DNA of 64,000 bases, from NCBI RefSeq assembly GCF_000799465.1, contig NZ_JUGU01000001.1, forward strand, positions 992,001-1,056,000, written 5' to 3'. Under the pieces are notes generated by a model. That model made no database searches. It had not been told where the DNA came from and saw nothing but the letters and a program-made list of their open reading frames with translations. Of the stretch, positions 1-64,000 are shown in pieces (the stretch's first letter is position 1; every line of letters begins with the position of its first letter). Source of the stretch: Psychroserpens sp. Hel_I_66. GTDB lineage: Bacteria > Bacteroidota > Bacteroidia > Flavobacteriales > Flavobacteriaceae. A program made the position numbers and the translations under genes.

Positions 1-1
1 C

Positions 2-748
2 AACCCGAAAATTGTGAATTATCTTCACAAAAAAACTGAATCGCGATTGGCAATCAAAATAGTCATCTCACAAGATAAAAACAAACTGCACAGTCTCATA
101 GAACTATTAAAGCACATTGGGAATGAGCCAGGAATTATATTCTGTAATTTTAGAGAAAGCATTGATGATGTAAGTGTTTTTCTTCGGAAAAATAATATTG
201 TTCATGCTTGTTTTTCAGGAGGCATGGAGCAGAGAGATCGGGAACAGGCACTTATAAAATTCAGGAATGGAACAAGTCAGTTGCTCGTTGCTACAGATTT
301 GGCTGCACGAGGTATAGACATTCCAGAAATGAAATTCATCATCCATTATGAATTACCTATTCACGAAGAAGAGTTCATTCATAGAAACGGAAGAACAGCT
401 CGTGTAAATGCTACAGGTACTGCATACGTAATCAAATGGAAAGATCAACTGTTACCCGATTTTATTGAATACACAGAGCCCATTGGCATCTCGGAAAAAG
501 CACCACATAAAAAGCAATATTGGGAAACCCTGTTCATTTCTGGAGGTAGACGAGATAAAATCTCAAAAGGCGATATCGCAGGTTTGTTTTTTAAACAAGG
601 CGGACTAAAAAAGGAGCAGTTAGGCACCATTGAACTAAAACCCGATTGTGCTTATGTTGCAGTTCCATTGGCTTTGGCAGATCAATTGGTTGGGTCTTTA
701 AATAATAGCAAATTGAAAAAGAAGAAGGTACGTATTTATGTGCTTTAG
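2..748 (+). CDS. DEAD-box RNA helicase, DbpA-like, C-terminal part (cut by the left edge)
   Basis: The frame is open to the left edge (codons NPKIV precede the first possible GTG start at 14), so this is the 3' part of a longer gene. The visible protein carries the second RecA-like helicase domain, with the motif V-like run ATDLAARGIDIP and the motif VI-like HRNGRTAR that contact ATP and RNA. The last 75 or so residues (from SGGRRDKISKGDIAGLF to the end) look like the RRM-fold DbpA RNA-binding domain, which in E. coli DbpA recognises 23S rRNA hairpin 92. Role by family: ATP-dependent RNA remodelling in 50S ribosome assembly. The DEAD motif itself lies outside the window. Helicase call is firm; the DbpA subtype rests on the C-terminal domain. 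Confidence 0.9.
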   Translation, partial: NPKIVNYLHKKTESRLAIKIVISQDKNKLHSLIELLKHIGNEPGIIFCNFRESIDDVSVFLRKNNIVHACFSGGMEQRDREQALIKFRNGTSQLLVATDLAARGIDIPEMKFIIHYELPIHEEEFIHRNGRTARVNATGTAYVIKWKDQLLPDFIEYTEPIGISEKAPHKKQYWETLFISGGRRDKISKGDIAGLFFKQGGLKKEQLGTIELKPDCAYVAVPLALADQLVGSLNNSKLKKKKVRIYVL

Positions 749-785
749 TTTTCTTTCTTCGGAAATATTGATGATTTAAACTCAA

Positions 786-1538
786 CTAGTTATCACGCAC
801 CAAAGGTCCTAAAACCTCCCAAACCGTATTGGCTACAATCTTATGTCCTTTTTCTGTAGGGTGAATGCCATCATTTTGGTTAAGTTCTGCGATGCCACCA
901 ACATCTTTTAAAATAAACGGGATAAATTCTAAATCATTTTTTTCTGCTAATTCGGAATACATGTCCTTGAACTCTGTTGTGTAATCCTGTCCCATATTAG
1001 GAGGTAATTGCATACCAGCTAAAATTATTTTTGTGTCTTCACTTTTTTGCTTTACAACATCTATAATGGCTTGTAAATTAGCTCGTGTTTCAGATAATGC
1101 GACACCTCGCAATCCATCGTTCGCACCAAGTTCTAATAGAAAAATGGCGATATCTTGTTTTAAGATCCAATCGATTCTACTTTTTCCACCTGCAGTTGTT
1201 TCTCCGCTTAATCCAGAATTAATAACCGTATAATTCAAACCTAAAGCATCTATTTTCTCCTGAAGTAAAGCAGGATAAGCATCGTCGGTATCGTCTAAAC
1301 CATAACCTGCAGTAATGCTATCTCCAAAACACAGAATGGTTTTGGTGGTTGTGCTTGCAGTTTCGGTTTGTTCTTTGTTTTCAGAATTATCTGCATTTTC
1401 AGTAGTTTCTGTTGTTTGTTTTGAATTCCCATTTCCGCAGGAAAACAGCAAAACCGCTAAAATAATATAACAAAACTTTAAGAATGTATCTCCAAATGAA
1501 GTCGGTAACTTTGCAGGAAATTGATTATGTTGAACCAT
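786..1538 (-). CDS. SGNH/GDSL arylesterase-lysophospholipase lipoprotein, TesA-like
   Basis: All four SGNH blocks are visible: block I with the nucleophile in FGDSITAGYG, block II Gly in GLSGETTAGG, block III GANDG, and block V DGIHPTEKGH with the catalytic Asp and His. The N-terminus has a hydrophobic stretch ending in LLFSC followed by G-N, a lipobox, so the mature protein is probably a lipoprotein; a Thr/Glu-rich linker (residues about 40-65) follows. Expected activity is hydrolysis of short acyl esters, thioesters or lysophospholipids in the periplasm. It is divergent from an ABC ATPase/permease pair with 26 bases between the starts, the same arrangement as tesA with ybbA-ybbP in proteobacteria. 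The ATG at 1538 is the only good start before the signal sequence. Confidence 0.9.
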   Translation of the reverse strand: MVQHNQFPAKLPTSFGDTFLKFCYIILAVLLFSCGNGNSKQTTETTENADNSENKEQTETASTTTKTILCFGDSITAGYGLDDTDDAYPALLQEKIDALGLNYTVINSGLSGETTAGGKSRIDWILKQDIAIFLLELGANDGLRGVALSETRANLQAIIDVVKQKSEDTKIILAGMQLPPNMGQDYTTEFKDMYSELAEKNDLEFIPFILKDVGGIAELNQNDGIHPTEKGHKIVANTVWEVLGPLVRDN

Positions 1539-1564
1539 AGATGTAAGCTGTCAAATTTATTTAA

Positions 1565-2260
1565 ATGAATACACCAAAGATATTAAAGATTACTGGTTTA
1601 GAGAAAACTTATACCAGCGGTAACAAAGAATTAACGGTTTTAAAGGACATCTCGTTTGATGTAGATCGCGGACAAACATTCTCAATCGTTGGTCCATCTG
1701 GAAGCGGTAAAACAACCTTACTCGGCTTATGTGCTGGATTAGACGAACCAAATGCTGGGAGCGTAGAATTATGCGGTCAAGATTTAAGCTCATTAAATGA
1801 GGACCAGCGAGCACAATTACGAAACAAGGAAGTCGGTTTTATATTTCAGAATTTTCAATTATTGCCAACACTTACAGCTTTAGAAAACGTGAGTGTTCCA
1901 TTAGAACTTCAAGGCGCTAAAGATGCAGTAAAACGCAGTTTAGAATTACTGGATAAAGTGGGCTTGGCAGATCGTGTGCATCATTATCCCTCACAATTAT
2001 CTGGAGGTGAGCAACAACGTGTTGCATTAGCGAGAGCTTTTGCAAATAGACCATCCATTTTGTTTGCAGATGAGCCAACAGGAAACCTGGATGAAGAAAC
2101 TGGCGAAAAGGTCATCAAATTATTGTTTGATCTTAATAAAGAAGCAGGTACAACTTTAGTTATTATTTCCCATGATTTAGATCTCGCGAACCGAACACAG
2201 CAAATACTGCGTTTAAAAGGCGGACAAATTTTAACCAATCAACCTACTTCCGTAGAATAA
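1565..2260 (+). CDS. ABC transporter ATP-binding protein, YbbA/LolD type
   Basis: This 231-aa nucleotide-binding subunit has Walker A GPSGSGKTT (residues 43-51), the Q-loop FQNFQLLP (about 94-101), the signature LSGGEQQ (145-151), Walker B ILFADE with DEPTGNLD (165-176), and the switch His in ISHD near residue 203. It belongs to the MacB/LolD/YbbA group, which powers FtsX-like permeases acting on lipids, lipoproteins or peptides rather than pumping a small solute. The permease gene begins 17 bases downstream, so the two are one operon. The divergent TesA-like esterase suggests a shared lipid-related role, as for YbbA-YbbP-TesA; that link is inference from gene order. Confidence 0.95.
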   Translation: MNTPKILKITGLEKTYTSGNKELTVLKDISFDVDRGQTFSIVGPSGSGKTTLLGLCAGLDEPNAGSVELCGQDLSSLNEDQRAQLRNKEVGFIFQNFQLLPTLTALENVSVPLELQGAKDAVKRSLELLDKVGLADRVHHYPSQLSGGEQQRVALARAFANRPSILFADEPTGNLDEETGEKVIKLLFDLNKEAGTTLVIISHDLDLANRTQQILRLKGGQILTNQPTSVE

Positions 2261-2277
2261 TAAGAGTGTAAATTACT

Positions 2278-4803
2278 ATGAATCAAACTACAAAATGGCT
2301 CTTCAAAATGGCTTGGCGTGATGCCAAAGCAAGTAAGGTGCGTTTGTTATTATTTATGAGTTCTATCGTTTTGGGTATCGCAGCTGTTGTATCCATTCAA
2401 TTGTTTAGTACCAACTTAAAAGACAATATCCAGCGTCAATCTAAAGTGTTAATGGGTGCTGATTATATCATCGATTCTAGGCAAGAACCTACAGAACGTG
2501 CGCAACAGATTATTGACTCTCTTAAGCCAAATGCTCAAGAAGTGAATTTTGTTTCCATGATAGCGTTTCCAAAAAATGGCGGTACTAAATTAGTAAAGGT
2601 TAGAGGCATTGAAGGAGCTTTTCCTTTCTACGGAAAAATGAACACACAACCTGTCACAGCTGCAATGAGTTACCAAGACTTAGGTGGAGCGTTGGTTGAT
2701 GCCACTTTATTACTTCAGTTTAATAATAAAGTAGGTGACTCTATTAAAATTGGTGAGCTGACTTTGCCTATTGTTGGTGCGTTAAAATCGATTCCTGGAA
2801 GCAATGCGATTTCCAGTTCTGTAGCACCTCCAATTGTGATTCCGTATCGATATATTGAAGATACAGAGCTTATACAATTTGGAAGCAGAAAGGAATATCA
2901 ATATTTCTATAAAACGAGTAATGATTTTGATCTTGCTGCTTTTGAAGAGATAATGGAGCCTAAACTCGATTTGGAAAATGCCGATTTAGATACACATACG
3001 AGCACCAGCAGACGGTTGGGAAGACGCTATGAAAATGTAGGCAAATTTTTAAACTTAGCTGCTTTTATAGCCTTGTTATTGGGTTGTATTGGGATAGCGA
3101 GCTCTGTACATATTTATATCAAAGAAAAATTAAAGTCGATTGCAGTCTTAAAATGTATGGGAGCATCGAGAAAGCAAAGTTTCTTGATTTTTCTAATTCA
3201 AATTTCAGGGATTGGGATTGTTGGAGGTTTGATAGGTTCTCTTATTGGTATTGGTTTGCAAGAGTTATTTCCGTATCTATTACAATCGTTTTTACCGTTT
3301 ACGGTTGAGATTAGTATTTCCTTTCTACCTGTTTTTGTTGGTGTACTTCTTGGTTTGTTCATGTCTGTATTATTCGCTTTACTGCCATTGATCAATACGT
3401 GGTACGTATCACCTTTGGAGGTTTTGCGTGTTGGTGAAAGTACGTCAAGAAGCTCAAAAAGAGCGCAGTTTATAGTTGGTGGCGCTATTTTAATATTTCT
3501 ACTAGTGTTTTCTTACACATTGTTAGAAGATTTAAAATATGCTTTAGGATTTGTATTGGCGACATCTGTAACCTTCGGTATTTTAGCGGGAATTGCGTTG
3601 TTATCAATGAAATTCATCCGCAGATTTTTCCCAAAACGTTTTGGCTTTGCTGCTCGCCTAAGTTTGTTAAATTTATTCAGACCCAACAATCAAACCGTTG
3701 TATTGGTTGTTGCCATTGGCTTAGGGACATTTTTAATCAGTACTTTGTATTTCACAAAAGATATTTTATTATCTAAAACTGAAGTTGCACAAACAGCAGA
3801 TTCTGCGAACATCATAATTCTGGATGTGCAAACAGATCAAAGAGAAGCTGTCGAAAAGCAAATACAACATCTTGAATTACCGGTTTTGGATAATATCCCA
3901 ATTGTGACCATGCGCATTCACAGTATTAAAAATCAATTTGTCAACAACATACGTCAAGATTCTACACGACAAATTAGAGGTTGGGTTTTGAATCATGAAT
4001 TTAGAACTACGTATCGCGATCATCTCACAACTTCCGAAGAAATTACAGCAGGAGAATGGACACCAGAGGCAAATACAAATGGAGCAATTCCCATTTCGTT
4101 ATCAGATAATTTAGCGTCTGATGCTAAATTGAATGTTGGAGACGAGATCGTTTTTAATGTGCAAGGCGTACTTATGGAAACCAAAGTGGGAAGCATTAGG
4201 GCAGTGGATTGGGCGCAAATAAAACCTAATTTCACGGTACTTTTTCCAAAAGGTGTTTTAGAGCAAGCGCCACAATTTAATGTTATTTCCACAGCAGTTC
4301 CAAATGAAAAAGAATCGGCAAAATTACAACGTGAATTGGTTTCTAACTTTCCAAATGTTACTGTGATTGACTTAAGACAAGTGTATACGGTTGTCGAGGA
4401 TATTTTAGATAAAGTCTCATGGATCATCAATTTCATGGCGTTTTTTAGCATTCTCACAGGTATTATAGTGTTAATTGGATCTGTAAGAACCAGCAAATAC
4501 CAACGCATCAAGGAATGTGTGCTTTTGCGAACATTAGGAGCACAAAACAAACAGATTTTAAAAATCTCTGCTCTAGAATACCTCTTTTTGGGCGTACTTG
4601 GCAGTTTGGTTGGGATTCTACTGGCTTTAATTGGCAGTCTAGGTTTGGCACTTTTAGTTTTCAACGAACCTTTTGTGCCATCCATAATTCCTTTTTTGGT
4701 GTTTCTACCAGGCATTAGTTTGCTGGTTGTCATTATTGGATTGAGCAACATTCAAACCGTTTTGCGAAGTTCTCCTTTAGAGGTTTTGAGACGAGAAGGG
4801 TAG
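2278..4803 (+). CDS. ABC transporter permease with two FtsX-like domains, YbbP type
   Basis: The 841-aa protein starts with one membrane helix (about residues 22-42) followed by a large MacB-like extracytoplasmic region. It then has an FtsX-like three-helix block at about 255-390 and a two-helix segment with its own cytoplasmic tail around 400-455. A second FtsX/MacB unit follows, with extracytoplasmic domain about 490-700 and helices at about 720-835. Both halves end with the conserved SPLEVLR motif. This duplicated layout and length match YbbP-family permeases rather than MacB (one unit). It pairs with the ATPase encoded 17 bases upstream. Substrate is not known; export or extraction of lipid or lipoprotein is a family-based guess. 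Confidence 0.93.
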   Translation: MNQTTKWLFKMAWRDAKASKVRLLLFMSSIVLGIAAVVSIQLFSTNLKDNIQRQSKVLMGADYIIDSRQEPTERAQQIIDSLKPNAQEVNFVSMIAFPKNGGTKLVKVRGIEGAFPFYGKMNTQPVTAAMSYQDLGGALVDATLLLQFNNKVGDSIKIGELTLPIVGALKSIPGSNAISSSVAPPIVIPYRYIEDTELIQFGSRKEYQYFYKTSNDFDLAAFEEIMEPKLDLENADLDTHTSTSRRLGRRYENVGKFLNLAAFIALLLGCIGIASSVHIYIKEKLKSIAVLKCMGASRKQSFLIFLIQISGIGIVGGLIGSLIGIGLQELFPYLLQSFLPFTVEISISFLPVFVGVLLGLFMSVLFALLPLINTWYVSPLEVLRVGESTSRSSKRAQFIVGGAILIFLLVFSYTLLEDLKYALGFVLATSVTFGILAGIALLSMKFIRRFFPKRFGFAARLSLLNLFRPNNQTVVLVVAIGLGTFLISTLYFTKDILLSKTEVAQTADSANIIILDVQTDQREAVEKQIQHLELPVLDNIPIVTMRIHSIKNQFVNNIRQDSTRQIRGWVLNHEFRTTYRDHLTTSEEITAGEWTPEANTNGAIPISLSDNLASDAKLNVGDEIVFNVQGVLMETKVGSIRAVDWAQIKPNFTVLFPKGVLEQAPQFNVISTAVPNEKESAKLQRELVSNFPNVTVIDLRQVYTVVEDILDKVSWIINFMAFFSILTGIIVLIGSVRTSKYQRIKECVLLRTLGAQNKQILKISALEYLFLGVLGSLVGILLALIGSLGLALLVFNEPFVPSIIPFLVFLPGISLLVVIIGLSNIQTVLRSSPLEVLRREG

Positions 4804-4975
4804 TGGCTTAAATAATTTTATAGATATTCTTTCTTCGGAAATGTGCAAGATTTCAAACCTGAACATCATTGAATTTTAATGGTAATCACTGTAAGACTTG
4901 GTTTCCAATTTCCGAAGGAAACAACCTAAAGTTGAGCCTCATTAAAATAGTTTGATTTTTAGTCTAAAAGTATAG

Positions 4976-5005
4976 TTGTTCATTTAATAATACATCGTAC
5001 TTTCG
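4976..5005 (+). promoter_or_regulatory. Possible Bacteroidota-type promoter before the J-domain gene
   Basis: TTG at 4976-4978 and TACTTTCG at 4998-5005 are separated by 19 bases, close to the flavobacterial pattern TTG-N17-23-TAnnTTTG with one mismatch in the -7 box. The start codon at 5027 follows by 21 bases. Confidence 0.35.
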
Positions 5006-5026
5006 CGCGCTCAAAATAGATTGGAA

Positions 5027-5467
5027 ATGAAACGCATAAATCAATATAAAAAACTCTTTGGAGTTGAAAACGACATCGAATTGAAAACGCTTAAAAAGAG
5101 TTATCGTGATTTGGTGAAGGAATGGCATCCTGATAAATTTCAAAACGGACACGAACTACAGGAAGAGGCTGAAATTCAAAGCAGGCAAATTATTGATGGT
5201 TACCATTTTTTGGTGAGTATCGCTCCCGAAACGATTGCTGCAAACCTTGAGGCCTACACCGAAACGATTACCAATTCTGGTATTGCCGATTACCAGCATA
5301 AGGGATTATTACTGGAAATCACTTTTATGGATGGTTCTGTTTACGAATATTTTGGGGTGACCAAACAAGTATTTATCAAAATGATCAATAGCGGTAAAAT
5401 CAACAGGTTTGCAAAGCGTGCCATTTACCCTAATTACGTTTATCGTCAATCGAAAAAAGTATTGTAA
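5027..5467 (+). CDS. J-domain protein with C-terminal KTSC domain
   Basis: Residues about 3-70 form a J-domain with the helix II/III loop HPD inside EWHPDKF, the motif that stimulates Hsp70 ATPase activity. The C-terminal 60 residues (ITFMDGSVYEYFGVTKQVF and onwards) resemble a KTSC domain, a small module of unclear function often tied to lysyl-tRNA synthetase fusions or nucleic-acid proteins. At 146 aa there is no Gly/Phe or zinc-finger region, so it is not a full DnaJ. I start it at the ATG at 5027; an upstream in-frame TTG at 5021 would add only two residues. Likely a specialised co-chaperone; partner unknown. It stands alone between the ABC operon and a minus-strand nucleotidase. Confidence 0.8.
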   Translation: MKRINQYKKLFGVENDIELKTLKKSYRDLVKEWHPDKFQNGHELQEEAEIQSRQIIDGYHFLVSIAPETIAANLEAYTETITNSGIADYQHKGLLLEITFMDGSVYEYFGVTKQVFIKMINSGKINRFAKRAIYPNYVYRQSKKVL

Positions 5468-5508
5468 ATAGGAGAGTGGCTGCTTTTATTTAGAGATTTT
5501 TTATCGAC

Positions 5509-6030
5509 TTATAAAAGGCGTTCTTCGATTTCCAACCAAGTGGATACTCTTTCATATCCGGAATCATTTATATTATGAGGGGATGTGAACAGTAGGGTTT
5601 CTCCTATGAAATTCTCTAAATTATACGTTCGGTCATCAATCAATACATCACCTCTCAAGATGAATTTATGACCGCACATAATGCGATGTTGCCAGTCTAT
5701 AAACGGAAAGTGTTCATCCAACCATTCGCTCTTTTCTTTTAGTGAATCTGGAAATTGTGTAGCTGCGGTTGCGATATACACGTCGTGCTTGTCACATAAT
5801 TTTCGCATCACCTCAATACTATCTTTTATAGGCTCCAAATCACGGAAAAAACCAAGTTGGTTAACGTGATCTCTAATACTTCCTTGATACGTTTCTGGTA
5901 CATTTTGCCACACCTCACCAGACGTGATGTGACTTAATGATAGTTCTTTTTTATGTTCTTGGTTATATAACTCAATGTGTTTGCCATATGTGTCTGCCAA
6001 CACATCGTCCATATCTACAAATATTGTCAT
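5509..6030 (-). CDS. 5'(3')-deoxyribonucleotidase, NT5C family (HAD fold)
   Basis: The N-terminus MTIFVDMDDVLADTYG is HAD motif I (nucleophile Asp and acid-base Asp in DMDDV). The later LIDDRTYNLENF supplies the motif IV acidic residues, and WLDEHFPF sits in the region typical of the cap. Length (173 aa) fits the NT5C type, which dephosphorylates deoxynucleoside monophosphates in the cytoplasm. The ATG at 6030 places the protein start directly at motif I; a longer TTG-initiated frame to 6075 adds a Lys-rich stretch with no family support and is not used. Single gene; the next minus-strand gene upstream is closed by a terminator at 6164-6194. Confidence 0.85.
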   Translation of the reverse strand: MTIFVDMDDVLADTYGKHIELYNQEHKKELSLSHITSGEVWQNVPETYQGSIRDHVNQLGFFRDLEPIKDSIEVMRKLCDKHDVYIATAATQFPDSLKEKSEWLDEHFPFIDWQHRIMCGHKFILRGDVLIDDRTYNLENFIGETLLFTSPHNINDSGYERVSTWLEIEERLL

Positions 6031-6163
6031 TGTTTTCTTTTTTGCGAAGTACTTAATAATTGAGTCAATAGCCAAAAAGTGACGTGATATTTAATATTTA
6101 TTTAATGTTTTGAGATCTTCTGACATTTTTATAATTCACAAAACCTCAAACTATATAAAATAA

Positions 6164-6194
6164 AAAGCCCGAAACTTTAAATTTTACGGGCTTT
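6164..6194 (-). terminator. Rho-independent terminator of the DJ-1/PfpI gene
   Basis: AAAGCCCG (6164-6171) pairs with CGGGCTTT (6187-6194); on the minus strand the hairpin runs into a T-rich tract. It lies 22 bases past the stop codon at 6216. Confidence 0.8.
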
Positions 6195-6215
6195 AGAAAT
6201 GATATTATTTTTAGT

Positions 6216-6893
6216 CTATTTTAAACTATCCAAAAGCATTTCAGCAACTTTCTCTGATGATGCTGGGTTTTGTCCGGTAATAAGATTTCCATCTTTTAGA
6301 GCATAAACCGCCCAATCTTCTTTTTTAGAATAGATGCCTCCATTGTTTTTAAGCATATCTTCTACCAAAAAAGGAACAACATCTTTTAGACCGACTGCTT
6401 CTTCTTCAGAATTTGTAAATCCAGTTACTTTTTTACCTTTCACTAATGGATTACCATCTGTGTCTTTCACATTTTTCAATGCTGCTGGTGCATGACACAC
6501 AAAAGCAACTGGTTTATTTTGTCTATTGAAATTCTCAATAAGAGCAATAGATTTTGAATCTTCTGCCAAATCCCATAACGGACCGTGACCACCTGGATAA
6601 AATACTGCATCAAAATCGTCTGGATTCATATTTGCAAGAACTTTTGTGTTTTCAATACGTTTTTGAGCTTCTTCGTCTTTGTCAAAACGTTTTGTAGCGT
6701 CTGTAGCTGCATCTGGTGAATCGCTACTTGGGTCAATTGGTGCTTTACCACCTTTTGGTGTTGCAATAGTGATATGTGCGCCTTTATCTAAAAGTGTGTA
6801 ATACGGGTTTGCGAATTCCTCTACCCAAAATCCTGTTTTTTTGCCTGTATCTCCTAGTTTGTCGTGAGATGTTAGTACGAATAATACGTTCAT
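6216..6893 (-). CDS. DJ-1/PfpI family protein, Hsp31/glyoxalase III-like
   Basis: This 225-aa protein has the DJ-1/PfpI nucleophile elbow AFVCHAPAAL with Cys133 followed by His134, the upstream acidic residue in WVEEF (Glu25/Glu26), and PGGHG near 100-104 that builds the oxyanion side. The N-terminal run of residues and length match the class 1 amidotransferase-like group that includes yeast Hsp31 and bacterial HchA relatives, which act on methylglyoxal or as stress chaperones. It follows an MDR reductase and a TIP30-like reductase on the same strand, which suggests response to reactive carbonyl or electrophile stress. A perfect palindrome lies 30 bases upstream of the start (6923-6943) and could be an operator. 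Confidence 0.88.
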   Translation of the reverse strand: MNVLFVLTSHDKLGDTGKKTGFWVEEFANPYYTLLDKGAHITIATPKGGKAPIDPSSDSPDAATDATKRFDKDEEAQKRIENTKVLANMNPDDFDAVFYPGGHGPLWDLAEDSKSIALIENFNRQNKPVAFVCHAPAALKNVKDTDGNPLVKGKKVTGFTNSEEEAVGLKDVVPFLVEDMLKNNGGIYSKKEDWAVYALKDGNLITGQNPASSEKVAEMLLDSLK

Positions 6894-6922
6894 TGTTTTA
6901 TGTTTTTTTGTTTGTTTTTCTT

Positions 6923-6943
6923 CTTCTGAAATTATTTCAGAAG
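6923..6943. promoter_or_regulatory. Perfect inverted repeat upstream of the DJ-1/PfpI gene
   Basis: CTTCTGAAA (6923-6931), spacer TTA, TTTCAGAAG (6935-6943). On the minus strand it lies between the end of the MDR reductase and the start of the DJ-1 gene, with no T-tract after it in that direction, so an operator or mRNA structure is more likely than a terminator. Confidence 0.45.
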
Positions 6944-6975
6944 GGATAATCTCTTTTTTATTATTACAAGAGTAG

Positions 6976-7974
6976 TTAAACCTTAACTACCATTTTTCCT
7001 TTGTTTTTTCCGTCGAATAAATCAATAAATGCCTGCGGAATATTCTCAAATCCCTCAACAATAGTTTCAGAATAAGTTAGTTTTCCATCTCCAAGCCATG
7101 TGGATAGTTGTTTGATGGCATCTGGAAATTTATCTTCAAAATTAGAAACAATAAATCCTTGCATCAATGCGCTGTTCTTAATTAAAAACGGACGAACACT
7201 AACACTAGTTGGAACCTCTGTATTATTGTAAACCGCAATGGCACCACAATTAATTGTTCTCGCAAATTTGTTGATGTTGAATAATACAGCATCAGAAATT
7301 TCACCTCCAACATTGTCAAAATAGACATCAACACCATTTGGTGCTGCTTCTTTTATGGCAGCTTTCATATCGTTAGTTGTTTTGTAATTGATACCTGCAT
7401 CAAAGCCAAATTTAGATTTTAGCATGTCTATTTTTTCATCTGTTCCTGCAATGCCAATGACTCTTAATCCAAGAATTTTTCCAATTTGTCCAACAACACT
7501 ACCCACAGCTCCTGCAGCACCAGAGACCACTAATGTTTCTCCTTCTTTGGGCTTTCCAATTTCGGTTAAACCTAAATAGGCTGTTAAACCTGTCATACCT
7601 AAAATACCCAAATAGGCACTTAAATCTGCTTTTGATGGATCTACTTTATGAAGTTCTTCACCTTTTGAAACTTGTTTTGTTTTCCAATCTAATCTTCCAG
7701 ATACGTAATCACCTTCACTGAATTTTTCATTTTTAGATTCAATTACTTTAGCGATAATACCAGAATGAATAGGTTTATCCAATTCAAAAGGTTCCACATA
7801 CGATTTTGCGTCGCTCATTCTTCCTCTTAAATAAGGATCTACTGAAACGTAAAGCGTTTCTAAGAGCATTTCACCGTCTGTAATTGTAAGCTCTTTATCT
7901 TCTTTTATGAATTCAAAATCTGAAATTGAGGGCTTTCCTTTTGGTCTATGTTTTAATAAAATAGTATGTATCAT
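6976..7974 (-). CDS. NADP-dependent oxidoreductase, MDR superfamily (CurA/YncB, LTB4DH-like)
   Basis: The 332-aa chain has the zinc-free MDR layout: a GroES-like N-terminal domain with VDPYLRGRM, then a Rossmann domain opening with VVSGAAGAVGSVVGQIGKILG (about residues 148-168). It ends with the NKGKMVVKV tail typical of the CurA/LTB4 12-hydroxydehydrogenase group. These enzymes reduce the double bond of alpha,beta-unsaturated ketones and aldehydes with NADPH. No zinc-binding Cys cluster is present, consistent with that group. The TIP30-like gene lies 10 bases upstream on the same strand, so the two are probably co-transcribed; the DJ-1 gene follows 82 bases downstream. Confidence 0.92.
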   Translation of the reverse strand: MIHTILLKHRPKGKPSISDFEFIKEDKELTITDGEMLLETLYVSVDPYLRGRMSDAKSYVEPFELDKPIHSGIIAKVIESKNEKFSEGDYVSGRLDWKTKQVSKGEELHKVDPSKADLSAYLGILGMTGLTAYLGLTEIGKPKEGETLVVSGAAGAVGSVVGQIGKILGLRVIGIAGTDEKIDMLKSKFGFDAGINYKTTNDMKAAIKEAAPNGVDVYFDNVGGEISDAVLFNINKFARTINCGAIAVYNNTEVPTSVSVRPFLIKNSALMQGFIVSNFEDKFPDAIKQLSTWLGDGKLTYSETIVEGFENIPQAFIDLFDGKNKGKMVVKV

Positions 7975-7984
7975 GTGTTTGATT

Positions 7985-8647
7985 TTAATTTTTTCCTAAC
8001 GTATTAATTTGTTGTGAAGTCACGACAACCGCATTTTTTTCTTTTGTATTGGCTAAATAAATCATGGTATTGGCTATAGTTTCTGCCTCATTGATTTTGT
8101 AGGCCCTAAGTGGTCCAAAAAATAATGGCTGAACTAATTTTAAAACCGATAAACCAATCTTTTCCAACGTTCTTTTTTCGTCTCTATCACCACCAATTAG
8201 TGATGGTCTTAAAATATAAGTGAATTCAATAAGTTCATCCAAAACACCTTCTTCCATTTGACCTTTGATTTTAGTGTAAAACGTGCTACTTGATGCGTCA
8301 GCTCCTAAAGCAGATATTACTAGAAAGGTGTGTATTCCATTTTTTTTAGCAAGCGCTGCAGCAGCTACAGGAATCCCACAATCAATCTTTTTGTAAAGTT
8401 CTTTATTTGGAGTTTTTGCTTTGGTTGTGCCTATACAGCAAAACACTTCATCTGCAGTAAATTCATCTTTAAATTGCTCAATATTTAAAAGGTCTCCTAT
8501 GTACTGTGATACTTTAGGATATACATCTTTAATTTTAGACCTTGAAAACAGTTTTATAGAACTGTAACGGTCGTCAACACTTAGTTTTTTTAGCACACAG
8601 CTTCCCGTAAGTCCTGTGGCTCCTAATATAATTGCTGTTTTGTTCAT
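7985..8647 (-). CDS. NAD(P)-binding Rossmann protein, TIP30/HTATIP2-like
   Basis: The protein (220 aa) begins with the extended-SDR nucleotide-binding motif ILGATGLTGSCVLKKL (GxxGxxG), followed by FSRSK at the end of beta-2, which fits NADPH preference. DEVFCCIGTTKAKT and the central FLVISALGAD with FYTKIKGQMEE (YxxxK) match the atypical SDR group containing human TIP30. Substrate unknown. It is the first gene of a probable minus-strand group with the MDR reductase (10-base gap) and the DJ-1 protein. A 541-base gap with no recognisable gene lies upstream. Confidence 0.85.
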   Translation of the reverse strand: MNKTAIILGATGLTGSCVLKKLSVDDRYSSIKLFSRSKIKDVYPKVSQYIGDLLNIEQFKDEFTADEVFCCIGTTKAKTPNKELYKKIDCGIPVAAAALAKKNGIHTFLVISALGADASSSTFYTKIKGQMEEGVLDELIEFTYILRPSLIGGDRDEKRTLEKIGLSVLKLVQPLFFGPLRAYKINEAETIANTMIYLANTKEKNAVVVTSQQINTLGKN

Positions 8648-9113
8648 ATAAATTTATACTCTAGCATTACTAAATAGTACAAAGAAGCTATATCCTTTTT
8701 AAGGCATCAAAGAAATAGAGGTAGATTAATAGGTAAATGAAATGCTATAAACTGAAACATATAAAAATAACGTTAAGACAATTTAAAAGCAACCAAAAGT
8801 TATAATGAATAAAGGGAATTAAAAGATATTGTATCTTAATTCCCTTTAGTATCATGATTCCTTCAGTTGGCATTATCCTACGAAGTTCAATGGGTATATT
8901 TTCAGCTGTTTAACTTAAGCACCCCAATCTTGATATTTAAAGATAGTTATAAATCACAAAATAGTAAAATCTTTAACAAATCTTTGGCATTCGAGAAATT
9001 ATAGGTTACACTATTTATCAAAATAATATGCATAAAGATTATAAATGGCCAATGTCTCTTTTCTTAATGACTTCCGAAATTTTAATACTTTAAAATGATT
9101 TCCATTTTAAAAA
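8648..9113. other. Long intergenic stretch with one strong hairpin
   Basis: This AT-rich stretch between the divergent TIP30-like and EamA genes holds no ORF I can support; the longest sensible frame starts at 9028 and codes 21 residues. The only clear structure is the hairpin at 8811-8847. Confidence 0.5.
8811..8847. repeat. Long inverted repeat, hairpin in a gene-free region
   Basis: The left arm 8811-8828 (AAAGGGAATTAAAAGATA) pairs with the right arm 8832-8847 (TATCTTAATTCCCTTT) around a TTG loop, leaving a bulge of two A. No T-tract follows on either strand, so it is not a standard terminator; it could end an unannotated small RNA or bind a protein. Confidence 0.55.
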
Positions 9114-9141
9114 TTTGACATGTAATTATAAAGTATATTTG
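9114..9141 (+). promoter_or_regulatory. Flavobacterial promoter of the EamA transporter gene
   Basis: TTTG at 9114-9117 and TATATTTG at 9134-9141 match the -33 and -7 elements of Bacteroidota (TTTG and TAnnTTTG), with 16 bases between. The start codon is 48 bases after the -7 box. Confidence 0.6.
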
Positions 9142-9188
9142 CCCAGATTTAAATCATCTATATTAAAATAGATAGTGTTAAACCAAAT

Positions 9189-10091
9189 ATGCAAAAGCCA
9201 ACGACTAAAACCTTAATTATCATAGCTTTTGTTGCTATTTACTTAATTTGGGGTTCTACGTATTTACTTAATAAAATCTCGGTTACTGAGTTACCACCAT
9301 TATTTTTGGCTGCAGTTAGATTTTCTATTGCAAGTGTTTTAATTTTTGGTATTGCAAAATCCCTTAAGTACAGTCTTAAGATCACAAAAAAGCAACTGCT
9401 AAATTCTACGTTAGTTGGGTTTTTATTTTTAGTGTATGGAAATGGTGTTTTCGTTTGGGCATTAAAATATGTAGATAGTGGGTTTGGTGCCTTACTGGCA
9501 TCAACACAGCCACTATTTGTGCTATTGCTTATGCGATTGATGGATAATAAAAAGATGAAACCGAAATCACTAATTGGTGTTGCCCTTGGCGTTGTTGGAA
9601 TGTACCTATTGGTAAGCCAGCAAGAATTAGTAACAAATGAAGAAACACTTTTAGGTATATTTATGATTTTCACTTGTGTATTGGGCTGGAGCTTTGCTAG
9701 CGTTTTTGTTGCCAAAGCAGATGTACCAAAAAATTACCTGGTGAGTACTGGGTATCAAATGGCAATTGCCAGTATTTTATTGGCTATAACGAGTTTATCT
9801 TTAGGCGAGGAGTGGAGTTCGCCTTCAACCTGGAGCCCTAAAGTACAATTGGCTATGTTGGCTTTAATTACTTTTGGGAGCATTGGCGCATTTACCGCCT
9901 TTAATTATCTTTTAAAGCAAGTTTCTACGGAAAAAGTTTCAACATCAGCCTACGTGAATCCCATTGTAGCGATGATTTTGGGATGGTATGTGTTGGATGA
10001 GACTTTAAGCACACAGTCTATTGTTGCTGCTGCTGTTTTATTGACTGGTGTCTATTTTATAACCTCTCGAAAAAGGGATATCCCAAAATAA
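9189..10091 (+). CDS. EamA/RhaT family (DMT superfamily) transporter
   Basis: The 300-aa protein has ten hydrophobic segments in two five-helix EamA repeats. The first starts with FVAIYLIWGSTYLLNK, the usual opening of the family, and includes LLASTQPLFVLLLM (helix 4). The second includes STSAYVNPIVAMILGWYVLDE, the matching position. DMT proteins of this type export or exchange amino acids and other small metabolites; the substrate cannot be read from sequence. The gene stands alone, with its own promoter (9114-9141) and a shared terminator downstream (10114-10149). Confidence 0.92.
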   Translation: MQKPTTKTLIIIAFVAIYLIWGSTYLLNKISVTELPPLFLAAVRFSIASVLIFGIAKSLKYSLKITKKQLLNSTLVGFLFLVYGNGVFVWALKYVDSGFGALLASTQPLFVLLLMRLMDNKKMKPKSLIGVALGVVGMYLLVSQQELVTNEETLLGIFMIFTCVLGWSFASVFVAKADVPKNYLVSTGYQMAIASILLAITSLSLGEEWSSPSTWSPKVQLAMLALITFGSIGAFTAFNYLLKQVSTEKVSTSAYVNPIVAMILGWYVLDETLSTQSIVAAAVLLTGVYFITSRKRDIPK

Positions 10092-10113
10092 TAAATTTGA
10101 TTTTGTAGATATA

Positions 10114-10149
10114 AAAAAGCCAACACATTTTATAATGCATCAGCTTTTT
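10114..10149. terminator. Bidirectional terminator between convergent genes
   Basis: AAAAAGC at the left and GCTTTTT at the right enclose an inner CATT-TTAT-AATG stem. It lies between the EamA gene (+) and the nitroreductase gene (-), with A-rich and T-rich flanks suited to both directions. Confidence 0.6.
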
Positions 10150-10168
10150 CTTGTAAATTTTGGCTAAA

Positions 10169-10801
10169 TTATTTCAATTCAGTTATTAAATCTTCAGTTG
10201 GTTTTCTAACCTTGACCAAATCGACTAACCAATCGTCTTCTGGTGCTCTGTAACCTATTGGCAGTAAAACAGCACTTCGCAATCCTTTCTCTCTTAATTC
10301 TAAAATCTCATCTACTTTATCTGCGCTAAAACCTTCCATAGGTGTGCAATCTACTTTTTCGTAAGCTGCTGCGACCATTGCCATACCTAAAGCAATATAC
10401 GCTTGCTTTGAAGCATGTTTAAAGTTCTCTTCTGGGTCTTGCTGTGGATATGTATTTAATAGTTGTTGCCTATAATTCTCCCAGCCTTCGTTTTTAAAAC
10501 CTCGAATCTCATTGGTCAAATCAAACATATAATTGATCCGGTCTTTGGTGTAATGATCCCAAGCTGCAAAAACGAGTAAATGCGAACACTCAGTAACAAC
10601 AGATTGATCCCATGCGACAGGTCTAATTTTTTCTTTTAGTTCCTGGTTTGTAATCACCATTATTTCAAATGGCTGCAATCCGCTTGAAGTAGGAGCCAAA
10701 CGTGCAGCTTCAATAATGTTATCAATCTTATCTTGAGATACTGCTTGACCATTCATCGCTTTTGCAGCATATCTCCAATGTAGTTTATCTAATAATTCCA
10801 T
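10169..10801 (-). CDS. NAD(P)H-dependent nitroreductase, NfsB-like
   Basis: The 210-aa protein starts MELLDKLHWRYAAKAMNG and contains ARLAPTSSGLQPFEIMVI, the FMN-binding Arg/Ser/Asn region of the nitroreductase fold. It also has YIALGMAMVAAAYEKVDCTPMEGF and a C-terminal LPIGYR, all in the order expected for oxygen-insensitive NfsB or dihydropteridine-reductase-type flavoproteins. It should bind FMN and reduce quinones or nitro compounds with NAD(P)H. The ATG at 10801 is preferred over an upstream in-frame TTG (10846) because the family begins at this point. It ends against the shared terminator with the EamA gene. Confidence 0.9.
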   Translation of the reverse strand: MELLDKLHWRYAAKAMNGQAVSQDKIDNIIEAARLAPTSSGLQPFEIMVITNQELKEKIRPVAWDQSVVTECSHLLVFAAWDHYTKDRINYMFDLTNEIRGFKNEGWENYRQQLLNTYPQQDPEENFKHASKQAYIALGMAMVAAAYEKVDCTPMEGFSADKVDEILELREKGLRSAVLLPIGYRAPEDDWLVDLVKVRKPTEDLITELK

Positions 10802-10898
10802 ATCTTTTGTTTTGTACTCAAAAGTATGATAATTCAAGACTTGCAATTATATTTTATGATAGAGATTTGATCCTCATTGATAGATATTTTCAATGATT

Positions 10899-10920
10899 GA
10901 TCCCGATAACTATCGGGATC
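10899..10920. repeat. Perfect palindromic hairpin with GATCCCGATA arms
   Basis: GATCCCGATA (10899-10908), spacer AC, TATCGGGATC (10911-10920). It sits 14 bases past the stop of the desaturase gene on the minus strand but is not followed by a T-tract in that direction. The core TCCCGAT/ATCGGGA recurs in the terminator stem at 53313-53338. Confidence 0.6.
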
Positions 10921-10934
10921 GAAAAAATAAAAAA

Positions 10935-11675
10935 TTAAGATTTAATTCTTAAGGGCTTTAACTTGATCAAGCCAAAAGCATCCAAGATCTTAATGATCAC
11001 ATAAGTGACATCAATTTCATACCATTTTACACCAAAATTAGCTCTGCTGGCATGCTTATGATGATTATTGTGATAACCTTCACCCATCATTAAAAAGTCA
11101 AAACGAAATAAATTTTTACTTGTATTTTTCATCTTAAAATTCACATAACCGTAAATATGACCAAACCAATTAATAATTACACCATGAATAGGAGCCATTA
11201 AAAAAGTGATAGGTAATAATAGCCATTGCCACCATGCGGTTACAAAAAAGGCGAAGAATAAAATGTAGCCTGTTATCCAGAGTACTCTTGAAATTCGTGA
11301 ACTTGCAAAAAGGTCAAAGCCTTTCCATTGCGGGACATTCTTGGTAAAACGCTCATCAACAGGGATACGTTGTTTATTGATGTCTTGATAAATATTTTTG
11401 GTTTTCCACATCATTGCAAACACATTTGGATCGTGGGAAGGTGAATGAGGATCATCCTCTGTATCTGTGTAAGCGTGGTGCATGCGATGCATAATTCCGT
11501 AGCCATAAGCACTCAAATAACTTGAGCCTTGAAAAATCCAGGTGAGTATAAATGTGATGCGCTCCATGGTTTTAGACATTGTAAAAACCTGATGCGCTGC
11601 GTAGCGATGTAAAAAGAAAGACTGAAAAAACAGACCTCCATACCAAAGCACTAAAACGAAAATGATAATTGTCAT
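10935..11675 (-). CDS. Acyl-CoA desaturase (membrane fatty-acid desaturase)
   Basis: Three histidine boxes bind the di-iron centre: HRYAAH near the N-terminus, HRMHH in the middle, and HNNHHKH near the C-terminus, the pattern of delta-9 stearoyl-CoA-type desaturases. Hydrophobic segments at the N-terminus and around the middle place it in the inner membrane. Role: introduces a cis double bond into acyl chains and so tunes membrane fluidity, useful in a cold marine habitat. The ATG at 11675 gives 246 aa; an in-frame TTG at 11726 is rejected as start. The redox partner is not encoded nearby. A Crp-like regulator gene lies just upstream on the same strand with 90 bases between. Confidence 0.92.
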   Translation of the reverse strand: MTIIIFVLVLWYGGLFFQSFFLHRYAAHQVFTMSKTMERITFILTWIFQGSSYLSAYGYGIMHRMHHAYTDTEDDPHSPSHDPNVFAMMWKTKNIYQDINKQRIPVDERFTKNVPQWKGFDLFASSRISRVLWITGYILFFAFFVTAWWQWLLLPITFLMAPIHGVIINWFGHIYGYVNFKMKNTSKNLFRFDFLMMGEGYHNNHHKHASRANFGVKWYEIDVTYVIIKILDAFGLIKLKPLRIKS

Positions 11676-11765
11676 AGCTTTTTTTACAAAAGTAAATGCA
11701 TAATACGTGCCAAACAATGAACCCAAATCAATTAAAGACTTAAGGTTTTCTTAAAATTCTAACTA

Positions 11766-12335
11766 TTAAATACGTTTTCGTATTCTGCTCAACGCTTGTG
11801 CTGTCACGCCAATATAAGAGCTAATATATTTTAGCGGAATGATTTTAAGTAGCTCTGGACGCTCCTTAAATAGTTTTAAATAACGTTCTTCCGCAGAAAG
11901 ATTAAGAAGGTTTTGCTCGCGTTTCGATTTGATTAAAAACAAACGTTCCGCAGTTAGTCTGCCAATGAGATTACCGATTTTGGTTTGTTCGTAAACATCT
12001 TGCAAGTCTTGGTATGTGATGCTTAAAAGGGTAGTCTCAGAGAGTGCTTGCAAATTATAGGCAGACGGTGTTTGGGTTAAAAACGAATCGTAGGCACTTA
12101 TAAATTGGTTTTTAAAACTAAAACCAAATGTGATTTCCTTTTCGGGATCATCTTTAGGAATGTATAAGCGAACCACACCAGATTCAATAAATGAAATGTG
12201 ACGTTCTATGTCATCAGATTTTAAGAATATGGTTTTCTTCGGAATGACTTGAAGTTTTAATTTAGACGTGAAAAACGCCCAGTCCTTTTCAGAAATGTTA
12301 GCTATTTGATCTAGATAGGCTTTGATTTGTTTCAC
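11766..12335 (-). CDS. Crp/Fnr family transcriptional regulator, cNMP-binding type
   Basis: The protein has a cyclic-nucleotide-binding-like beta-roll (from IFLKSDDIERHISFIESGVVRLY, about residues 35-110), a linker helix, and a C-terminal region LKYISSYIGVTAQALSRIRK resembling the recognition part of a short helix-turn-helix. Many Bacteroidota regulators of this group lack the Cys cluster of Fnr, as here. No ATG exists in the frame; the open frame runs to a TTG at 12404, but that lies inside the terminator hairpin of the upstream gene (12398-12424). I therefore place the start at the GTG at 12335, with moderate certainty. Effector and targets unknown; the downstream desaturase is one possible target. 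Confidence 0.78.
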   Translation of the reverse strand: MKQIKAYLDQIANISEKDWAFFTSKLKLQVIPKKTIFLKSDDIERHISFIESGVVRLYIPKDDPEKEITFGFSFKNQFISAYDSFLTQTPSAYNLQALSETTLLSITYQDLQDVYEQTKIGNLIGRLTAERLFLIKSKREQNLLNLSAEERYLKLFKERPELLKIIPLKYISSYIGVTAQALSRIRKRI

Positions 12336-12397
12336 GAATTGTAATGGATTATAATGGCTTTGCGAAGATAAAATTTCATAAAAAAATAAAAAAATTA

Positions 12398-12424
12398 CGC
12401 CCAAGATTTGTTTAACCTTGGGCG
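12398..12424 (-). terminator. Rho-independent terminator of the SDR gene
   Basis: CGCCCAAG (12398-12405) pairs with CTTGGGCG (12417-12424). On the minus strand it is followed by a long T-rich run (complement of 12381-12397). It is 13 bases past the SDR stop codon at 12437. Confidence 0.8.
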
Positions 12425-12436
12425 AATTATTCTTAT

Positions 12437-13258
12437 TTATTTTTTTGATGGATCTATGGCATCAGATTTTAGGTCATATTGTGTTTCTTGATAGCTTTTA
12501 CATTTCTCAACAAAATCATTTGGTAAAATTGTTCTAAAATCATGAGAATCCTGTGGGATTACCTCAATCATTCTATCTATCATTTCTTTAGGATCAAATT
12601 GATGTTCTGCCATAAATTTAGCTGCTTCTTCAATTTTCTTTAATGGTGTAAAATGAAGATTTTCATCAAACCATTGTGCATAATTATCATACATTCTATC
12701 ATTAAAACCTGTGTCATAAGGACCCGGATTTATGGTAGCTACCGTAAGACCCATAGGTGTTAACTCATCACGCAAAGATTGAACTATTGCTTCAAGTGCA
12801 TGTTTTGATGCGTTATATGCACCTAAATATGGTGATGTTGTCAATCCAGCTACAGAAGACACAAACACTAATTTTCCAGTACCTCTATCTACCATCTTTC
12901 TAATAAATGGCTGAGAGAATTCTAATGCTGAAAACACATTCGTTTCCATCACTTCTCGAACGAGTCCCACAGGCATTTCAGATACAGGTCCAGAATGTCC
13001 TATGCCAGCATTGTTAACTAAGATATCAATATCATATTGCCAAGCCTTTTGGCAATCCATTAGATCTAAAATGTCTAGTTTAATAATTTCCAAATTATCT
13101 TCTACGCCAGCCTTTTTTGCATCTTCCAATAATCTGGATTTCTGTTCCCATTTATGAACACCTGCAATGACTTTATGGTTTTTAGCTGCGAGACCTAATG
13201 CTGTTCCTTTTCCAAGTCCTGAACCAGCACCTGTTATCAATATTGTTTTTTTGCTCAT
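12437..13258 (-). CDS. Short-chain dehydrogenase/reductase (SDR)
   Basis: The 273-aa protein is a classical SDR: TGAGSGLGKG cofactor motif (TGxxxGxG, residues about 9-17), NNAG in LVNNAGIGHSG, catalytic Ser in VFVSSVAG, and YNASKHA holding the Tyr-x-x-x-Lys pair, followed by the INPGPYDTGF turn. It should reduce or oxidise a carbonyl or alcohol with NAD(P)(H); the substrate is not evident. It is a single gene closed by its own terminator. The upstream region up to the plus-strand HbpS-like gene (13259-13460) shows no clear operator. Confidence 0.92.
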   Translation of the reverse strand: MSKKTILITGAGSGLGKGTALGLAAKNHKVIAGVHKWEQKSRLLEDAKKAGVEDNLEIIKLDILDLMDCQKAWQYDIDILVNNAGIGHSGPVSEMPVGLVREVMETNVFSALEFSQPFIRKMVDRGTGKLVFVSSVAGLTTSPYLGAYNASKHALEAIVQSLRDELTPMGLTVATINPGPYDTGFNDRMYDNYAQWFDENLHFTPLKKIEEAAKFMAEHQFDPKEMIDRMIEVIPQDSHDFRTILPNDFVEKCKSYQETQYDLKSDAIDPSKK

Positions 13259-13460
13259 CTTTTTGGTTTTTTATAAAGGTAAGCTTAAACTCAAATGTTG
13301 TTTAACCCGAACACATAATTAAATAGCGTTAAAGAGATAAAACTAAAGGTTAGGATTCAATATGTTAATATTTAGCTAATTGATCTTTTCTTATCGTTAT
13401 TCATAATTGTTAATTGTATTTTTAATTCATTATTTAATCTAAACTAAAACATTAAAATTT

Positions 13461-13859
13461 ATGAATATTACATTAGCACAAGCACAGAAAGTAGTTGAGA
13501 AAGCATTAAACAAATCAAAAGAAATCAATACAAAAATGAATATTTCTGTGGTAGATACTGGAGCCAACCAAGTAGCATTTGCTCGTATGGACGGTGCATG
13601 GTTGGGAAGTGCAGATATCGCGCTAAAAAAAGCAAAAACTGCTTGTTTCTTTTCTATGCCAACAGGAGAAATAGGAAAACTTTCACAACCTGGAGCATCT
13701 TTGTTTAATATTGAGCATTCTAACGGTGGATTGATTTCATTTCCTGGAGGAATACCATTAAAAAATTCTGAAGGAAACATCATTGGAGCAATTGGTGTAA
13801 GCGGTAGCTCTGTAGAAGATGACCATACGGTTGCTGAAGCTGGAACAAAAGCAATTTAA
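13461..13859 (+). CDS. GlcG/HbpS family protein (DUF336)
   Basis: This 132-aa protein covers the whole GlcG/HbpS domain: it starts with [21 protein letters not shown], then [21 protein letters not shown] and [11 protein letters not shown], and ends with the conserved [22 protein letters not shown]. HbpS of Streptomyces binds haem and GlcG sits in glycolate operons, but the general function of the family is not settled. No signal peptide is seen, so it is probably cytoplasmic here. The gene stands alone and has its own terminator (13898-13945). Confidence 0.88.
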
Positions 13860-13897
13860 GCAAGACGTTATAGTTCTTTAAAAAAAGCACACTTTAC

Positions 13898-13945
13898 AAT
13901 GCGTTTAATATGTCAGATTTATTTTGACCTATTGAGCGCATTTTT
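13898..13945 (+). terminator. Rho-independent terminator after the HbpS-like gene
   Basis: AATGCG (13898-13903) pairs with CGCATT (13937-13942), and the inner arms extend the stem with a few mismatches and wobble pairs; a short T-run follows. Confidence 0.65.
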
Positions 13946-14051
13946 AGTTGTGGTTAGAAAAGATTTTAAGACTAAAGTTTTTTATTAAAAAGCGCAAATC
14001 CTTATATAAAAAACTCTAAATTTTATGAAGTTAAATTTTTAAAATAATAAT

Positions 14052-15443
14052 ATGACAACTGGACTAGTTTGGTTTAAGAATGATTTGAGATTACATGATA
14101 ATGAAGCACTTTGCCAAGCTATTGCAAATTGTGATACATTGATTCTTTGTTATTGTATTGATCCAGATTTTTTCAAATTTCTGGACCTAGGCTTTAGAAA
14201 ATCTGGTATAAACAGATTTAAATTTTTAGAACAGTCTTTGTTGAATTTACAAGAAAAATTAGGAGCTATAGGTGGTCATTTAATAATTTGTAATGGTAAA
14301 ACTGAAATTGAGTTATCCAAATTGATTAGAAAATTTTCAATAACTCAAGTATATGCAGAACAGGAATATGCCGATGAAGAATTAGAACGCATAAAAAACG
14401 TGGAAACACATTGTAGTAATGTGTCATTTAATTTTTATTGGGGAAAAACCTTGTACCACATTGATGATATTCCATTTAAAATCAATAAAATACCATTGAC
14501 GAGTAAGGCTTATCGAATTCCAACTTCAGAAAAAAGCAATCCAAGAGCAACGTTTGAGAGCCCTTTAAAAATTAACGGTCACGATAAAGCTAAAAACAGT
14601 AACATGCCAGATTATAGCTTATTTGGATTTACTGAAAAAGACTATGATAATACTCAACCTTATGTAAGTGGTAGTGAAGATGAGGGTTTGAAAAGATTAC
14701 AGTTTTACACTTTTGAATCACAACAATTAACTGGATACCGATGGACCAGAAACAGGAGTCTTGGTATGGATTATAGTTCTAAACTCTCACCATATTTAGC
14801 TTTAGGGTGTTTGTCACCAAGAGAAATTTACCGAGTAGTAAAAAATTATGAAATAACAATCAAAAAAAATCAAAGTACGTGGTGGCTTATATTTGAACTC
14901 GTATGGCGTGATTATTTTACATTTAAAAGTATGCGGATTGGACATAAGATTTTTCATACCAAAGGCTTTAAAAATAAATCAATAGCATTTGAAAATAATC
15001 TTGAAAAATTTAAAAGTTGGCAGAATGGAAAAACAGGAATTCCATTTATTGATGCTCATATGCGACAATTAAATGCAACTGGATTTATGAGTAACAGAGG
15101 TAGGGTAAATTGTTCAAGTTACTTTGTACACGATTTAAAAATAGACTGGACTTGGGGAGCAGCTTATTTTGAGAGCAAACTTATAGATTATGATGTAAGT
15201 TCCAATTGGTTAAATTGGCATGTTCAAGCTTATGAAATTTGGTATACCAACCCGGTTAATCAATCTCATAAATATAAATCCCAGGAATTTATAAGAAAAT
15301 GGATCCCAGAGTTGGAAAAACTTAACGATAGGGATATTTTAACACCTTGGTTGGTTGATGGCATAGATTATCCAAAACCTTTTGAGATATTTTCTAAATG
15401 GTCACGTTCAATAAATAAAATTCTAAAGGAAGTTGAAATTTAA
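14052..15443 (+). CDS. Cryptochrome-DASH / photolyase family flavoprotein
   Basis: The 463-aa protein opens with the photolyase alpha/beta domain (TGLVWFKNDLRLHDNEAL). Its FAD-binding helical domain includes RNRSLGMDYSSKLSPYLALG, WWLIFELVWRDYF, and the stretch NATGFMSNRGRVNCSSYFVHDL that contacts FAD, followed by WNWHVQA-like SNWLNWHVQAYE. These signatures and the length fit CRY-DASH, which repairs pyrimidine dimers in single-stranded or looped DNA under blue light. It ends 20 bases from the convergent LexA-like gene, so it belongs to a local block of DNA-damage genes. No obvious promoter box was found upstream. Confidence 0.92.
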   Translation: MTTGLVWFKNDLRLHDNEALCQAIANCDTLILCYCIDPDFFKFLDLGFRKSGINRFKFLEQSLLNLQEKLGAIGGHLIICNGKTEIELSKLIRKFSITQVYAEQEYADEELERIKNVETHCSNVSFNFYWGKTLYHIDDIPFKINKIPLTSKAYRIPTSEKSNPRATFESPLKINGHDKAKNSNMPDYSLFGFTEKDYDNTQPYVSGSEDEGLKRLQFYTFESQQLTGYRWTRNRSLGMDYSSKLSPYLALGCLSPREIYRVVKNYEITIKKNQSTWWLIFELVWRDYFTFKSMRIGHKIFHTKGFKNKSIAFENNLEKFKSWQNGKTGIPFIDAHMRQLNATGFMSNRGRVNCSSYFVHDLKIDWTWGAAYFESKLIDYDVSSNWLNWHVQAYEIWYTNPVNQSHKYKSQEFIRKWIPELEKLNDRDILTPWLVDGIDYPKPFEIFSKWSRSINKILKEVEI

Positions 15444-15463
15444 TTTTTTCTGAAAAAGTAAAT

Positions 15464-16237
15464 CTATTTAGAAGCATTTTTTAGAGCCTTTAATTCTACA
15501 CCAAGTTCATTGAACATCTTCATTATACTACTCAATTTTAACTCTTCCTCACTATATTCTTGTGTATTTATACTACATGTAAATTCCCAAAGTTCTAAAA
15601 CTTCATCAATAGGAACACTGTAATCGTTATAGATTTTATTATCAGATTTTAACAATAGGGAATTGTCGATATCAATATTGTTAACAACCCTTTTATAGAC
15701 CATACCATCGTTTAAAGTAAGCAGTACATAGGTTTTTCCTGTTTTGATATCCATTCTATCCTCAACAAAGCGCCCAATAACCAAGGCACCATCTTTCATT
15801 GGTAACATAGAATCTCCCTTAATTGGAAAAGCCCTGTGTTTTCCTGTCGGTAAAAATGGCAATTTTATTTTTTGAAGTTGCTCAATATATTCTGGATCAT
15901 CATAACCAGACAGATAACCCGCAGATGCCTTTATTGGAACTATTTCTATTAGATTTTCATTATCGATATCAACAGTTATTGGAAATAATATACGTTGATT
16001 GCCTAATTCAATAAAAGATTGTCCTTTTAATTTAGTTAAGTCATTTTTTAGAATAACATCAACTGGAACTTTAAAATAGTTGGATAGAGCCAAAAGCATT
16101 TTAACATTTGGTTCTGTTCTATTAGATTCGTGAGCAGCTATTCTAGAGCGACTTACCTTTAACTCTTCAGCCAAACTCTCCTGAGATAGATTTTTAAGCT
16201 CTCTTAGGTATTTGATATTTTTTGAAAAATTCTTCAT
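15464..16237 (-). CDS. LexA-like repressor: XRE helix-turn-helix plus S24 autoprotease
   Basis: Residues about 6-60 form a lambda-type helix-turn-helix (LSQESLAEELKVSRSRIAAHE). The C-terminal half has an S24 peptidase core: Ala106-Gly107 in PIKASAGYL fits the self-cleavage site, Ser143 in GDSM the nucleophile, and Lys182 in VYKRV the general base. It should repress until RecA filaments trigger cleavage, like LexA or CI, though the XRE-type DNA-binding domain differs from true LexA. It is divergent from dinB-dnaE with 52 bases between starts, which hold palindromes overlapping its own promoter, so it very likely represses itself and the polymerase pair. The ATG at 16237 leaves almost no leader. 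Confidence 0.88.
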   Translation of the reverse strand: MKNFSKNIKYLRELKNLSQESLAEELKVSRSRIAAHESNRTEPNVKMLLALSNYFKVPVDVILKNDLTKLKGQSFIELGNQRILFPITVDIDNENLIEIVPIKASAGYLSGYDDPEYIEQLQKIKLPFLPTGKHRAFPIKGDSMLPMKDGALVIGRFVEDRMDIKTGKTYVLLTLNDGMVYKRVVNNIDIDNSLLLKSDNKIYNDYSVPIDEVLELWEFTCSINTQEYSEEELKLSSIMKMFNELGVELKALKNASK

Positions 16238-16244
16238 AATGTTT

Positions 16245-16277
16245 CAAAATTAAACAATCATTGTTTGATTTTCAAAC
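16245..16277 (-). promoter_or_regulatory. Promoter of the LexA-like gene with overlapping operators
   Basis: On the minus strand, TTTG (complement of 16273-16276) and TAATTTTG (complement of 16245-16252) are separated by 20 bases, a good -33/-7 pair. Two palindromes lie within: AAACAA-TCA-TTGTTT (16252-16266) and GTTTGA-TTT-TCAAAC (16263-16277). They share bases and sit where a bound repressor would block RNA polymerase. The likely ligand is the LexA-like protein encoded alongside. Confidence 0.65.
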
Positions 16278-16285
16278 TATATTTG
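16278..16285 (+). promoter_or_regulatory. -7 promoter element of dinB-dnaE
   Basis: TATATTTG matches TAnnTTTG exactly and directly follows the second palindrome. The dinB ATG begins only 4 bases later (16290), so the transcript may be leaderless. No good TTG is found at the usual -33 distance. Confidence 0.5.
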
Positions 16286-16289
16286 TAGA

Positions 16290-17504
16290 ATGCAAAAAAC
16301 AATATTACATCTGGATTTGGATACTTTTTTTGTTTCCTGTGAAAGACTAATGGATAGTAGTTTACAAAATAGACCGTTATTAGTTGGTGGCACAGGAGAT
16401 AGAGGAGTGGTTGCTGCTTGTAGTTATGAAACGAGGTCTTTTGGTATTCACTCTGGAATGTCAATGAAACTTGCAAGACGTTTGTGTCCTGAGGCTGTTG
16501 TAATTAAAGGTAATTCTGGCATCTATACCAAATACTCACATTTGGTAACAGAAATCATAAAAGATAAGGTCCCTGTTTTTGAAAAGGCTAGTGTAGATGA
16601 ATTTTATGCAGATCTAACAGGAATGGATAAGTTTCACGGGACATATAAATATGCGTCTGAGTTAAGACAAAAAATCATAAAGGATTGTGGTCTCCCAATA
16701 TCATTTGGTTTATCTGGAAATAAAATTGTCTCTAAAGTAGCAACTGGTGAAGCTAAACCAAATAATCAACTAAAAATAGATACTGGTTTTGAGAAATCTT
16801 TTTTAGCACCTTTATCAATTCGTAAAATACCTTCGGTTGGAAAAAAGACCTATCATATTCTTAGAAATTTGGGAGTAGATAAAGTTAAGATCGTTCAGCA
16901 AATGCCAGTAGAAATGATGGCTAGTGCATTAGGTGCAAATGGCATTACAATTTGGAAAAGAGCCCAAGGGATCGATAATCCGCCTTTGATACCTTTTCAT
17001 GAAAGAAAATCGATTTCTACAGAGCGTACTTTCAGTAAAGATACTATTGATGTTTCACAATTAAGAACGACCATTTTTGCCATGGCAGAAAATCTAGCTT
17101 ATCAATTAAGAAGAGCAGATAAATTAGCAGGAACACTTAGTATAAAAATTAGATATTCAGATTTTAACACATACAGTAAACAAATAAAAATTACATATTC
17201 TAGTGCAGATCATATCATCATCCCAACCGCATTGGAGTTATTTGAAAAGCTTTACAATCGCAGGTTATTGGTAAGATTAATTGGCGTTAAAATGAATGAT
17301 ATAGTTAGTGGCAACTACCAAATAAATTTATTTGATGATACTGAAGAAATGCTCAATCTGTATAAGGCTATGGACATAGTGCGAGAAAAATACGGAGAAC
17401 TTAGTATAATGAGAGCTTCTTCTATAGGAGCTAAAACAATAGGCAGATTTCAAAATCCTTTTAATGGAGAGCCTCCAATTTTATTAGCACACAGAAAACA
17501 ATAA
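16290..17504 (+). CDS. dinB: Y-family DNA polymerase IV
   Basis: The 404-aa protein has the Y-family palm motifs: HLDLDTFF with the first metal-binding Asp (Asp9) and SVDEFYADLTGMD with Asp103 and Glu104. SFGLSGNKIVSKVATGEAKP follows, then the helix-hairpin-helix IRKIPSVGKKTYHILRNLG and a little-finger domain up to about residue 350. It inserts nucleotides opposite DNA lesions with low fidelity. No clear beta-clamp motif was identified, though the tail NYQINLFDD (QxxLF-like QINLF) is a good candidate. Its stop codon overlaps the dnaE start by one base (TAATG), so the two polymerases are translationally coupled. Expression should be controlled by the divergent LexA-like repressor. Confidence 0.93.
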   Translation: MQKTILHLDLDTFFVSCERLMDSSLQNRPLLVGGTGDRGVVAACSYETRSFGIHSGMSMKLARRLCPEAVVIKGNSGIYTKYSHLVTEIIKDKVPVFEKASVDEFYADLTGMDKFHGTYKYASELRQKIIKDCGLPISFGLSGNKIVSKVATGEAKPNNQLKIDTGFEKSFLAPLSIRKIPSVGKKTYHILRNLGVDKVKIVQQMPVEMMASALGANGITIWKRAQGIDNPPLIPFHERKSISTERTFSKDTIDVSQLRTTIFAMAENLAYQLRRADKLAGTLSIKIRYSDFNTYSKQIKITYSSADHIIIPTALELFEKLYNRRLLVRLIGVKMNDIVSGNYQINLFDDTEEMLNLYKAMDIVREKYGELSIMRASSIGAKTIGRFQNPFNGEPPILLAHRKQ

Positions 17505-20464
17505 TGTATTTAAATTGTCATACATATTACTCGCTTCGTTACGGTACATTTTCTGAAATTGAATTATTAAAACTAGCAAAAGAAAACGGTATATCATCTT
17601 TGGCGTTAACAGATATTAATAACACTTCAGCTTGCCTCAACTTTATAAGACAATCTAAGATATATGATATTAAGCCTATTATAGGTGTAGATTTCAGAAA
17701 TGGTGCAAAGCAAAAATTTGTTGCTATTGCAAAAAATAACAGCGGATTTTTTGAGTTAAACAAACTATTATCCTATCACTTAGAAAACAAAATCCAGATT
17801 ACTGATAGAGCACCAAAACTTTCAAATGCATTCATAATTTATCCTTTTGAAACTGTATTGGAGCAAGAGATGTCATTTTTCAATGAAAATGAGTTCATTG
17901 GTATTTCTGTTGAAGAAATTAGAAAACTTCGCTTCTCCAAATTAAAAGACCTTGAGCATAAATTGGTGATACAGCAAACGGTTACCATAAGAAACAAAAG
18001 AGATTTTAACGCACATAGATTATTAAGGGCAATTGATAATAATTGTTTATTGAGTAAACTTGATCCATCTCAAGAATGCAGTCAACATGAGAAAATGCTC
18101 TCAAAAAAAGAAATCGAACTTGCATTTAATGAGTTTCCAAAGATTTTGGAAAACACAAATAGATTGATGGATGATTGTAAAATCAGTTTCGGGTTCGGTA
18201 ACGAAAGGTCCTCTCAAAACCTGCATCTATATACCAAATCTTTTGATGATGATTATAAATTATTAGAAAGACTCTGTAAAGAAGGTTTGCCAAAACGTTA
18301 TGCCAATCCAACCGATAAGGTGTACCAACGTGTAAAAAGAGAATTGGAAACTATAAAATCATTAGACTTTGTAAGTTTCTTTTTGATTAATTATGACATT
18401 ATATCTTATGCAAAGCGAAATAATTATTTCCATGTGGGTCGTGGTAGCGGTGCAAATAGTATTGTTGCCTATATTATTGGGATTACAGATGTAGATCCCA
18501 TAGAGTTGGATTTGTATTTTGAGAGGTTCATAAATCCATTTAGAGCTTCACCGCCAGATTTTGATATTGATTTTTCTTGGAAAGATAGAAATGATGTTAC
18601 GCAATATATATTTGATAGATTTGAAAATACAGCGCTCTTAGCAACCTATAATACTTTTAAATATAAAGCTGTAGTTAGGGAATTAGGTAAAGTTTTTGGT
18701 TTGCCCAAAGAGGAAATAGACAAATTGAGTAAAGGAAATTTATCCTTTAATCAATTAGATGACGTTGGTCAATTGGTTATAAAATACGGAAAACTAATTG
18801 ATGGCTTTCCAAATTATATCAGTGTACATTCCGCAGGAATATTAATTTTAGACAAACCTATTCATAATTATTCTGCAACCTTTCTGCCACCAAAAGGATT
18901 TCCAACAGTTCAATTTGATATGATTATTGCAGAAGATGTTGGCGTTTTTAAATTTGATATTTTAGGACAAAGAGGTTTAGCCAAAATCAAAGACACATTG
19001 CAAATCATTGCAGAGAATAGACCAGAATTACCTCCTGTTGATATACATGATATAGAACGGTTCAAAAAAGATATAAAAATCAATAACTTACTCAAAAGTG
19101 GCGGAGCAATAGGAGCTTATTATGTTGAATCTCCTGCCATGCGAGGTTTGATGACAAAACTCCAAACACAAGACTATTTAGGTTTGGTGGCTGCCAGCTC
19201 CATTATAAGACCAGGAGTTTCAGGTTCTGGCATGAAGGAAGAGTATATAAAAAGACACCGGTTTCCTGAACACAGAAAAAACGCACACCCTATTCTTTTA
19301 GAAATTATGCCAGACACCTACGGTGTGATGGTTTACCAGGAAGATGTTTTAAAAGTAGCAAACCAGTTTGCAGATTTAACCTTGGGTGAAGCAGATATTT
19401 TACGTCGAGGGATGAGCGGAAAATTTCGTTCGAGAGAGGAATTTCTGGGCGTTGAGAAAAAGTTCATCTCCAATTGTAGGAGCAAAGGCTATTCCGATGA
19501 ATTGATTTTTGAGGTTTGGAACCAGATAAAAAGTTTTGCAGGTTATGCTTTTGCGAAAGGTCATTCGGCCTCATATGCTGTCGAGAGTTATCAAAGTCTA
19601 TTTTTAAAATGCTATTTTCCTTTAGAATTTATGGTTGCTGTTTTAAATAATGGTGGCGGATTTTATAGTGCAGAACATTATATCCATGAAGCCAGAATGC
19701 AAGGAGGTAACATTAAATTACCATGTATAAATCATAGCGACCATCCCAATAGACTATTAGGAAAGACTATTTATTTAGGTTTTGGGTATCTACGGAATTT
19801 AGAAAAATTTGTAGTTCAAAGAATACTAAGTGAGCGTCAATTAAATGGTGATTATTTGTCTTTAGAAGATTTTATAGACCGTATAAACATTAGCGTTGAG
19901 CAATTATCAATATTAATAAGAATAGGATGTTTTAGGTTTACTAAAAAATCAAAATCAGAGTTATTATGGCATGCATTATTCAAACTTAATGCAACTAATA
20001 CCATTACCAAGCACCCTAAATTATTCAAACCTGTCCACAAACATTTTGAGTTACCTGTCTTGGCATCTAATCCAATTGAAAATGCTTTTGATGAGCTAGA
20101 GTTATTAGGCTTTCCTTTATGTGGTTATTTTAACCTGGTTGATGAACCATTAACAAACGATATTTTATCAGACGAGATGTCTAATTACGTCAATAAAGAA
20201 GTCATGATGTATGGTAATTTGATTAATACAAGACATAATACGACATTACGAGGCAAATTGATGCGGTTAAGTACGTTTGTTGATAAAAACGGAAAATATT
20301 TTGACGCTGTACACTTCACAGATGTCGTTCATAAATATCCAATAAACGGACTGGGCATCTATAAGTGTCTTGGTATGATTACAGAGAAATTTGGGTTCTG
20401 TAGCATGATCGTTTCAAAAAGCAGAAAAGTAAAGATCAAATCCAATCCAAGAATTTCAGATTAA
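17504..20464 (+). CDS. Error-prone DNA polymerase III alpha subunit, DnaE2-like
   Basis: At 986 aa this is shorter than replicative DnaE (about 1150-1450 aa) and closer to the damage-induced DnaE2/ImuC type. It starts with a PHP domain (MYLNCHTYYSLRYGTFSEIE); some usual metal-binding His residues seem altered, so proofreading by PHP is doubtful. The catalytic palm carries PPDFDIDF near residue 350, the metal-binding Asp pair of family C. A fingers region (HRFPEHRKNAHPILLEIMPDTYGVMVYQED) and a C-terminal OB-like region (NKEVMMYGNLINTRHN) follow. It is coupled to dinB by a one-base overlap. Together they would form a translesion mutasome; no imuA is present here. Confidence 0.9.
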   Translation: MYLNCHTYYSLRYGTFSEIELLKLAKENGISSLALTDINNTSACLNFIRQSKIYDIKPIIGVDFRNGAKQKFVAIAKNNSGFFELNKLLSYHLENKIQITDRAPKLSNAFIIYPFETVLEQEMSFFNENEFIGISVEEIRKLRFSKLKDLEHKLVIQQTVTIRNKRDFNAHRLLRAIDNNCLLSKLDPSQECSQHEKMLSKKEIELAFNEFPKILENTNRLMDDCKISFGFGNERSSQNLHLYTKSFDDDYKLLERLCKEGLPKRYANPTDKVYQRVKRELETIKSLDFVSFFLINYDIISYAKRNNYFHVGRGSGANSIVAYIIGITDVDPIELDLYFERFINPFRASPPDFDIDFSWKDRNDVTQYIFDRFENTALLATYNTFKYKAVVRELGKVFGLPKEEIDKLSKGNLSFNQLDDVGQLVIKYGKLIDGFPNYISVHSAGILILDKPIHNYSATFLPPKGFPTVQFDMIIAEDVGVFKFDILGQRGLAKIKDTLQIIAENRPELPPVDIHDIERFKKDIKINNLLKSGGAIGAYYVESPAMRGLMTKLQTQDYLGLVAASSIIRPGVSGSGMKEEYIKRHRFPEHRKNAHPILLEIMPDTYGVMVYQEDVLKVANQFADLTLGEADILRRGMSGKFRSREEFLGVEKKFISNCRSKGYSDELIFEVWNQIKSFAGYAFAKGHSASYAVESYQSLFLKCYFPLEFMVAVLNNGGGFYSAEHYIHEARMQGGNIKLPCINHSDHPNRLLGKTIYLGFGYLRNLEKFVVQRILSERQLNGDYLSLEDFIDRINISVEQLSILIRIGCFRFTKKSKSELLWHALFKLNATNTITKHPKLFKPVHKHFELPVLASNPIENAFDELELLGFPLCGYFNLVDEPLTNDILSDEMSNYVNKEVMMYGNLINTRHNTTLRGKLMRLSTFVDKNGKYFDAVHFTDVVHKYPINGLGIYKCLGMITEKFGFCSMIVSKSRKVKIKSNPRISD

Positions 20465-20525
20465 GATAATTTCAAATTCTTTTTTCAACATAAATTCAAA
20501 ACCAAAACTTACATTCAAATCCCAA

Positions 20526-21176
20526 TCACTCAAATGTATACCGTTGCTCTGCAGTTACCGATGCGCTCAATAATTGATTGAATGTTTTTATAGCATCGAA
20601 ATTTTGAGTGATTGCTCCAGAAACAGCCAATCCAGAAACACCCACCGCTAAAAGATCCTTCACATCTGCAGTTGTAATACCTCCAACACCAATAATGGGA
20701 ATTGGCGTTTCCAAAATATCCGTAATGGCAGCATAGCCTTTTAAACCCAAAAGAGGCCCCAAATTTTCTTTAGTATGTGTATCCCTAAAAGGACCTAAAC
20801 TTAAGTAATCGATGGGTTTGTCGAGTAACAATTCACAATCCTGTAATGTATTTGCGGTACCACCAATCATTTGCCAAGTATACAAATGCTTTTTTGCAAC
20901 GGTAGGGCAAACATCACTTTTACCCAAATGCACACCATCTGCTTTTACGGTTTTCGCAATTTTGTAACAATCGTTAATAATTAATCGCGTTTGAAAATGG
21001 GACGTAATCTCCCGTGCCTCATTAGCAATCTTTAATATTTTTTTTTCTGAAACGTTCTTCAAACGTAATTGTACCAATTCTGCACCACTAGAACACGCTT
21101 TCTGGATGTTTTCTAAATGCGCTTTTGGGGAAATTCCTTGAGAAATATAATGTAGTTTTGGTATGATCATATACAT
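20526..21176 (-). CDS. thiE: Thiamine-phosphate synthase
   Basis: The 216-aa TIM-barrel protein shows the ThiE pyrophosphate and substrate motifs: AELVQLRLKN, RLIINDCYKIAKTVKADGVHLGKSD, IGGTANT, DYLSLGPFRDTHTKEN, and PIIGVGGITTADVKDLLAVGVSGLAVSGAI. It joins hydroxymethylpyrimidine diphosphate to thiazole phosphate to give thiamine phosphate. No other thiamine gene is adjacent, and no TPP riboswitch signature was found in the upstream 413-base gap. A -7-like TATATTTG on the minus strand (21229-21236) lies 52 bases upstream of the start. The start is the ATG at 21176; an in-frame ATG two codons later is equally possible. Confidence 0.92.
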   Translation of the reverse strand: MYMIIPKLHYISQGISPKAHLENIQKACSSGAELVQLRLKNVSEKKILKIANEAREITSHFQTRLIINDCYKIAKTVKADGVHLGKSDVCPTVAKKHLYTWQMIGGTANTLQDCELLLDKPIDYLSLGPFRDTHTKENLGPLLGLKGYAAITDILETPIPIIGVGGITTADVKDLLAVGVSGLAVSGAITQNFDAIKTFNQLLSASVTAEQRYTFE

Positions 21177-21589
21177 CTTAGAGTATTAAAAAATTTTTTT
21201 TTCGATAATTGTTTAGCTTACCGGTATGCAAATATACTTTAGATTGTTTTAGTATTCTACTTGGGCTTTTGATCGTATGCTTTATGACCTCGGAAATTTC
21301 ACCAACCTCACAATTTCAAATGTATAACATTTCAGCTAAATAAAATATCAAATAAGAACATACATCTCTAATTATGAGTAAATTATAATCAAAATTCTGA
21401 ATCTAATTACTTACTTTTATACAAATCAATTCAATATGTATTCGAACAGCAAATGCAGGTTTAAAACAGACTTTTATTACAGCTTTTTATATCGTTAAAA
21501 TCTTAATGCAATCCCATTGGGTATTACATCATATCTATTATGTAAATTGCATAAATTTTAGAAACAAAAATTAAAAGCTCTAAAAGTCT
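21177..21589. other. Intergenic region between divergent thiE and the PLC-like gene
   Basis: There is no supported ORF. A -7 element TATATTTG on the minus strand at 21229-21236 may serve thiE. No riboswitch-like conserved boxes were seen. The plus-strand side shows no clear promoter for the gene at 21590. Confidence 0.4.
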
Positions 21590-23017
21590 GTGCTCAAACT
21601 TAAATTCTTAAAAAACAGTATCACTGGATTCTTCCTGTTTTTCTCATTGATCCAGTCATTGCACGCACATATTTCTGATGGTCATGTCAAGATAGAAAGA
21701 GAAGCCTATCGCTTGCTTAGGGCTCAAAAAGCCACTGGAGATTTATCAGATGGTGAGACCATATTTCAGTTTTTGGTGGCTAATGGTTATATAAAAGACA
21801 ATGAAGACGCTAACAGTGCCTATCCAGATTTAGATTTAGGCAGGCAATTCTTGTCAGATCGCCAAATTTATCATTTTATGGCAAGCAGTCGCTATGTCAT
21901 GCAGGCTCTACGACAGTATGATGCTATTGATGCCCAACAAGCCTATATCTTAAAACAAGCTCTGCCAAACTGCATCAATATGGTGTACACGTTGCTCAGG
22001 GAAACCATAGATAATCCAGAGGGAGCTAGTGAGGCTGGTAGAGGTATTTATGTGCTTATGCATGCCATTACAGATTCTTATTCACGAGAACATACCATAA
22101 GGGACCAAGAAACATTTGATCTCATAAATATTAAAAGCTGGCAGTTGTCTCGTTTATTTTGGCCAGAGGCTGCAAAACAATTGGAAGAGGATGATGGTTT
22201 CGGAATCGAAACAATGGTTTTTTTACATTCCATTAAAGGTAAGGCAGATGAAGAGTGGGAATACGAAGACGGTTCTCTTAGGCCAGAGGCTATTGCAGCA
22301 GCTAATGCTATTAAATCTGTACTGGTCACGATTTATAAGGCTGTAAAGGATACATCAATAGTTGATGAACTCATTACAGATTACATTGGTAACCACTTCA
22401 AACCTAAAATCGCAAAAGTAAAGAGCAACCAATTTATCTTTTTGGGTGCTGAAGAAAGCGAGACTTTTAAATTGAGTTATGACGAAGGTTATGCAAATAA
22501 TTACAATGTACTTAAGCTAGATCGATATCCATTCTTTTCGCATATGCTGTATTATCAAAACAGTATCAATAATACCAATAGATCTTCATTTGGTTATGAA
22601 ATTGGATATCATGTCGCACCACGAGCTGCATTTTCATCAACTTCATTTTTTCAAAGATTGCCTTACGCATTTACTCTAGCCATCAACGAAAACACCTCCA
22701 TATTAAAACAGGCAAGTGTATTAGAATCCATACAAATCAAGGCAGCTGCTAAGATTGGCTTGTATTTACCTCTAAGAAATCTGGTTTTAGAACCTCGTTT
22801 GGGTTATGGCTTTACACCTTTTTATGAAAATCAGTCTATTTCTGGGATGATAGCAGGATTTGATGTAGCCTTCAATTTAGGACGTGATAACAATAGAAAA
22901 CGAACCAAACGCTTTGCCATTGGCTATGAATATGACTCTTCAGGCTTACATGGCTATAATAGTATTCTACTCAAAATTGGCTATAACAGTTGGCAAGGAC
23001 GCGTGATTAGAAAATAA
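21590..23017 (+). CDS. Secreted zinc phospholipase C / S1 nuclease-like domain fused to a predicted beta-barrel
   Basis: I do not recognise a named family for the full 475 aa. A signal peptide ends near residue 26 (SLHA), placing His27 at the mature N-terminus. HISDGHVKIEREA is followed near residue 155 by LMHAITDSYSREH, an H-x3-D-x5-H pattern identical in spacing to that of zinc-dependent phospholipase C (alpha-toxin), with a later His in FLHSIKGKADEEWE. So residues about 27-270 are probably an all-helical trinuclear zinc hydrolase domain. From about 300 to the end the sequence alternates polar and aromatic residues (SSFGYEIGYHVAPRAAF, IGLYLPLRNLVLEPRLGYGF) like outer-membrane beta-strands. 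GTG start; a stop codon lies three codons upstream, so no longer start exists. Confidence 0.65.
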   Translation: MLKLKFLKNSITGFFLFFSLIQSLHAHISDGHVKIEREAYRLLRAQKATGDLSDGETIFQFLVANGYIKDNEDANSAYPDLDLGRQFLSDRQIYHFMASSRYVMQALRQYDAIDAQQAYILKQALPNCINMVYTLLRETIDNPEGASEAGRGIYVLMHAITDSYSREHTIRDQETFDLINIKSWQLSRLFWPEAAKQLEEDDGFGIETMVFLHSIKGKADEEWEYEDGSLRPEAIAAANAIKSVLVTIYKAVKDTSIVDELITDYIGNHFKPKIAKVKSNQFIFLGAEESETFKLSYDEGYANNYNVLKLDRYPFFSHMLYYQNSINNTNRSSFGYEIGYHVAPRAAFSSTSFFQRLPYAFTLAINENTSILKQASVLESIQIKAAAKIGLYLPLRNLVLEPRLGYGFTPFYENQSISGMIAGFDVAFNLGRDNNRKRTKRFAIGYEYDSSGLHGYNSILLKIGYNSWQGRVIRK

Positions 23018-23050
23018 TCAAAGTAATATTTAACAAATTGTAAGACTCAT

Positions 23051-23087
23051 TAGTTATTATATCAATCACTAAAAGTTATAATAACTA
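23051..23087. repeat. Inverted repeat between the PLC-like and sorbosone-dehydrogenase genes
   Basis: TAGTTATTATA (23051-23061) pairs with TATAATAACTA (23077-23087) around a 15-base loop. All-A/T rich stem with no T-tract after it; could be a weak terminator or an operator for the gene at 23146. Confidence 0.4.
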
Positions 23088-23145
23088 TTCTAAAAGAGTT
23101 AAGAACTCCTGTTGCAATCCTTTAGCTTTGTAAAAAATCAACATT

Positions 23146-24450
23146 ATGAACATTAACAAATATGTATTAATAGTCATTGCGATGGCATCCATCTTATCTT
23201 GCAAAATAAGCAAGGAAGATTCCAACGTAAAAAAATTAGATGCTTCGGAAAAGGAAGACATAAGAACTGAAAGTACTGCAGACACAGTGCAAACCACCGT
23301 AGGGCAATTGATTTTGCCAAAACCTTACGCTACGGAATCTGTAAGAAAAAGAAACGATTTGATCGATTGGCCAAAAGGTCAAATGCCAACTGCTCCAGAA
23401 GGATTTACAGTAACCAAGTTTGCTGAAGACTTTCAAAACCCACGTTGGACCTACATCGCACCAAACGGAGATTACTTCGTATGCGAATCCAACACAAGAA
23501 ACAGTGCCAACCGCATCACCATTTTACGTGATTCAAATAACGATGGCAAAATGGAACTACGCCAAACCTTTATTGATGACCTCAATCAACCATTTGGAAT
23601 GTTAGTTGTTGGGAATTCATTTTATGTTGCAAATACTGACGGACTTTACAAATACCCATACCAAACAGACCAAACATCCTTAAACGCTTCCGAAGGAAAA
23701 AAAATAGTTGACCTTCCAGCTGGTGGTTACAATAACCACTGGACGCGAAATATCATTACCAACAGCGCACAAGATAAAATCTACATTTCAGTAGGTTCTG
23801 CAAGTAATGTGGCTGAGCATGGTATGGATGAAGAAATTAGACGTGCCAACATTCTAGAAGTAGATTTAAACGGAGAGAATGAAGTGATCTATGCGAGCGG
23901 ATTAAGAAATCCCGTAGGTATGGATTGGAATCCTGTAAATGGCGAATTATGGACTGCAGTAAATGAACGTGATAAATTGGGTGACAATTTGGTGCCAGAT
24001 TATGTAACGAGTGTTCAAAAAGGCGGATTCTATGGCTGGCCATATGCGTATTATGGTGCCATTCCAGATCCTAGATTAGAGGGCGAACGTCCAGACCTTG
24101 TGGCAGAAACCATCATTCCAGATGTGTCTGTTGGTCCGCATACTGCATCATTGGGACTTACATTTTATACAAAAGATAGTTTTCCTTCGGAATATAAAAA
24201 CGGAATCTTCGTTGGGCAACATGGCTCATGGAACCGTTCTATTCTATCGGGTTATGCAGTGAAGTTTATTCCATTTGAAAACGGAAAACCAACGGGAGAA
24301 CCACAAGATTTCCTGACTGGTTTTATTGCAGAAAGAGATGGGACTGATGCCTACGGAAGACCAGTTGGCGTTACCGTAACACCTGCAGGTGATGTTTTGG
24401 TAAACGACGATTCTGGTAATGTGATCTGGAAAGTGAGTTACACAAAATAA
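23146..24450 (+). CDS. Sorbosone dehydrogenase-like (GSDH) PQQ-type beta-propeller lipoprotein
   Basis: The N-terminus MNINKYVLIVIAMASILSC ends in a lipobox, with Cys19 acylated. A short Ser/Asp/Glu-rich linker follows, then a six-bladed beta-propeller of the glucose/sorbosone dehydrogenase fold: PEGFTVTKFAEDFQNPRWTYIAPNGDYFV, FGMLVVGNSFYVANTDGLYKYPY, ILEVDLNGENEVIYASGLRNPVGMDWNP, and FVGQHGSWNRS with the conserved His-Gly. Related proteins oxidise sugars or alcohols with pyrroloquinoline quinone; cofactor binding here is inferred only. The lipoprotein is likely periplasmic or surface-exposed. The TonB receptor begins 32 bases downstream and may be co-transcribed, perhaps importing PQQ or the substrate. 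Confidence 0.87.
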   Translation: MNINKYVLIVIAMASILSCKISKEDSNVKKLDASEKEDIRTESTADTVQTTVGQLILPKPYATESVRKRNDLIDWPKGQMPTAPEGFTVTKFAEDFQNPRWTYIAPNGDYFVCESNTRNSANRITILRDSNNDGKMELRQTFIDDLNQPFGMLVVGNSFYVANTDGLYKYPYQTDQTSLNASEGKKIVDLPAGGYNNHWTRNIITNSAQDKIYISVGSASNVAEHGMDEEIRRANILEVDLNGENEVIYASGLRNPVGMDWNPVNGELWTAVNERDKLGDNLVPDYVTSVQKGGFYGWPYAYYGAIPDPRLEGERPDLVAETIIPDVSVGPHTASLGLTFYTKDSFPSEYKNGIFVGQHGSWNRSILSGYAVKFIPFENGKPTGEPQDFLTGFIAERDGTDAYGRPVGVTVTPAGDVLVNDDSGNVIWKVSYTK

Positions 24451-24481
24451 AACCTTCAGCATAAAACAGTTGTTTAAATTT

Positions 24482-26779
24482 ATGAGCATTAAAATTTTAA
24501 AAACCATAGCGATTACATGGCTAATCGCTATGGTTAATTTTTTATCGGCACAAACCATTACAGGTACAGTCACTACGTTTGACGATGTGGGCATTTCGGG
24601 AGTTGAGGTACGTATGAATAATGAGGTATTGACGATGACCTCTTCGGAAGGTGTCTTTACGCTACCAAATTCCGTACAGTTGCCAGCAGTTCTTACGCTT
24701 AAACATCCAGACTATTTTATTAAAGTGGTGACGATTTCCGAAGATAATTCTGTTTTTAAGCTCTATCCTTTAGAACAAACCCAAGATCTTAATGAGGTCA
24801 TTATTTCATCAACCTACCAAAAGGAAAGTAAGGTGCTTGTGCCCACAACCAAGATTAGCGCTCAAAAAATGGAAACCTATAGTCCTGTAAATCTCGTAGA
24901 TGCTATTAACGAAACACCTGGTGTCTATATACAAAGTGGCGCGATCAATACCAATAGAATCGTGATTAGAGGTGTTGGCTCACGTACCTTGTATGGCACC
25001 AATAAAATACGTGCCTATTTTAATGGCATTCCCATTACTAACGGAATTGGTGAAACTGCCATCGATGCCTTTGATCCCGAAGATCTTGAAAATCTAGAAA
25101 TCGTCAAAGGTCCCAAAGCCACACAATACGGAACTAATTTGGGTGGCACACTGTTGCTCAATTCCAAACAGGTTGCAAAAGGGGAGACGTTTGTAAAAAA
25201 CAATGTGACTGTGGGTAGCTTTGGGATGTTGAAAAATAATATTTCCGTAGGAACAGCAAACGAGAAATTGGCATTCAATCTCAATTATGATCATTTGGAG
25301 TTGGACGGATTTCGGGAGAACAGCAACTATAATAGAAATGCGGTATTGCTTACGTCCAATTATAAAATCAATGACCGCAATGAGCTTGGCATCCTCATCA
25401 ATTACACCAACTACGAAGCACAAATTGCGAGCTCTATTGGCAAAACTGCTTTTGAAGAAGATCCAACGCAAGCAGCTTTTACCTGGAATGCAGCACAAGG
25501 GTATGAGGATAATGAGCAGGTGTTGATTGGTCTTAATTACACCCATAAATTTAGTGAGAACTTTAGCAATACCACATCCATTTTTTATAGCTATCTCGAT
25601 CATTACGAACCGCGACCGTTCAATATTTTAGATGAATATACCAACGGTTATGGCGCAAGAACGCTATTTGCCAAAGACTTTGGATTTCTGGATCAAGGCA
25701 CAAAGGCGAATCTTAGTTTTGGAGCAGAGTTTTACAAAGACCAATACAATTGGCAAACCATAGACAATTTGTATGAAGATAATAATGGCAATGGCAGTCT
25801 GGAAGGAGAACTCTTAAGCGATAATATAGAAGATCGGGATAATCTCAATGTGTTTGCAACGTTGACTGCACCAATTACCGACAAATTAAAAATCCAGTTG
25901 GGACTGAATGTGAATACCACCAATTATAAGTTTACAGATACCTTTAATGTGGGTGAGAACAACACCAGCGCCAATCGTAATTTTGATCCCATCGTTGCGC
26001 CAAATGTCAATATACTGTATCAATTCACACCCAATATTAACGCGTATGCCAATTGGAGTAGGGGATTTAACTATCCGTCCATTGAGGAAACGCTCACACC
26101 AGAAGGCATTATAAATGCAGACTTAGGTCCGGAAACGGGTTACAATTATGAAATCGGTAGTTTGGTGTACGCCTTTAAACGACGACTTAAAATTCAATGG
26201 AGCGCTTATCTTTTGGATATTGATAACCTCTTGGTGGCAGAACGTGTTGGCGATGACCAATTTATTGGTCGTAATGCGGGACAGACCGAACACAAAGGTT
26301 TGGAGTTGTCTGTCTCATATACCCAACCTTTTACTAATGGTTTTTCGGTTGCACCTTATATCAATGCAGAAATATCCAATAACACATTTATTGAGTTTAT
26401 AGATGGTGACGTTGATTATTCGGGTAATGAACTCACAGGTGTGCCTAGCACTAAAATTAATGGAGGCCTCCAAATTGGGTTTAAGAATTTTAAAATCAAT
26501 ACCAATTTGTTACATATTGGTGACATGCCATTGAACGATGCCAATAGTTTATATTCTGAAGCTTACACTGTGCTCAACACCAATCTATCTTACAAAGACA
26601 ACCTATCATCCCATTGGTCACTGCAACTTAATGCTGGTATCAATAATATTACAGATGAAAACTATGCATCCTCAGTATTAATCAATGCGGTAGGTTTTGG
26701 TGCTTCGGAACCTCGTTATTATTATCCTGGAGCGCCTTTGAATTGGTTTGGCGGATTGAAAGTTGGGTATGGATTTTAG
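24482..26779 (+). CDS. TonB-dependent outer-membrane receptor with carboxypeptidase-regulatory-like N-domain
   Basis: After a signal peptide (to about residue 24, FLSAQ) comes a CarboxypepD_reg-like domain (TITGTVTTFDDVGISGVEV, residues about 25-105). A plug domain follows, with NLVDAINETPGVYIQSGAINTNRIVIRG and IEVVKG-like LEIVKGPKATQYG, then a 22-strand barrel to the C-terminal GYGF, ending in Phe as usual for the Bam machinery. It takes up a bulky ligand with TonB energy. No SusD partner is present. The upstream PQQ-type dehydrogenase lies 31 bases away. The ATG at 24482 is used instead of a TTG at 24470. A terminator-like hairpin lies inside the signal-peptide codons (24502-24543), which is unusual. 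Confidence 0.92.
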   Translation: MSIKILKTIAITWLIAMVNFLSAQTITGTVTTFDDVGISGVEVRMNNEVLTMTSSEGVFTLPNSVQLPAVLTLKHPDYFIKVVTISEDNSVFKLYPLEQTQDLNEVIISSTYQKESKVLVPTTKISAQKMETYSPVNLVDAINETPGVYIQSGAINTNRIVIRGVGSRTLYGTNKIRAYFNGIPITNGIGETAIDAFDPEDLENLEIVKGPKATQYGTNLGGTLLLNSKQVAKGETFVKNNVTVGSFGMLKNNISVGTANEKLAFNLNYDHLELDGFRENSNYNRNAVLLTSNYKINDRNELGILINYTNYEAQIASSIGKTAFEEDPTQAAFTWNAAQGYEDNEQVLIGLNYTHKFSENFSNTTSIFYSYLDHYEPRPFNILDEYTNGYGARTLFAKDFGFLDQGTKANLSFGAEFYKDQYNWQTIDNLYEDNNGNGSLEGELLSDNIEDRDNLNVFATLTAPITDKLKIQLGLNVNTTNYKFTDTFNVGENNTSANRNFDPIVAPNVNILYQFTPNINAYANWSRGFNYPSIEETLTPEGIINADLGPETGYNYEIGSLVYAFKRRLKIQWSAYLLDIDNLLVAERVGDDQFIGRNAGQTEHKGLELSVSYTQPFTNGFSVAPYINAEISNNTFIEFIDGDVDYSGNELTGVPSTKINGGLQIGFKNFKINTNLLHIGDMPLNDANSLYSEAYTVLNTNLSYKDNLSSHWSLQLNAGINNITDENYASSVLINAVGFGASEPRYYYPGAPLNWFGGLKVGYGF
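24502..24543 (+). terminator. Terminator-like hairpin inside the TonB receptor signal-peptide codons
   Basis: AACCATAGCGATTA (24502-24515) pairs perfectly with TAATCGCTATGGTT (24522-24535) around a 6-base loop, followed by AATTTTTT. It has the form of an intrinsic terminator 20-60 bases into the coding frame. It may end most transcripts of the upstream lipoprotein gene or attenuate the receptor. Confidence 0.6.
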
Positions 26780-26957
26780 AGTTGTGGAGTAATAACGAAA
26801 TCGAAATACCTAAAGGCTTATAATTAAACAAGCGGTTCTTTATATAATTTTTGGTAGCATGTACTAAATACACTATAAATCAAATCACTACAATATTTTA
26901 ATTCCAATTTTTCAAAAATATAATTGTAACTTTAAGGACATCCATAAAAACTATATC

Positions 26958-27410
26958 ATGTCTGAAAACCCACAAGATCCAACTTGGCCAATACCAAAGT
27001 TTTACTTTATGGTAGATTGGGGAGCAACAACAAATATTCCATTTCAAGAAGTGAGCGGTTTGGATATAGAATCTGTACCCATAGAATATCGTCATGGCAA
27101 TAGCCCAGTGTTCTCAAAAATTAGTATGCCTGGAATGATCAAGAATAGCAATGTGACCATGAGAAAAGGCGTTTTTGCAAACGACAATGTGTTTTGGGAT
27201 TGGTTTACTAAAATAAAAATGAACACGATTGAGCGTCAAAACATCGTCATAAAATTGCTGGATGAAACAGGACATCCCACAATGACCTGGACGCTTCAAA
27301 ATGCATGGCCAACAAAAATAAGCGCAACAGACCTTAAACCAGATGGGAGTGAAGTGGCAGTAGAAAGTATTGAAATAGCCCACGAAGGACTAACGATTGC
27401 TAATGGATAA
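26958..27410 (+). CDS. Orphan phage-tail-tube-like protein (T4 gp19 / eCIS tube family)
   Basis: The 150-aa protein has the form of the conserved phage tail region family: a short Pro-rich start, then FYFMVDWGATTNIPFQEVSGLDIESVPIEYRHG. VTMRKGVFANDNVFWDWF and IVIKLLDETGHPTMTWTLQNAWPTKI follow, then the closing ESIEIAHEGL. Such proteins build the inner tube of contractile phage tails and extracellular contractile injection systems. No sheath, baseplate, spike or AAA ATPase gene is seen nearby; the neighbours are a TonB receptor and a secreted esterase. It may be a domesticated remnant, a cargo or an accessory of a system elsewhere. The ATG at 26958 is the only reasonable start. Confidence 0.85.
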   Translation: MSENPQDPTWPIPKFYFMVDWGATTNIPFQEVSGLDIESVPIEYRHGNSPVFSKISMPGMIKNSNVTMRKGVFANDNVFWDWFTKIKMNTIERQNIVIKLLDETGHPTMTWTLQNAWPTKISATDLKPDGSEVAVESIEIAHEGLTIANG

Positions 27411-27446
27411 TTATAGATAGATCTATTCAACTCAAAAAATAAAACC

Positions 27447-28688
27447 ATGAAAATAAAATCACTTCTTTTATTTGCGCTAATAGTGTTCAGTTATAATATT
27501 AGTATTGCTCAATCAGCACATTTAGTCACTATTGGTGAACCAGAACGTTTATATTCTAAGATTCTCAAAGAAGAGAGAAACATCTGGGTTCAAGTTCCAG
27601 AAAGTGCAAATGCTACAACGAATCACCCTAATACCTATCCTGTGGTATATGTGTTAGATGGAGGCGAACATTTTATGTCGGTTTGTACGGTAATCAATCA
27701 ATTGTCACCAGGCTCAGTTCCAGAAATGATTGTGGTAGGTATTGAAACTTCAGAAAACAGAACCAGAGATTTGACACCTACCAAAGTAAAGGAAGCTCGT
27801 GGATCTTCAGCATGGGTAAAAGAGTCGGGTGGAGGAGAGCGCTTTACCAATTTTATGGTAGAAGAATTAATCCCGTATATCGATAATACCTATCCCACAG
27901 CAAGCCATAAAACATTTGTTGGGCACTCGTTTGGTGGATTGCTAGTGGTGAATACCTTAATCAATCATCCTGAGGTATTTAATAATTATATTGCGATAGA
28001 TCCAAGTTTATGGTGGGACGATGAAGTGCTCACGAATGACGTCACGGATAAATTATCAAGCGAAACCTACACAAACAAATCGCTATATATTTCTATTTCA
28101 AATCCGTTACCACCAGATACTGAAAAAGATCTGGAAGCCCTCATTAAGGATCAATCGATGAATACTGAAGGTTTACGTGCTTTACATCGATTTTCAACAA
28201 CCATTTCCGAAGCAGGAAAAAGTCCGTTAAATTTCAAGTACAAGTATTATGAAAATGAAGATCATGGGACGATTCCGTTGATTTCTATATACGACGGAAT
28301 GCGATTTTTGTATCCTTGGTATAAAATGAGCGGGAAATTGGTAGATGTGATTCAGAATCCAGATACATCAACAGAAGCACTTAAAAAAGCATTTGATACG
28401 CGTTTTGATATGCTCTCCAACAAATTAGGCTATCAAGTATCTCCAGAGGAGGAGATGCTGAATAATCTGGGATCTATGTTTATGTCCAATTCTCCGGAAA
28501 AATCACTTGGCTTCTTAGAAATGGCTATTGAGTATTATCCAAATAACGCCAATGGTTATGAAGGGATGTCCGATTATTATGAATCCCAAAATGATATCAA
28601 AAATGCTATTGTATATGCTGAAAAAGCGTTTGCCATAAGTGGTTCCGAAGATCATAAGAGTAAACTGGAAAAACTAAAAAATGAATAG
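27447..28688 (+). CDS. Secreted alpha/beta-hydrolase (esterase D / IroE-like) with C-terminal TPR
   Basis: Signal peptide MKIKSLLLFALIVFSYNISIAQS (cleavage near 22), then a PF00756-type esterase domain with PVVYVLDGGEHF, the nucleophile elbow GHSFGG (Ser in GHSFG) after HKTFV, and the downstream His in ENEDHGTIP. The C-terminal 100 residues contain MLNNLGSMFM, EKSLGFLEMAIEYYPNNANGYEGMSDYY and AIVYAEKAFA, a tetratricopeptide pair. Family members hydrolyse siderophore esters or other short ester bonds. The tail-tube gene lies 36 bases upstream in the same direction, so they may share a transcript. Substrate unknown. Confidence 0.87.
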   Translation: MKIKSLLLFALIVFSYNISIAQSAHLVTIGEPERLYSKILKEERNIWVQVPESANATTNHPNTYPVVYVLDGGEHFMSVCTVINQLSPGSVPEMIVVGIETSENRTRDLTPTKVKEARGSSAWVKESGGGERFTNFMVEELIPYIDNTYPTASHKTFVGHSFGGLLVVNTLINHPEVFNNYIAIDPSLWWDDEVLTNDVTDKLSSETYTNKSLYISISNPLPPDTEKDLEALIKDQSMNTEGLRALHRFSTTISEAGKSPLNFKYKYYENEDHGTIPLISIYDGMRFLYPWYKMSGKLVDVIQNPDTSTEALKKAFDTRFDMLSNKLGYQVSPEEEMLNNLGSMFMSNSPEKSLGFLEMAIEYYPNNANGYEGMSDYYESQNDIKNAIVYAEKAFAISGSEDHKSKLEKLKNE

Positions 28689-28804
28689 CGTTTTATAATT
28701 ACAAGTCTTGGGATTTTTCAAAAGAAAACCTGTATAATTCATTGATTAATATAAAGCACTAAAGTATTATCATAAACTTTTATAAAAACGACAATCCACA
28801 CCTT

Positions 28805-28822
28805 TAATTTTGACTAATTTTG
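28805..28822 (+). promoter_or_regulatory. Two tandem -7-like elements before the Omp85-like gene
   Basis: TAATTTTG occurs at 28805-28812 and again at 28815-28822, each an exact TAnnTTTG match. No good TTG lies at the usual -33 distance, so this is a weak call. Confidence 0.3.
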
Positions 28823-28888
28823 CGCACTTCTATAGATGCGCTAGTGTAGTCGTGTCTTGAAGAATGAAACCTTAGATAGATATTCTAC

Positions 28889-30061
28889 ATGATCGATAAT
28901 GCCTCAATTAAATCAGTTACCATAAAATTATGTTTAATTATCATGTGTTGTTCTTCCGCAGTTATGGAGGCTCAAACCATTGATAAGCTTAAAGAGATTT
29001 TTACCTTTTATCCCAATAAAAAAGCGGTCGCTCGGGATTCTACGATTTATAGACAAAAATTTATTGCAGCACCCGTGTTTACCTATAAGCCAGAAACCAA
29101 TTTTGCCTTCGGAACAGGTGCCAAGTATCTTTTTAAATTCAACGGAAGTGGTGACGAAACGAGGGTTTCCAATATGCCAATTACTGCACAGTACACGCTG
29201 AATAAACAGTATTTTCTCTATTCAGGATTTGAGATATTCACCAATCAGGAAAAATGGGTCATTGAAGGAAACCTACTTTTTCAAAACTATCCACGTTTGT
29301 TTTATGGTTTTGGAAGCGATGCTCCCAAAAGTGCCGAAGAACAATATGATTACTATCAGTTTCTGGTAGAACCGATTTTTCTAAAGCAGATGTTTCATCG
29401 GTATTTATTTATAGGCGCTGGTTTTCGCTATAACCATATCTATAAAACAGAATTTGAACCAGACGGACTCATCGCACAAAATCAGCCTGATGGATTTAAC
29501 GGGTCAACGTCTATGGGAGCAGAGGTAGCATCGTTATTTGATAGTAGAAGTAATATTCTTAACGCACAAGATGGTTGGTATTTAGAGTTTACCTATGGCC
29601 AATACGGAAAGGTGCTTGGCGGTACCAATACCTTTAATTTAACCCGAGTAGACCTGAGACATTTTGTAGATATTTCTGAAAAAAATGAGGATATCCTGGC
29701 ATTTCAATTTTTTGGACGCTTTACCCGTGGCGATATTCCGTTTTCTGAATTTTCCTTTTTTGGCGGAAGCGATATTATGCGAGGCTACCAAGAAGGACGC
29801 TTTGTAGATCGTGATTTACTGGCGACCCAAGTAGAATACCGAAAAAACTTCAAGAATTCACGATTTGGTTTGGTTGGTTTTTTAGGAACTGGCGATGTCT
29901 ATCATAATGTGGACGAATTTCAATTCGGAAACCTAAAACCAAACTATGGTGCTGGTGTTCGGTTTTCTATCGACGAAAAGGAAAATCTAAATCTGCGTTT
30001 TGATGTCGGTTTTGGTGAAAAAACCAATGGCTTTTATTTTAGTATTGCAGAGGCGTTTTAA
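28889..30061 (+). CDS. BamA/TamA-type (Omp85 superfamily) outer-membrane barrel protein without POTRA domains
   Basis: A signal peptide (to about residue 29, AVMEAQ) is followed by a short helix and then beta-strands from YKPETNFAFGTGAKYLFKF to the end at FYFSIAEAF. FGGSDIMRGYQEGRFVDRDL holds the VRGF/Y-like Arg of the lid-loop motif seen in Omp85 proteins. The 390-aa length leaves no room for POTRA repeats, so this is a short surface-antigen-D15-type barrel. The C-terminal Phe fits the beta-signal. Function unknown; the related short forms may carry lipids or be structural. It follows the esterase by 200 bases. Confidence 0.82.
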   Translation: MIDNASIKSVTIKLCLIIMCCSSAVMEAQTIDKLKEIFTFYPNKKAVARDSTIYRQKFIAAPVFTYKPETNFAFGTGAKYLFKFNGSGDETRVSNMPITAQYTLNKQYFLYSGFEIFTNQEKWVIEGNLLFQNYPRLFYGFGSDAPKSAEEQYDYYQFLVEPIFLKQMFHRYLFIGAGFRYNHIYKTEFEPDGLIAQNQPDGFNGSTSMGAEVASLFDSRSNILNAQDGWYLEFTYGQYGKVLGGTNTFNLTRVDLRHFVDISEKNEDILAFQFFGRFTRGDIPFSEFSFFGGSDIMRGYQEGRFVDRDLLATQVEYRKNFKNSRFGLVGFLGTGDVYHNVDEFQFGNLKPNYGAGVRFSIDEKENLNLRFDVGFGEKTNGFYFSIAEAF

Positions 30062-30225
30062 GATACCTTGTCTATTTATACATAAACATATTCTACTATC
30101 CTGTTTTCAGGTAATGCCAGTGCAAACCTTGATAGGGTGTAACTTAGGCGTTTACTTATGAAATTCTTAACACTTCAAGTATCAGATTCATAGCGCAATT
30201 TCTTTTCTTAACCATTTGATTCCTG

Positions 30226-30233
30226 TAAGTTTG
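30226..30233 (+). promoter_or_regulatory. -7 element before the SlyD-like gene
   Basis: TAAGTTTG matches TAnnTTTG exactly and lies 34 bases before the ATG at 30268. The -33 element is not clear. Confidence 0.4.
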
Positions 30234-30267
30234 CAAAGAATTATAATAACATTACAAATAGATAATT

Positions 30268-30696
30268 ATGAGTAAAGTAAAGGAAAATGATGTTGTAAAA
30301 GTACATTACAAAGGTAAATTAAGTAATGGACAAGTGTTTGACAGTTCATTTGAAAGAGAACCCATTAAAGTAGAACTTGGTAAAGGACAACTTATTCCAG
30401 GTTTTGAAAAAGGACTCTTAGATATGGAAGTCAACGAGAAGAAAACCATTACTATTGACAAGCAAGAAGCGTATGGTGAAATCAATAAAGACTTGTTTCA
30501 AAAAGTACCAAACTCTAATCTACCAGAGACCATCGAGCCAAAAAAGGGTATGGAATTGGTAGCTTCAAGACCAGATGGTACTGAGCAAAAATTACTTGTG
30601 ACAGAGGTTAATGATGACCATATTATTGTAGATGCTAATCATCCTCTAGCAGGACAAGATCTAGAATTTGAATTGCAATTGGTAGAAATTTTTTAA
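30268..30696 (+). CDS. FKBP-type peptidyl-prolyl cis-trans isomerase, SlyD-like
   Basis: The 142-aa protein is a SlyD-type FKBP: VKVHYKGKLSNGQVFDSS, then GKGQLIPGFEKGLLDMEVNEKKTITI, an insert-in-flap chaperone domain (about residues 70-115), and the closing conserved NHPLAGQDLEFELQLVEI. The His-rich metal-binding tail of E. coli SlyD is absent. Role: prolyl isomerase with holdase activity in the cytoplasm. Single gene with its own terminator (30721-30756). Confidence 0.93.
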   Translation: MSKVKENDVVKVHYKGKLSNGQVFDSSFEREPIKVELGKGQLIPGFEKGLLDMEVNEKKTITIDKQEAYGEINKDLFQKVPNSNLPETIEPKKGMELVASRPDGTEQKLLVTEVNDDHIIVDANHPLAGQDLEFELQLVEIF

Positions 30697-30720
30697 GCCA
30701 ATATTTTTATAAAAAAAATT

Positions 30721-30756
30721 AAAGACGTTTTATCTCATTGGTAAGACGTTTTTTTG
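30721..30756 (+). terminator. Terminator of the SlyD-like gene
   Basis: AAAGACGTTTTATC (30721-30734) can pair with GGTAAGACGTTTTT (30740-30753) with a few G-U pairs, and is followed by a T-tract. The two halves also look like a direct repeat of AAGACGTTTT. Confidence 0.6.
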
Positions 30757-31176
30757 TTTTAGTACGTTTTACTTGTTTGCGTTATGTAATTTGAGCTTTG
30801 CTTATAAATCTTTTTTTTAGTTCTGAAATCGTGAATCTTATAATTCGATTTGTTAAAAAGCGAAAGTTTAATATATCATTTCCTTTATTTTTTTCTTGAC
30901 AACTGTTTCTCTACGATGTTAATTGAATCGAACCTTTGAGAGATTCATGAGCACCTTTGTATTAAAATAGAGTGTGCGAGTAAACACTCTTTTTACGAAG
31001 CGAAGAAAGGAGAGAAGTGAAATGTGCGTGGAATGGATTTGAATTAAAAAGCATTCTTACAATTACGATTTTACCTTATAATGATTCTTATCAAAATTTA
31101 CTATATTTAAACTCTCCCTATTAATTTATGAAATAATTAGCTTTAAAAAGATTCAAAACTAACTTAACAATATTAA
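30757..31176. other. Gene-free region before the NACHT gene
   Basis: Four hundred bases with no supported ORF. It contains a second terminator-like hairpin (30969-30994) without a gene in front of it, and a -7-like TATATTTA at 31102-31109 that may serve the NACHT gene. No direct repeats or tRNA remnant marking an insertion were found. Confidence 0.4.
30969..30994 (+). terminator. Isolated terminator-like hairpin upstream of the NACHT gene
   Basis: AGAGTGT (30969-30975), 8-base loop, ACACTCT (30984-30990), then TTTT. It stands 272 bases after the SlyD-like stop codon and 183 bases before the NACHT start. Confidence 0.55.
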
Positions 31177-34100
31177 ATGGATTATTTATTTGAAAACCTA
31201 GGGGATGAAAGGTTCCAAGAAATTTGTCATGCATTAATTAACAGTGAATTTCCTAATTCGCAAGCTTTTCCAGTTGGACAACCAGATGGAGGGAGAGACT
31301 CTATAGTATATTTAACAGAGAATGTCAATAAAGAGTTTATCGTATTTCAAATAAAATACGTAAAAAACCCAAATAAAGATGAGCCTCATAAATGGTTAAC
31401 TAAAATTCTAAAAAAAGAATCAAAGAAAATTGAAGAATTGATACCTAAAGGTGCAAAAAAATTCTACTTAATGACAAATGCAAGAGGAACTGCACACCTA
31501 GATGCTGGATCAATTGATAAAGTAAATAAAATTTTAGAAGAAAATATAAGTATTCCATCAATTTGTTGGTGGAGAGATGATATTTCAAGAAAATTAGAAT
31601 CTAAAAATGATATAAAATGGTCTTATTCAGAGATATTAAATGGCCAAGATGTTTTAAATAATTTAGTTTTTGAAAATATCAATGAAAATAGAGACAGAAG
31701 AGAAAGCGTTATAAAAGCCTATTTAAAAGATCAGTATGATATCGATAATGAAGTGAAATTTAAACAAATTGAGTTACAAAACAAGCTGTTAGACCTATTT
31801 ACTGATGTTCCGATTAACATTAAAAAAATAAATGAGAAAAATAAGATTCTAAAAAATATTTTAATTTCTCAAGGTCTTTATCAAAGATACAAAAGTGAAA
31901 ACCGAACTGATTATGAAGACGGAAGTTCAGATGAAATTGGTGCAGCTAGTTTTATTTTAAATTCAAATATTCAAAAGGGAATTAAAAGAGTATTAATTGA
32001 AGGAGGACCTGGTCAAGGTAAGTCAACCATTTCGCAATATGTTTGTCAAATACATAGGATTAAACTATTGAATAAAAAACATGAATTAACTCTTATTCCC
32101 AAGAATATATCAGAATCACCCGTAAGATTACCTTTTAAAATTGATTTAAGAGATATTGCATTATGGGTGGAGAGAAAAAACCCTTATAATAATATTATTA
32201 GTGATGAAAAATTCGCTAGTTTATGGCAAAATACACTTGAATCTTTTCTAATTGCGCATATATCATATCATTCAGGTTTAGATGATTTTAACACTCTTGA
32301 TTTAATTTCGGTTTTAAAATTAAGTTCTGTTCTTTTTATTTTTGATGGATTTGATGAAGTGGCAAATTTAAAATCAAGAGAGGCTATAATTATTTTTATA
32401 AATAAAGGAATAAGTAGATTATCAGAAAACACAAGCTCAATACAAGTTGTAATAACTAGCAGACCAGCTGCTTTCTCTAGCATAGTTGGTTTTTCTATTG
32501 ATCTTTACCCACATTTTGAATTAACAGACATAACACCAAGTGTAATAAATGAATATGTTGAAAAATGGATAAAGTCAAGAAAGCTAGATAATAGAAAAGC
32601 TTCAGAAATTAGGAATTTAGTAAATGAAAAATTGAAAGTTCCACACTTGAAAGATTTAGCCAAAAGTCCTATGCAATTAGCTATTTTAATTAGCTTACTC
32701 AATACTAGAGGCGAATCATTGCCAAATAAAAGAACTGCATTATATGACAGTTATATTGAGTTGTTTTTTAATAGAGAATCTGAAAAAAGTTTTTTAATAA
32801 GAGATAATAGAGATTTAATTATTGATATACATGAATATTTAGCTTGGGTTTTACACTCTGAGGCTGAATTATATAGAAATAGTGGAAGAATTGAAATTCA
32901 AGTGCTACATGAAAAATTGAATCATTATTTAGTTAAAGAGGGTCATAAAAATATTATTGCAGAACAATTATTTAAAGTTATGGAAGAAAGAGTTTGCGCT
33001 TTAGTTTCTAGAGTTCAAGGGACTTTTGAATTTGAAGTGCAACCTCTAAGAGAATACTTCGCTGCAAAATATCTATATAATACATCGCCATATTCTCCGC
33101 CTGGAAAAAACTTTCCTGGAACGAAGCCAGATAGATTTGATGCAATTTCAAAAAATTTATATTGGCAGAATGTATGTAGATTTTTTGCTGGATGTTTTGA
33201 TAAAGGTGAATTACCTATGATAATCGAAAAACTCAATGAAATGCAGGAGGATGAGCATTTAAAATACACGAATTATCCTCGTTTACTTACTTCTCAACTT
33301 TTATCAGATTATGTTTTCACCCAATATCCAAGACTATTAAATCAAGTAGTAAAATTGATTGTTTCTGAAGTACAATTAGGGAAAATTCTTAACCAAAATG
33401 AAAGAGGAAGAAGTGATGATTCAATTTTATTGCCAATAGAATGTGGTAGATTAGAATTAGTTACTGAATGTTTTAATCAATTAAAATTATTACCATCAAA
33501 AGATTATGCAGAAGAATTAATAGGTATAATAAATAATAATCCTCTTAATAAAATAGATTTTTGGAAGAATTCTTTGTCAAATTATTCAAATAAAGATTTA
33601 ACAAAATGGCTAGAATTTGCGTATAAATTAAGAATTATATTTCAGCTCGAAAATGACCTTTTACTCACAATAATTAATGAGTCAGAATCTGAAAAAACAA
33701 AAAGATTACAATATTTGATACATGGGAATAAAGAAGAAGTAATAAATGAAAACATAGAACTTAAAGATGAGGCATTAAGTGCTATTTTAAATAAAGAATT
33801 ATTTTATAGTCCAGGAAGAGAAATGATTAAAAGTTTTGGTGTACTTACTATAATATTTCACAGTCATGTTCTTTCTATGGCATTTAAAGATGTTGAATAT
33901 GATAGGTCGTTCTTAAATATTTTTGATGATTTCCTTATGAGAAGACCTTCAAAAAGAAAAGAAAAAAATGAGTCCATTTTGAAATTTGAATGTGTTGACA
34001 AAATAGATGAGAAAATCTCAAACTTTGTAAAGGATACTAAAAACGTATTAGAAAAACCAGTTTCTACTTGGATAAATTCAATAGAAAATTGGGATATCTT

Positions 34101-34944
34101 CACGGAGAAAGCTAGGAAGCACTTTGGAGATAATTTAACCATTGAAGTTTTAGCAATAATAAGTGCTAATATTAAAACAAAAGATAAAAGGTTTGATGGT
34201 TATGAAAATTTAAATGATAATAAATTATCATTATGTAAAAGGGTATGCTCTGCTAGAATGAAATCAGGGAATTTAAATTATTGGACTAACCAATTTACCA
34301 TTTCAGAAGACTTAAATTTTACTTTATTCGTATTTTTGACTTGGGCAACACCAAGAACGATAATAAAACTATCAGAAATTGTATCAGAGAAAATTAGTGA
34401 ATTAAATTCAACTCAATTTTTAAGATTAGATTTAGGTTTATCTAGAATACTTGAAATTTCAAGTTTTACTTCGACACAAATAAAGTTTTTAGAACAAAAT
34501 TTTAATCATGAGTTTTCTAATGAATTTAAGTATTTATTAATGCATCGCGTTCCATATAATCTTAAAAATAAATTTGTTTATAATAATATTAGGTCAGTAA
34601 CTGGTAAACTCAATTCTATTTTTGATTTAAAACTAGAGTTTTTAATAGACACTTTTCTTAAGAAACCTAGTAATAAAAGTGTTTTGTTAGAAATTAAGAA
34701 AATTTATTCAAAGGCTACTAATTTTAACATGAATGAATATCGTTACAGACGAGCTATAAGTAATGAAAACCATGAAATCCCTGTAATCATAGCAAAAATG
34801 ATAATGGAGGAGGATAATCTTTATCCAAAGTATTTAGTCTCCATAGCAGAAAATGTTTGTTGGAGAGATGCAATTAATAAAAAGAAAAAAGTTGGAAACA
34901 TTGCAATTGAAGAAAAGTGGTTTGATTATAGCGTGACCTCATAA
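31177..34944 (+). CDS. NLR-like NACHT NTPase with N-terminal Mrr-like nuclease (candidate antiphage protein)
   Basis: This 1255-aa protein has three parts. Residues 1 to about 165 form a PD-(D/E)xK restriction-endonuclease-like domain: Glu15 in RFQEICHAL, QPDGGRD with Asp41, and FQIKY with Gln58 and Lys60. Residues about 265-560 form a NACHT STAND NTPase: Walker A GGPGQGKST (276-284, Lys282), Walker B with LFIFDGFDEVAN (Asp390, Asp393, Glu394), a sensor-1-like VVITSRPAAF, and a winged region with LAKSPMQLAILISLL. From about 640 to 1255 the chain is helical with no recognised domain, likely the sensor. Bacterial NACHT proteins with such effectors sense phage and kill or arrest the cell. Codons are more AT-rich than in neighbouring genes, suggesting transfer. 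Confidence 0.88.
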   Translation: MDYLFENLGDERFQEICHALINSEFPNSQAFPVGQPDGGRDSIVYLTENVNKEFIVFQIKYVKNPNKDEPHKWLTKILKKESKKIEELIPKGAKKFYLMTNARGTAHLDAGSIDKVNKILEENISIPSICWWRDDISRKLESKNDIKWSYSEILNGQDVLNNLVFENINENRDRRESVIKAYLKDQYDIDNEVKFKQIELQNKLLDLFTDVPINIKKINEKNKILKNILISQGLYQRYKSENRTDYEDGSSDEIGAASFILNSNIQKGIKRVLIEGGPGQGKSTISQYVCQIHRIKLLNKKHELTLIPKNISESPVRLPFKIDLRDIALWVERKNPYNNIISDEKFASLWQNTLESFLIAHISYHSGLDDFNTLDLISVLKLSSVLFIFDGFDEVANLKSREAIIIFINKGISRLSENTSSIQVVITSRPAAFSSIVGFSIDLYPHFELTDITPSVINEYVEKWIKSRKLDNRKASEIRNLVNEKLKVPHLKDLAKSPMQLAILISLLNTRGESLPNKRTALYDSYIELFFNRESEKSFLIRDNRDLIIDIHEYLAWVLHSEAELYRNSGRIEIQVLHEKLNHYLVKEGHKNIIAEQLFKVMEERVCALVSRVQGTFEFEVQPLREYFAAKYLYNTSPYSPPGKNFPGTKPDRFDAISKNLYWQNVCRFFAGCFDKGELPMIIEKLNEMQEDEHLKYTNYPRLLTSQLLSDYVFTQYPRLLNQVVKLIVSEVQLGKILNQNERGRSDDSILLPIECGRLELVTECFNQLKLLPSKDYAEELIGIINNNPLNKIDFWKNSLSNYSNKDLTKWLEFAYKLRIIFQLENDLLLTIINESESEKTKRLQYLIHGNKEEVINENIELKDEALSAILNKELFYSPGREMIKSFGVLTIIFHSHVLSMAFKDVEYDRSFLNIFDDFLMRRPSKRKEKNESILKFECVDKIDEKISNFVKDTKNVLEKPVSTWINSIENWDIFTEKARKHFGDNLTIEVLAIISANIKTKDKRFDGYENLNDNKLSLCKRVCSARMKSGNLNYWTNQFTISEDLNFTLFVFLTWATPRTIIKLSEIVSEKISELNSTQFLRLDLGLSRILEISSFTSTQIKFLEQNFNHEFSNEFKYLLMHRVPYNLKNKFVYNNIRSVTGKLNSIFDLKLEFLIDTFLKKPSNKSVLLEIKKIYSKATNFNMNEYRYRRAISNENHEIPVIIAKMIMEEDNLYPKYLVSIAENVCWRDAINKKKKVGNIAIEEKWFDYSVTS

Positions 34945-35176
34945 AATTTTGGTTAAAACAATGGGAGAGAGGAACGTTCATATTTTAGGGCCTTAGCAAT
35001 ACAGAATCTAAATAGTTTCAATTTTTCAAGGAATTTCAAAATCAGTCTTAACCAGCTACAATGTTTCCTAAAATATAGTGTAACGAAACGTAATTGTTTC
35101 CAAAATTATATGCAGTCTTGATTTTTTTGTTTCTTTTTTTATCAAGAAAAAAAGGAATATATTAAAATAACATGAT

Positions 35177-35461
35177 ATGAAACAGAGACAATTTGAAAAC
35201 CGGAAATTTCGGTTATGCGTTCAAGAAGCTAAAAAATGTATAATTGAAATTGATGAAGATTCTTTGCATGCAAGATATCTTTTGTCTCAATTAATATATG
35301 ATAATGAGTCTATTTCTAATATTGATTTTTCAAAACTAAATTGGAAAAACGTAAGGTTAAATTATTCAGATGTTATATCTGCAATTATGTCAAATACCGC
35401 TAAAAAGCGCTATTACGTAAATTGTTATAAATTGTACTATAATTTATATTATGTAAAATAG
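35177..35461 (+). CDS. Hypothetical small basic protein
   Basis: I do not recognise this 94-aa protein. It is rich in Lys, Asn, Tyr and Ile, has no signal peptide or membrane segment, and ends with a Tyr-rich run (KRYYVNCYKLYYNLYYVK). The first 40 residues (KFRLCVQEAKKCIIEIDEDSLHARYLL) have a helical, TPR-like rhythm, but one repeat is not enough to call it. It lies 232 bases after the NACHT gene on the same strand and has the same AT-rich composition, so it may have arrived with it. ATG start at 35177. Confidence 0.5.
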   Translation: MKQRQFENRKFRLCVQEAKKCIIEIDEDSLHARYLLSQLIYDNESISNIDFSKLNWKNVRLNYSDVISAIMSNTAKKRYYVNCYKLYYNLYYVK

Positions 35462-35672
35462 AATTATTTGGGTTATGTCAGATGTTCTACTTACTACTAA
35501 AATATCTTATCCTCTATATTACGATATTCCGTAGTATTCCAAATAAAAAATCAAATACGCGATTCTCAGTGATTGGTGTTCTTATTATAAAATTTACAGT
35601 TTGTAAATAAAACGCTTTTAATTCTTACAGCAAGAATCTGTTTTAGGATTCATTATCTTTACAGAATCAAAT

Positions 35673-36056
35673 ATGCATCTTATTATGGATACTTCAACAA
35701 CGGTATTAAATGTATTGGGTACATCTTTAGAACATTGCTCATGTGATCCCATGACTGGATATTTACGCGATGGCTTTTGCAATACAACACCTGACGATTT
35801 TGGAACTCATGTGGTTTGTGCGGTCGTGACTAAAGCATTTTTAGAGTATTCTGCGTCTAAGGGCAATGATTTAATGACGCCAATCCCACAATGGAATTTC
35901 CCAGGACTCAAACCTGGTGATAAATGGTGTCTCTGTGTATCGCGTTGGAAACAAGCCGAAAAAGCCAATTGTGCTCCGCATGTCGATTTATCTGCTACAC
36001 ATGCCATTACCTTAAACTATGTGTCCTTAGAACTTCTACAGCAGTACGCGATATAA
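35673..36056 (+). CDS. DUF2237 family protein
   Basis: The 127-aa protein matches the DUF2237 pattern throughout: NVLGTSLEHCSCDPMTGYLRDGFCNTT, then DFGTHVVCAVVTKAFLEYSASKGNDL, GLKPGDKWCLCVSRW and the C-terminal ATHAITLNYVSLELL. Conserved Cys residues (in HCSCD, FCN, VVCAV and WCLC) are all present. Function of the family is not known; a small cytoplasmic Cys-rich protein, perhaps metal-binding. The ATG at 35685 would remove four residues and is equally likely as start. It stands alone; the sequence before it shows only a weak promoter-like box. Confidence 0.87.
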   Translation: MHLIMDTSTTVLNVLGTSLEHCSCDPMTGYLRDGFCNTTPDDFGTHVVCAVVTKAFLEYSASKGNDLMTPIPQWNFPGLKPGDKWCLCVSRWKQAEKANCAPHVDLSATHAITLNYVSLELLQQYAI

Positions 36057-36252
36057 CATTGCCACTTTCCGAAGCAATTTAAATTAAAAAACACGGGTTA
36101 AAATTGCTCAACCACTGTGTTGTTTGTCGAAGAATTAAAGCACCTAAAATGAACTTACCGAATTTATAAGTTATTCATCCTGAAACTATAAGCGTTATAA
36201 TTTTTGAATTGTACATTAGATGCATCCCTCAAAACTATTAAACCTATGTATC

Positions 36253-36525
36253 ATGGACGACAATTTAGCATTATTCAACCAGATCAATAGTTTATCGTAC
36301 TGGTTATTGAAAGAAACAGACTATAAAGGCTTTATAACCTTTGATGCCAATGACGATAGTTATTTTATATCTATTAAAAAAGGTGTAGAATCTATCTATA
36401 AGCATCATATTGAAGACTTTAGTCGCAAGGATTCACGCTTATTGAAATTTGAACTCACTTCTATAGTGAACCATTTATTACAGATTAAAAAGTGTGTAAA
36501 AGAAGACGAACAACAAATCGCTTAA
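36253..36525 (+). CDS. Hypothetical small protein
   Basis: This 90-aa protein (MDDNLALFNQINSLSYWLLKE) is unrecognised. It is acidic at the start, then has WLLKETDYKGFITFDANDDSYFISIKKGVESIY, which could be a small alpha/beta fold, and a helical end. There is no signal peptide. The in-frame ATG at 36220 would add 11 residues; the start at 36253 is preferred because the added segment looks random. It is closed by a very strong terminator at 36544-36578, which supports it being a real transcribed gene. Confidence 0.6.
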   Translation: MDDNLALFNQINSLSYWLLKETDYKGFITFDANDDSYFISIKKGVESIYKHHIEDFSRKDSRLLKFELTSIVNHLLQIKKCVKEDEQQIA

Positions 36526-36543
36526 CTATATTCTAATTACCAA

Positions 36544-36578
36544 AAAAAGCTCATCATAGTTATTATGATGAGCTTTTT
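36544..36578. terminator. Strong bidirectional terminator between convergent genes
   Basis: AAAAAGCTCATCATA (36544-36558) pairs perfectly with TATGATGAGCTTTTT (36564-36578) over 15 bases around a 5-base loop. It serves the small gene on the plus strand and the Old Yellow Enzyme gene on the minus strand. Confidence 0.85.
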
Positions 36579-36613
36579 ATTTTTAAAGTCGTACGAACTA
36601 TAAGTTTTAATGT

Positions 36614-37684
36614 TTAATAGTCTGTATAACCTTCTTTTCCTGGTGTATAGAATAAATCTTGCTTAGGCTCGGTTAACTCTTTATCATTCTTCAATTTATC
36701 TACCAAATCTGGATTACTTATAAATGGTCTTCCCATGTAAGCTAAGTCAAATCCGTCTTCAAGCACTTGCTCTGCATCCTTTTTAGAATCAATATCGCCT
36801 CCAGTTATAATTGGTCCAGCAAAAGCACCTTTGATCGTACCTTTGATTTCGGTCTTAAAATCTGGTGCTCCCATAGATCCTGTATGATCTACAATATGGA
36901 TATATAAGATTCCTAATTCTTTTAGTTTTACTGCAAGATGCGTGTACAATTCTACCAGATCATCGTAGTTATGCTCAACATCGTTCATGGCACCGTAAGG
37001 TGAAAATCGTATTCCTACTTTATCTGCTCCAATGGCATCTACTACTTTTTTAGCAGTTTCTAAAACAAAGCGCGCTCTGTTTTCAAAATTACCACCATAT
37101 TCATCGTCTCTTAGATTTGATTTAGGATTCAAAAACTGGTCCATCAAGTACCCATTGGCACTATGTAACTCAATCCCATCAACGCCTGCACGCTCCACCA
37201 ATAATCTAGAACAGTTAACGTATTCGTTTTGTGCTTTTATGATATCTTCTTTAGTCATAGCTCTTGGCGTTTCATGAGCAACCAATCCTTTAGAATCGGT
37301 GTACATCTCTCCTGCTGCATGTACTGCACTTGGTGCGATGACCTCTCCACCTTGTGGTACATTTTCCGAAGCACAAATACGTCCGCAATGCATTAATTGC
37401 ACAAAGAACTTCCCTCCTTTTTCATGAACGGTTTCAGCAATTTGCTTCCACCCTTCTATCTGCGCAGGACTGTAAGCACCAGGAATTCTAGGATATCCAA
37501 TCCCGTTTACCGATGGTGACGTTCCTTCAGAAATAATAAGACCTGCTGAAGCGCGTTGCCCGTAATACTTGGCCATCAAATCGTTTGGAACATTGTCAAT
37601 AGCTCTCGATCTGGTCATTGGAGCCATGACTATTTTATTTTTTAGTTTAAGTTTGCCTAATGTGAATGCATCAAATATGCTCAT
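36614..37684 (-). CDS. Alkene reductase, Old Yellow Enzyme family (NemA-like)
   Basis: The 356-aa TIM-barrel flavoprotein begins LGKLKLKNKIVMAPMTRSRA. It has the substrate- and FMN-binding Gln and His in FVQLMHCGRICA, the catalytic and ligand positions in GVDGIELHSANGYLMDQFLNP, and the C-terminal phosphate-binding GFDLAYMGRPFISNPDL. NemA-type enzymes reduce activated C=C bonds and nitro-compounds with NAD(P)H. It would join the MDR and nitroreductase enzymes of this window in detoxifying electrophiles. ATG at 37684; the next gene on this strand lies 176 bases upstream. Confidence 0.93.
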   Translation of the reverse strand: MSIFDAFTLGKLKLKNKIVMAPMTRSRAIDNVPNDLMAKYYGQRASAGLIISEGTSPSVNGIGYPRIPGAYSPAQIEGWKQIAETVHEKGGKFFVQLMHCGRICASENVPQGGEVIAPSAVHAAGEMYTDSKGLVAHETPRAMTKEDIIKAQNEYVNCSRLLVERAGVDGIELHSANGYLMDQFLNPKSNLRDDEYGGNFENRARFVLETAKKVVDAIGADKVGIRFSPYGAMNDVEHNYDDLVELYTHLAVKLKELGILYIHIVDHTGSMGAPDFKTEIKGTIKGAFAGPIITGGDIDSKKDAEQVLEDGFDLAYMGRPFISNPDLVDKLKNDKELTEPKQDLFYTPGKEGYTDY

Positions 37685-37859
37685 AGTTTTCTTTTTTTTG
37701 GTTTGTTATCTTTTTCAATTTTCAGTTGAAAAACGATACGTTATCAACTGCATTTAAAGATACTGGTTTTGCGTGCTGTTTGTTGACTTCAATGCTTTAA
37801 AAGTTAACTTGTATCGAGAACAGCGTTTTAGGTTTATCTGTATTCAGAATAAAAAAAAA

Positions 37860-38570
37860 TTATAATTCTTCTAGTCGTAACTTATACGCTTTTAGGTCAT
37901 TTTTGAAGCCATTTGCCAAATCTCCATAGAGATTAACGTACAAAAATCGTAACGAGGCTATTTGGGATTTGAAGGTGTCACTACCTAAATATCGAATACA
38001 GTCGTTTTTACATTTGTAATCTGTAATTAATTCAACGTACCAATCTTGAGTTTTTTCAATTTCAGATAAATTAGACGTTAGCTTTTCATAGATGATTTTT
38101 TCGATATCATTGATATTTTTTGCGTACAATTTGTACATACTACTTATAGCAGTGAGTTGCTTGGATTGTTCGCTATTGTCTAATGTTGCGTTATCAATTA
38201 AATTTATTACAGTTTGGTCTAGCGGTAGATCATAAACGTCAAATAACAAAGTGCTTACCATAGAGTTCATTTTGACTTTAGATTGATCGTAATCCCTATC
38301 TAATACTTTTAAATAGATATTTTGAATGGTATCCAGATCGTTTTGAAATGCTAACGCTTTTTGAATATCTCGGTCCATTTGTTTAATTACTTTTTGGGAA
38401 AGCTCATTGTTTATTTTGGTGAGTTGTCTATTGTTATTCCAATTATTGATACCTAGCGCAATTAAAATCCCTATAATTACAAGAAGTATTTCTCCAAAAG
38501 CGTAGGTTAAGTATTTACTTAATCTTGTTCCTCTTAACAATTGAAAGCGCTTTTTATGGAATAGTTTCAT
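37860..38570 (-). CDS. DUF6090 family membrane-anchored protein
   Basis: The N-terminal 50 residues carry the family signature: KKRFQLLRGTRLSKYLTYAFGEILLVIIGILIALGINNWN, where a basic segment precedes a single membrane helix. The rest (about 185 aa) is a helical domain outside the membrane with a paired Cys in CKNDCIRYLG. The family is widespread in Bacteroidota and its function is unknown. It overlaps the upstream paralogue by 17 bases (its ATG at 38570 lies before that gene's stop at 38554), so the two are translationally coupled. Confidence 0.8.
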   Translation of the reverse strand: MKLFHKKRFQLLRGTRLSKYLTYAFGEILLVIIGILIALGINNWNNNRQLTKINNELSQKVIKQMDRDIQKALAFQNDLDTIQNIYLKVLDRDYDQSKVKMNSMVSTLLFDVYDLPLDQTVINLIDNATLDNSEQSKQLTAISSMYKLYAKNINDIEKIIYEKLTSNLSEIEKTQDWYVELITDYKCKNDCIRYLGSDTFKSQIASLRFLYVNLYGDLANGFKNDLKAYKLRLEEL

Positions 38571-39279
38571 TTGAATCTAAATAATTTAAAACTTTTTTTA
38601 GTTCGCCTCTATAATGTGAAATTGCTAACAAATAGTTATCGTTTGCCATGAGGTCAAAATAAGTCAATCGGTTAATATAGGTTTGACTTGAAAAATAATC
38701 TAGACAGTCTTCTTCACAAACTCCTTGTAATTGGTAATTTGAAAACCAATCAAAATGATCTCTCATATATTTGAAATTATCAATGACTTCATCAACAACG
38801 AGATCATTGAGAAGCTTGAAATCTTCTAACTTATACAAACTATAGAAAGCCAGTAGAGAATCTTTAATGGCAGAATTATTTTTTGAGTCTTTATTGAAGC
38901 CTACCAATAAGTTGTAGCCCTTTCTATGCAAATTGACAGGAATAGCTTCGTTAATAATATATCTGCAATCGTAACAATCTCTTAAGGAGTCCTTAAAATT
39001 ATCGTCTAAGAGTATTTTTGCTGTTAATTTGTAAGATGCAGTAGACGAGTCTATAATTACTTTAGTCTCTTTCAAATCATTTTTTAAATCTGCTTTTACT
39101 ACAGATATAATCCGTTCCAGCTCCCTGTCATCAGCTTTAGTTTGTCTCCAGTTATTAATTGCCAGAGCTATTAAAATACCGCAAACCACTAATATTATTT
39201 CTCCGAGAGCATAAGTGATATACTTCTGAAACCGAGTGCCTCTAAACAGTAAAAACCGCTTTTTATTAAAAAACTTCAT
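38554..39279 (-). CDS. DUF6090 family membrane-anchored protein, paralogue
   Basis: This 241-aa protein repeats the DUF6090 head: KKRFLLFRGTRFQKYITYALGEIILVVCGILIALAINNW. The extramembrane region contains two Cys motifs, CYDC and CEEDC, the second in the same place as CKNDC of the neighbouring paralogue. The ATG at 39279 is chosen because the family starts MKxFxKKRF; an in-frame start at 39327 adds 16 residues that fall in the terminator of the upstream gene. The pair of different DUF6090 proteins could form a heterocomplex in the inner membrane. Function unknown. Confidence 0.8.
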   Translation of the reverse strand: MKFFNKKRFLLFRGTRFQKYITYALGEIILVVCGILIALAINNWRQTKADDRELERIISVVKADLKNDLKETKVIIDSSTASYKLTAKILLDDNFKDSLRDCYDCRYIINEAIPVNLHRKGYNLLVGFNKDSKNNSAIKDSLLAFYSLYKLEDFKLLNDLVVDEVIDNFKYMRDHFDWFSNYQLQGVCEEDCLDYFSSQTYINRLTYFDLMANDNYLLAISHYRGELKKVLNYLDSNETIP

Positions 39280-39320
39280 ACAAGATTCTATGGGTTGGTT
39301 TCTCAAATATAAACAATAAA

Positions 39321-39355
39321 AAAACACCTTTTCGTAAAGAAGAAAAAGGTGTTTT
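39321..39355 (-). terminator. Terminator of the metalloprotease gene
   Basis: AAAACACCTTTT (39321-39332) pairs with AAAAGGTGTTTT (39344-39355). On the minus strand it lies 28 bases after the stop at 39383 and ends in a T-run. Confidence 0.8.
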
Positions 39356-39382
39356 AAATTTATTTGACTTCGGAAACATGCA

Positions 39383-41866
39383 TCACTCAGGATCTAAGAT
39401 ATCTTCAATACGTTCTACCAAATCCTTATAATGGTATTTAGAAACGGTATTGATTTCTCTATTGCCAGCAGTTGCAACTTGACGTTTTAAGTTATTTAAT
39501 TCACCTCTAACAATGGCTCTAATATCCGACTGTGACACATTAAAGTAATCCCCTCTCCTATTGGATTCTAGATCTTCGGTCATTAAATATCCCATACGAT
39601 CTACAAAAGCACGTTGTAGATTCCTTCTGTAAACATCAACATTCTTTGTACTGTTTACTTCGGAAAAAACGCCTTTGCGTAAATCCTGAATCATTGATAA
39701 AGCACTATAATTGGTAGCATCTACAGTTTCATGATCTATTAAGCGACCTAATTTGTCAAAGCTTAAAAGAGCCTCTAGATATCTGCTCTGTAAACGTCTT
39801 AAACGTTCCGTATAACCATTATAGTCTATATTTTGGAGTAATGACTTATCCATTAACCAATTAGGTGTTTCAAATGCGTTATCATGCAACCATTGCATAG
39901 ATTGCTGCTGTGTTTGTTTAGGTACAGCTTCATAAGCAATACCACCTTGGCTTGGTGTAATTAAATGTTCTTCAACACCACCAATGTTACCTAAAACATG
40001 TCCAACGTATCGATTATAACAACCTAATAGTTCACCGTATAATTCTTCTAAATCATCATAATCATTAGTTTGGCTACTCGTCCATTGTGGTAATTGCTGT
40101 GTTACATATTTGAGGTTTTTAAGCGCGTAATCAGACGCTTTAATGGCATCGTTTCCAATATCTTCTGTTTGCGAGGTAGGATCAAATCTACTGCTTTGCT
40201 TTCCGAAGACATATTTAGGGTCTCCTGCTTTATCCATTATCCATTTATCAAGTGTATTACGCTCTGAATCGGCAGAATTAGCATTGGGTATTGCTCTGTA
40301 ACCCCAATTTATAGCATAATGATCATAGGGTCCAATCTGTCTAATAAACCTAATATTTTCGTCTCCTGGCTGAGCAATGTAGTTATAACGAGCATAATCC
40401 ATAATTGTGGAGGCAATCCCAAATTCTTGGGTAAACGCTCCATTTCTATAATCTTCTACACTATAAGCCTTACTGGCGCTCATGTTATGAGGTAAACCCA
40501 ACGCATGTCCAACCTCATGAGCAATCACCATTTTCATCATTTCACCGATATCTTCAGATGGTGTGTCTAACGTTCTTGCATTTGGATTGGCTGCTCCTGT
40601 TTCTAACAGATAGCGATTTCTGTATGAGCGTAAATGGTTATGGTACCAAATAATATCACTTTCAATAATTTCACCACTTCTAGGATCTGAAACACTTGGT
40701 CCAATCGCATTACGGGTTTCACTAGCTACGTATCTTATTACAGAATAGCGTATGTCTTCTGGGCTAAAGTCTGGATCTTCTTCTTTTGTTGGAGGATCTT
40801 TAGCGATGATTGCATTCTTAAATCCTGCGGTTTCAAAAGGACCTTGCCAAAGCTCGATACCTTGCTTAATATATTTGCGTAAATTCTCTGGCGTTGCAGG
40901 ATCGAGATAGTAAACAATAGGTTTAACTGGTTCGACCAATTCTCCTCTTGCATAGGCTTCTGGATCTTTTGGTTCTAATCGCCATCTGCGGATATACGTT
41001 TTTGTATCTGCCTTTAATTTTTCACTACCGTAATCTACTTGGCTAAATGTAAACCATCCCACGCGTTCGTCTGCAAATCGCGGTTGCATTGGCTCTTCTG
41101 GCAATAAAATCATAGATTGGTTCATTTGCAAGCTTATTGTTTCCGCAGATTCCGCAGATGGAGGATTTGAGGCGTTATAGGTCATATCCTGAATCACTTC
41201 TATATTCTGCGGAAAACTCTTCATTTCGTTGATAAAACTTCGGGAAGCATCTAGATTTTTTACTTTATAACTGGTGCGTAAACGTCCTGAAAGTCCGCTT
41301 ATAGCCTTTACATCTGAGTTATAGAATTTCGTAACATCAATAACTGTTGCTGTAGAATCTTTACTAAATGCAGCTATATCAAAAGCAAATAACGTGGGAT
41401 CGTAATTATTGGATTTAACCGATATACTTATTGGCAATTCCTCATCTGCCACAGCATTATAAGAGCGCTCTTTTATTAATATTTTATTGTCAAAACGCTC
41501 CCAAGCCACCAAGCGTTCACCAGTTTTTGTTCCAGCATTGATGTAACCACCACCTAAGTTTGCTGGTAATTTTGCTATTCTGCTCACTAGAAGCATGTCT
41601 TTTTGTAAATGTTCATGAGGGATCTCAAAATAGTACTTCTCTCCTATTTTATGGACTTTAAATAAACCCTCATCTGTAATCGCATCTTTTGTTATAACCT
41701 TATCATAGGGTTTTATTTTGCCTTCATTCTTCTTTGGAGTTGTTTTAGAATCTACAGTTTCGGTTTTATCTTTTTTTGAGCGTTTCTTAGACTTTGACTG
41801 TGCTTGATGGAGATTTGGCGCTAAACTAAAGAGTAAAATTAAAAAGTACAGAATTGATTTTTTCAT
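39383..41866 (-). CDS. Secreted zinc-dependent metalloprotease (DUF5117/DUF4953 type)
   Basis: The 827-aa protein has a signal peptide (MKKSILYFLILLFSLAPNLHQAQS), then a Lys/Ser-rich linker, a DUF5118/5117-like N-terminal domain (from about residue 45 to 300), and the zinc site HEVGHALGLPHNM at residues 450-462. That is the metzincin HExxHxxGxxH with the Met that may form the Met-turn. The protein continues with about 360 residues of helical domain. This architecture is common in Bacteroidota, and the proteins are exported; no type IX tail is seen. Substrate unknown. It is closed by its own terminator at 39321-39355. Confidence 0.9.
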   Translation of the reverse strand: MKKSILYFLILLFSLAPNLHQAQSKSKKRSKKDKTETVDSKTTPKKNEGKIKPYDKVITKDAITDEGLFKVHKIGEKYYFEIPHEHLQKDMLLVSRIAKLPANLGGGYINAGTKTGERLVAWERFDNKILIKERSYNAVADEELPISISVKSNNYDPTLFAFDIAAFSKDSTATVIDVTKFYNSDVKAISGLSGRLRTSYKVKNLDASRSFINEMKSFPQNIEVIQDMTYNASNPPSAESAETISLQMNQSMILLPEEPMQPRFADERVGWFTFSQVDYGSEKLKADTKTYIRRWRLEPKDPEAYARGELVEPVKPIVYYLDPATPENLRKYIKQGIELWQGPFETAGFKNAIIAKDPPTKEEDPDFSPEDIRYSVIRYVASETRNAIGPSVSDPRSGEIIESDIIWYHNHLRSYRNRYLLETGAANPNARTLDTPSEDIGEMMKMVIAHEVGHALGLPHNMSASKAYSVEDYRNGAFTQEFGIASTIMDYARYNYIAQPGDENIRFIRQIGPYDHYAINWGYRAIPNANSADSERNTLDKWIMDKAGDPKYVFGKQSSRFDPTSQTEDIGNDAIKASDYALKNLKYVTQQLPQWTSSQTNDYDDLEELYGELLGCYNRYVGHVLGNIGGVEEHLITPSQGGIAYEAVPKQTQQQSMQWLHDNAFETPNWLMDKSLLQNIDYNGYTERLRRLQSRYLEALLSFDKLGRLIDHETVDATNYSALSMIQDLRKGVFSEVNSTKNVDVYRRNLQRAFVDRMGYLMTEDLESNRRGDYFNVSQSDIRAIVRGELNNLKRQVATAGNREINTVSKYHYKDLVERIEDILDPE

Positions 41867-41916
41867 TTTTAGAATGGTTTGAGGTTTTTATGTATTGTGG
41901 TTTTTCAGAAATAAAA

Positions 41917-41941
41917 AACGACGTCAGGATTTGACGTCGTT
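41917..41941 (-). terminator. Terminator after the 54-aa ORF
   Basis: AACGACGTCA (41917-41926) pairs perfectly with TGACGTCGTT (41932-41941) around GGATT; T-run on the minus strand. It lies 31 bases after the stop at 41972. Confidence 0.8.
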
Positions 41942-41971
41942 AATTTACAAATTATATGTGATCCTTGACAG

Positions 41972-42136
41972 TTAAGCTTCTTTAGATTTTGAATCTTTAA
42001 CTTTTAGATCACCACCACCTTTAGGTTTTAGTTTTTCCGCTTCTTTTTCATTCAAACTTGGAAAATTTGATGATTTTCTATATTTATCCTGAAAATCTGC
42101 GTGTTCCTTTTTTTTATTTTCGTCTTTATCACTCAT
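41972..42136 (-). CDS. Small hydrophilic protein, 54 aa (unannotated-size ORF)
   Basis: This minus-strand ORF begins at the ATG at 42136 (MSDKDENKKKEHADF) and ends at 41972. It is almost all charged or polar, with a Gly-rich turn (KPKGGGDLKV), no membrane segment and no Cys. Three things support it being real: the gene-like codon use, the Glu/Lys-rich head, and the strong terminator 31 bases downstream. It follows the MscS gene on the same strand, 46 bases after its stop codon. Function unknown; composition suggests a disordered or nucleic-acid/ribosome-associated small protein. Confidence 0.6.
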   Translation of the reverse strand: MSDKDENKKKEHADFQDKYRKSSNFPSLNEKEAEKLKPKGGGDLKVKDSKSKEA

Positions 42137-42182
42137 TGTATTTTGTTTTTTAAATTTTGAAGTATTAACATTTCCGAAGAAA

Positions 42183-43070
42183 TTAGTCGTTCTTATCTTT
42201 TGCCAAATGTACAGGTGTATCCATCATAAGCGTACGTATTGGAAAAGGAATATTGATACCATTTTTATCAAATTCTTCTTTAATAAGCATGATTGCCTCA
42301 CTTTGCCTATCAAAAAATTGACCGGGTTTTGTATAATCTATATAAAAACGTGTCATGAAATTTATAGAACTATCTCCAAACTCCAACCAATAGAATTCTA
42401 CTTTCTCCCCTTCTTTCTGCGGAAAATTTTCTTCCATTAATTTTGTGACCATTTCTTTTACGTTTCTTAGTTTTGAACCGTAACCAACTCCGCAATTTAC
42501 CGTGATTCGTCCTCTATCGGTCAGAGAATAATTAGTAAATGGCTCATCAATTATCATTGAGTTTGGCATCACTACTATCTGGTTATCGGGTTGTCTCAAT
42601 ACGAAATTCCGAAGAGAGATTTCTTCAACAAAACCTTTGTGACTGGATGTTTCTATATAATCATTGATTCTTATTCTTGGCAGAAACGATAAAAGCACAC
42701 CAGAGAATGTATTGTTTAATGTGCCTTGTAACGCTAGACCAATAGCCAATGCCACTACTCCTGCTCCTGCCAGTATTGAAGTTAATGCTTTATCGAGATC
42801 TAAAACGCCAAGTGCGATAAAAAACCCTATAAGAACAATTAGCATAGACACTAATTTTATGATAATTTGCCTTACCGACGCATTGCTCATTCTCTTCAAC
42901 AAGATCTTTTTCAATATAGATTTCACCCCTTTTGAGATAAAATAAAATAAGACAATAACCAATATGGCCAATACCAGATTTGGTAGTCTAAGTATAATGG
43001 CTTCGCTCCAGCCTTCAAGTTTTTCGTAGAGTTTATCTACATAGTTTCCAATTTCCATAAAGTATGACAT
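42183..43070 (-). CDS. MscS family small-conductance mechanosensitive channel
   Basis: The 295-aa protein has three N-terminal helices (about 30-45, 70-95, 100-125). The pore helix is ALTSILAGAGVVALAIGLALQGTLNNTFSG, with the typical Ala/Gly pattern. A beta-rich cytoplasmic vestibule with RINDYIETSSHKGFVEEI and NQIVVMPNSMI follows, then the final NGINIPFPIRTL. It opens under membrane tension to release solutes after hypo-osmotic shock. The SLC13-like gene lies 10 bases upstream on the same strand, so the two are probably one operon. A close paralogue is encoded at 53671-54576. Confidence 0.93.
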   Translation of the reverse strand: MSYFMEIGNYVDKLYEKLEGWSEAIILRLPNLVLAILVIVLFYFISKGVKSILKKILLKRMSNASVRQIIIKLVSMLIVLIGFFIALGVLDLDKALTSILAGAGVVALAIGLALQGTLNNTFSGVLLSFLPRIRINDYIETSSHKGFVEEISLRNFVLRQPDNQIVVMPNSMIIDEPFTNYSLTDRGRITVNCGVGYGSKLRNVKEMVTKLMEENFPQKEGEKVEFYWLEFGDSSINFMTRFYIDYTKPGQFFDRQSEAIMLIKEEFDKNGINIPFPIRTLMMDTPVHLAKDKND

Positions 43071-43080
43071 AGTTTAATGT

Positions 43081-44883
43081 TTAGTTGTTTAACATGGTTG
43101 ATAGCAAAAATGTACCAACGATTAATAATATGATGGAGAGCATTCCTCCAATTATAACAAAATGCTTAAAACGATAGAGACCAGTACCGTAAATCAATGT
43201 ATTGGTTTGATAGCCCATTGGCGTGAAAAAGCTAAAATTAGCGCCAAACATGACCGCTAAGATAAAAGGTTTTACCGGTAAACTCAAACCAGCAGCCAAT
43301 GCAATTGCAATTGGTGTGATTATCACAGCTGTAGCGTTGTTAGAAATAAAGCCACTCATCAACATCGTGATTGCGAATAATGATCCTAAAGCAATTATAC
43401 TGTTTTGACCATCAAGCAATTGGATGAGTTGTTTTGAAATCCAGGCATCTGTTCCCGTATTGCTCATTGCAATTCCTAACGGAATCATGCCTGCAAGTAA
43501 AAAGAATATTTGCCAGTTTACGCGTTTATAAATTTTTGTGAGATTGATACAGTTACCTAACAATAATGCACCTACTCCTGCAATTGTACTGGACAAAATT
43601 GAAAGTACGCCTGTTGCTGCCAATACTACAACAGAAATTATAGTAAAAATGCACCATAATTGTTTATAGCGATTTACAGTAAAATTATCTTCGTGCTTTC
43701 TTAGTACGACAACGTTTTTATAATCATAAATCGAATCTAGCTTTGTCTTCTCAATTTGTATCAAAACACGATCACCTGCTTTAATATACATTTTTTTTAT
43801 GGCTTTTGGCAAGTATAAATGCTTATCTATGTTCAGCATTTTTTTCTTCTGAATCCCAATAGGATTACCTACCGCGTTCAGTAATATTTTAATATCCTGT
43901 AGTGATTTGTCAATGAATTCTGATCCTGGAAGAATCAATAGCTCCACATAGGTGTTTTTTAGATTTTTATCCTTGACTTGGTCATTTTCTATTTCATCGC
44001 TATTTAATGACAACTCGAAATCCTCTTTGGATATCAATGAAAAATCCTGAATATCACTCACCAAAACCAACTCATCGTTCACTCTCAATGTCGTGTTTTT
44101 TCCTGGAGCTGTATTCACTTTTCTATCCCTAATGAGTTTTAGAACCGCGATATTTGGGTTGTGGTAAAAAGGAACTTCAGAAAACGCTTTACCAACAAAC
44201 TTAGATTCTGGCTTAATGGTGAGCGTGAATAAAAAATCTGAGGATTCTTTGTAATTCTGTAATTTATCACCTCCGCGTTTTGGTAACCAACGACTGGCTA
44301 TGGTCATAAATACGATTCCAACCGCGAGCATAATTATTCCGTAGTAAGAAAATTCAAAAAAGGTAAAACGCTCAACACCCAAATCACCTGCAACAGAGTT
44401 AACCAATAAGTTGGTTGACGTACCCATCAAGGTACAACTACCGCCAAGAATTCCTGCAAAAGAAATTGGCATAAGTAATTTAGGAGCCGAGAAATTATAT
44501 TTTTCTGAAAGTTGCGCGATGATCTTTAAGAACACAACCACAACAGCAGTTGTACTTATAAACGACGATATTGAGGCAGATACCAGCATAAATACGGGCA
44601 CCATAACAATTAGTGGTAAAAAGCTTAATTTCTTAATAGAATCACTAAGTAGCTGTATGACTCCATTATCTTCCAGCCCAATGGCGATGATCATCAACAT
44701 TAAAACCGTTATTGCTGCAGGATTTGAAAAACCGCTGATAGCTTCTTCTGGTGAGGTTAACCCTAGTAATATTAGAGAGACTATGATAAAAAATGCAATT
44801 TTATCAATAGGCATAAATTCCGTTATGAATAATATGACCGAAATACCAATGACTAAAAAAACGAGAATTATTTGTAGCTCCAT
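43081..44883 (-). CDS. SLC13/DASS family permease with RCK_C (TrkA-C) domains
   Basis: The 600-aa protein is split: five or so N-terminal helices (LILLGLTSPEEAISGFSNPAAITVLMLMIIA), then about 190 residues of two cytoplasmic RCK_C-like modules (LLPGSEFIDKSLQDIKILL; KAGDRVLIQIEKTK). Five or more C-terminal helices follow (LLLGNCINLTKIYKRVNWQIFFLLAGMIPLG; FISNNATAVIITPIAIALA). Duplicated FISNNATA-like and TSTNLLVNS motifs match the SNT signature of the family. It moves an anion (dicarboxylate, sulfate or phosphate) with sodium or protons. It is the likely first gene of an operon with the MscS channel. Confidence 0.9.
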   Translation of the reverse strand: MELQIILVFLVIGISVILFITEFMPIDKIAFFIIVSLILLGLTSPEEAISGFSNPAAITVLMLMIIAIGLEDNGVIQLLSDSIKKLSFLPLIVMVPVFMLVSASISSFISTTAVVVVFLKIIAQLSEKYNFSAPKLLMPISFAGILGGSCTLMGTSTNLLVNSVAGDLGVERFTFFEFSYYGIIMLAVGIVFMTIASRWLPKRGGDKLQNYKESSDFLFTLTIKPESKFVGKAFSEVPFYHNPNIAVLKLIRDRKVNTAPGKNTTLRVNDELVLVSDIQDFSLISKEDFELSLNSDEIENDQVKDKNLKNTYVELLILPGSEFIDKSLQDIKILLNAVGNPIGIQKKKMLNIDKHLYLPKAIKKMYIKAGDRVLIQIEKTKLDSIYDYKNVVVLRKHEDNFTVNRYKQLWCIFTIISVVVLAATGVLSILSSTIAGVGALLLGNCINLTKIYKRVNWQIFFLLAGMIPLGIAMSNTGTDAWISKQLIQLLDGQNSIIALGSLFAITMLMSGFISNNATAVIITPIAIALAAGLSLPVKPFILAVMFGANFSFFTPMGYQTNTLIYGTGLYRFKHFVIIGGMLSIILLIVGTFLLSTMLNN

Positions 44884-44961
44884 TATTGTGGGTTAGAAAT
44901 TAAATGTAATGAAAAAGATGATACTCCATTATGCCAATAGTTCAATTTACGAAATACAGTC

Positions 44962-45009
44962 AAACCTTTTTCTAAAAGTGTTATAAATACTTTTAGAAAA
45001 AGGTTTTTT
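44962..45009 (+). terminator. Strong terminator-like hairpin in a divergent intergenic region
   Basis: AAACCTTTTTCTAAAAGT (44962-44979) pairs with ACTTTTAGAAAAAGGTTT (44989-45006) over 18 bases around a 9-base loop, followed by T residues on the plus strand. The flanking genes point away from it, so no annotated gene ends here. Confidence 0.7.
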
Positions 45010-45129
45010 CCTAAAAAACAGAGCATATGTCACAAGCTTGTTGATATGCGTTAACAAATTAAAGGATGCAGTTACAAAGTGCAATCGGTCTTGTGTACCT
45101 TTATTATTAATAAAAAATCCAAGAAAATT

Positions 45130-45432
45130 ATGAAGACAATATTTGAATATAACGATGTAACCGCAAGTGAAAGTTTAGAAGCATTTGCCAATGAAAAATT
45201 AGAATCCTTATTTAATAAATATGAGTTTGTTATTAGAGCAGATGTTTTTTTTAAAACTGAAAACACATCAAGTGACGAAACTGGTATGATTTGCGGAATT
45301 AGATTGAGCGCACCTGGCCCTCGCCTGTTTGCCGAATCTTCTCATGATAACTTTAGGGATGCCATTTCTGAAACAATAAATGAACTCAATAGACAACTTA
45401 AAAAGAGAAAAGATAAAATGAAAAGTCATTAA
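45130..45432 (+). CDS. HPF/RaiA-type ribosome-associated (hibernation) protein
   Basis: This 100-aa protein has the compact alpha/beta fold of the sigma-54 modulation/YfiA group: SESLEAFANEKLESLFNKYEFVIRADVFF, then GMICGIRLSAPGPRLFAESSHDNFRDAISETINELNRQLKKRKDK, with basic residues on the last helix for rRNA contact. It is the short form without the long dimerising tail. Such proteins stabilise idle 70S or 100S ribosomes in stationary phase. The ATG at 45130 is used; an upstream in-frame start at 45079 adds a non-homologous 17 residues. A strong hairpin (44962-45009) lies in its leader region. Confidence 0.87.
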   Translation: MKTIFEYNDVTASESLEAFANEKLESLFNKYEFVIRADVFFKTENTSSDETGMICGIRLSAPGPRLFAESSHDNFRDAISETINELNRQLKKRKDKMKSH

Positions 45433-45584
45433 AGACTAATTTTCTCTTTATCAATTTACTGACTGATTTTTCAAGAGATTTATAAATCTTAAAGAAATCA
45501 TAATATTTTAACATTATAGTCCATAAGTGAATTGATACCGTACATATAACGAAAACCAATATATAATTAAAACAAGTAAATAGT

Positions 45585-46409
45585 ATGAGACGAATTTCAA
45601 TAATTGCATTAACAGCATTATTTTTAACAGCATGTGTATCTAAAAAGAAATACGTTGCCTTAGAACAAGATAATGGTGAATTAAAAAGTGAGCTTACCAA
45701 AACAAAAGTTGAAAAAGAAGAGCTAGAAAACAAATTCGCGAGAATTCAAGAACGTGTTGATAGTTACAATTCTAAAATCAACGAACTCACAGACGAAAAT
45801 AATGCACAATTAGTTTCTGTAGATGGTGTTGTTATTTCTGAAAATCAGAAAAAAGCAATGCGCGAATCTTTAAAGAATGTCCCGCCAGCATACATGGCAA
45901 CAGCAAAAACTTTAAAGGATTCTATGAACTTAGCGATGCAATTCAATCTAAAATCATCAATGGAAAACATTGAAGAGGATGAAGACATAGCAATCAACAT
46001 AGAAGAAACAGTAGTTATGATCTCTATCTCTGATAAAATGCTATTCAACTCAGGAAGTTATAAAATCAGTAATAAAGCAAATGATATTTTACAAAAAATA
46101 GCAAATGTTATTAATTCTGAAGAAAGCCTTGATGTAATGGTTGAGGGTCATACAGATAACAAGTTAATGAAAAACAATGCTGCTGTAAAAGACAACTGGG
46201 ACTTAAGTGTGCTTAGAGCGACATCTGTAGTTAGAAAATTACAAGACGAATATAATGTTGCTCCAGAGCAATTGATTGCTGCTGGTCGTAGTTTCTATAA
46301 GCCATTAACAGATAATGATACGAGTGACAACAGATCAAAAAACCGTAGAACACGAATCGTGATTTTACCAAACATAGATAAGTTTTTTGCGATGATGTCA
46401 TCAAACTAA
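45585..46409 (+). CDS. OmpA family outer-membrane lipoprotein
   Basis: The signal MRRISIIALTALFLTAC is a lipobox with Cys17 acylated. A coiled-coil (about 25-70, rich in Lys and Glu heptads) separates it from the OmpA C-terminal domain (about 145-270). That domain has the peptidoglycan-binding motifs EGHTDNKLM, WDLSVLRATSVVRKL, AAGRSFYKPL and NRRTRIVI. It anchors the outer membrane to peptidoglycan. Terminator follows at 46455-46484. The hibernation-factor gene lies 152 bases upstream. Confidence 0.93.
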   Translation: MRRISIIALTALFLTACVSKKKYVALEQDNGELKSELTKTKVEKEELENKFARIQERVDSYNSKINELTDENNAQLVSVDGVVISENQKKAMRESLKNVPPAYMATAKTLKDSMNLAMQFNLKSSMENIEEDEDIAINIEETVVMISISDKMLFNSGSYKISNKANDILQKIANVINSEESLDVMVEGHTDNKLMKNNAAVKDNWDLSVLRATSVVRKLQDEYNVAPEQLIAAGRSFYKPLTDNDTSDNRSKNRRTRIVILPNIDKFFAMMSSN

Positions 46410-46454
46410 AAATTACTTAACCTATAGTAAATTTGTGGTTAATTAATCCGTGAG

Positions 46455-46484
46455 AAGACCGTTGGAAACAACGGTCTTTTTTTT
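46455..46484 (+). terminator. Rho-independent terminator of the OmpA gene
   Basis: AAGACCGTTG (46455-46464), loop GAAA, CAACGGTCTT (46469-46478), then a T-tract; a GNRA tetraloop. Confidence 0.9.
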
Positions 46485-46511
46485 GTTTATAAGGTATTTC
46501 GAAATTTTTTC

Positions 46512-46519
46512 TACATTTG
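46512..46519 (+). promoter_or_regulatory. -7 element of the haloperoxidase gene
   Basis: TACATTTG matches TAnnTTTG; the ATG at 46544 follows 24 bases later. A TTG lies 26 bases upstream, a little too far for the usual -33 element. Confidence 0.4.
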
Positions 46520-46543
46520 TGTTAATTATTTCTTAAAAAGCCT

Positions 46544-48712
46544 ATGAAGAAAATTACAATTATCATTTTATTTGTTTTTAGTTCTTATGCCCAATCCCAG
46601 CAAAGTGTTGCCAGAGAATGGAACGAAATGATATTATCAGCGATAAGATCTGACTTTGCTAGACCAACTGTTCATGCTAGGAATTTGTTTCATTCTTCAG
46701 TATTAATGTATGATGCTTGGGCCCTTTTTGATAGTCAAGCCAATACTGTTTTTCTTGGTAAAAATTTTGGAGGTTATACTTGTGACTTTAACGGTATTTC
46801 AACACCAACAGATGTTGATTCTGCAAGACACGAAATTATAAGTTATGCAATTTTTAGACTTTTAAACCATAGGTTTCAAAATTCACCTGGAGGGACTGAT
46901 ACATTAGATGAGTTTGAAACTCTCTTTACATCATTTGGTTATGATCCAAATTTCACATCATTGGATTATAGTAGTAATTCTTACGCAGCTTTAGGAAATT
47001 ACATGGCAAATGAAATGATTCAATTTGGATTTCAAGATAATTCAAACGAACAATCTAATTATTCTAACCAATTTTATTCTCCTTCAAATCCGCCATTAAT
47101 TCTTGAAAATTATTACGAAACCAATGATATAGATCCAGATAGATGGCAACCTTTAGCCTTTGATGTTTACGTTGATCAAAGTGGTAACGAGTATCCTTTA
47201 AATACACCATCTTTTCTAAGTCCAGAATGGGGAAGCGTAATTCCTTTTTCATTATCTTCGGAAGATCTACAAATACTAAACAATGGCTTTGAAAGCTATG
47301 TTTATAATGATCCTGGTCCACCAGTTTACATTCAAAATTCCAATGAAGATGGCATAAGTGATCCATTTAAATGGCATTTTGCGCTTGTGGCCTCTTGGTC
47401 TTCACATTTAGACCCCAATGATGAGACCATGATAGACATATCTCCTGGAGCAATAGGGAATTTTGATTTAAGTGACTTACCAGAAACTTTTGAAGAATAT
47501 CAATCTTTCTATGATTTTACAAACGGAGGTGATGCCAGTACAGGTCATTCGCTAAACCCAAAAACAGGTCAACCTTATACTCCGCAATTAGTAAAAAGAT
47601 CAGATTATGCTAGAGTTCTTGCAGAGTTTTGGGCAGATGGGCCAGACTCTGAAACACCTCCAGGACATTGGTTTACAATATTAAATTATGTAAGTGACCA
47701 ACCTAGTGTTGTTAAAAAAATTGGTGGAATTGGTAATATCGTTTCAAATTTAGAATGGGACGTAAAATCCTATTTAGTGCTTGGAGGAGCAATGCACGAT
47801 GTTGCAATAAATACATGGGGCATCAAAGGTTATTATGACTATTTGAGGCCAATTTCAGCAATAAGATATATGGCTGGCAAAGGGCAAAGTAGCGATGCGT
47901 CGTCACCTAGTTATGATCCTCATGGCTTACCTTTAATTGAGGGACTTATAGAATTGATAGATGTTAATGATCCGCTAAGTGGAGAAAACGACGAACATAT
48001 TGGTCGAATAAAAATAAAATCTTGGAGAGGTCCAGATTTTATCAATGATTCTACAACCGATACCGCAGGAGTAGATTGGATTATGGGTACACATTGGTGG
48101 CCATATCAAAGAGGTACGTTTGTGACGCCTCCTTTTGGAGGATACCTATCTGGTCATTCTACATTTTCTCGAGCTGCTGCAGAGGTATTGACACAATTTA
48201 CTGGTGATCCTTTTTTTCCAGGAGGAATGGGAACCTTTGAAATCACCAATAATGATTTTCTATTTTTTGAAGTGGGACCTACAAGTGACATGACTCTGCA
48301 ATGGGCTACTTATAGAGATGCATCAGACCAGACAAGTTTGTCGAGAATATGGGGAGGCATCCACCCTCCTATTGATGACATTAAAGGAAGAATTATTGGA
48401 GATAAAATTGGAGGTGACGCATTTAATCTGGCTTTAGAATATTTTAATGGAACATTACATACCGAAGATATTCAAGTAACCACATCTATAGAAGTATATC
48501 CTAATCCATTTACCGACGTTTTAAATATCAATACAGAAAATGACTATAATATTGAGATTTATACTATCGATGGAAAGCTTGTAAATAAGTCTCAAATTGA
48601 ATCGAACAGAAACATAATACATACTAATAATTTAAAGCCTTCTATATATTTTATAAAATTTACAGATAAAAACAACAAAAGCACAACAACCAAAAAAATA
48701 GTTAAATACTAG
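46544..48712 (+). CDS. Vanadium-dependent haloperoxidase-like PAP2 protein with type IX secretion tail
   Basis: The 722-aa protein has a signal peptide (MKKITIIILFVFSSYAQSQ) and a helical PAP2/vanadium-haloperoxidase core. FGGYLSGHSTFS holds SGHS at residues 536-539, and SRIWGGIHPPIDDIKG at about 600-615 contains His607. These are the vanadate- or phosphate-binding His and Arg positions. The last 80 residues (SIEVYPNPFTDVLNINT to TTTKKIVKY) are a Por_Secre_tail type IX sorting domain, so it is exported to the surface or medium. Activity (bromo-, iodo- or chloroperoxidase, or acid phosphatase) cannot be told apart here. Such enzymes are frequent in marine flavobacteria living on algae. Confidence 0.92.
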   Translation: MKKITIIILFVFSSYAQSQQSVAREWNEMILSAIRSDFARPTVHARNLFHSSVLMYDAWALFDSQANTVFLGKNFGGYTCDFNGISTPTDVDSARHEIISYAIFRLLNHRFQNSPGGTDTLDEFETLFTSFGYDPNFTSLDYSSNSYAALGNYMANEMIQFGFQDNSNEQSNYSNQFYSPSNPPLILENYYETNDIDPDRWQPLAFDVYVDQSGNEYPLNTPSFLSPEWGSVIPFSLSSEDLQILNNGFESYVYNDPGPPVYIQNSNEDGISDPFKWHFALVASWSSHLDPNDETMIDISPGAIGNFDLSDLPETFEEYQSFYDFTNGGDASTGHSLNPKTGQPYTPQLVKRSDYARVLAEFWADGPDSETPPGHWFTILNYVSDQPSVVKKIGGIGNIVSNLEWDVKSYLVLGGAMHDVAINTWGIKGYYDYLRPISAIRYMAGKGQSSDASSPSYDPHGLPLIEGLIELIDVNDPLSGENDEHIGRIKIKSWRGPDFINDSTTDTAGVDWIMGTHWWPYQRGTFVTPPFGGYLSGHSTFSRAAAEVLTQFTGDPFFPGGMGTFEITNNDFLFFEVGPTSDMTLQWATYRDASDQTSLSRIWGGIHPPIDDIKGRIIGDKIGGDAFNLALEYFNGTLHTEDIQVTTSIEVYPNPFTDVLNINTENDYNIEIYTIDGKLVNKSQIESNRNIIHTNNLKPSIYFIKFTDKNNKSTTTKKIVKY

Positions 48713-48756
48713 TATATTGTTATTTACATATGATAATTTTGCATAAAATTTAAAAA

Positions 48757-49050
48757 ATGCTTTCATTATTAAATAGCTTTAGAATAGTAGCCCTTTTAGA
48801 GGGTGTCTCCTATTTGCTTTTACTATTTCTTGCCACACCAATCAAACACTTTGGAAACGACCCAACCTATGTAAAATTGCTGGGTATGCCTCATGGTATT
48901 TTATTTCTAGCCTATATAGTTATGGCAATTATGGTAAGCCAAGAAAAAAAATGGAACACAAGAACACTTCTCATCGTTCTCGCAGCCTCTATAATTCCGT
49001 TTGGAACTTTTTATATTGAGAAAAAGTACTTAAATCCTAGAAAAAAATGA
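48757..49050 (+). CDS. DUF3817 family membrane protein
   Basis: The 97-aa protein has three hydrophobic helices and matches DUF3817: FRIVALLEGVSYLLLLF, then KLLGMPHGILFLAYIVMAIMV with the conserved Pro-His, and IIPFGTFYIEKKYL at the end. Function unknown; inner-membrane. Its last codons overlap the MscS gene start (ATGATGG), so the two are translationally coupled. Confidence 0.87.
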   Translation: MLSLLNSFRIVALLEGVSYLLLLFLATPIKHFGNDPTYVKLLGMPHGILFLAYIVMAIMVSQEKKWNTRTLLIVLAASIIPFGTFYIEKKYLNPRKK

Positions 49051-50282
49051 TGGAGAAAATACAATGTTTCTTTTACGATTATTTTATTTCCATAGGAGTT
49101 TCTGAGTTGTCTGCAAAATATTTTAATATGTTCACTCTATTGATCATATTAATTATTATTATTTACATTGCAGACCGCATTACACGTATTGTTCTTATTA
49201 ATTTCTTCGGAAAATTATCTGAATCCACAAAAACTAACTTTGACGATCTATTAGTCAATCATCGTGCACCAAGACGTATTGCCCATTTGATACCTTTGGT
49301 CTTGACCATAAAACTTTTTCCGTGGGTATTTTATGATTTTCCGCAATTTGAGGGTTATATCGTAATGCTTTTAAAAGTCTACGGAATTATTTTAACCGTC
49401 TGGATCATTAGAAGTATTCTAAGAACCTTTGAATCGTATTTCAAAACACTTCCAAGATTAAGAGATAAGCCTATTGATAGTTACATTCAAGTGGTAATGC
49501 TATTTATATGGATTATTGGTATTGCATCTATTCTCGCTACCTTAATCAATTTGTCATTTTTAAAATTCTTTACTACTCTTGGTGCTGCGTCAGCCATTTT
49601 ATTATTGATTTTTAAGGACACTATTTTAGGTTTCGTTGCAAGTATTCAAGTTGCAATTAACGACAGTGTTAGAATTGGTGACTGGATAACAATGGAAAAA
49701 TATGGCGCAGATGGTGATGTGGTCGAGATTAATTTGTCTACCGTTCAGGTACAGAATTTTGACATGACCATAACCCATATTCCTACCTATGCCTTAATTT
49801 CAGACTCTTTTAAGAATTGGCGAGGTATGACATCTTCTGGAGGACGACGTATTAAGCGCTCCATCTTACTAAAGGCTAAGAGCGTCAAATACCTTGATAG
49901 TGAACATATAGAACAACTTAAAAAAATTGAGCTCATCACAAGTTATCTTAATACGAAACAAAAGGAAATCGACAAGTTAAATTCAGATAAAGACAAGTCT
50001 GTTTTAATAAATGGACTCAACTTGACAAACTTGGGAGTATTTAGAAAATATTTGCAGACTTACATTGAGCAACATTCCGCAGTAAACAAAGAAATGTTTA
50101 TTATGGTTAGACAACTGGCTCCAACTCCACAAGGTTTACCTTTAGAAATCTACTGTTTTAGTAGTGATAAGCGTTGGGAAAACTATGAATACATCATGAG
50201 TGATATTTTTGACCATGCGCTTGCTGCTGTAACTTATTTTGATTTGGAAATTTACGAGCTAAACGCTGGTACTCTGGTTTAA
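49047..50282 (+). CDS. MscS-like mechanosensitive channel, long form
   Basis: The 411-aa protein has five N-terminal helices and the MscS pore segment LKFFTTLGAASAILLLIFKDTILGFVASIQ, followed by RIGDWITMEKYGADGDVVEINL, a typical beta-domain. A long, charged C-terminal region (about 275-400) is specific to this subfamily (YnaI/YbdG-type). It lies in the inner membrane. Gene order DUF3817-MscS with overlap points to one transcript. It differs in size and domains from the two shorter MscS proteins of this window. Confidence 0.9.
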   Translation: MMEKIQCFFYDYFISIGVSELSAKYFNMFTLLIILIIIIYIADRITRIVLINFFGKLSESTKTNFDDLLVNHRAPRRIAHLIPLVLTIKLFPWVFYDFPQFEGYIVMLLKVYGIILTVWIIRSILRTFESYFKTLPRLRDKPIDSYIQVVMLFIWIIGIASILATLINLSFLKFFTTLGAASAILLLIFKDTILGFVASIQVAINDSVRIGDWITMEKYGADGDVVEINLSTVQVQNFDMTITHIPTYALISDSFKNWRGMTSSGGRRIKRSILLKAKSVKYLDSEHIEQLKKIELITSYLNTKQKEIDKLNSDKDKSVLINGLNLTNLGVFRKYLQTYIEQHSAVNKEMFIMVRQLAPTPQGLPLEIYCFSSDKRWENYEYIMSDIFDHALAAVTYFDLEIYELNAGTLV

Positions 50283-50291
50283 AAATAATTT

Positions 50292-50675
50292 TTAAAGCCT
50301 ATCTTTTACAAACTCTACTTTAGTTTTACCATGTGGTGCTGGTTTACCGTCTTCACCAAGATTTACCATAATTATATTATCTACTGTTAAAATAGTTTCG
50401 CGTGTCATTTTGTTTCTAACCTCACATTTCATGGTTAGTGATGAACGACCAAATTTTAAAACCTCAATTCCAATTTCAATAATGTCTCCTTGTTTTGCAG
50501 ATGCCATGAAGTTGATTTCGGACATATATTTGGTTACAATTTTTGAATTTTCTAGCTGTATGATCGTATAAAGTGCTGCTTCTTCATCAATCCATGCTAA
50601 AAGCTGTCCGCCAAAAAGGGTTTGATTTGGATTTAAATCTTCGGGTTTTACCCATTTTCTTGTATGAAATCTCAT
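50292..50675 (-). CDS. Acyl-CoA thioesterase, hot-dog fold (YciA/4HBT-like)
   Basis: The 127-aa protein has the hot-dog fold motif NPNQTLFGGQLLAWIDEEAALY with the central helix and the catalytic Asp/Glu in WIDEEA, then FMASAKQGDIIEIGIEVLKFGRSSLTMKCEVRN. Typical of YciA/BACH thioesterases, which hydrolyse acyl-CoA in the cytoplasm. Single gene; the MscS gene (plus) ends 9 bases away, convergent. Confidence 0.88.
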   Translation of the reverse strand: MRFHTRKWVKPEDLNPNQTLFGGQLLAWIDEEAALYTIIQLENSKIVTKYMSEINFMASAKQGDIIEIGIEVLKFGRSSLTMKCEVRNKMTRETILTVDNIIMVNLGEDGKPAPHGKTKVEFVKDRL

Positions 50676-50711
50676 TGTTAGATTGTTAGATTGGAAATTA
50701 ATAATTTAAAT

Positions 50712-51596
50712 TTAGAAAAGGGTATCCTTATCGTCATTAGGTATTTTAAGATCGTAACCTAATTCTGAATTTATTTTTTTAATAAAATAGGCAGATAGTA
50801 AAGGGGATTCCTTTTCGATATTTTGATGTATAAAAAAGTCAATTTCTTTTATGCCTTGCTCCTTCCACTCTTTTATTCTTTCTACCCACTCGTCTAGTCT
50901 ACTATAATCACTTTCGTGGTTTGCGCCAACATATCTTACAAAAGCGGTAGCGTTTGTGAGCCTCATGTGGATTAAATCCCGTCTTCCTGCGGTATCAACA
51001 ATGACGTTTGAAATATTATTTTTTTCTAACAAATCATACAATTGATTTGCAACAGCCTCATCATTGTACCAGCTTGTATGTCTAAATTCTATCGCTAATT
51101 CAACTTCTTTTGGCCAATTTTCTACAAAATGAACCACTCTATCAAAATCTTTGGGTGCAAAATTAGAATGCATTTGTAAAAAAATAGTGCCTAATTTTTC
51201 TTTAAGATTAATCGCGTTTGTTAAGTAATGATCTAGAACGGTACTTACTCCATCTAAACGTTTCCAATGACTTATTTCTTGGTGTATCTTCGGAAAAAAC
51301 TTAAATCCATCTGGAGTTTTATCATACCATTTTGAAAATTGTTCCGCAGGAAAAACACGATAAAATGTCGCGTTTAGCTCAATGGAATTAAATTGCTGAG
51401 AATAATAAGCTAGTTCATCTTTTGTACCTCTTGGGTAGAAGCCTTTTAATTCGGCTTTGTTCCATTTTGCACATCCAACGTAAATTTCTGGGATGTTGTC
51501 ATCTTTTGCTTTGTCTAAAACTCTTGCTGTATCCATATGATCTTGAGGCAGACTCAAGTCTAAATCTTGCGGATTTTCTACACTTCCAAATTTCAT
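50712..51596 (-). CDS. DUF72 family protein (TIM-barrel)
   Basis: The 294-aa protein has the DUF72 pattern: IYVGCAKWNKAELKGFYPRG, QFNSIELNATFYRVFPAEQFSKWYDKTPDGFKFFPKIHQ, LGTIFLQMHSNFAP, ELAIEFRHTSW and FVRYVGANH. The family is a TIM-barrel of unknown function, suspected to be an endonuclease or lyase. It is separated by 36 bases from the downstream thioesterase on the same strand. Confidence 0.85.
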   Translation of the reverse strand: MKFGSVENPQDLDLSLPQDHMDTARVLDKAKDDNIPEIYVGCAKWNKAELKGFYPRGTKDELAYYSQQFNSIELNATFYRVFPAEQFSKWYDKTPDGFKFFPKIHQEISHWKRLDGVSTVLDHYLTNAINLKEKLGTIFLQMHSNFAPKDFDRVVHFVENWPKEVELAIEFRHTSWYNDEAVANQLYDLLEKNNISNVIVDTAGRRDLIHMRLTNATAFVRYVGANHESDYSRLDEWVERIKEWKEQGIKEIDFFIHQNIEKESPLLSAYFIKKINSELGYDLKIPNDDKDTLF

Positions 51597-51747
51597 TTTT
51601 CTCGGTTTTATTCAAAGATAGAATGTTTGAATATATAATTTGCTATACTAATTATTATTTTGAGTTGTTAATAAAAACGTTGACAACATAAACCTGAAGC
51701 TTTTATAAAACCTTAGTTTCTTAGTATTTTTAATAAATTTTAAAGCT

Positions 51748-52161
51748 ATGAATGATCGATCTACAAACTTAAAATCTATACGTCCCGTTATATCATCTGC
51801 CCTGGTTAATGACAGTATGAGTGATGGAGAACAATTTCAAAATGCAACTTTGAGACCGATAATAAAAATGCAAAATCATTTATTGGTTGTGGTGTTTAGA
51901 AATTATATATCGAAGCGAAAAAATGTGTTTTTCGATCTTTCATTACCAAAACAGTTATCATACATTGAGAATGCTATCCAAAAGGATATGAAGTTTAGAA
52001 ATTCTTTAAAAGGTATGGTTATTGGTCAATTTACCGTGGAGGAATATGAGATTTATATTAAAGATTCTTCAGCATTAAATAAACGTATGATGAATATTGT
52101 AAAAGAACGTTTGGTCAACAATATTCAATTATTCACAGAACCACTTGCAGCAGCTATATGA
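51748..52161 (+). CDS. Conserved flavobacterial protein of unknown function
   Basis: This 137-aa protein (MNDRSTNLKSIRPVISSALV) is of a type I have seen annotated inconsistently in flavobacteria, sometimes as glyoxalase, but no glyoxalase metal-binding pattern is visible. It has a helical centre (LSYIENAIQKDMKFRNSLKGMVIGQFTVEEYEIYI) and a Lys/Arg-rich middle. No signal peptide. It overlaps the next gene by four bases (ATGA), so the two are coupled, and the partner is a GreA/GreB-like protein. Confidence 0.65.
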   Translation: MNDRSTNLKSIRPVISSALVNDSMSDGEQFQNATLRPIIKMQNHLLVVVFRNYISKRKNVFFDLSLPKQLSYIENAIQKDMKFRNSLKGMVIGQFTVEEYEIYIKDSSALNKRMMNIVKERLVNNIQLFTEPLAAAI

Positions 52162-52604
52162 GTTTGATAAAATCCCAACTTTTAGAAGTTTGTTTTACGT
52201 ACGTTAACAAACGTATGTCCAATTATAAAGATGAAATAGAAACGATTAAGGATTCTATTGAAAACAACGATAAAGGTGATGGAGAAGATGATTCTGGCAA
52301 CGGTAAGCTGTATAGCGATCTAGAAAAGAACGCCCAATATTTAAGTGATGCCTCAAAAATGCTGGATACGCTTAAACTTATTAATCCTAAAATAGTTAGT
52401 GAAAACGCAGTTTTAGGCAGTTTAGTAAAAACTGATAGCTCAAACTTTTTTTTGGCTGTTAGCATTGGTAAGGTTGAAATTGATAATGAGAATTATTTTA
52501 TAATCTCAAAATCTTCACCTATTGGTGAGCTATTGATGAATAAAAAGGCTGGAGATAGCATTACATTTAATAATACCACATATAAAATTAAAGAGATCAA
52601 ATAA
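52158..52604 (+). CDS. GreA/GreB-like protein (transcript-cleavage-factor C-domain)
   Basis: The C-terminal 60 residues (SSNFFLAVSIGKVEIDNENYFIISKSSPIGELLMNKKAGDSITF) match the FKBP-like C-domain of GreA/GreB, with ISKSSPIGELLMNKKAGD at the conserved place. The N-terminal part (1-85) is a charged helical stretch that may replace the usual coiled-coil, and an acidic low-complexity patch (DKGDGEDDSG) interrupts it. The acidic tip residues of Gre factors are not clear. It may bind the RNA polymerase secondary channel. It overlaps the unknown protein upstream by four bases and the DUF2461 gene on the other strand by eight. Confidence 0.7.
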   Translation: MSLIKSQLLEVCFTYVNKRMSNYKDEIETIKDSIENNDKGDGEDDSGNGKLYSDLEKNAQYLSDASKMLDTLKLINPKIVSENAVLGSLVKTDSSNFFLAVSIGKVEIDNENYFIISKSSPIGELLMNKKAGDSITFNNTTYKIKEIK

Positions 52605-53277
52605 TTGATTCTCCATTTAAATTAGTAGTCAATACATCGCTCATGTAGTCAAAAAATGGTCTTACAGCTATGAATGATGCATTAACATCATCAATAAAAT
52701 TGTCGCTAATTACATCTTCATCATTATATTTTTTTGTGAATATGAATTGTTTTTTTCTTATAAGGTCTATAGAAGGATGATCTTTATCAAAATCCCTTGG
52801 AGCTGTTTTTAATTCGTCTCCTTCAAATTCTCCCCAAACTTTTTTAAACTTTTTATCATTTACTATCGCTCTAATTTCTTGATCATCTTGTTCAAATTCC
52901 TTACGTATTCTTAATAAATCGTCTTTATTTGGATCCCAAAAACCAGTTGCGATAAAAGAGTTGTTGTTAGGTTGGATATGCACATAATAGCCACCTCTCA
53001 ATTCGGGTTTTTTTCTACTGAAAGATGCAGAAAAGTGAGTTTTATAGGGTAATTTATTTTTTGAAAACCTAACATCCCTGTAAATTCTAAATACTTTAAA
53101 TGTATCTACAAGATCATGTTTGCTTAATGAATCATAAATAAATTTAAACCCATCTTTAGCTTTTGTTTGATTGGTTTTAAATTCTTCTTTATGATCATTA
53201 AACCAATCTCTATCATTATTTTTTTCGAGTTTTTTAAGGAAGTCTAAAATATCTTTAGAGAATTTTATTGTCGGCAT
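52597..53277 (-). CDS. DUF2461 family protein
   Basis: The 226-aa protein has the DUF2461 run FLKKLEKNNDRDWFNDHKEEF, FRIYRDVRFSKNKLPYKTHFSASFS, GGYYVHIQPNNNSFIATGFWDPN and the C-terminal FFDYMSDVL. The family (TIGR02453) has no proven role. It overlaps the GreA-like gene by eight bases at its 3' end on the opposite strand. Single gene. Confidence 0.85.
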   Translation of the reverse strand: MPTIKFSKDILDFLKKLEKNNDRDWFNDHKEEFKTNQTKAKDGFKFIYDSLSKHDLVDTFKVFRIYRDVRFSKNKLPYKTHFSASFSRKKPELRGGYYVHIQPNNNSFIATGFWDPNKDDLLRIRKEFEQDDQEIRAIVNDKKFKKVWGEFEGDELKTAPRDFDKDHPSIDLIRKKQFIFTKKYNDEDVISDNFIDDVNASFIAVRPFFDYMSDVLTTNLNGESII

Positions 53278-53312
53278 ATTTTACATATTTTATAGAACTA
53301 AAAGTACAAAAA

Positions 53313-53338
53313 AAAGTCCCGATTAATATCGGGACTTT
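53313..53338 (-). terminator. Terminator of the small acidic lipoprotein gene
   Basis: AAAGTCCCGAT (53313-53323) pairs with ATCGGGACTTT (53328-53338) around TAAT; T-run on the minus strand. The core TCCCGAT matches the palindrome at 10899-10920. Confidence 0.8.
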
Positions 53339-53361
53339 ATAGTTTAGCGATCTAAAACTAT

Positions 53362-53577
53362 TTAGTTATCGTCATTTGCTTCTTCAGCAGCTTCTTCTAC
53401 TTCTTCTTGTAAATCTTCAGCAGCATCTTGTACGTCATCACTTGCATCTTCAAGATCTTCTTTGACGTCATCCATTGCCTCTTCTACTTTTTCATCTGGA
53501 GTTTTCTCTTCTCTACAGCTTGTAAATACTGTTGCAAGTGTAAAAAGAAATGCGAATGTTAAAATTAATTTTTTCAT
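53362..53577 (-). CDS. Small acidic lipoprotein with predicted coiled coil
   Basis: The 71-aa protein has a lipobox (MKKLILTFAFLFTLATVFTSC, Cys21) and then a run of Glu and Asp residues with heptad-like spacing of hydrophobic residues (VEEAMDDVKEDLEDASDDVQ), suggesting a coiled coil. Very acidic. It may bind cations at the cell surface. It lies between a DUF2461 gene and an MscS gene, each on the same strand, and has its own terminator. Confidence 0.75.
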   Translation of the reverse strand: MKKLILTFAFLFTLATVFTSCREEKTPDEKVEEAMDDVKEDLEDASDDVQDAAEDLQEEVEEAAEEANDDN

Positions 53578-53670
53578 ACTATTTAGTTATTGGTTATTGT
53601 TAGTTGTAATTATAATATAAATATGTGTAAATTCTATATAAATACCTACAATAATTCATTTTATTTTATT

Positions 53671-54576
53671 CTAATTTTCTGAAAAAGACTTTTCATTTGA
53701 AGGATTATCTGCAATTGATAGCTTATTGTTAAATTCTAAAGTTCTTATAGGGAACGGAATATTTATACCTTCTTTATCATAAGCTTTTTTAATTTGAATG
53801 ATTGCTTTTGTCTTTGCTCTTAGTTTTTCCAGCAAGCTTTCGGCATCAATCCAAAAGCGACACAAATAGTTGATTGAACTATCCCCAAATTCGGTGTAGT
53901 AGAACTCTACATCTTCTGGAGACTCTACTTGATCAAACGTATTTGCAATTGTTTCTTTGGTCAATTTTTCAACTTTTTCTAAATCTGATTTATACCCTAC
54001 TCCACACTCCAAAAATATTCTCATTCTTGTGGTAAGTGAGAAGTTTTTAATTGGGTTCTCTAAGATCATTTTATTTGGTACTATAACAATATTGTTATCT
54101 GCCTCTTTAAGAATAAATGTATTAAGATTAATATCCATGACTTCACCAGAATATCCACTGGTCTCTACCCAGTTACCTATTCTAATTCGATCTCTAAATG
54201 ATAACACAATTCCAGAAACGGTATTGGATAAAGTGCCTTGTAAAGCAAGACCAACGACCAAACCAATAACTCCTGCTCCTGCCAGTAGCGAGGTTAAAGC
54301 CTGACTGAGGTTTAAAATACCCAAAGCGATAAACAAACCAATTAATACCGTGATAACAGATGCTATTCTAGAAACTACTAAACTAATTGATTTTTGCTCT
54401 ACTCTTTTGCTAACTAATTTTTGTACTAGTTTGCTCACATATCTTGAAACAAAAAAAGCTATAACAAATACCAAAATCGCTAATACTAGGTTTGGTAAAT
54501 TTTCTATTATCGCATTGAACCAACCAGAAAGTTTGTCCTTGAGATTATCGAATGCAGTGTCTAATTGTTCTTTCAT
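53671..54576 (-). CDS. MscS family mechanosensitive channel
   Basis: The 301-aa protein is a close paralogue of the MscS protein at 42183-43070: ENLPNLVLAILV in the first helix, pore helix ALTSLLAGAGVIGLVVGLALQGTLSNTVSG, then RIRIGNWVETSGYSGEVMDINL and NIVIVPNKMI, ending EGINIPFPIRTL. A short acidic lipoprotein gene and a CorA gene flank it. Its role is release of solutes under osmotic downshock. The ATG at 54576 is used. Confidence 0.93.
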   Translation of the reverse strand: MKEQLDTAFDNLKDKLSGWFNAIIENLPNLVLAILVFVIAFFVSRYVSKLVQKLVSKRVEQKSISLVVSRIASVITVLIGLFIALGILNLSQALTSLLAGAGVIGLVVGLALQGTLSNTVSGIVLSFRDRIRIGNWVETSGYSGEVMDINLNTFILKEADNNIVIVPNKMILENPIKNFSLTTRMRIFLECGVGYKSDLEKVEKLTKETIANTFDQVESPEDVEFYYTEFGDSSINYLCRFWIDAESLLEKLRAKTKAIIQIKKAYDKEGINIPFPIRTLEFNNKLSIADNPSNEKSFSEN

Positions 54577-54623
54577 GTTCTATTTACTTTAAATTTTTAC
54601 TTCATAATTATGGTATCATAAAA

Positions 54624-54667
54624 AAAGGATACCTCATAAATATGTTAATATTTATAGTGTATCCTTT
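54624..54667 (-). terminator. Terminator of the corA gene
   Basis: AAAGGATAC (54624-54632) pairs with GTATCCTTT (54659-54667) with an inner ATAAATAT/ATATTTAT stem; T-run on the minus strand. Confidence 0.75.
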
Positions 54668-54728
54668 GCTCATACCATCATCTTTTTAGTTCAAATAAAA
54701 AGAGAATTTAATGGATATCAAGAGGTTG

Positions 54729-55799
54729 TTAAAGCCAACGTTTTCTTCGGAAATAGATAAGCATAATTATTAAAAGAATAAACATGACACCTAATAATAC
54801 AAAATAACCGTACTCTGTATTGAGCTCTGGCATATTTTTAAAGTTCATTCCGTAGATACCTGCAATAAAGGTCAATGGAATAAAAATAGTTGCAATTATG
54901 GTAAGCACTTTCATGATCTCGTTCATTTTATTGCTAATGATAGTCATGTGCATATCCATTAAACTCCAAATCATTTCTCGATAGAGCTCCACAGATTCAC
55001 TAACTTGAATAATGTGATCATATAAATCCCTTAAATAGCTTGGTGTTTTTTCTTCTATTATTGAGGTTTCTAATTTTTCCAACCTGTTTATCACTTCACG
55101 TAAGGGCAAAATAGATCGTCTTATCTTCAAGACTTCCTGTTTTAAATTTTGAATTTGATTAGGCGTATCATTATTACTTTCTTTAGAGTCAAAAATTGTA
55201 CTTTCAAGATCTTCAATTTGATCTCCGAAAGCCTCAATTATTACCATATAATTATCTACAACTGCATCTAAAATGGCATACATTAAATAATCTGCCCCTT
55301 GATTTCTTATTCTGCCTTTCGCACTTTTGATGCGTTCTCTCAAATCGTCAAATACATCACCATCAGACTCCTGAAAAGTTAACACGTAATCTTCACCAAC
55401 AATCATGCTAACGTGCTCAAACTGTAACTCATCATTCTTATTGTAATAAAGCATTTTAAAAATGATAAATAGATACTTGTCAAATTCGTCAAGTTTAGGC
55501 CTATGATTTGTAGTAACAATATCTTCTAAGGTTAATGGGTGAATTTTGTAGTGATTACCCAAAGTCTCTATATTCTCAATATTATTAAGACCGTTTATGT
55601 TTATCCAGGTAACATGATTGTTGCCAATTAAATTAAATGCATCTTTTACGCTTTGGGAGTCAAGTCTTGTAACAGATTCATTATTATAATTTATAACCTC
55701 AACCGCAGTGACATCTGTTTGCTTTTTTCCTTGATATGTGACTGTTCCTGGAGGTAAATTGGATGCTTTATACGATTTTTTCCTTCTTTTTATTTTCAT
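54729..55799 (-). CDS. corA: CorA-type magnesium/cobalt channel
   Basis: The 356-aa protein has the long cytoplasmic alpha/beta and helical domain of CorA, ending in two helices joined by the periplasmic YGMNF motif (IYGMNFKNMPELN), the selectivity signature GMN. The C-terminus is basic (YFRRKRW). The ATG at 55799 (MKIKRRKK) is used instead of an upstream frame start at 55847, which adds a hydrophobic 16 residues without family support. Mg2+ uptake. Terminator at 54624-54667. The MscS and acidic lipoprotein genes are neighbours on the same strand. Confidence 0.93.
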   Translation of the reverse strand: MKIKRRKKSYKASNLPPGTVTYQGKKQTDVTAVEVINYNNESVTRLDSQSVKDAFNLIGNNHVTWININGLNNIENIETLGNHYKIHPLTLEDIVTTNHRPKLDEFDKYLFIIFKMLYYNKNDELQFEHVSMIVGEDYVLTFQESDGDVFDDLRERIKSAKGRIRNQGADYLMYAILDAVVDNYMVIIEAFGDQIEDLESTIFDSKESNNDTPNQIQNLKQEVLKIRRSILPLREVINRLEKLETSIIEEKTPSYLRDLYDHIIQVSESVELYREMIWSLMDMHMTIISNKMNEIMKVLTIIATIFIPLTFIAGIYGMNFKNMPELNTEYGYFVLLGVMFILLIIMLIYFRRKRWL

Positions 55800-55946
55800 A
55801 GAATTGATGTAAAATATGAAGTTAAAAATATAAAAACTTTTTATCATAACAGTTACCTATAAGTCAATTAGTAGATACTATTAAATTGAATGTTTCTTTA
55901 TATCTGGAAGCATTACTTTTGAATTATTAATAATTAGCTTGCATAT

Positions 55947-55970
55947 TGCATATTTTTTTATTAATATGCA
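55947..55970. repeat. Inverted repeat upstream of a small gene
   Basis: TGCATATT (55947-55954) pairs with AATATGCA (55963-55970); a direct repeat GCATATT precedes it. It may be an operator for the gene at 55994 or a remnant. Confidence 0.35.
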
Positions 55971-55993
55971 CAGATTACAACAAATATATATAC

Positions 55994-56218
55994 ATGGGAA
56001 GACCTCCAACAAGACCAATAAAATTTAGAGACGGATTTTATATCGAAATTAGAAACAAGGGTAAAAACAGTGGAATTAAATTGCACAGAGACACCAAAGA
56101 GCAAATGATGCGCACTATTAAAGAATATGAACTAACAAAAGATGTGATTATTCTAGGTGAATCAAAAAATGGAAAATGGGTTGATAAAAACCCAATACAT
56201 CACGTCGTAGAAGAATAG
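55994..56218 (+). CDS. Small conserved-looking protein of unknown function
   Basis: The 74-aa protein (MGRPPTRPIKFRDGFYIEIRN) is rich in Lys and Arg at the start, then has a helix (KEQMMRTIKEYELTKDVIILGESKNGKWVDK). I have no named family. No signal peptide. The ATG at 55994 is preferred because the upstream 16 residues from the frame's first start (55946) run through the inverted repeat. It has its own terminator (56239-56287), which supports it as a gene. Confidence 0.65.
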   Translation: MGRPPTRPIKFRDGFYIEIRNKGKNSGIKLHRDTKEQMMRTIKEYELTKDVIILGESKNGKWVDKNPIHHVVEE

Positions 56219-56238
56219 AAAAAAATATAACTTATTTT

Positions 56239-56287
56239 AAAGCTCAATAGAAGTTTATGAAATCCATAAATTTTTATTGAGCTTTTT
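56239..56287 (+). terminator. Terminator after the 74-aa gene
   Basis: AAAGCTCAATA (56239-56249) pairs with TATTGAGCTTT (56275-56285) around a loop of 25 bases, then T residues. Confidence 0.6.
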
Positions 56288-56374
56288 GTTTTTTTGGTAG
56301 TCAAATTATTATAAGAATATATAGTCTACGTTTATTTTATTAAATTACACACACCTAACTTAATATTTAAAATT

Positions 56375-56797
56375 ATGACGACTATTACAAATAATAAACC
56401 ACCTGTTTGGTTTTGGATTATTAGCATCATTGCTTTATTATGGAATCTCATGGGAGTAGCTGCGTATTTATCTATGCATTATATGACCGATGAAATGATT
56501 GCAGATTTAGAGCCACATCAACAAATCGCTGCAAATTACGATTATCCTGCATGGTACATTGCAATTTTTGCCATTGCTGTTTTTAGTGGCACAATAGCTT
56601 GTATTGGTCTGCTCTTAAGAAAAAAATGGGCTTATATATTATTTATTATTTCTTTTTTTACAGCTACATTTCAGCAAATATATTACATTCTAAAAGTTGA
56701 TGGGATCGATAAGTTTATGCCAATCATGATTATTATTGTTTGTGCAATACTTGTGTGGTTTTCAAAAAGAGCAATCTCAAAACATTGGATAAAGTAA
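56375..56797 (+). CDS. Four-helix membrane protein of unknown function
   Basis: The 140-aa protein has four hydrophobic helices (PVWFWIISIIALLWNLMGVAAYL; AWYIAIFAIAVFSGTIACIGLLL; AYILFIISFFTATFQQIYYI; MPIMIIIVCAILVWF) with a short acidic loop EMIADLEPHQQ. I do not recognise a proven function; related proteins are widespread in Bacteroidota. Inner membrane. Closed by a strong terminator shared with the kinase gene. Confidence 0.7.
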   Translation: MTTITNNKPPVWFWIISIIALLWNLMGVAAYLSMHYMTDEMIADLEPHQQIAANYDYPAWYIAIFAIAVFSGTIACIGLLLRKKWAYILFIISFFTATFQQIYYILKVDGIDKFMPIMIIIVCAILVWFSKRAISKHWIK

Positions 56798-56830
56798 ATA
56801 CTATCTAACCGACCAATCTTATTTTATCCA

Positions 56831-56861
56831 AAAAAGGCATTAGAATTTCTAATGCCTTTTT
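56831..56861. terminator. Bidirectional terminator between convergent genes
   Basis: AAAAAGGCATTAGA (56831-56844), loop ATT, TCTAATGCCTTTTT (56848-56861). It serves the membrane protein gene and the BadF kinase gene. Confidence 0.85.
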
Positions 56862-56883
56862 AAATATTTTAGTTTAATAACTG

Positions 56884-57744
56884 CTAAAGTTTACTGGTAT
56901 GGTATTTCACAAGCCCTTCTATTGGTCTACGTTCAAAATTACCAACTTTAAATCCTAACTCTTCAGCAACTTCTTTTATTTCATTTTTAGAAAAATAGGC
57001 TATTGATCCTGCAAAATGAACGGGTACCGATTTAAGTTCTTCTTCATATTGAAAAATCATATTTATAGCAAATTGCTTAATACCGTCCTTAATTAGTTTA
57101 TTCATGTATTTTGAATCTTTGTTCAAGAACATGAATTCTGCGAAGTTTGCCAAATATGCATTAGGGTTTGGTTGTTTGTATAAATTGTATTTTATGTAAT
57201 CTGCTTCTAGATTGTACTTATGCTCAAACGCTATTTTAATATCCTCTGGCATTTGATTATAATAATAATCTTTGATGAGCTCTTTTCCGAAGTAATTACC
57301 AGAGGCATCATCCATAAGTGTATATCCTAAGGAAATGACACGTTGATGTAACCTTTGCCCATCATAATAACTACAGTTAGATCCAGTGCCCATAATACAA
57401 ACCACTGCAGCTTCATTATCACTATTGATTGTTGCTCTTACTGCTGCCATAGTATCTTCTTGAACTTCTACAATAGCATTTAAAAAAATAAACTGTAGAA
57501 CATGGGCTAACATTGTTTTTGGTTTCTCTGTACCACAACCTGCTCCATAAAAAAATACGTGAGACACTTGGTTTTTTATCACCATGAGTTCATCACTGTT
57601 TCTAATAATCTTTTTGAGTTTCTTTTCTTTAAGAATAGCAGGATTAAGCCCTTTTGTGCGGATCTTTTCTTGTAATTGTACGCCATTATTATCTACTGCA
57701 ATCCAATCACATTTTGTAGAGCCACTATCAACAATTAAAATCAT
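56884..57744 (-). CDS. BadF/BadG family kinase, N-acetylglucosamine kinase-like
   Basis: The 286-aa ASKHA protein opens with VDSGSTKCDWIAVDNNG (phosphate-1 loop), has AAVVCIMGTGSNCSYYDGQ (phosphate-2 loop), and VHFAGSIAYF (adenosine motif). It matches the N-acetylglucosamine kinase group in Bacteroidota, which phosphorylates amino sugars with ATP. The gene follows gapA on the same strand, 61 bases apart with a terminator in between, and pfkA lies next, so it belongs to a sugar-metabolism cluster. Confidence 0.88.
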   Translation of the reverse strand: MILIVDSGSTKCDWIAVDNNGVQLQEKIRTKGLNPAILKEKKLKKIIRNSDELMVIKNQVSHVFFYGAGCGTEKPKTMLAHVLQFIFLNAIVEVQEDTMAAVRATINSDNEAAVVCIMGTGSNCSYYDGQRLHQRVISLGYTLMDDASGNYFGKELIKDYYYNQMPEDIKIAFEHKYNLEADYIKYNLYKQPNPNAYLANFAEFMFLNKDSKYMNKLIKDGIKQFAINMIFQYEEELKSVPVHFAGSIAYFSKNEIKEVAEELGFKVGNFERRPIEGLVKYHTSKL

Positions 57745-57761
57745 AAGTGAATGTAAAAAAT

Positions 57762-57794
57762 AAATCCGTAGGAAAACTAGTTTACTACGGATTT
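57762..57794 (-). terminator. Terminator of gapA
   Basis: AAATCCGTAG (57762-57771) pairs with CTACGGATTT (57785-57794); T-tract on the minus strand. It separates gapA from the BadF kinase gene. Confidence 0.8.
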
Positions 57795-57805
57795 ATAAAT
57801 GAATA

Positions 57806-58831
<1,026 letters not shown>

Positions 58832-58853
58832 TTATTTTTTTTCTTCGGAAATA

Positions 58854-59843
58854 TTATGTTGACATTATATCTGAAACTCTCAAGAGCTCCATATTAATTT
58901 CAGACTTTCCTTTTACCGCTTGATCTAATGGTGTTACCGCAATCTTATCATTTAACAAGCCAACCATTAAATTGGTTTCGCCATGCAATAAGCATTCTAC
59001 AGCTTTAACTCCCATTCTACTGGCAAGTACCCGATCAAAACAAGATGGTGAACCACCACGTTGCATATGGCCTAAAACAGAAACACGAACATCATACTCG
59101 ATCATGTTTTCCTCCACATAATCTTTTAGTTCAAATACGTTTTTACCAATTTTATCTCCTTCTGCAACTATAACAATGCTTGATGATTTACCAGTATGTT
59201 TACTTCGACGTAGTGAATCTAACAAACGATCTAAACCTAAATCTTCTTCTGGAATTAGAATTTCTTCAGCTCCCGCTCCAATGCCTACATTTAATGCAAT
59301 ATGTCCAGCATCACGCCCCATAACTTCTACAAAAAAGAGTCTGTTATGTGAACTCGCTGTATCTCTTATTTTATCAACTGCCTCTACAACTGTATTGAGT
59401 GCTGTATCGTAACCAAGAGTATGAGAAGTTCCGAAGATATCATTATCTATCGTTCCAGGGATTCCCATAACAGGAAAATCAAATTCCTGATTGAAAATCA
59501 TAGCTCCAGTAAACGTACCATCACCACCAATTGCAACCAAAGCATCAATATTTGCCTCACTTAAATGTTTGTGTGCTTGTTTTCTGCCTTCCGGAGTTTT
59601 GAACTCTAATGATCGAGCCGATTTTAGAACGGTCCCGCCTTTATTTATAATTCCTTTTACGCTACGAGCATCCATAGATTTGAAATCGCCTTCAATCATG
59701 CCTTCGTAACCTCTGTAAATCCCAACACATTCAATATTATGAAATGCACAGGTTCTAACTACAGATCTAATTGCAGCATTCATTCCTGGAGAATCTCCTC
59801 CAGAAGTAAAAACACCTATTTTGTTTATCTTTTTTGACATCAT
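58854..59843 (-). CDS. pfkA: ATP-dependent 6-phosphofructokinase
   Basis: The 329-aa protein has the ATP-binding TSGGDSPGMNAAIR and GGDGTFTGAMIF, the catalytic PGTIDNDI (Asp acting as base), and the fructose-6-P site with VEVMGRDAGHIAL. Gly in GGDGT marks an ATP- rather than PPi-dependent form. It commits hexose to glycolysis. An in-frame ATG directly follows the first (MM). gapA lies next downstream. Confidence 0.97.
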   Translation of the reverse strand: MMSKKINKIGVFTSGGDSPGMNAAIRSVVRTCAFHNIECVGIYRGYEGMIEGDFKSMDARSVKGIINKGGTVLKSARSLEFKTPEGRKQAHKHLSEANIDALVAIGGDGTFTGAMIFNQEFDFPVMGIPGTIDNDIFGTSHTLGYDTALNTVVEAVDKIRDTASSHNRLFFVEVMGRDAGHIALNVGIGAGAEEILIPEEDLGLDRLLDSLRRSKHTGKSSSIVIVAEGDKIGKNVFELKDYVEENMIEYDVRVSVLGHMQRGGSPSCFDRVLASRMGVKAVECLLHGETNLMVGLLNDKIAVTPLDQAVKGKSEINMELLRVSDIMST

Positions 59844-59976
59844 TTTTATGTTTCAAAAAGTAAATCTAACAAACTAAAGTTAATAAAAAGTGGATTTTCA
59901 GTTTATTTAACAAGGTGATAAAAACTCAAACGTTTTCGTTAATAAATAATATGAAAATTGTTAAAAAAGTTAGGTA

Positions 59977-62900
59977 TTAATTGCTTTTAGAGCTTTTATC
60001 TGACTTGATATTTATGTAATCTGGAGTCATACTTTGGTCATCTTCTTCATTTTTCTTTTCTTTTGGCTCTTCTTTCTTTTTATTTTTTCCGGAGAAAATA
60101 ATCTGGATTAATTCTTTGAAGGTATCAAACTCAACATTATAAGCTAAACCTGCACCTTGCGTATAACCAATCTCTTCACCAAAATTTCTAATACTGTTTT
60201 CTCTATTGAAAAACGTTGCTTTTAATGTCCCATCATCATTTAACAACACATCAATTTGAACATCTCCCGCAATTACAGTTTGATTGACACCTCCAATAGG
60301 TACTCCAACCTTACCATTAATCAATACTCTATCGCTAATTTTTGTGCTCAATGTGAGACCAAGCCTATCATCGGTTTGATAATCTGTAGTTACCGCTCCT
60401 GCTTCGTATGAAAAGCTGGCCTGTAGTTTGCCATCATTATCGGTTAAAAAACTATTGAAAAAGGAGTTTACCCTATCTGAAATTGTACCATAAGCCTGCT
60501 GGCCCAAACTTACCTCACTTGCAAATGATCCTGTAGTTAATAGAAATAAGGCTTGGTTTTCCCTGCTTTCTCTCGTTTCTAATCTATAATCCAATTCAGA
60601 TTTTATAGTAGATTCTACATTTGGAAAATTAAACGTAAAATTTGGATCTGGCTGTTCCAGTTGCCCAGAAAGATTAATTTCTACCTCTACATCAATACTT
60701 CTATTGATTGGCGCATCTAATAGTACGGATGGGTTTGCTCTGGTTTCATAAACAGCAGTTAAGCCAACCTGAGCTTTTAAAGGATCTCCTTCCCAACGAA
60801 TATACCCGTTGGGCTGTACGGTTAATTTCTTCTGAATTAAACCTCCATAAGCAAAGTTATACGTCCCTTCTACAATTTGGAAATCTCCAAACATTTGAAA
60901 CTTTCCGTTGGTATTGATATCAAATAAAAGATTTCCATTTCCTTTTCCTTGAATTGTGCTTCCAGAGTTTCTGTCGATTACAATTTCAATATCTGCATAA
61001 GGATTTACAAAGAGATTGAATTCCAGTTCTAGTCCTTTAACTTCGGTATTATTGATTATTTCTCCTCTCACACGTGCATCTTTTTCTTCAGGACTTAAAA
61101 AATGAATATATGAGTTGTCGCCATAACTCTCTAAATCACTTAGTGGTATTTTGAATATCGTACCTTGTGCTGTGCTCCCGTTGAACTCTATTTTTAAATT
61201 CTCTGTTGGTCCAGAAATTTCAGCTGTCCCGTCAACAAATGCTGTTCCGTAGTATAATTCTTCCTCGTCGTAAGTGGTATTTAAAACCAACAGTCTATCT
61301 GTATCAATTTCTAATCCTAACTTCCAGTCTGAGAAATTTTGATGGCTTATAAACCCGTTGAGAATTGCTTTGGAGAAGTATTCGGAATCTGTAATTTCAA
61401 CTTCTTGAAAAATAAACCGTTGGGATTCTAATTTTACCTGAGAATCAAAATCAAAACTATAATCAATATTGAGATAAGGTATGGTTAGACCAGCATTGTC
61501 CAGTAACAAATCGCCATTAAATTGTGGTTCTTTTAAACTTCCCGTGACATTGGCACGACCTGTTACCAAGCCCCTAATATTAGTAATTACACCAGCTCCC
61601 AAGGGATCTAACGGGTCTAACAAAAACTCCTCAAACTTGACATCTAGATCGATAAGATTATTATCTATATCAATAGTCCCTTTTGCGTCCAAAGATTTTA
61701 AATTATCATTTTTAAGGGTGACATCTACTGTATAATCAGTCAATGATTGATTTCCTTTTATACTGGCATTAAGTTCTCCCAATTCATAATCATTTACTTT
61801 AAAATCACTTACAATGACATTTGATTTTGGTACATAAATACCTTCTTTTTGAAGAACGTCCAATTTACCATTAACTCTACCATCAAGCGTGAGACTGTCT
61901 AATCTAGGTGTGATTTTTGATAAATCTACATCTGTAAAATCTAATTTTAAATCCTTAAAATCATCTCCTTTTATTTCTCCGGAAAGCTCAATACGCTCAT
62001 CAAAATGGTTCATCACCATTTCACTTATATCAAAGTTTTTAAAATCTCTGGTAAAGGCAATTTTATTCTTTTTGTTTTTATCGTCGTTTATTGTCCATTT
62101 GTTCTCTTTAAAAGTAACTTCAGATTTTCTAAAACCAACAACAGATTTATTCGTTTCATCTATGGTATAATACATACTGAGATTAAAGTCATCTGTATTT
62201 GTTTTTCCGCCTTTAAATTCAGATTTAATAAAAAGCGTATCACGTTGCGTCACATTAATTAGACTAAATTTTGATACATCATAATACTTTGTACTCAATG
62301 TATCAATTTCAATATAGGTATTAAACAAAGGGTTGCTATTATCTATTAATATAGAAATATCATTTGCAAAATAATTAAACAGTTTTATTTGTGGAGAATT
62401 GAATGTGAGGTTAAATTGCTTCTCATCGGTCTCGATACGACCTTTGACTCTTGTATTGGGACCAAGCTCTAGTTCGTGGTAAAAGACTTCAACGATTTTA
62501 TTGTATATTCTAAAATCGAACTCCAAGTACTGGTCGGTCTCTATCTTATTTGGTATATAATTGGTATAAATGCTTCCTACGGAATTTTCTACAAGCTTAC
62601 CTATATCTGCAAACTTGAAATTTCCGCTCATGCTACCTTCAACAATATCTGGTGAATTGATTGTTAGAATTCTTTTTTCATCTTCGAACTTGGATTCTAT
62701 CTTGAAATCCTTAAAAAAATATTCTTCATTCTCGTTAATATAAGTTGTGTTTTCAAAATTCAATGTTCCGTAGGCATCATCGATGGTTGAACCTTTTATG
62801 GAAGTGATCACATTTCCTCTAAAAACAGAAATACTGTCTTTAGTAATAAAATTCAATGCACGAAGATTTGCATATTCTACATTTGCCTTAAAATCGAGCG

Positions 62901-64000
62901 AATTTATATTTTGGGATAAATCTGCAAGACCATCAAATTTAAATTTAAAGTTTTTATCTCTTGACTCTAATAGACCATTAAAAATCTGGCTTCCAAGCTT
63001 TCCTGAAATATCAATATCTTGGTAATTGTAATCATTATAATTTAAATGCAATATATTCCCAGTAACTTGAGTGCTTAGGTTTTTAAGTGTAAAACCTTTT
63101 CCATTTACATCTAAATCAAATGATGTGGTTTTTATTTTTTCATCGTTAAGCAACACACCCAGGTCAAATTCATCAAAAACAACATTACCTACATAGCTCG
63201 CATTGTCAATATCATCAACGCGAGTCATTTTCATGTCTGAAACAATCACACCTAAACCTGTAAAGATTTTAATATCTGCATCAATTGTAGTATCTGTGAT
63301 AAAGGATGTGCCAGTAATTGTAAAATCCCCTAATTTTGTAAATACTGAAGGAATTGATTTTCCTAAAATATTTGGCAGTAAAGCGGTTAAATCGTAATAG
63401 TTGGATGATAAATTATCAAAACGACCATTCATTGAAAAATCACCAGTGTCTTTACTAAAAAGGTTTTTGAAGGTGATATCTCCGTAAATCTTACTTCTTC
63501 CGCTGGCATTTAACCTTAGGTTTTGAGCAGTTAAATCATTAAGCGTTCCTGTGAGATTTACATCTAATTTTGCTTTTTGATTGATGCCAAATTCATTATA
63601 AAACGTATTTAGATCGTTTAGAAAAACTTCTGAATCCTTAAAATTTGCTGTCACTTTAACTTTATCCTCAAAATCTTTAAAATCTTCTCGATTGTAGTCA
63701 AAACGCACATTTCCGAGGAGATTAGATTTTTCAGTCTTTATACTTAAATTATTAAAGCTCATATGGTCTAGCGTGTATTCAAAATCGGTTACCATATTTT
63801 TGACATACGCGCCTCTACTATCCTTAAAATTTAATGTATTGACTCGAAGATTGACATCACTGTCTGCAATCACAAAGTTGGTAGCATTGATATTTAAATC
63901 ATAAAACTCTAAAACTTTTTCTGTCTCTCTGTTTTCATCAATTAATCTGAATTTACCATCGTAAATAGACACATCACTGGACGACATTAAGAAACTATTG
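59977..64000 (-). CDS. TamB-like translocation/assembly module protein, C-terminal part (cut by the right edge)
   Basis: The reading frame is open to the right edge, so the N-terminus lies outside the window. The visible 1340 residues are long stretches of beta-strand-rich repeats and end in a TamB (DUF490)-like C-terminal domain: TIQGKGNGNLLFDINTNGKF, EGDPLKAQVGLTAVYETRANPSVL, LDYRLETRESRENQALFLLTTGSF, then a charged Lys/Glu tail. TamB forms a periplasmic hydrophobic-groove bridge from the inner membrane to the outer membrane, carrying phospholipids and aiding outer-membrane assembly. A TamA partner is not adjacent here; the short Omp85-like barrel at 28889 is a distant relative only. Confidence 0.9.
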   Translation of the reverse strand, partial: NSFLMSSSDVSIYDGKFRLIDENRETEKVLEFYDLNINATNFVIADSDVNLRVNTLNFKDSRGAYVKNMVTDFEYTLDHMSFNNLSIKTEKSNLLGNVRFDYNREDFKDFEDKVKVTANFKDSEVFLNDLNTFYNEFGINQKAKLDVNLTGTLNDLTAQNLRLNASGRSKIYGDITFKNLFSKDTGDFSMNGRFDNLSSNYYDLTALLPNILGKSIPSVFTKLGDFTITGTSFITDTTIDADIKIFTGLGVIVSDMKMTRVDDIDNASYVGNVVFDEFDLGVLLNDEKIKTTSFDLDVNGKGFTLKNLSTQVTGNILHLNYNDYNYQDIDISGKLGSQIFNGLLESRDKNFKFKFDGLADLSQNINSLDFKANVEYANLRALNFITKDSISVFRGNVITSIKGSTIDDAYGTLNFENTTYINENEEYFFKDFKIESKFEDEKRILTINSPDIVEGSMSGNFKFADIGKLVENSVGSIYTNYIPNKIETDQYLEFDFRIYNKIVEVFYHELELGPNTRVKGRIETDEKQFNLTFNSPQIKLFNYFANDISILIDNSNPLFNTYIEIDTLSTKYYDVSKFSLINVTQRDTLFIKSEFKGGKTNTDDFNLSMYYTIDETNKSVVGFRKSEVTFKENKWTINDDKNKKNKIAFTRDFKNFDISEMVMNHFDERIELSGEIKGDDFKDLKLDFTDVDLSKITPRLDSLTLDGRVNGKLDVLQKEGIYVPKSNVIVSDFKVNDYELGELNASIKGNQSLTDYTVDVTLKNDNLKSLDAKGTIDIDNNLIDLDVKFEEFLLDPLDPLGAGVITNIRGLVTGRANVTGSLKEPQFNGDLLLDNAGLTIPYLNIDYSFDFDSQVKLESQRFIFQEVEITDSEYFSKAILNGFISHQNFSDWKLGLEIDTDRLLVLNTTYDEEELYYGTAFVDGTAEISGPTENLKIEFNGSTAQGTIFKIPLSDLESYGDNSYIHFLSPEEKDARVRGEIINNTEVKGLELEFNLFVNPYADIEIVIDRNSGSTIQGKGNGNLLFDINTNGKFQMFGDFQIVEGTYNFAYGGLIQKKLTVQPNGYIRWEGDPLKAQVGLTAVYETRANPSVLLDAPINRSIDVEVEINLSGQLEQPDPNFTFNFPNVESTIKSELDYRLETRESRENQALFLLTTGSFASEVSLGQQAYGTISDRVNSFFNSFLTDNDGKLQASFSYEAGAVTTDYQTDDRLGLTLSTKISDRVLINGKVGVPIGGVNQTVIAGDVQIDVLLNDDGTLKATFFNRENSIRNFGEEIGYTQGAGLAYNVEFDTFKELIQIIFSGKNKKKEEPKEKKNEEDDQSMTPDYINIKSDKSSKSN

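Follow-up and report, generated by a model that had tools for sequence, protein, structure and literature searches.

A probable one-gene NLR-type defence protein joining an Mrr-like nuclease, a NACHT NTPase and a fast-diverging helical tail in Psychroserpens sp. Hel_I_66

We find that one gene within a 64,000-nucleotide stretch of the Psychroserpens sp. Hel_I_66 genome (contig NZ_JUGU01000001.1, positions 992,001 to 1,056,000; hereafter the window) probably encodes a one-gene NLR-type bacterial defence system, in which sensing by a C-terminal tail would lead to NACHT oligomerisation and to DNA cutting by an Mrr-like nuclease. The open reading frame (31177-34944, plus strand) starts with ATG and runs for 1255 amino acids with no internal stops. 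A chance reading frame was rejected on account of this length, the full-length relatives and the invariant motifs; as to a pseudogene, the window copy shows no sign of decay. The gene and the parts of its product, P0001, are as follows:

31177..34944, + strand: NLR-like protein gene, 1255 aa, product P0001
31177..31674, + strand: residues 1-166, Mrr-like PD-(D/E)xK nuclease domain (D41, Q58-x-K60), from the model, motif conservation and Mrr_cat in relatives
31675..31956, + strand: residues 167-260, linker, largely helical in the model and less conserved
31957..32586, + strand: residues 261-470, NACHT NTPase core (GGPGQGKST with K282; DGFDE 390-394; R429), from PF05729, the NLR structural match and conservation
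32587..33096, + strand: residues 471-640, helical and winged-helix part of the NACHT module (QPLREYF at 622-628), from structural alignment to NLRs
33097..33546, + strand: residues 641-790, first part of the helical C-terminal solenoid, from the model
33547..34941, + strand: residues 791-1255, fast-diverging helical solenoid (17% mean pairwise identity), putative sensor

Three lines of evidence confirm the layout of nuclease, NACHT and tail: matches to known families, conservation, and the structure models. In the model of P0001, the nuclease domain has a predicted core in alpha-beta-beta-beta-alpha-beta order that carries the D...QxK motif. At E <= 0.5, Mrr_cat (PF04471) recognises 10 of 29 homologous domains, the best at 2.3e-4, and gives no match to P0001's own nuclease domain, which weighs against our preferred reading; NA-iREase1 (PF22722) is absent from P0001. 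The Pfam NACHT model (PF05729) scores 28.0 bits against a cut-off of 26.7, and the NACHT half of the structure model matches NOD2, NLRC4 and NLRP3, in an alignment that continues through residues 471-640 (the model being weak at 604-660). An earlier note, made from the letters of this DNA, had left about 600 residues with no recognised domain. This holds for the tail, over which no Pfam family exceeds its cut-off, and can be refined at its near edge: residues 471-640 still belong to the NACHT module, as its helical and winged-helix portion, so that the domain-less part starts near residue 640. Both the nuclease core and the NTPase fold that the note had proposed appear in the models. The order effector, NACHT, sensor is present in P0001, with the modelled tail as the putative sensor.

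The catalytic and Walker residues are intact across the family. When 5.8 billion proteins were searched, at least 632 matched at E <= 0.001 within a capped set of 7994 scored candidates; among the matches listed (119 besides the query, of the 632), coverage is 94-100% and identity 50-78%. In a first alignment of 71 rows (P0001 and 70 relatives, drawn from the best 120 of the 632 matches), the residues that the earlier note had singled out, Asp41, Gln58 and Lys60 in the nuclease and Lys282, Asp390, Asp393 and Glu394 in the NACHT module, occupy the positions it gave and are invariant. We also built a broader alignment, following a genome scan of which the best 80 of 83 were kept (79 loci). Its rows are reading frames of 1050-1500 aa that hit P0001, 79 of them from 91 loci, plus P0001 itself; as one locus (L001) is the window gene again, the 80 rows hold 79 distinct sequences (P0001 and 78 relatives). 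Gln58, Lys60, Lys282, Asp390, Asp393, Glu394 and Arg429 are kept in 80/80 rows and Asp41 in 77/80, the exceptions being two Glu and one gap. Walker A and Walker B are thus intact, with the conserved arginine (R429) after strand 4. Mean pairwise identity over the 80 rows is 40% in the nuclease, 39% in the NACHT core, 48% in residues 471-640 (the most conserved region), 32% in 641-790 and 17% in 791-1255. Three relatives (L022, L023 and L026) have a reading frame broken into two or three pieces, through decay or sequencing error. One Arenicellales chromosome (OY282380.1) holds two copies of the family about 18 kb apart (L044 and L054).

Both ends of the protein are exchanged among relatives. Grouped with blastp, 79 sequences stay together in a single group for each of three parts (nuclease, NACHT and residues 471-640). 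Over residues 791-1255 they split into groups of 67, 5, 4, 2 and 1, of which only the singleton joins the main group in HMM-HMM comparison. Relatives with the same engine therefore carry tails without detectable kinship; distant homology between the tail groups may lie beyond the reach of these two methods. Searching with residues 791-1255 alone returned 21 proteins, 18 of them at the family's full length (query counted). As to the N-terminal end, four relatives on plasmids carry the annotation HNH endonuclease; in the two that were tested, the Pfam family HNH_2 replaces the Mrr-like domain at the N-terminus (one match over the cut-off, one just under). On Actinobacterial plasmids, the relatives at L166 4743-7418 and L167 4686-8156 have an HNH nuclease domain instead of the Mrr-like one.

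Rather speculatively, the C-terminal helical solenoid could be an undescribed class of NLR sensor, and the family a widespread set of one-gene receptors in which a fixed NACHT engine exchanges Mrr-like or HNH cutters and unrelated, fast-diverging tails, each tuned to a different invader signal. We give the sensor a moderate chance of being new. A new sensor type is no more than a possibility here, since the helical solenoid of the tail looks generic and the comparison was made outside the main bNACHT survey.

The available part of PMC12169576 describes bacterial NACHT proteins by a tripartite scheme of C-terminal sensing, NACHT oligomerisation and an N-terminal effector. Its clade 6 proteins bNACHT25 and bNACHT32, from E. 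coli, combine a PD-(D/E)XK nuclease, a NACHT module and a helical C-terminal domain, degrade DNA once activated, and need nuclease residue D48 for defence (PMC12169576, in part). As bNACHT25 is there described as sensing phage via the host chaperone DnaJ, the trigger of P0001 need not be bound directly. Compared by these partial descriptions, both are like P0001 in being single proteins with an N-terminal PD-(D/E)XK DNase, a central NACHT and a helical C-terminus. They differ in that they are described there with an NCH1 C-terminal domain, for which P0001 (E <= 1) and 23 relatives (E <= 0.1) gave no match in a Pfam library that may not contain NCH1. The portion of the DefensePredictor report available (PMC13092281) includes validated systems with PD-(D/E)XK and NACHT domains. 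By the features tested, P0001 is a bNACHT-type protein.

Avs (AVAST) proteins carry a nuclease, a STAND NTPase and a C-terminal repeat sensor on one chain, and Avs4 is an example with an Mrr-like nuclease. P0001 shares this nuclease-NTPase-tail order, but its NTPase is matched by the NACHT model, and the PADLOC Avs models, whose coverage of Avs may be partial, gave no match in P0001 (E <= 1) or 23 relatives (E <= 0.1). The earlier note's bNACHT- or Avs-type layout stands as nuclease, NACHT and tail, with an NTPase that is NACHT and bNACHT-like. Mrr-family nucleases (PF04471) have the same type of nuclease domain, linked to P0001 through its relatives; they differ in that P0001 has a NACHT module and a large helical tail fused behind it. 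Animal NLRs (NOD2, NLRC4, NLRP3) have CARD or PYD heads and leucine-rich repeats, whereas P0001 has a nuclease head and a helical, HEAT-like tail. If defensive, P0001 would represent a compact single-gene NLR that occurs in many bacterial phyla, and, with an engine that is conserved while cutter and sensor are exchanged, a good system in which to ask how bacterial NLRs choose their ligand. A HEAT-like tail would extend the range of sensors better known in the field, which are of leucine-rich, TPR and WD40 type. The general mechanism has been worked out before, for bNACHT and Avs proteins, so that what is to be gained concerns the sensor and the family and not the principle.

The distribution of the family is patchy. 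Of 395 genomes sampled from the phylum, 29 have a match at E <= 0.001, which is full length only in the window's own; the next best covers residues 380-679 (E 9.8e-11). None of 22 other same-genus genomes has the gene, and a set of 57 relatives contained one further match, of 121 residues (E 1.9e-4). A tree of 79 rows, built by a quick method and with long-branch warnings, holds 12 phylum labels (including Bacteroidota, Pseudomonadota, Actinomycetota, Cyanobacteriota, Acidobacteriota and Chloroflexota). It has 18 phylum changes, where the least possible is 11 and the shuffled mean is 42.7, and the labels are strongly clustered. A small number of rows are out of place, with Bacillota and Thermodesulfobacteriota close to the window's; they suggest transfer but do not prove it.

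In the window, the gene stands apart in composition and spacing. Its GC content of 27.3% is the lowest among the 38 larger reading frames listed (mean of the others 34.9%, sd 2.9), which bears out the earlier note's remark that it is richer in AT than its neighbours. An FKBP gene precedes it by 480 nt, and the next listed reading frame follows after 232 nt; these gaps, and the lack of a conserved neighbour in related loci, agree with the note's description of it as standing alone. The window copy is chromosomal, in a genome of one 3.84-Mb contig that has no second NACHT match at E <= 0.001, and its neighbours are of housekeeping type, with Omp85, DUF2237 and an OYE-type enzyme (Pfam) nearby. 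At another place in this genome, an unconnected open frame of 497 aa has an Mrr_cat match over the cut-off (L178, G000:C1:3458516-3458845). PADLOC gave no match at E <= 1 for the six nearest neighbours, and 12 families, as scattered domain matches of helicase and MotB types among others, for 46 other reading frames. The window is not a defence island, which weighs against a defence reading.

Related loci were compared by clustering their reading frames of 70 aa or more with blastp. No conserved neighbour was seen across 91 loci and the window, the next largest family touching 6 loci and the window, and a shared housekeeping operon, the setting that the earlier note had held against its own proposal, was rejected on this result. 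Neighbours were also scanned with PADLOC and Pfam (150 of 156 listed reading frames from 39 of 41 loci, leaving out two of L004 and four of L071; five over 900 aa stood outside the scans), and the top 25 of 108 PADLOC and of 122 Pfam families were considered. IetAS, PtuA, AriA and other PADLOC families occur only sporadically, among ordinary genes, and the Pfam tally is headed by proton-antiporter genes (4/150). Both results, from tallies uncalibrated for enrichment, weigh against our preferred reading.

Relatives also occur on mobile elements. Among 72,556 plasmid records, 34 have a match at E <= 1e-5, and none covers 80% of P0001 in one place. Of five plasmid regions, one has an Abi-family gene next to the relative, another has a SIR2-family gene with recombinases there, and the remaining three have neither neighbour. 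A distant relative (L086, 9893-13966) sits in a prophage, where a portal gene and a replication gene flank it and genes for head, terminase and integrase surround it. L087 and L088 have this arrangement in common, and L091, with a short NACHT match only, shares the head genes. L086, L087 and L088 are distant nuclease-NACHT relatives, in P2-like prophages, whose C-termini are unrelated. Ten viral-contig loci comprise one 40% identical over residues 1-1064, six at 22-24% and three short stretches. Phage records matched in 2 of 50,697 cases, weakly and in the NACHT part. Along with the viral-contig matches and the plasmid coverage, this weighs against our preferred reading.

The exchange of ends, the patchy distribution and the plasmid and prophage relatives fit a defence NLR. 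By analogy, we infer for P0001 a role in defence and the following course. The resting protein would be inactive. The helical solenoid (about residues 641-1255) would recognise a phage or mobile-element product, directly or via a host protein, after which the NACHT module would exchange nucleotide and oligomerise. The N-terminal Mrr-like nuclease domains, so brought together, would cut DNA and stop the invader, and probably the infected cell too. In the literature searched, coverage of which was partial, we found no experiment on this nuclease-NACHT family.

Three other readings were weighed. P0001 could be a Type IV-like restriction enzyme, its Mrr-like domain cutting foreign or modified DNA directly, with the NACHT module as a motor or assembly switch and a tail that binds DNA rather than sensing a protein. 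The Mrr_cat matches in homologous domains agree with this, and helical solenoids can bind nucleic acid; we consider it unlikely. We think it slightly less likely still that the protein acts mainly against plasmids, other mobile elements or competitors of its carrier element, and not against phages. Relatives do occur on plasmids and in prophages, but the window copy is chromosomal among housekeeping-type genes, and bNACHT proteins of similar layout act against phages in the part of PMC12169576 available. The third reading is a STAND regulator outside defence, for instance a nuclease activated by stress or a signalling switch. In its favour, STAND proteins include regulators such as MalT, and no direct defence evidence was found for this family. 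Against it, the nuclease motif is kept in 77-80 of 80 rows, the distribution is patchy and no partner gene is conserved, and we regard such a role as very improbable.

Same-genus genomes were also compared around the gene, and no empty insertion site was found among them. DUF2237 is present in 4 of 23 such genomes and FKBP, as strong full-length hits, in 7 of 23 (own counted in both). The FKBP surroundings in the 6 others gave no match to the P0001 gene and a single 26% hit to 14 other window proteins; gene order is therefore not conserved, and these genomes offer no clean before-and-after comparison. In G003, Omp85 and DUF2237 homologues lie about 2.3 kb apart, with the P0001 gene absent between them. 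The FKBP 3' end has no repeat elsewhere in the window above chance-level matches. In another same-genus genome (G012, contig 234; L157, 2600-5030), the last 24 FKBP codons and the following sequence are repeated about 2.2 kb downstream, and the repeats flank three unrelated reading frames, which looks like the result of a segmental insertion or duplication at the FKBP 3' end.
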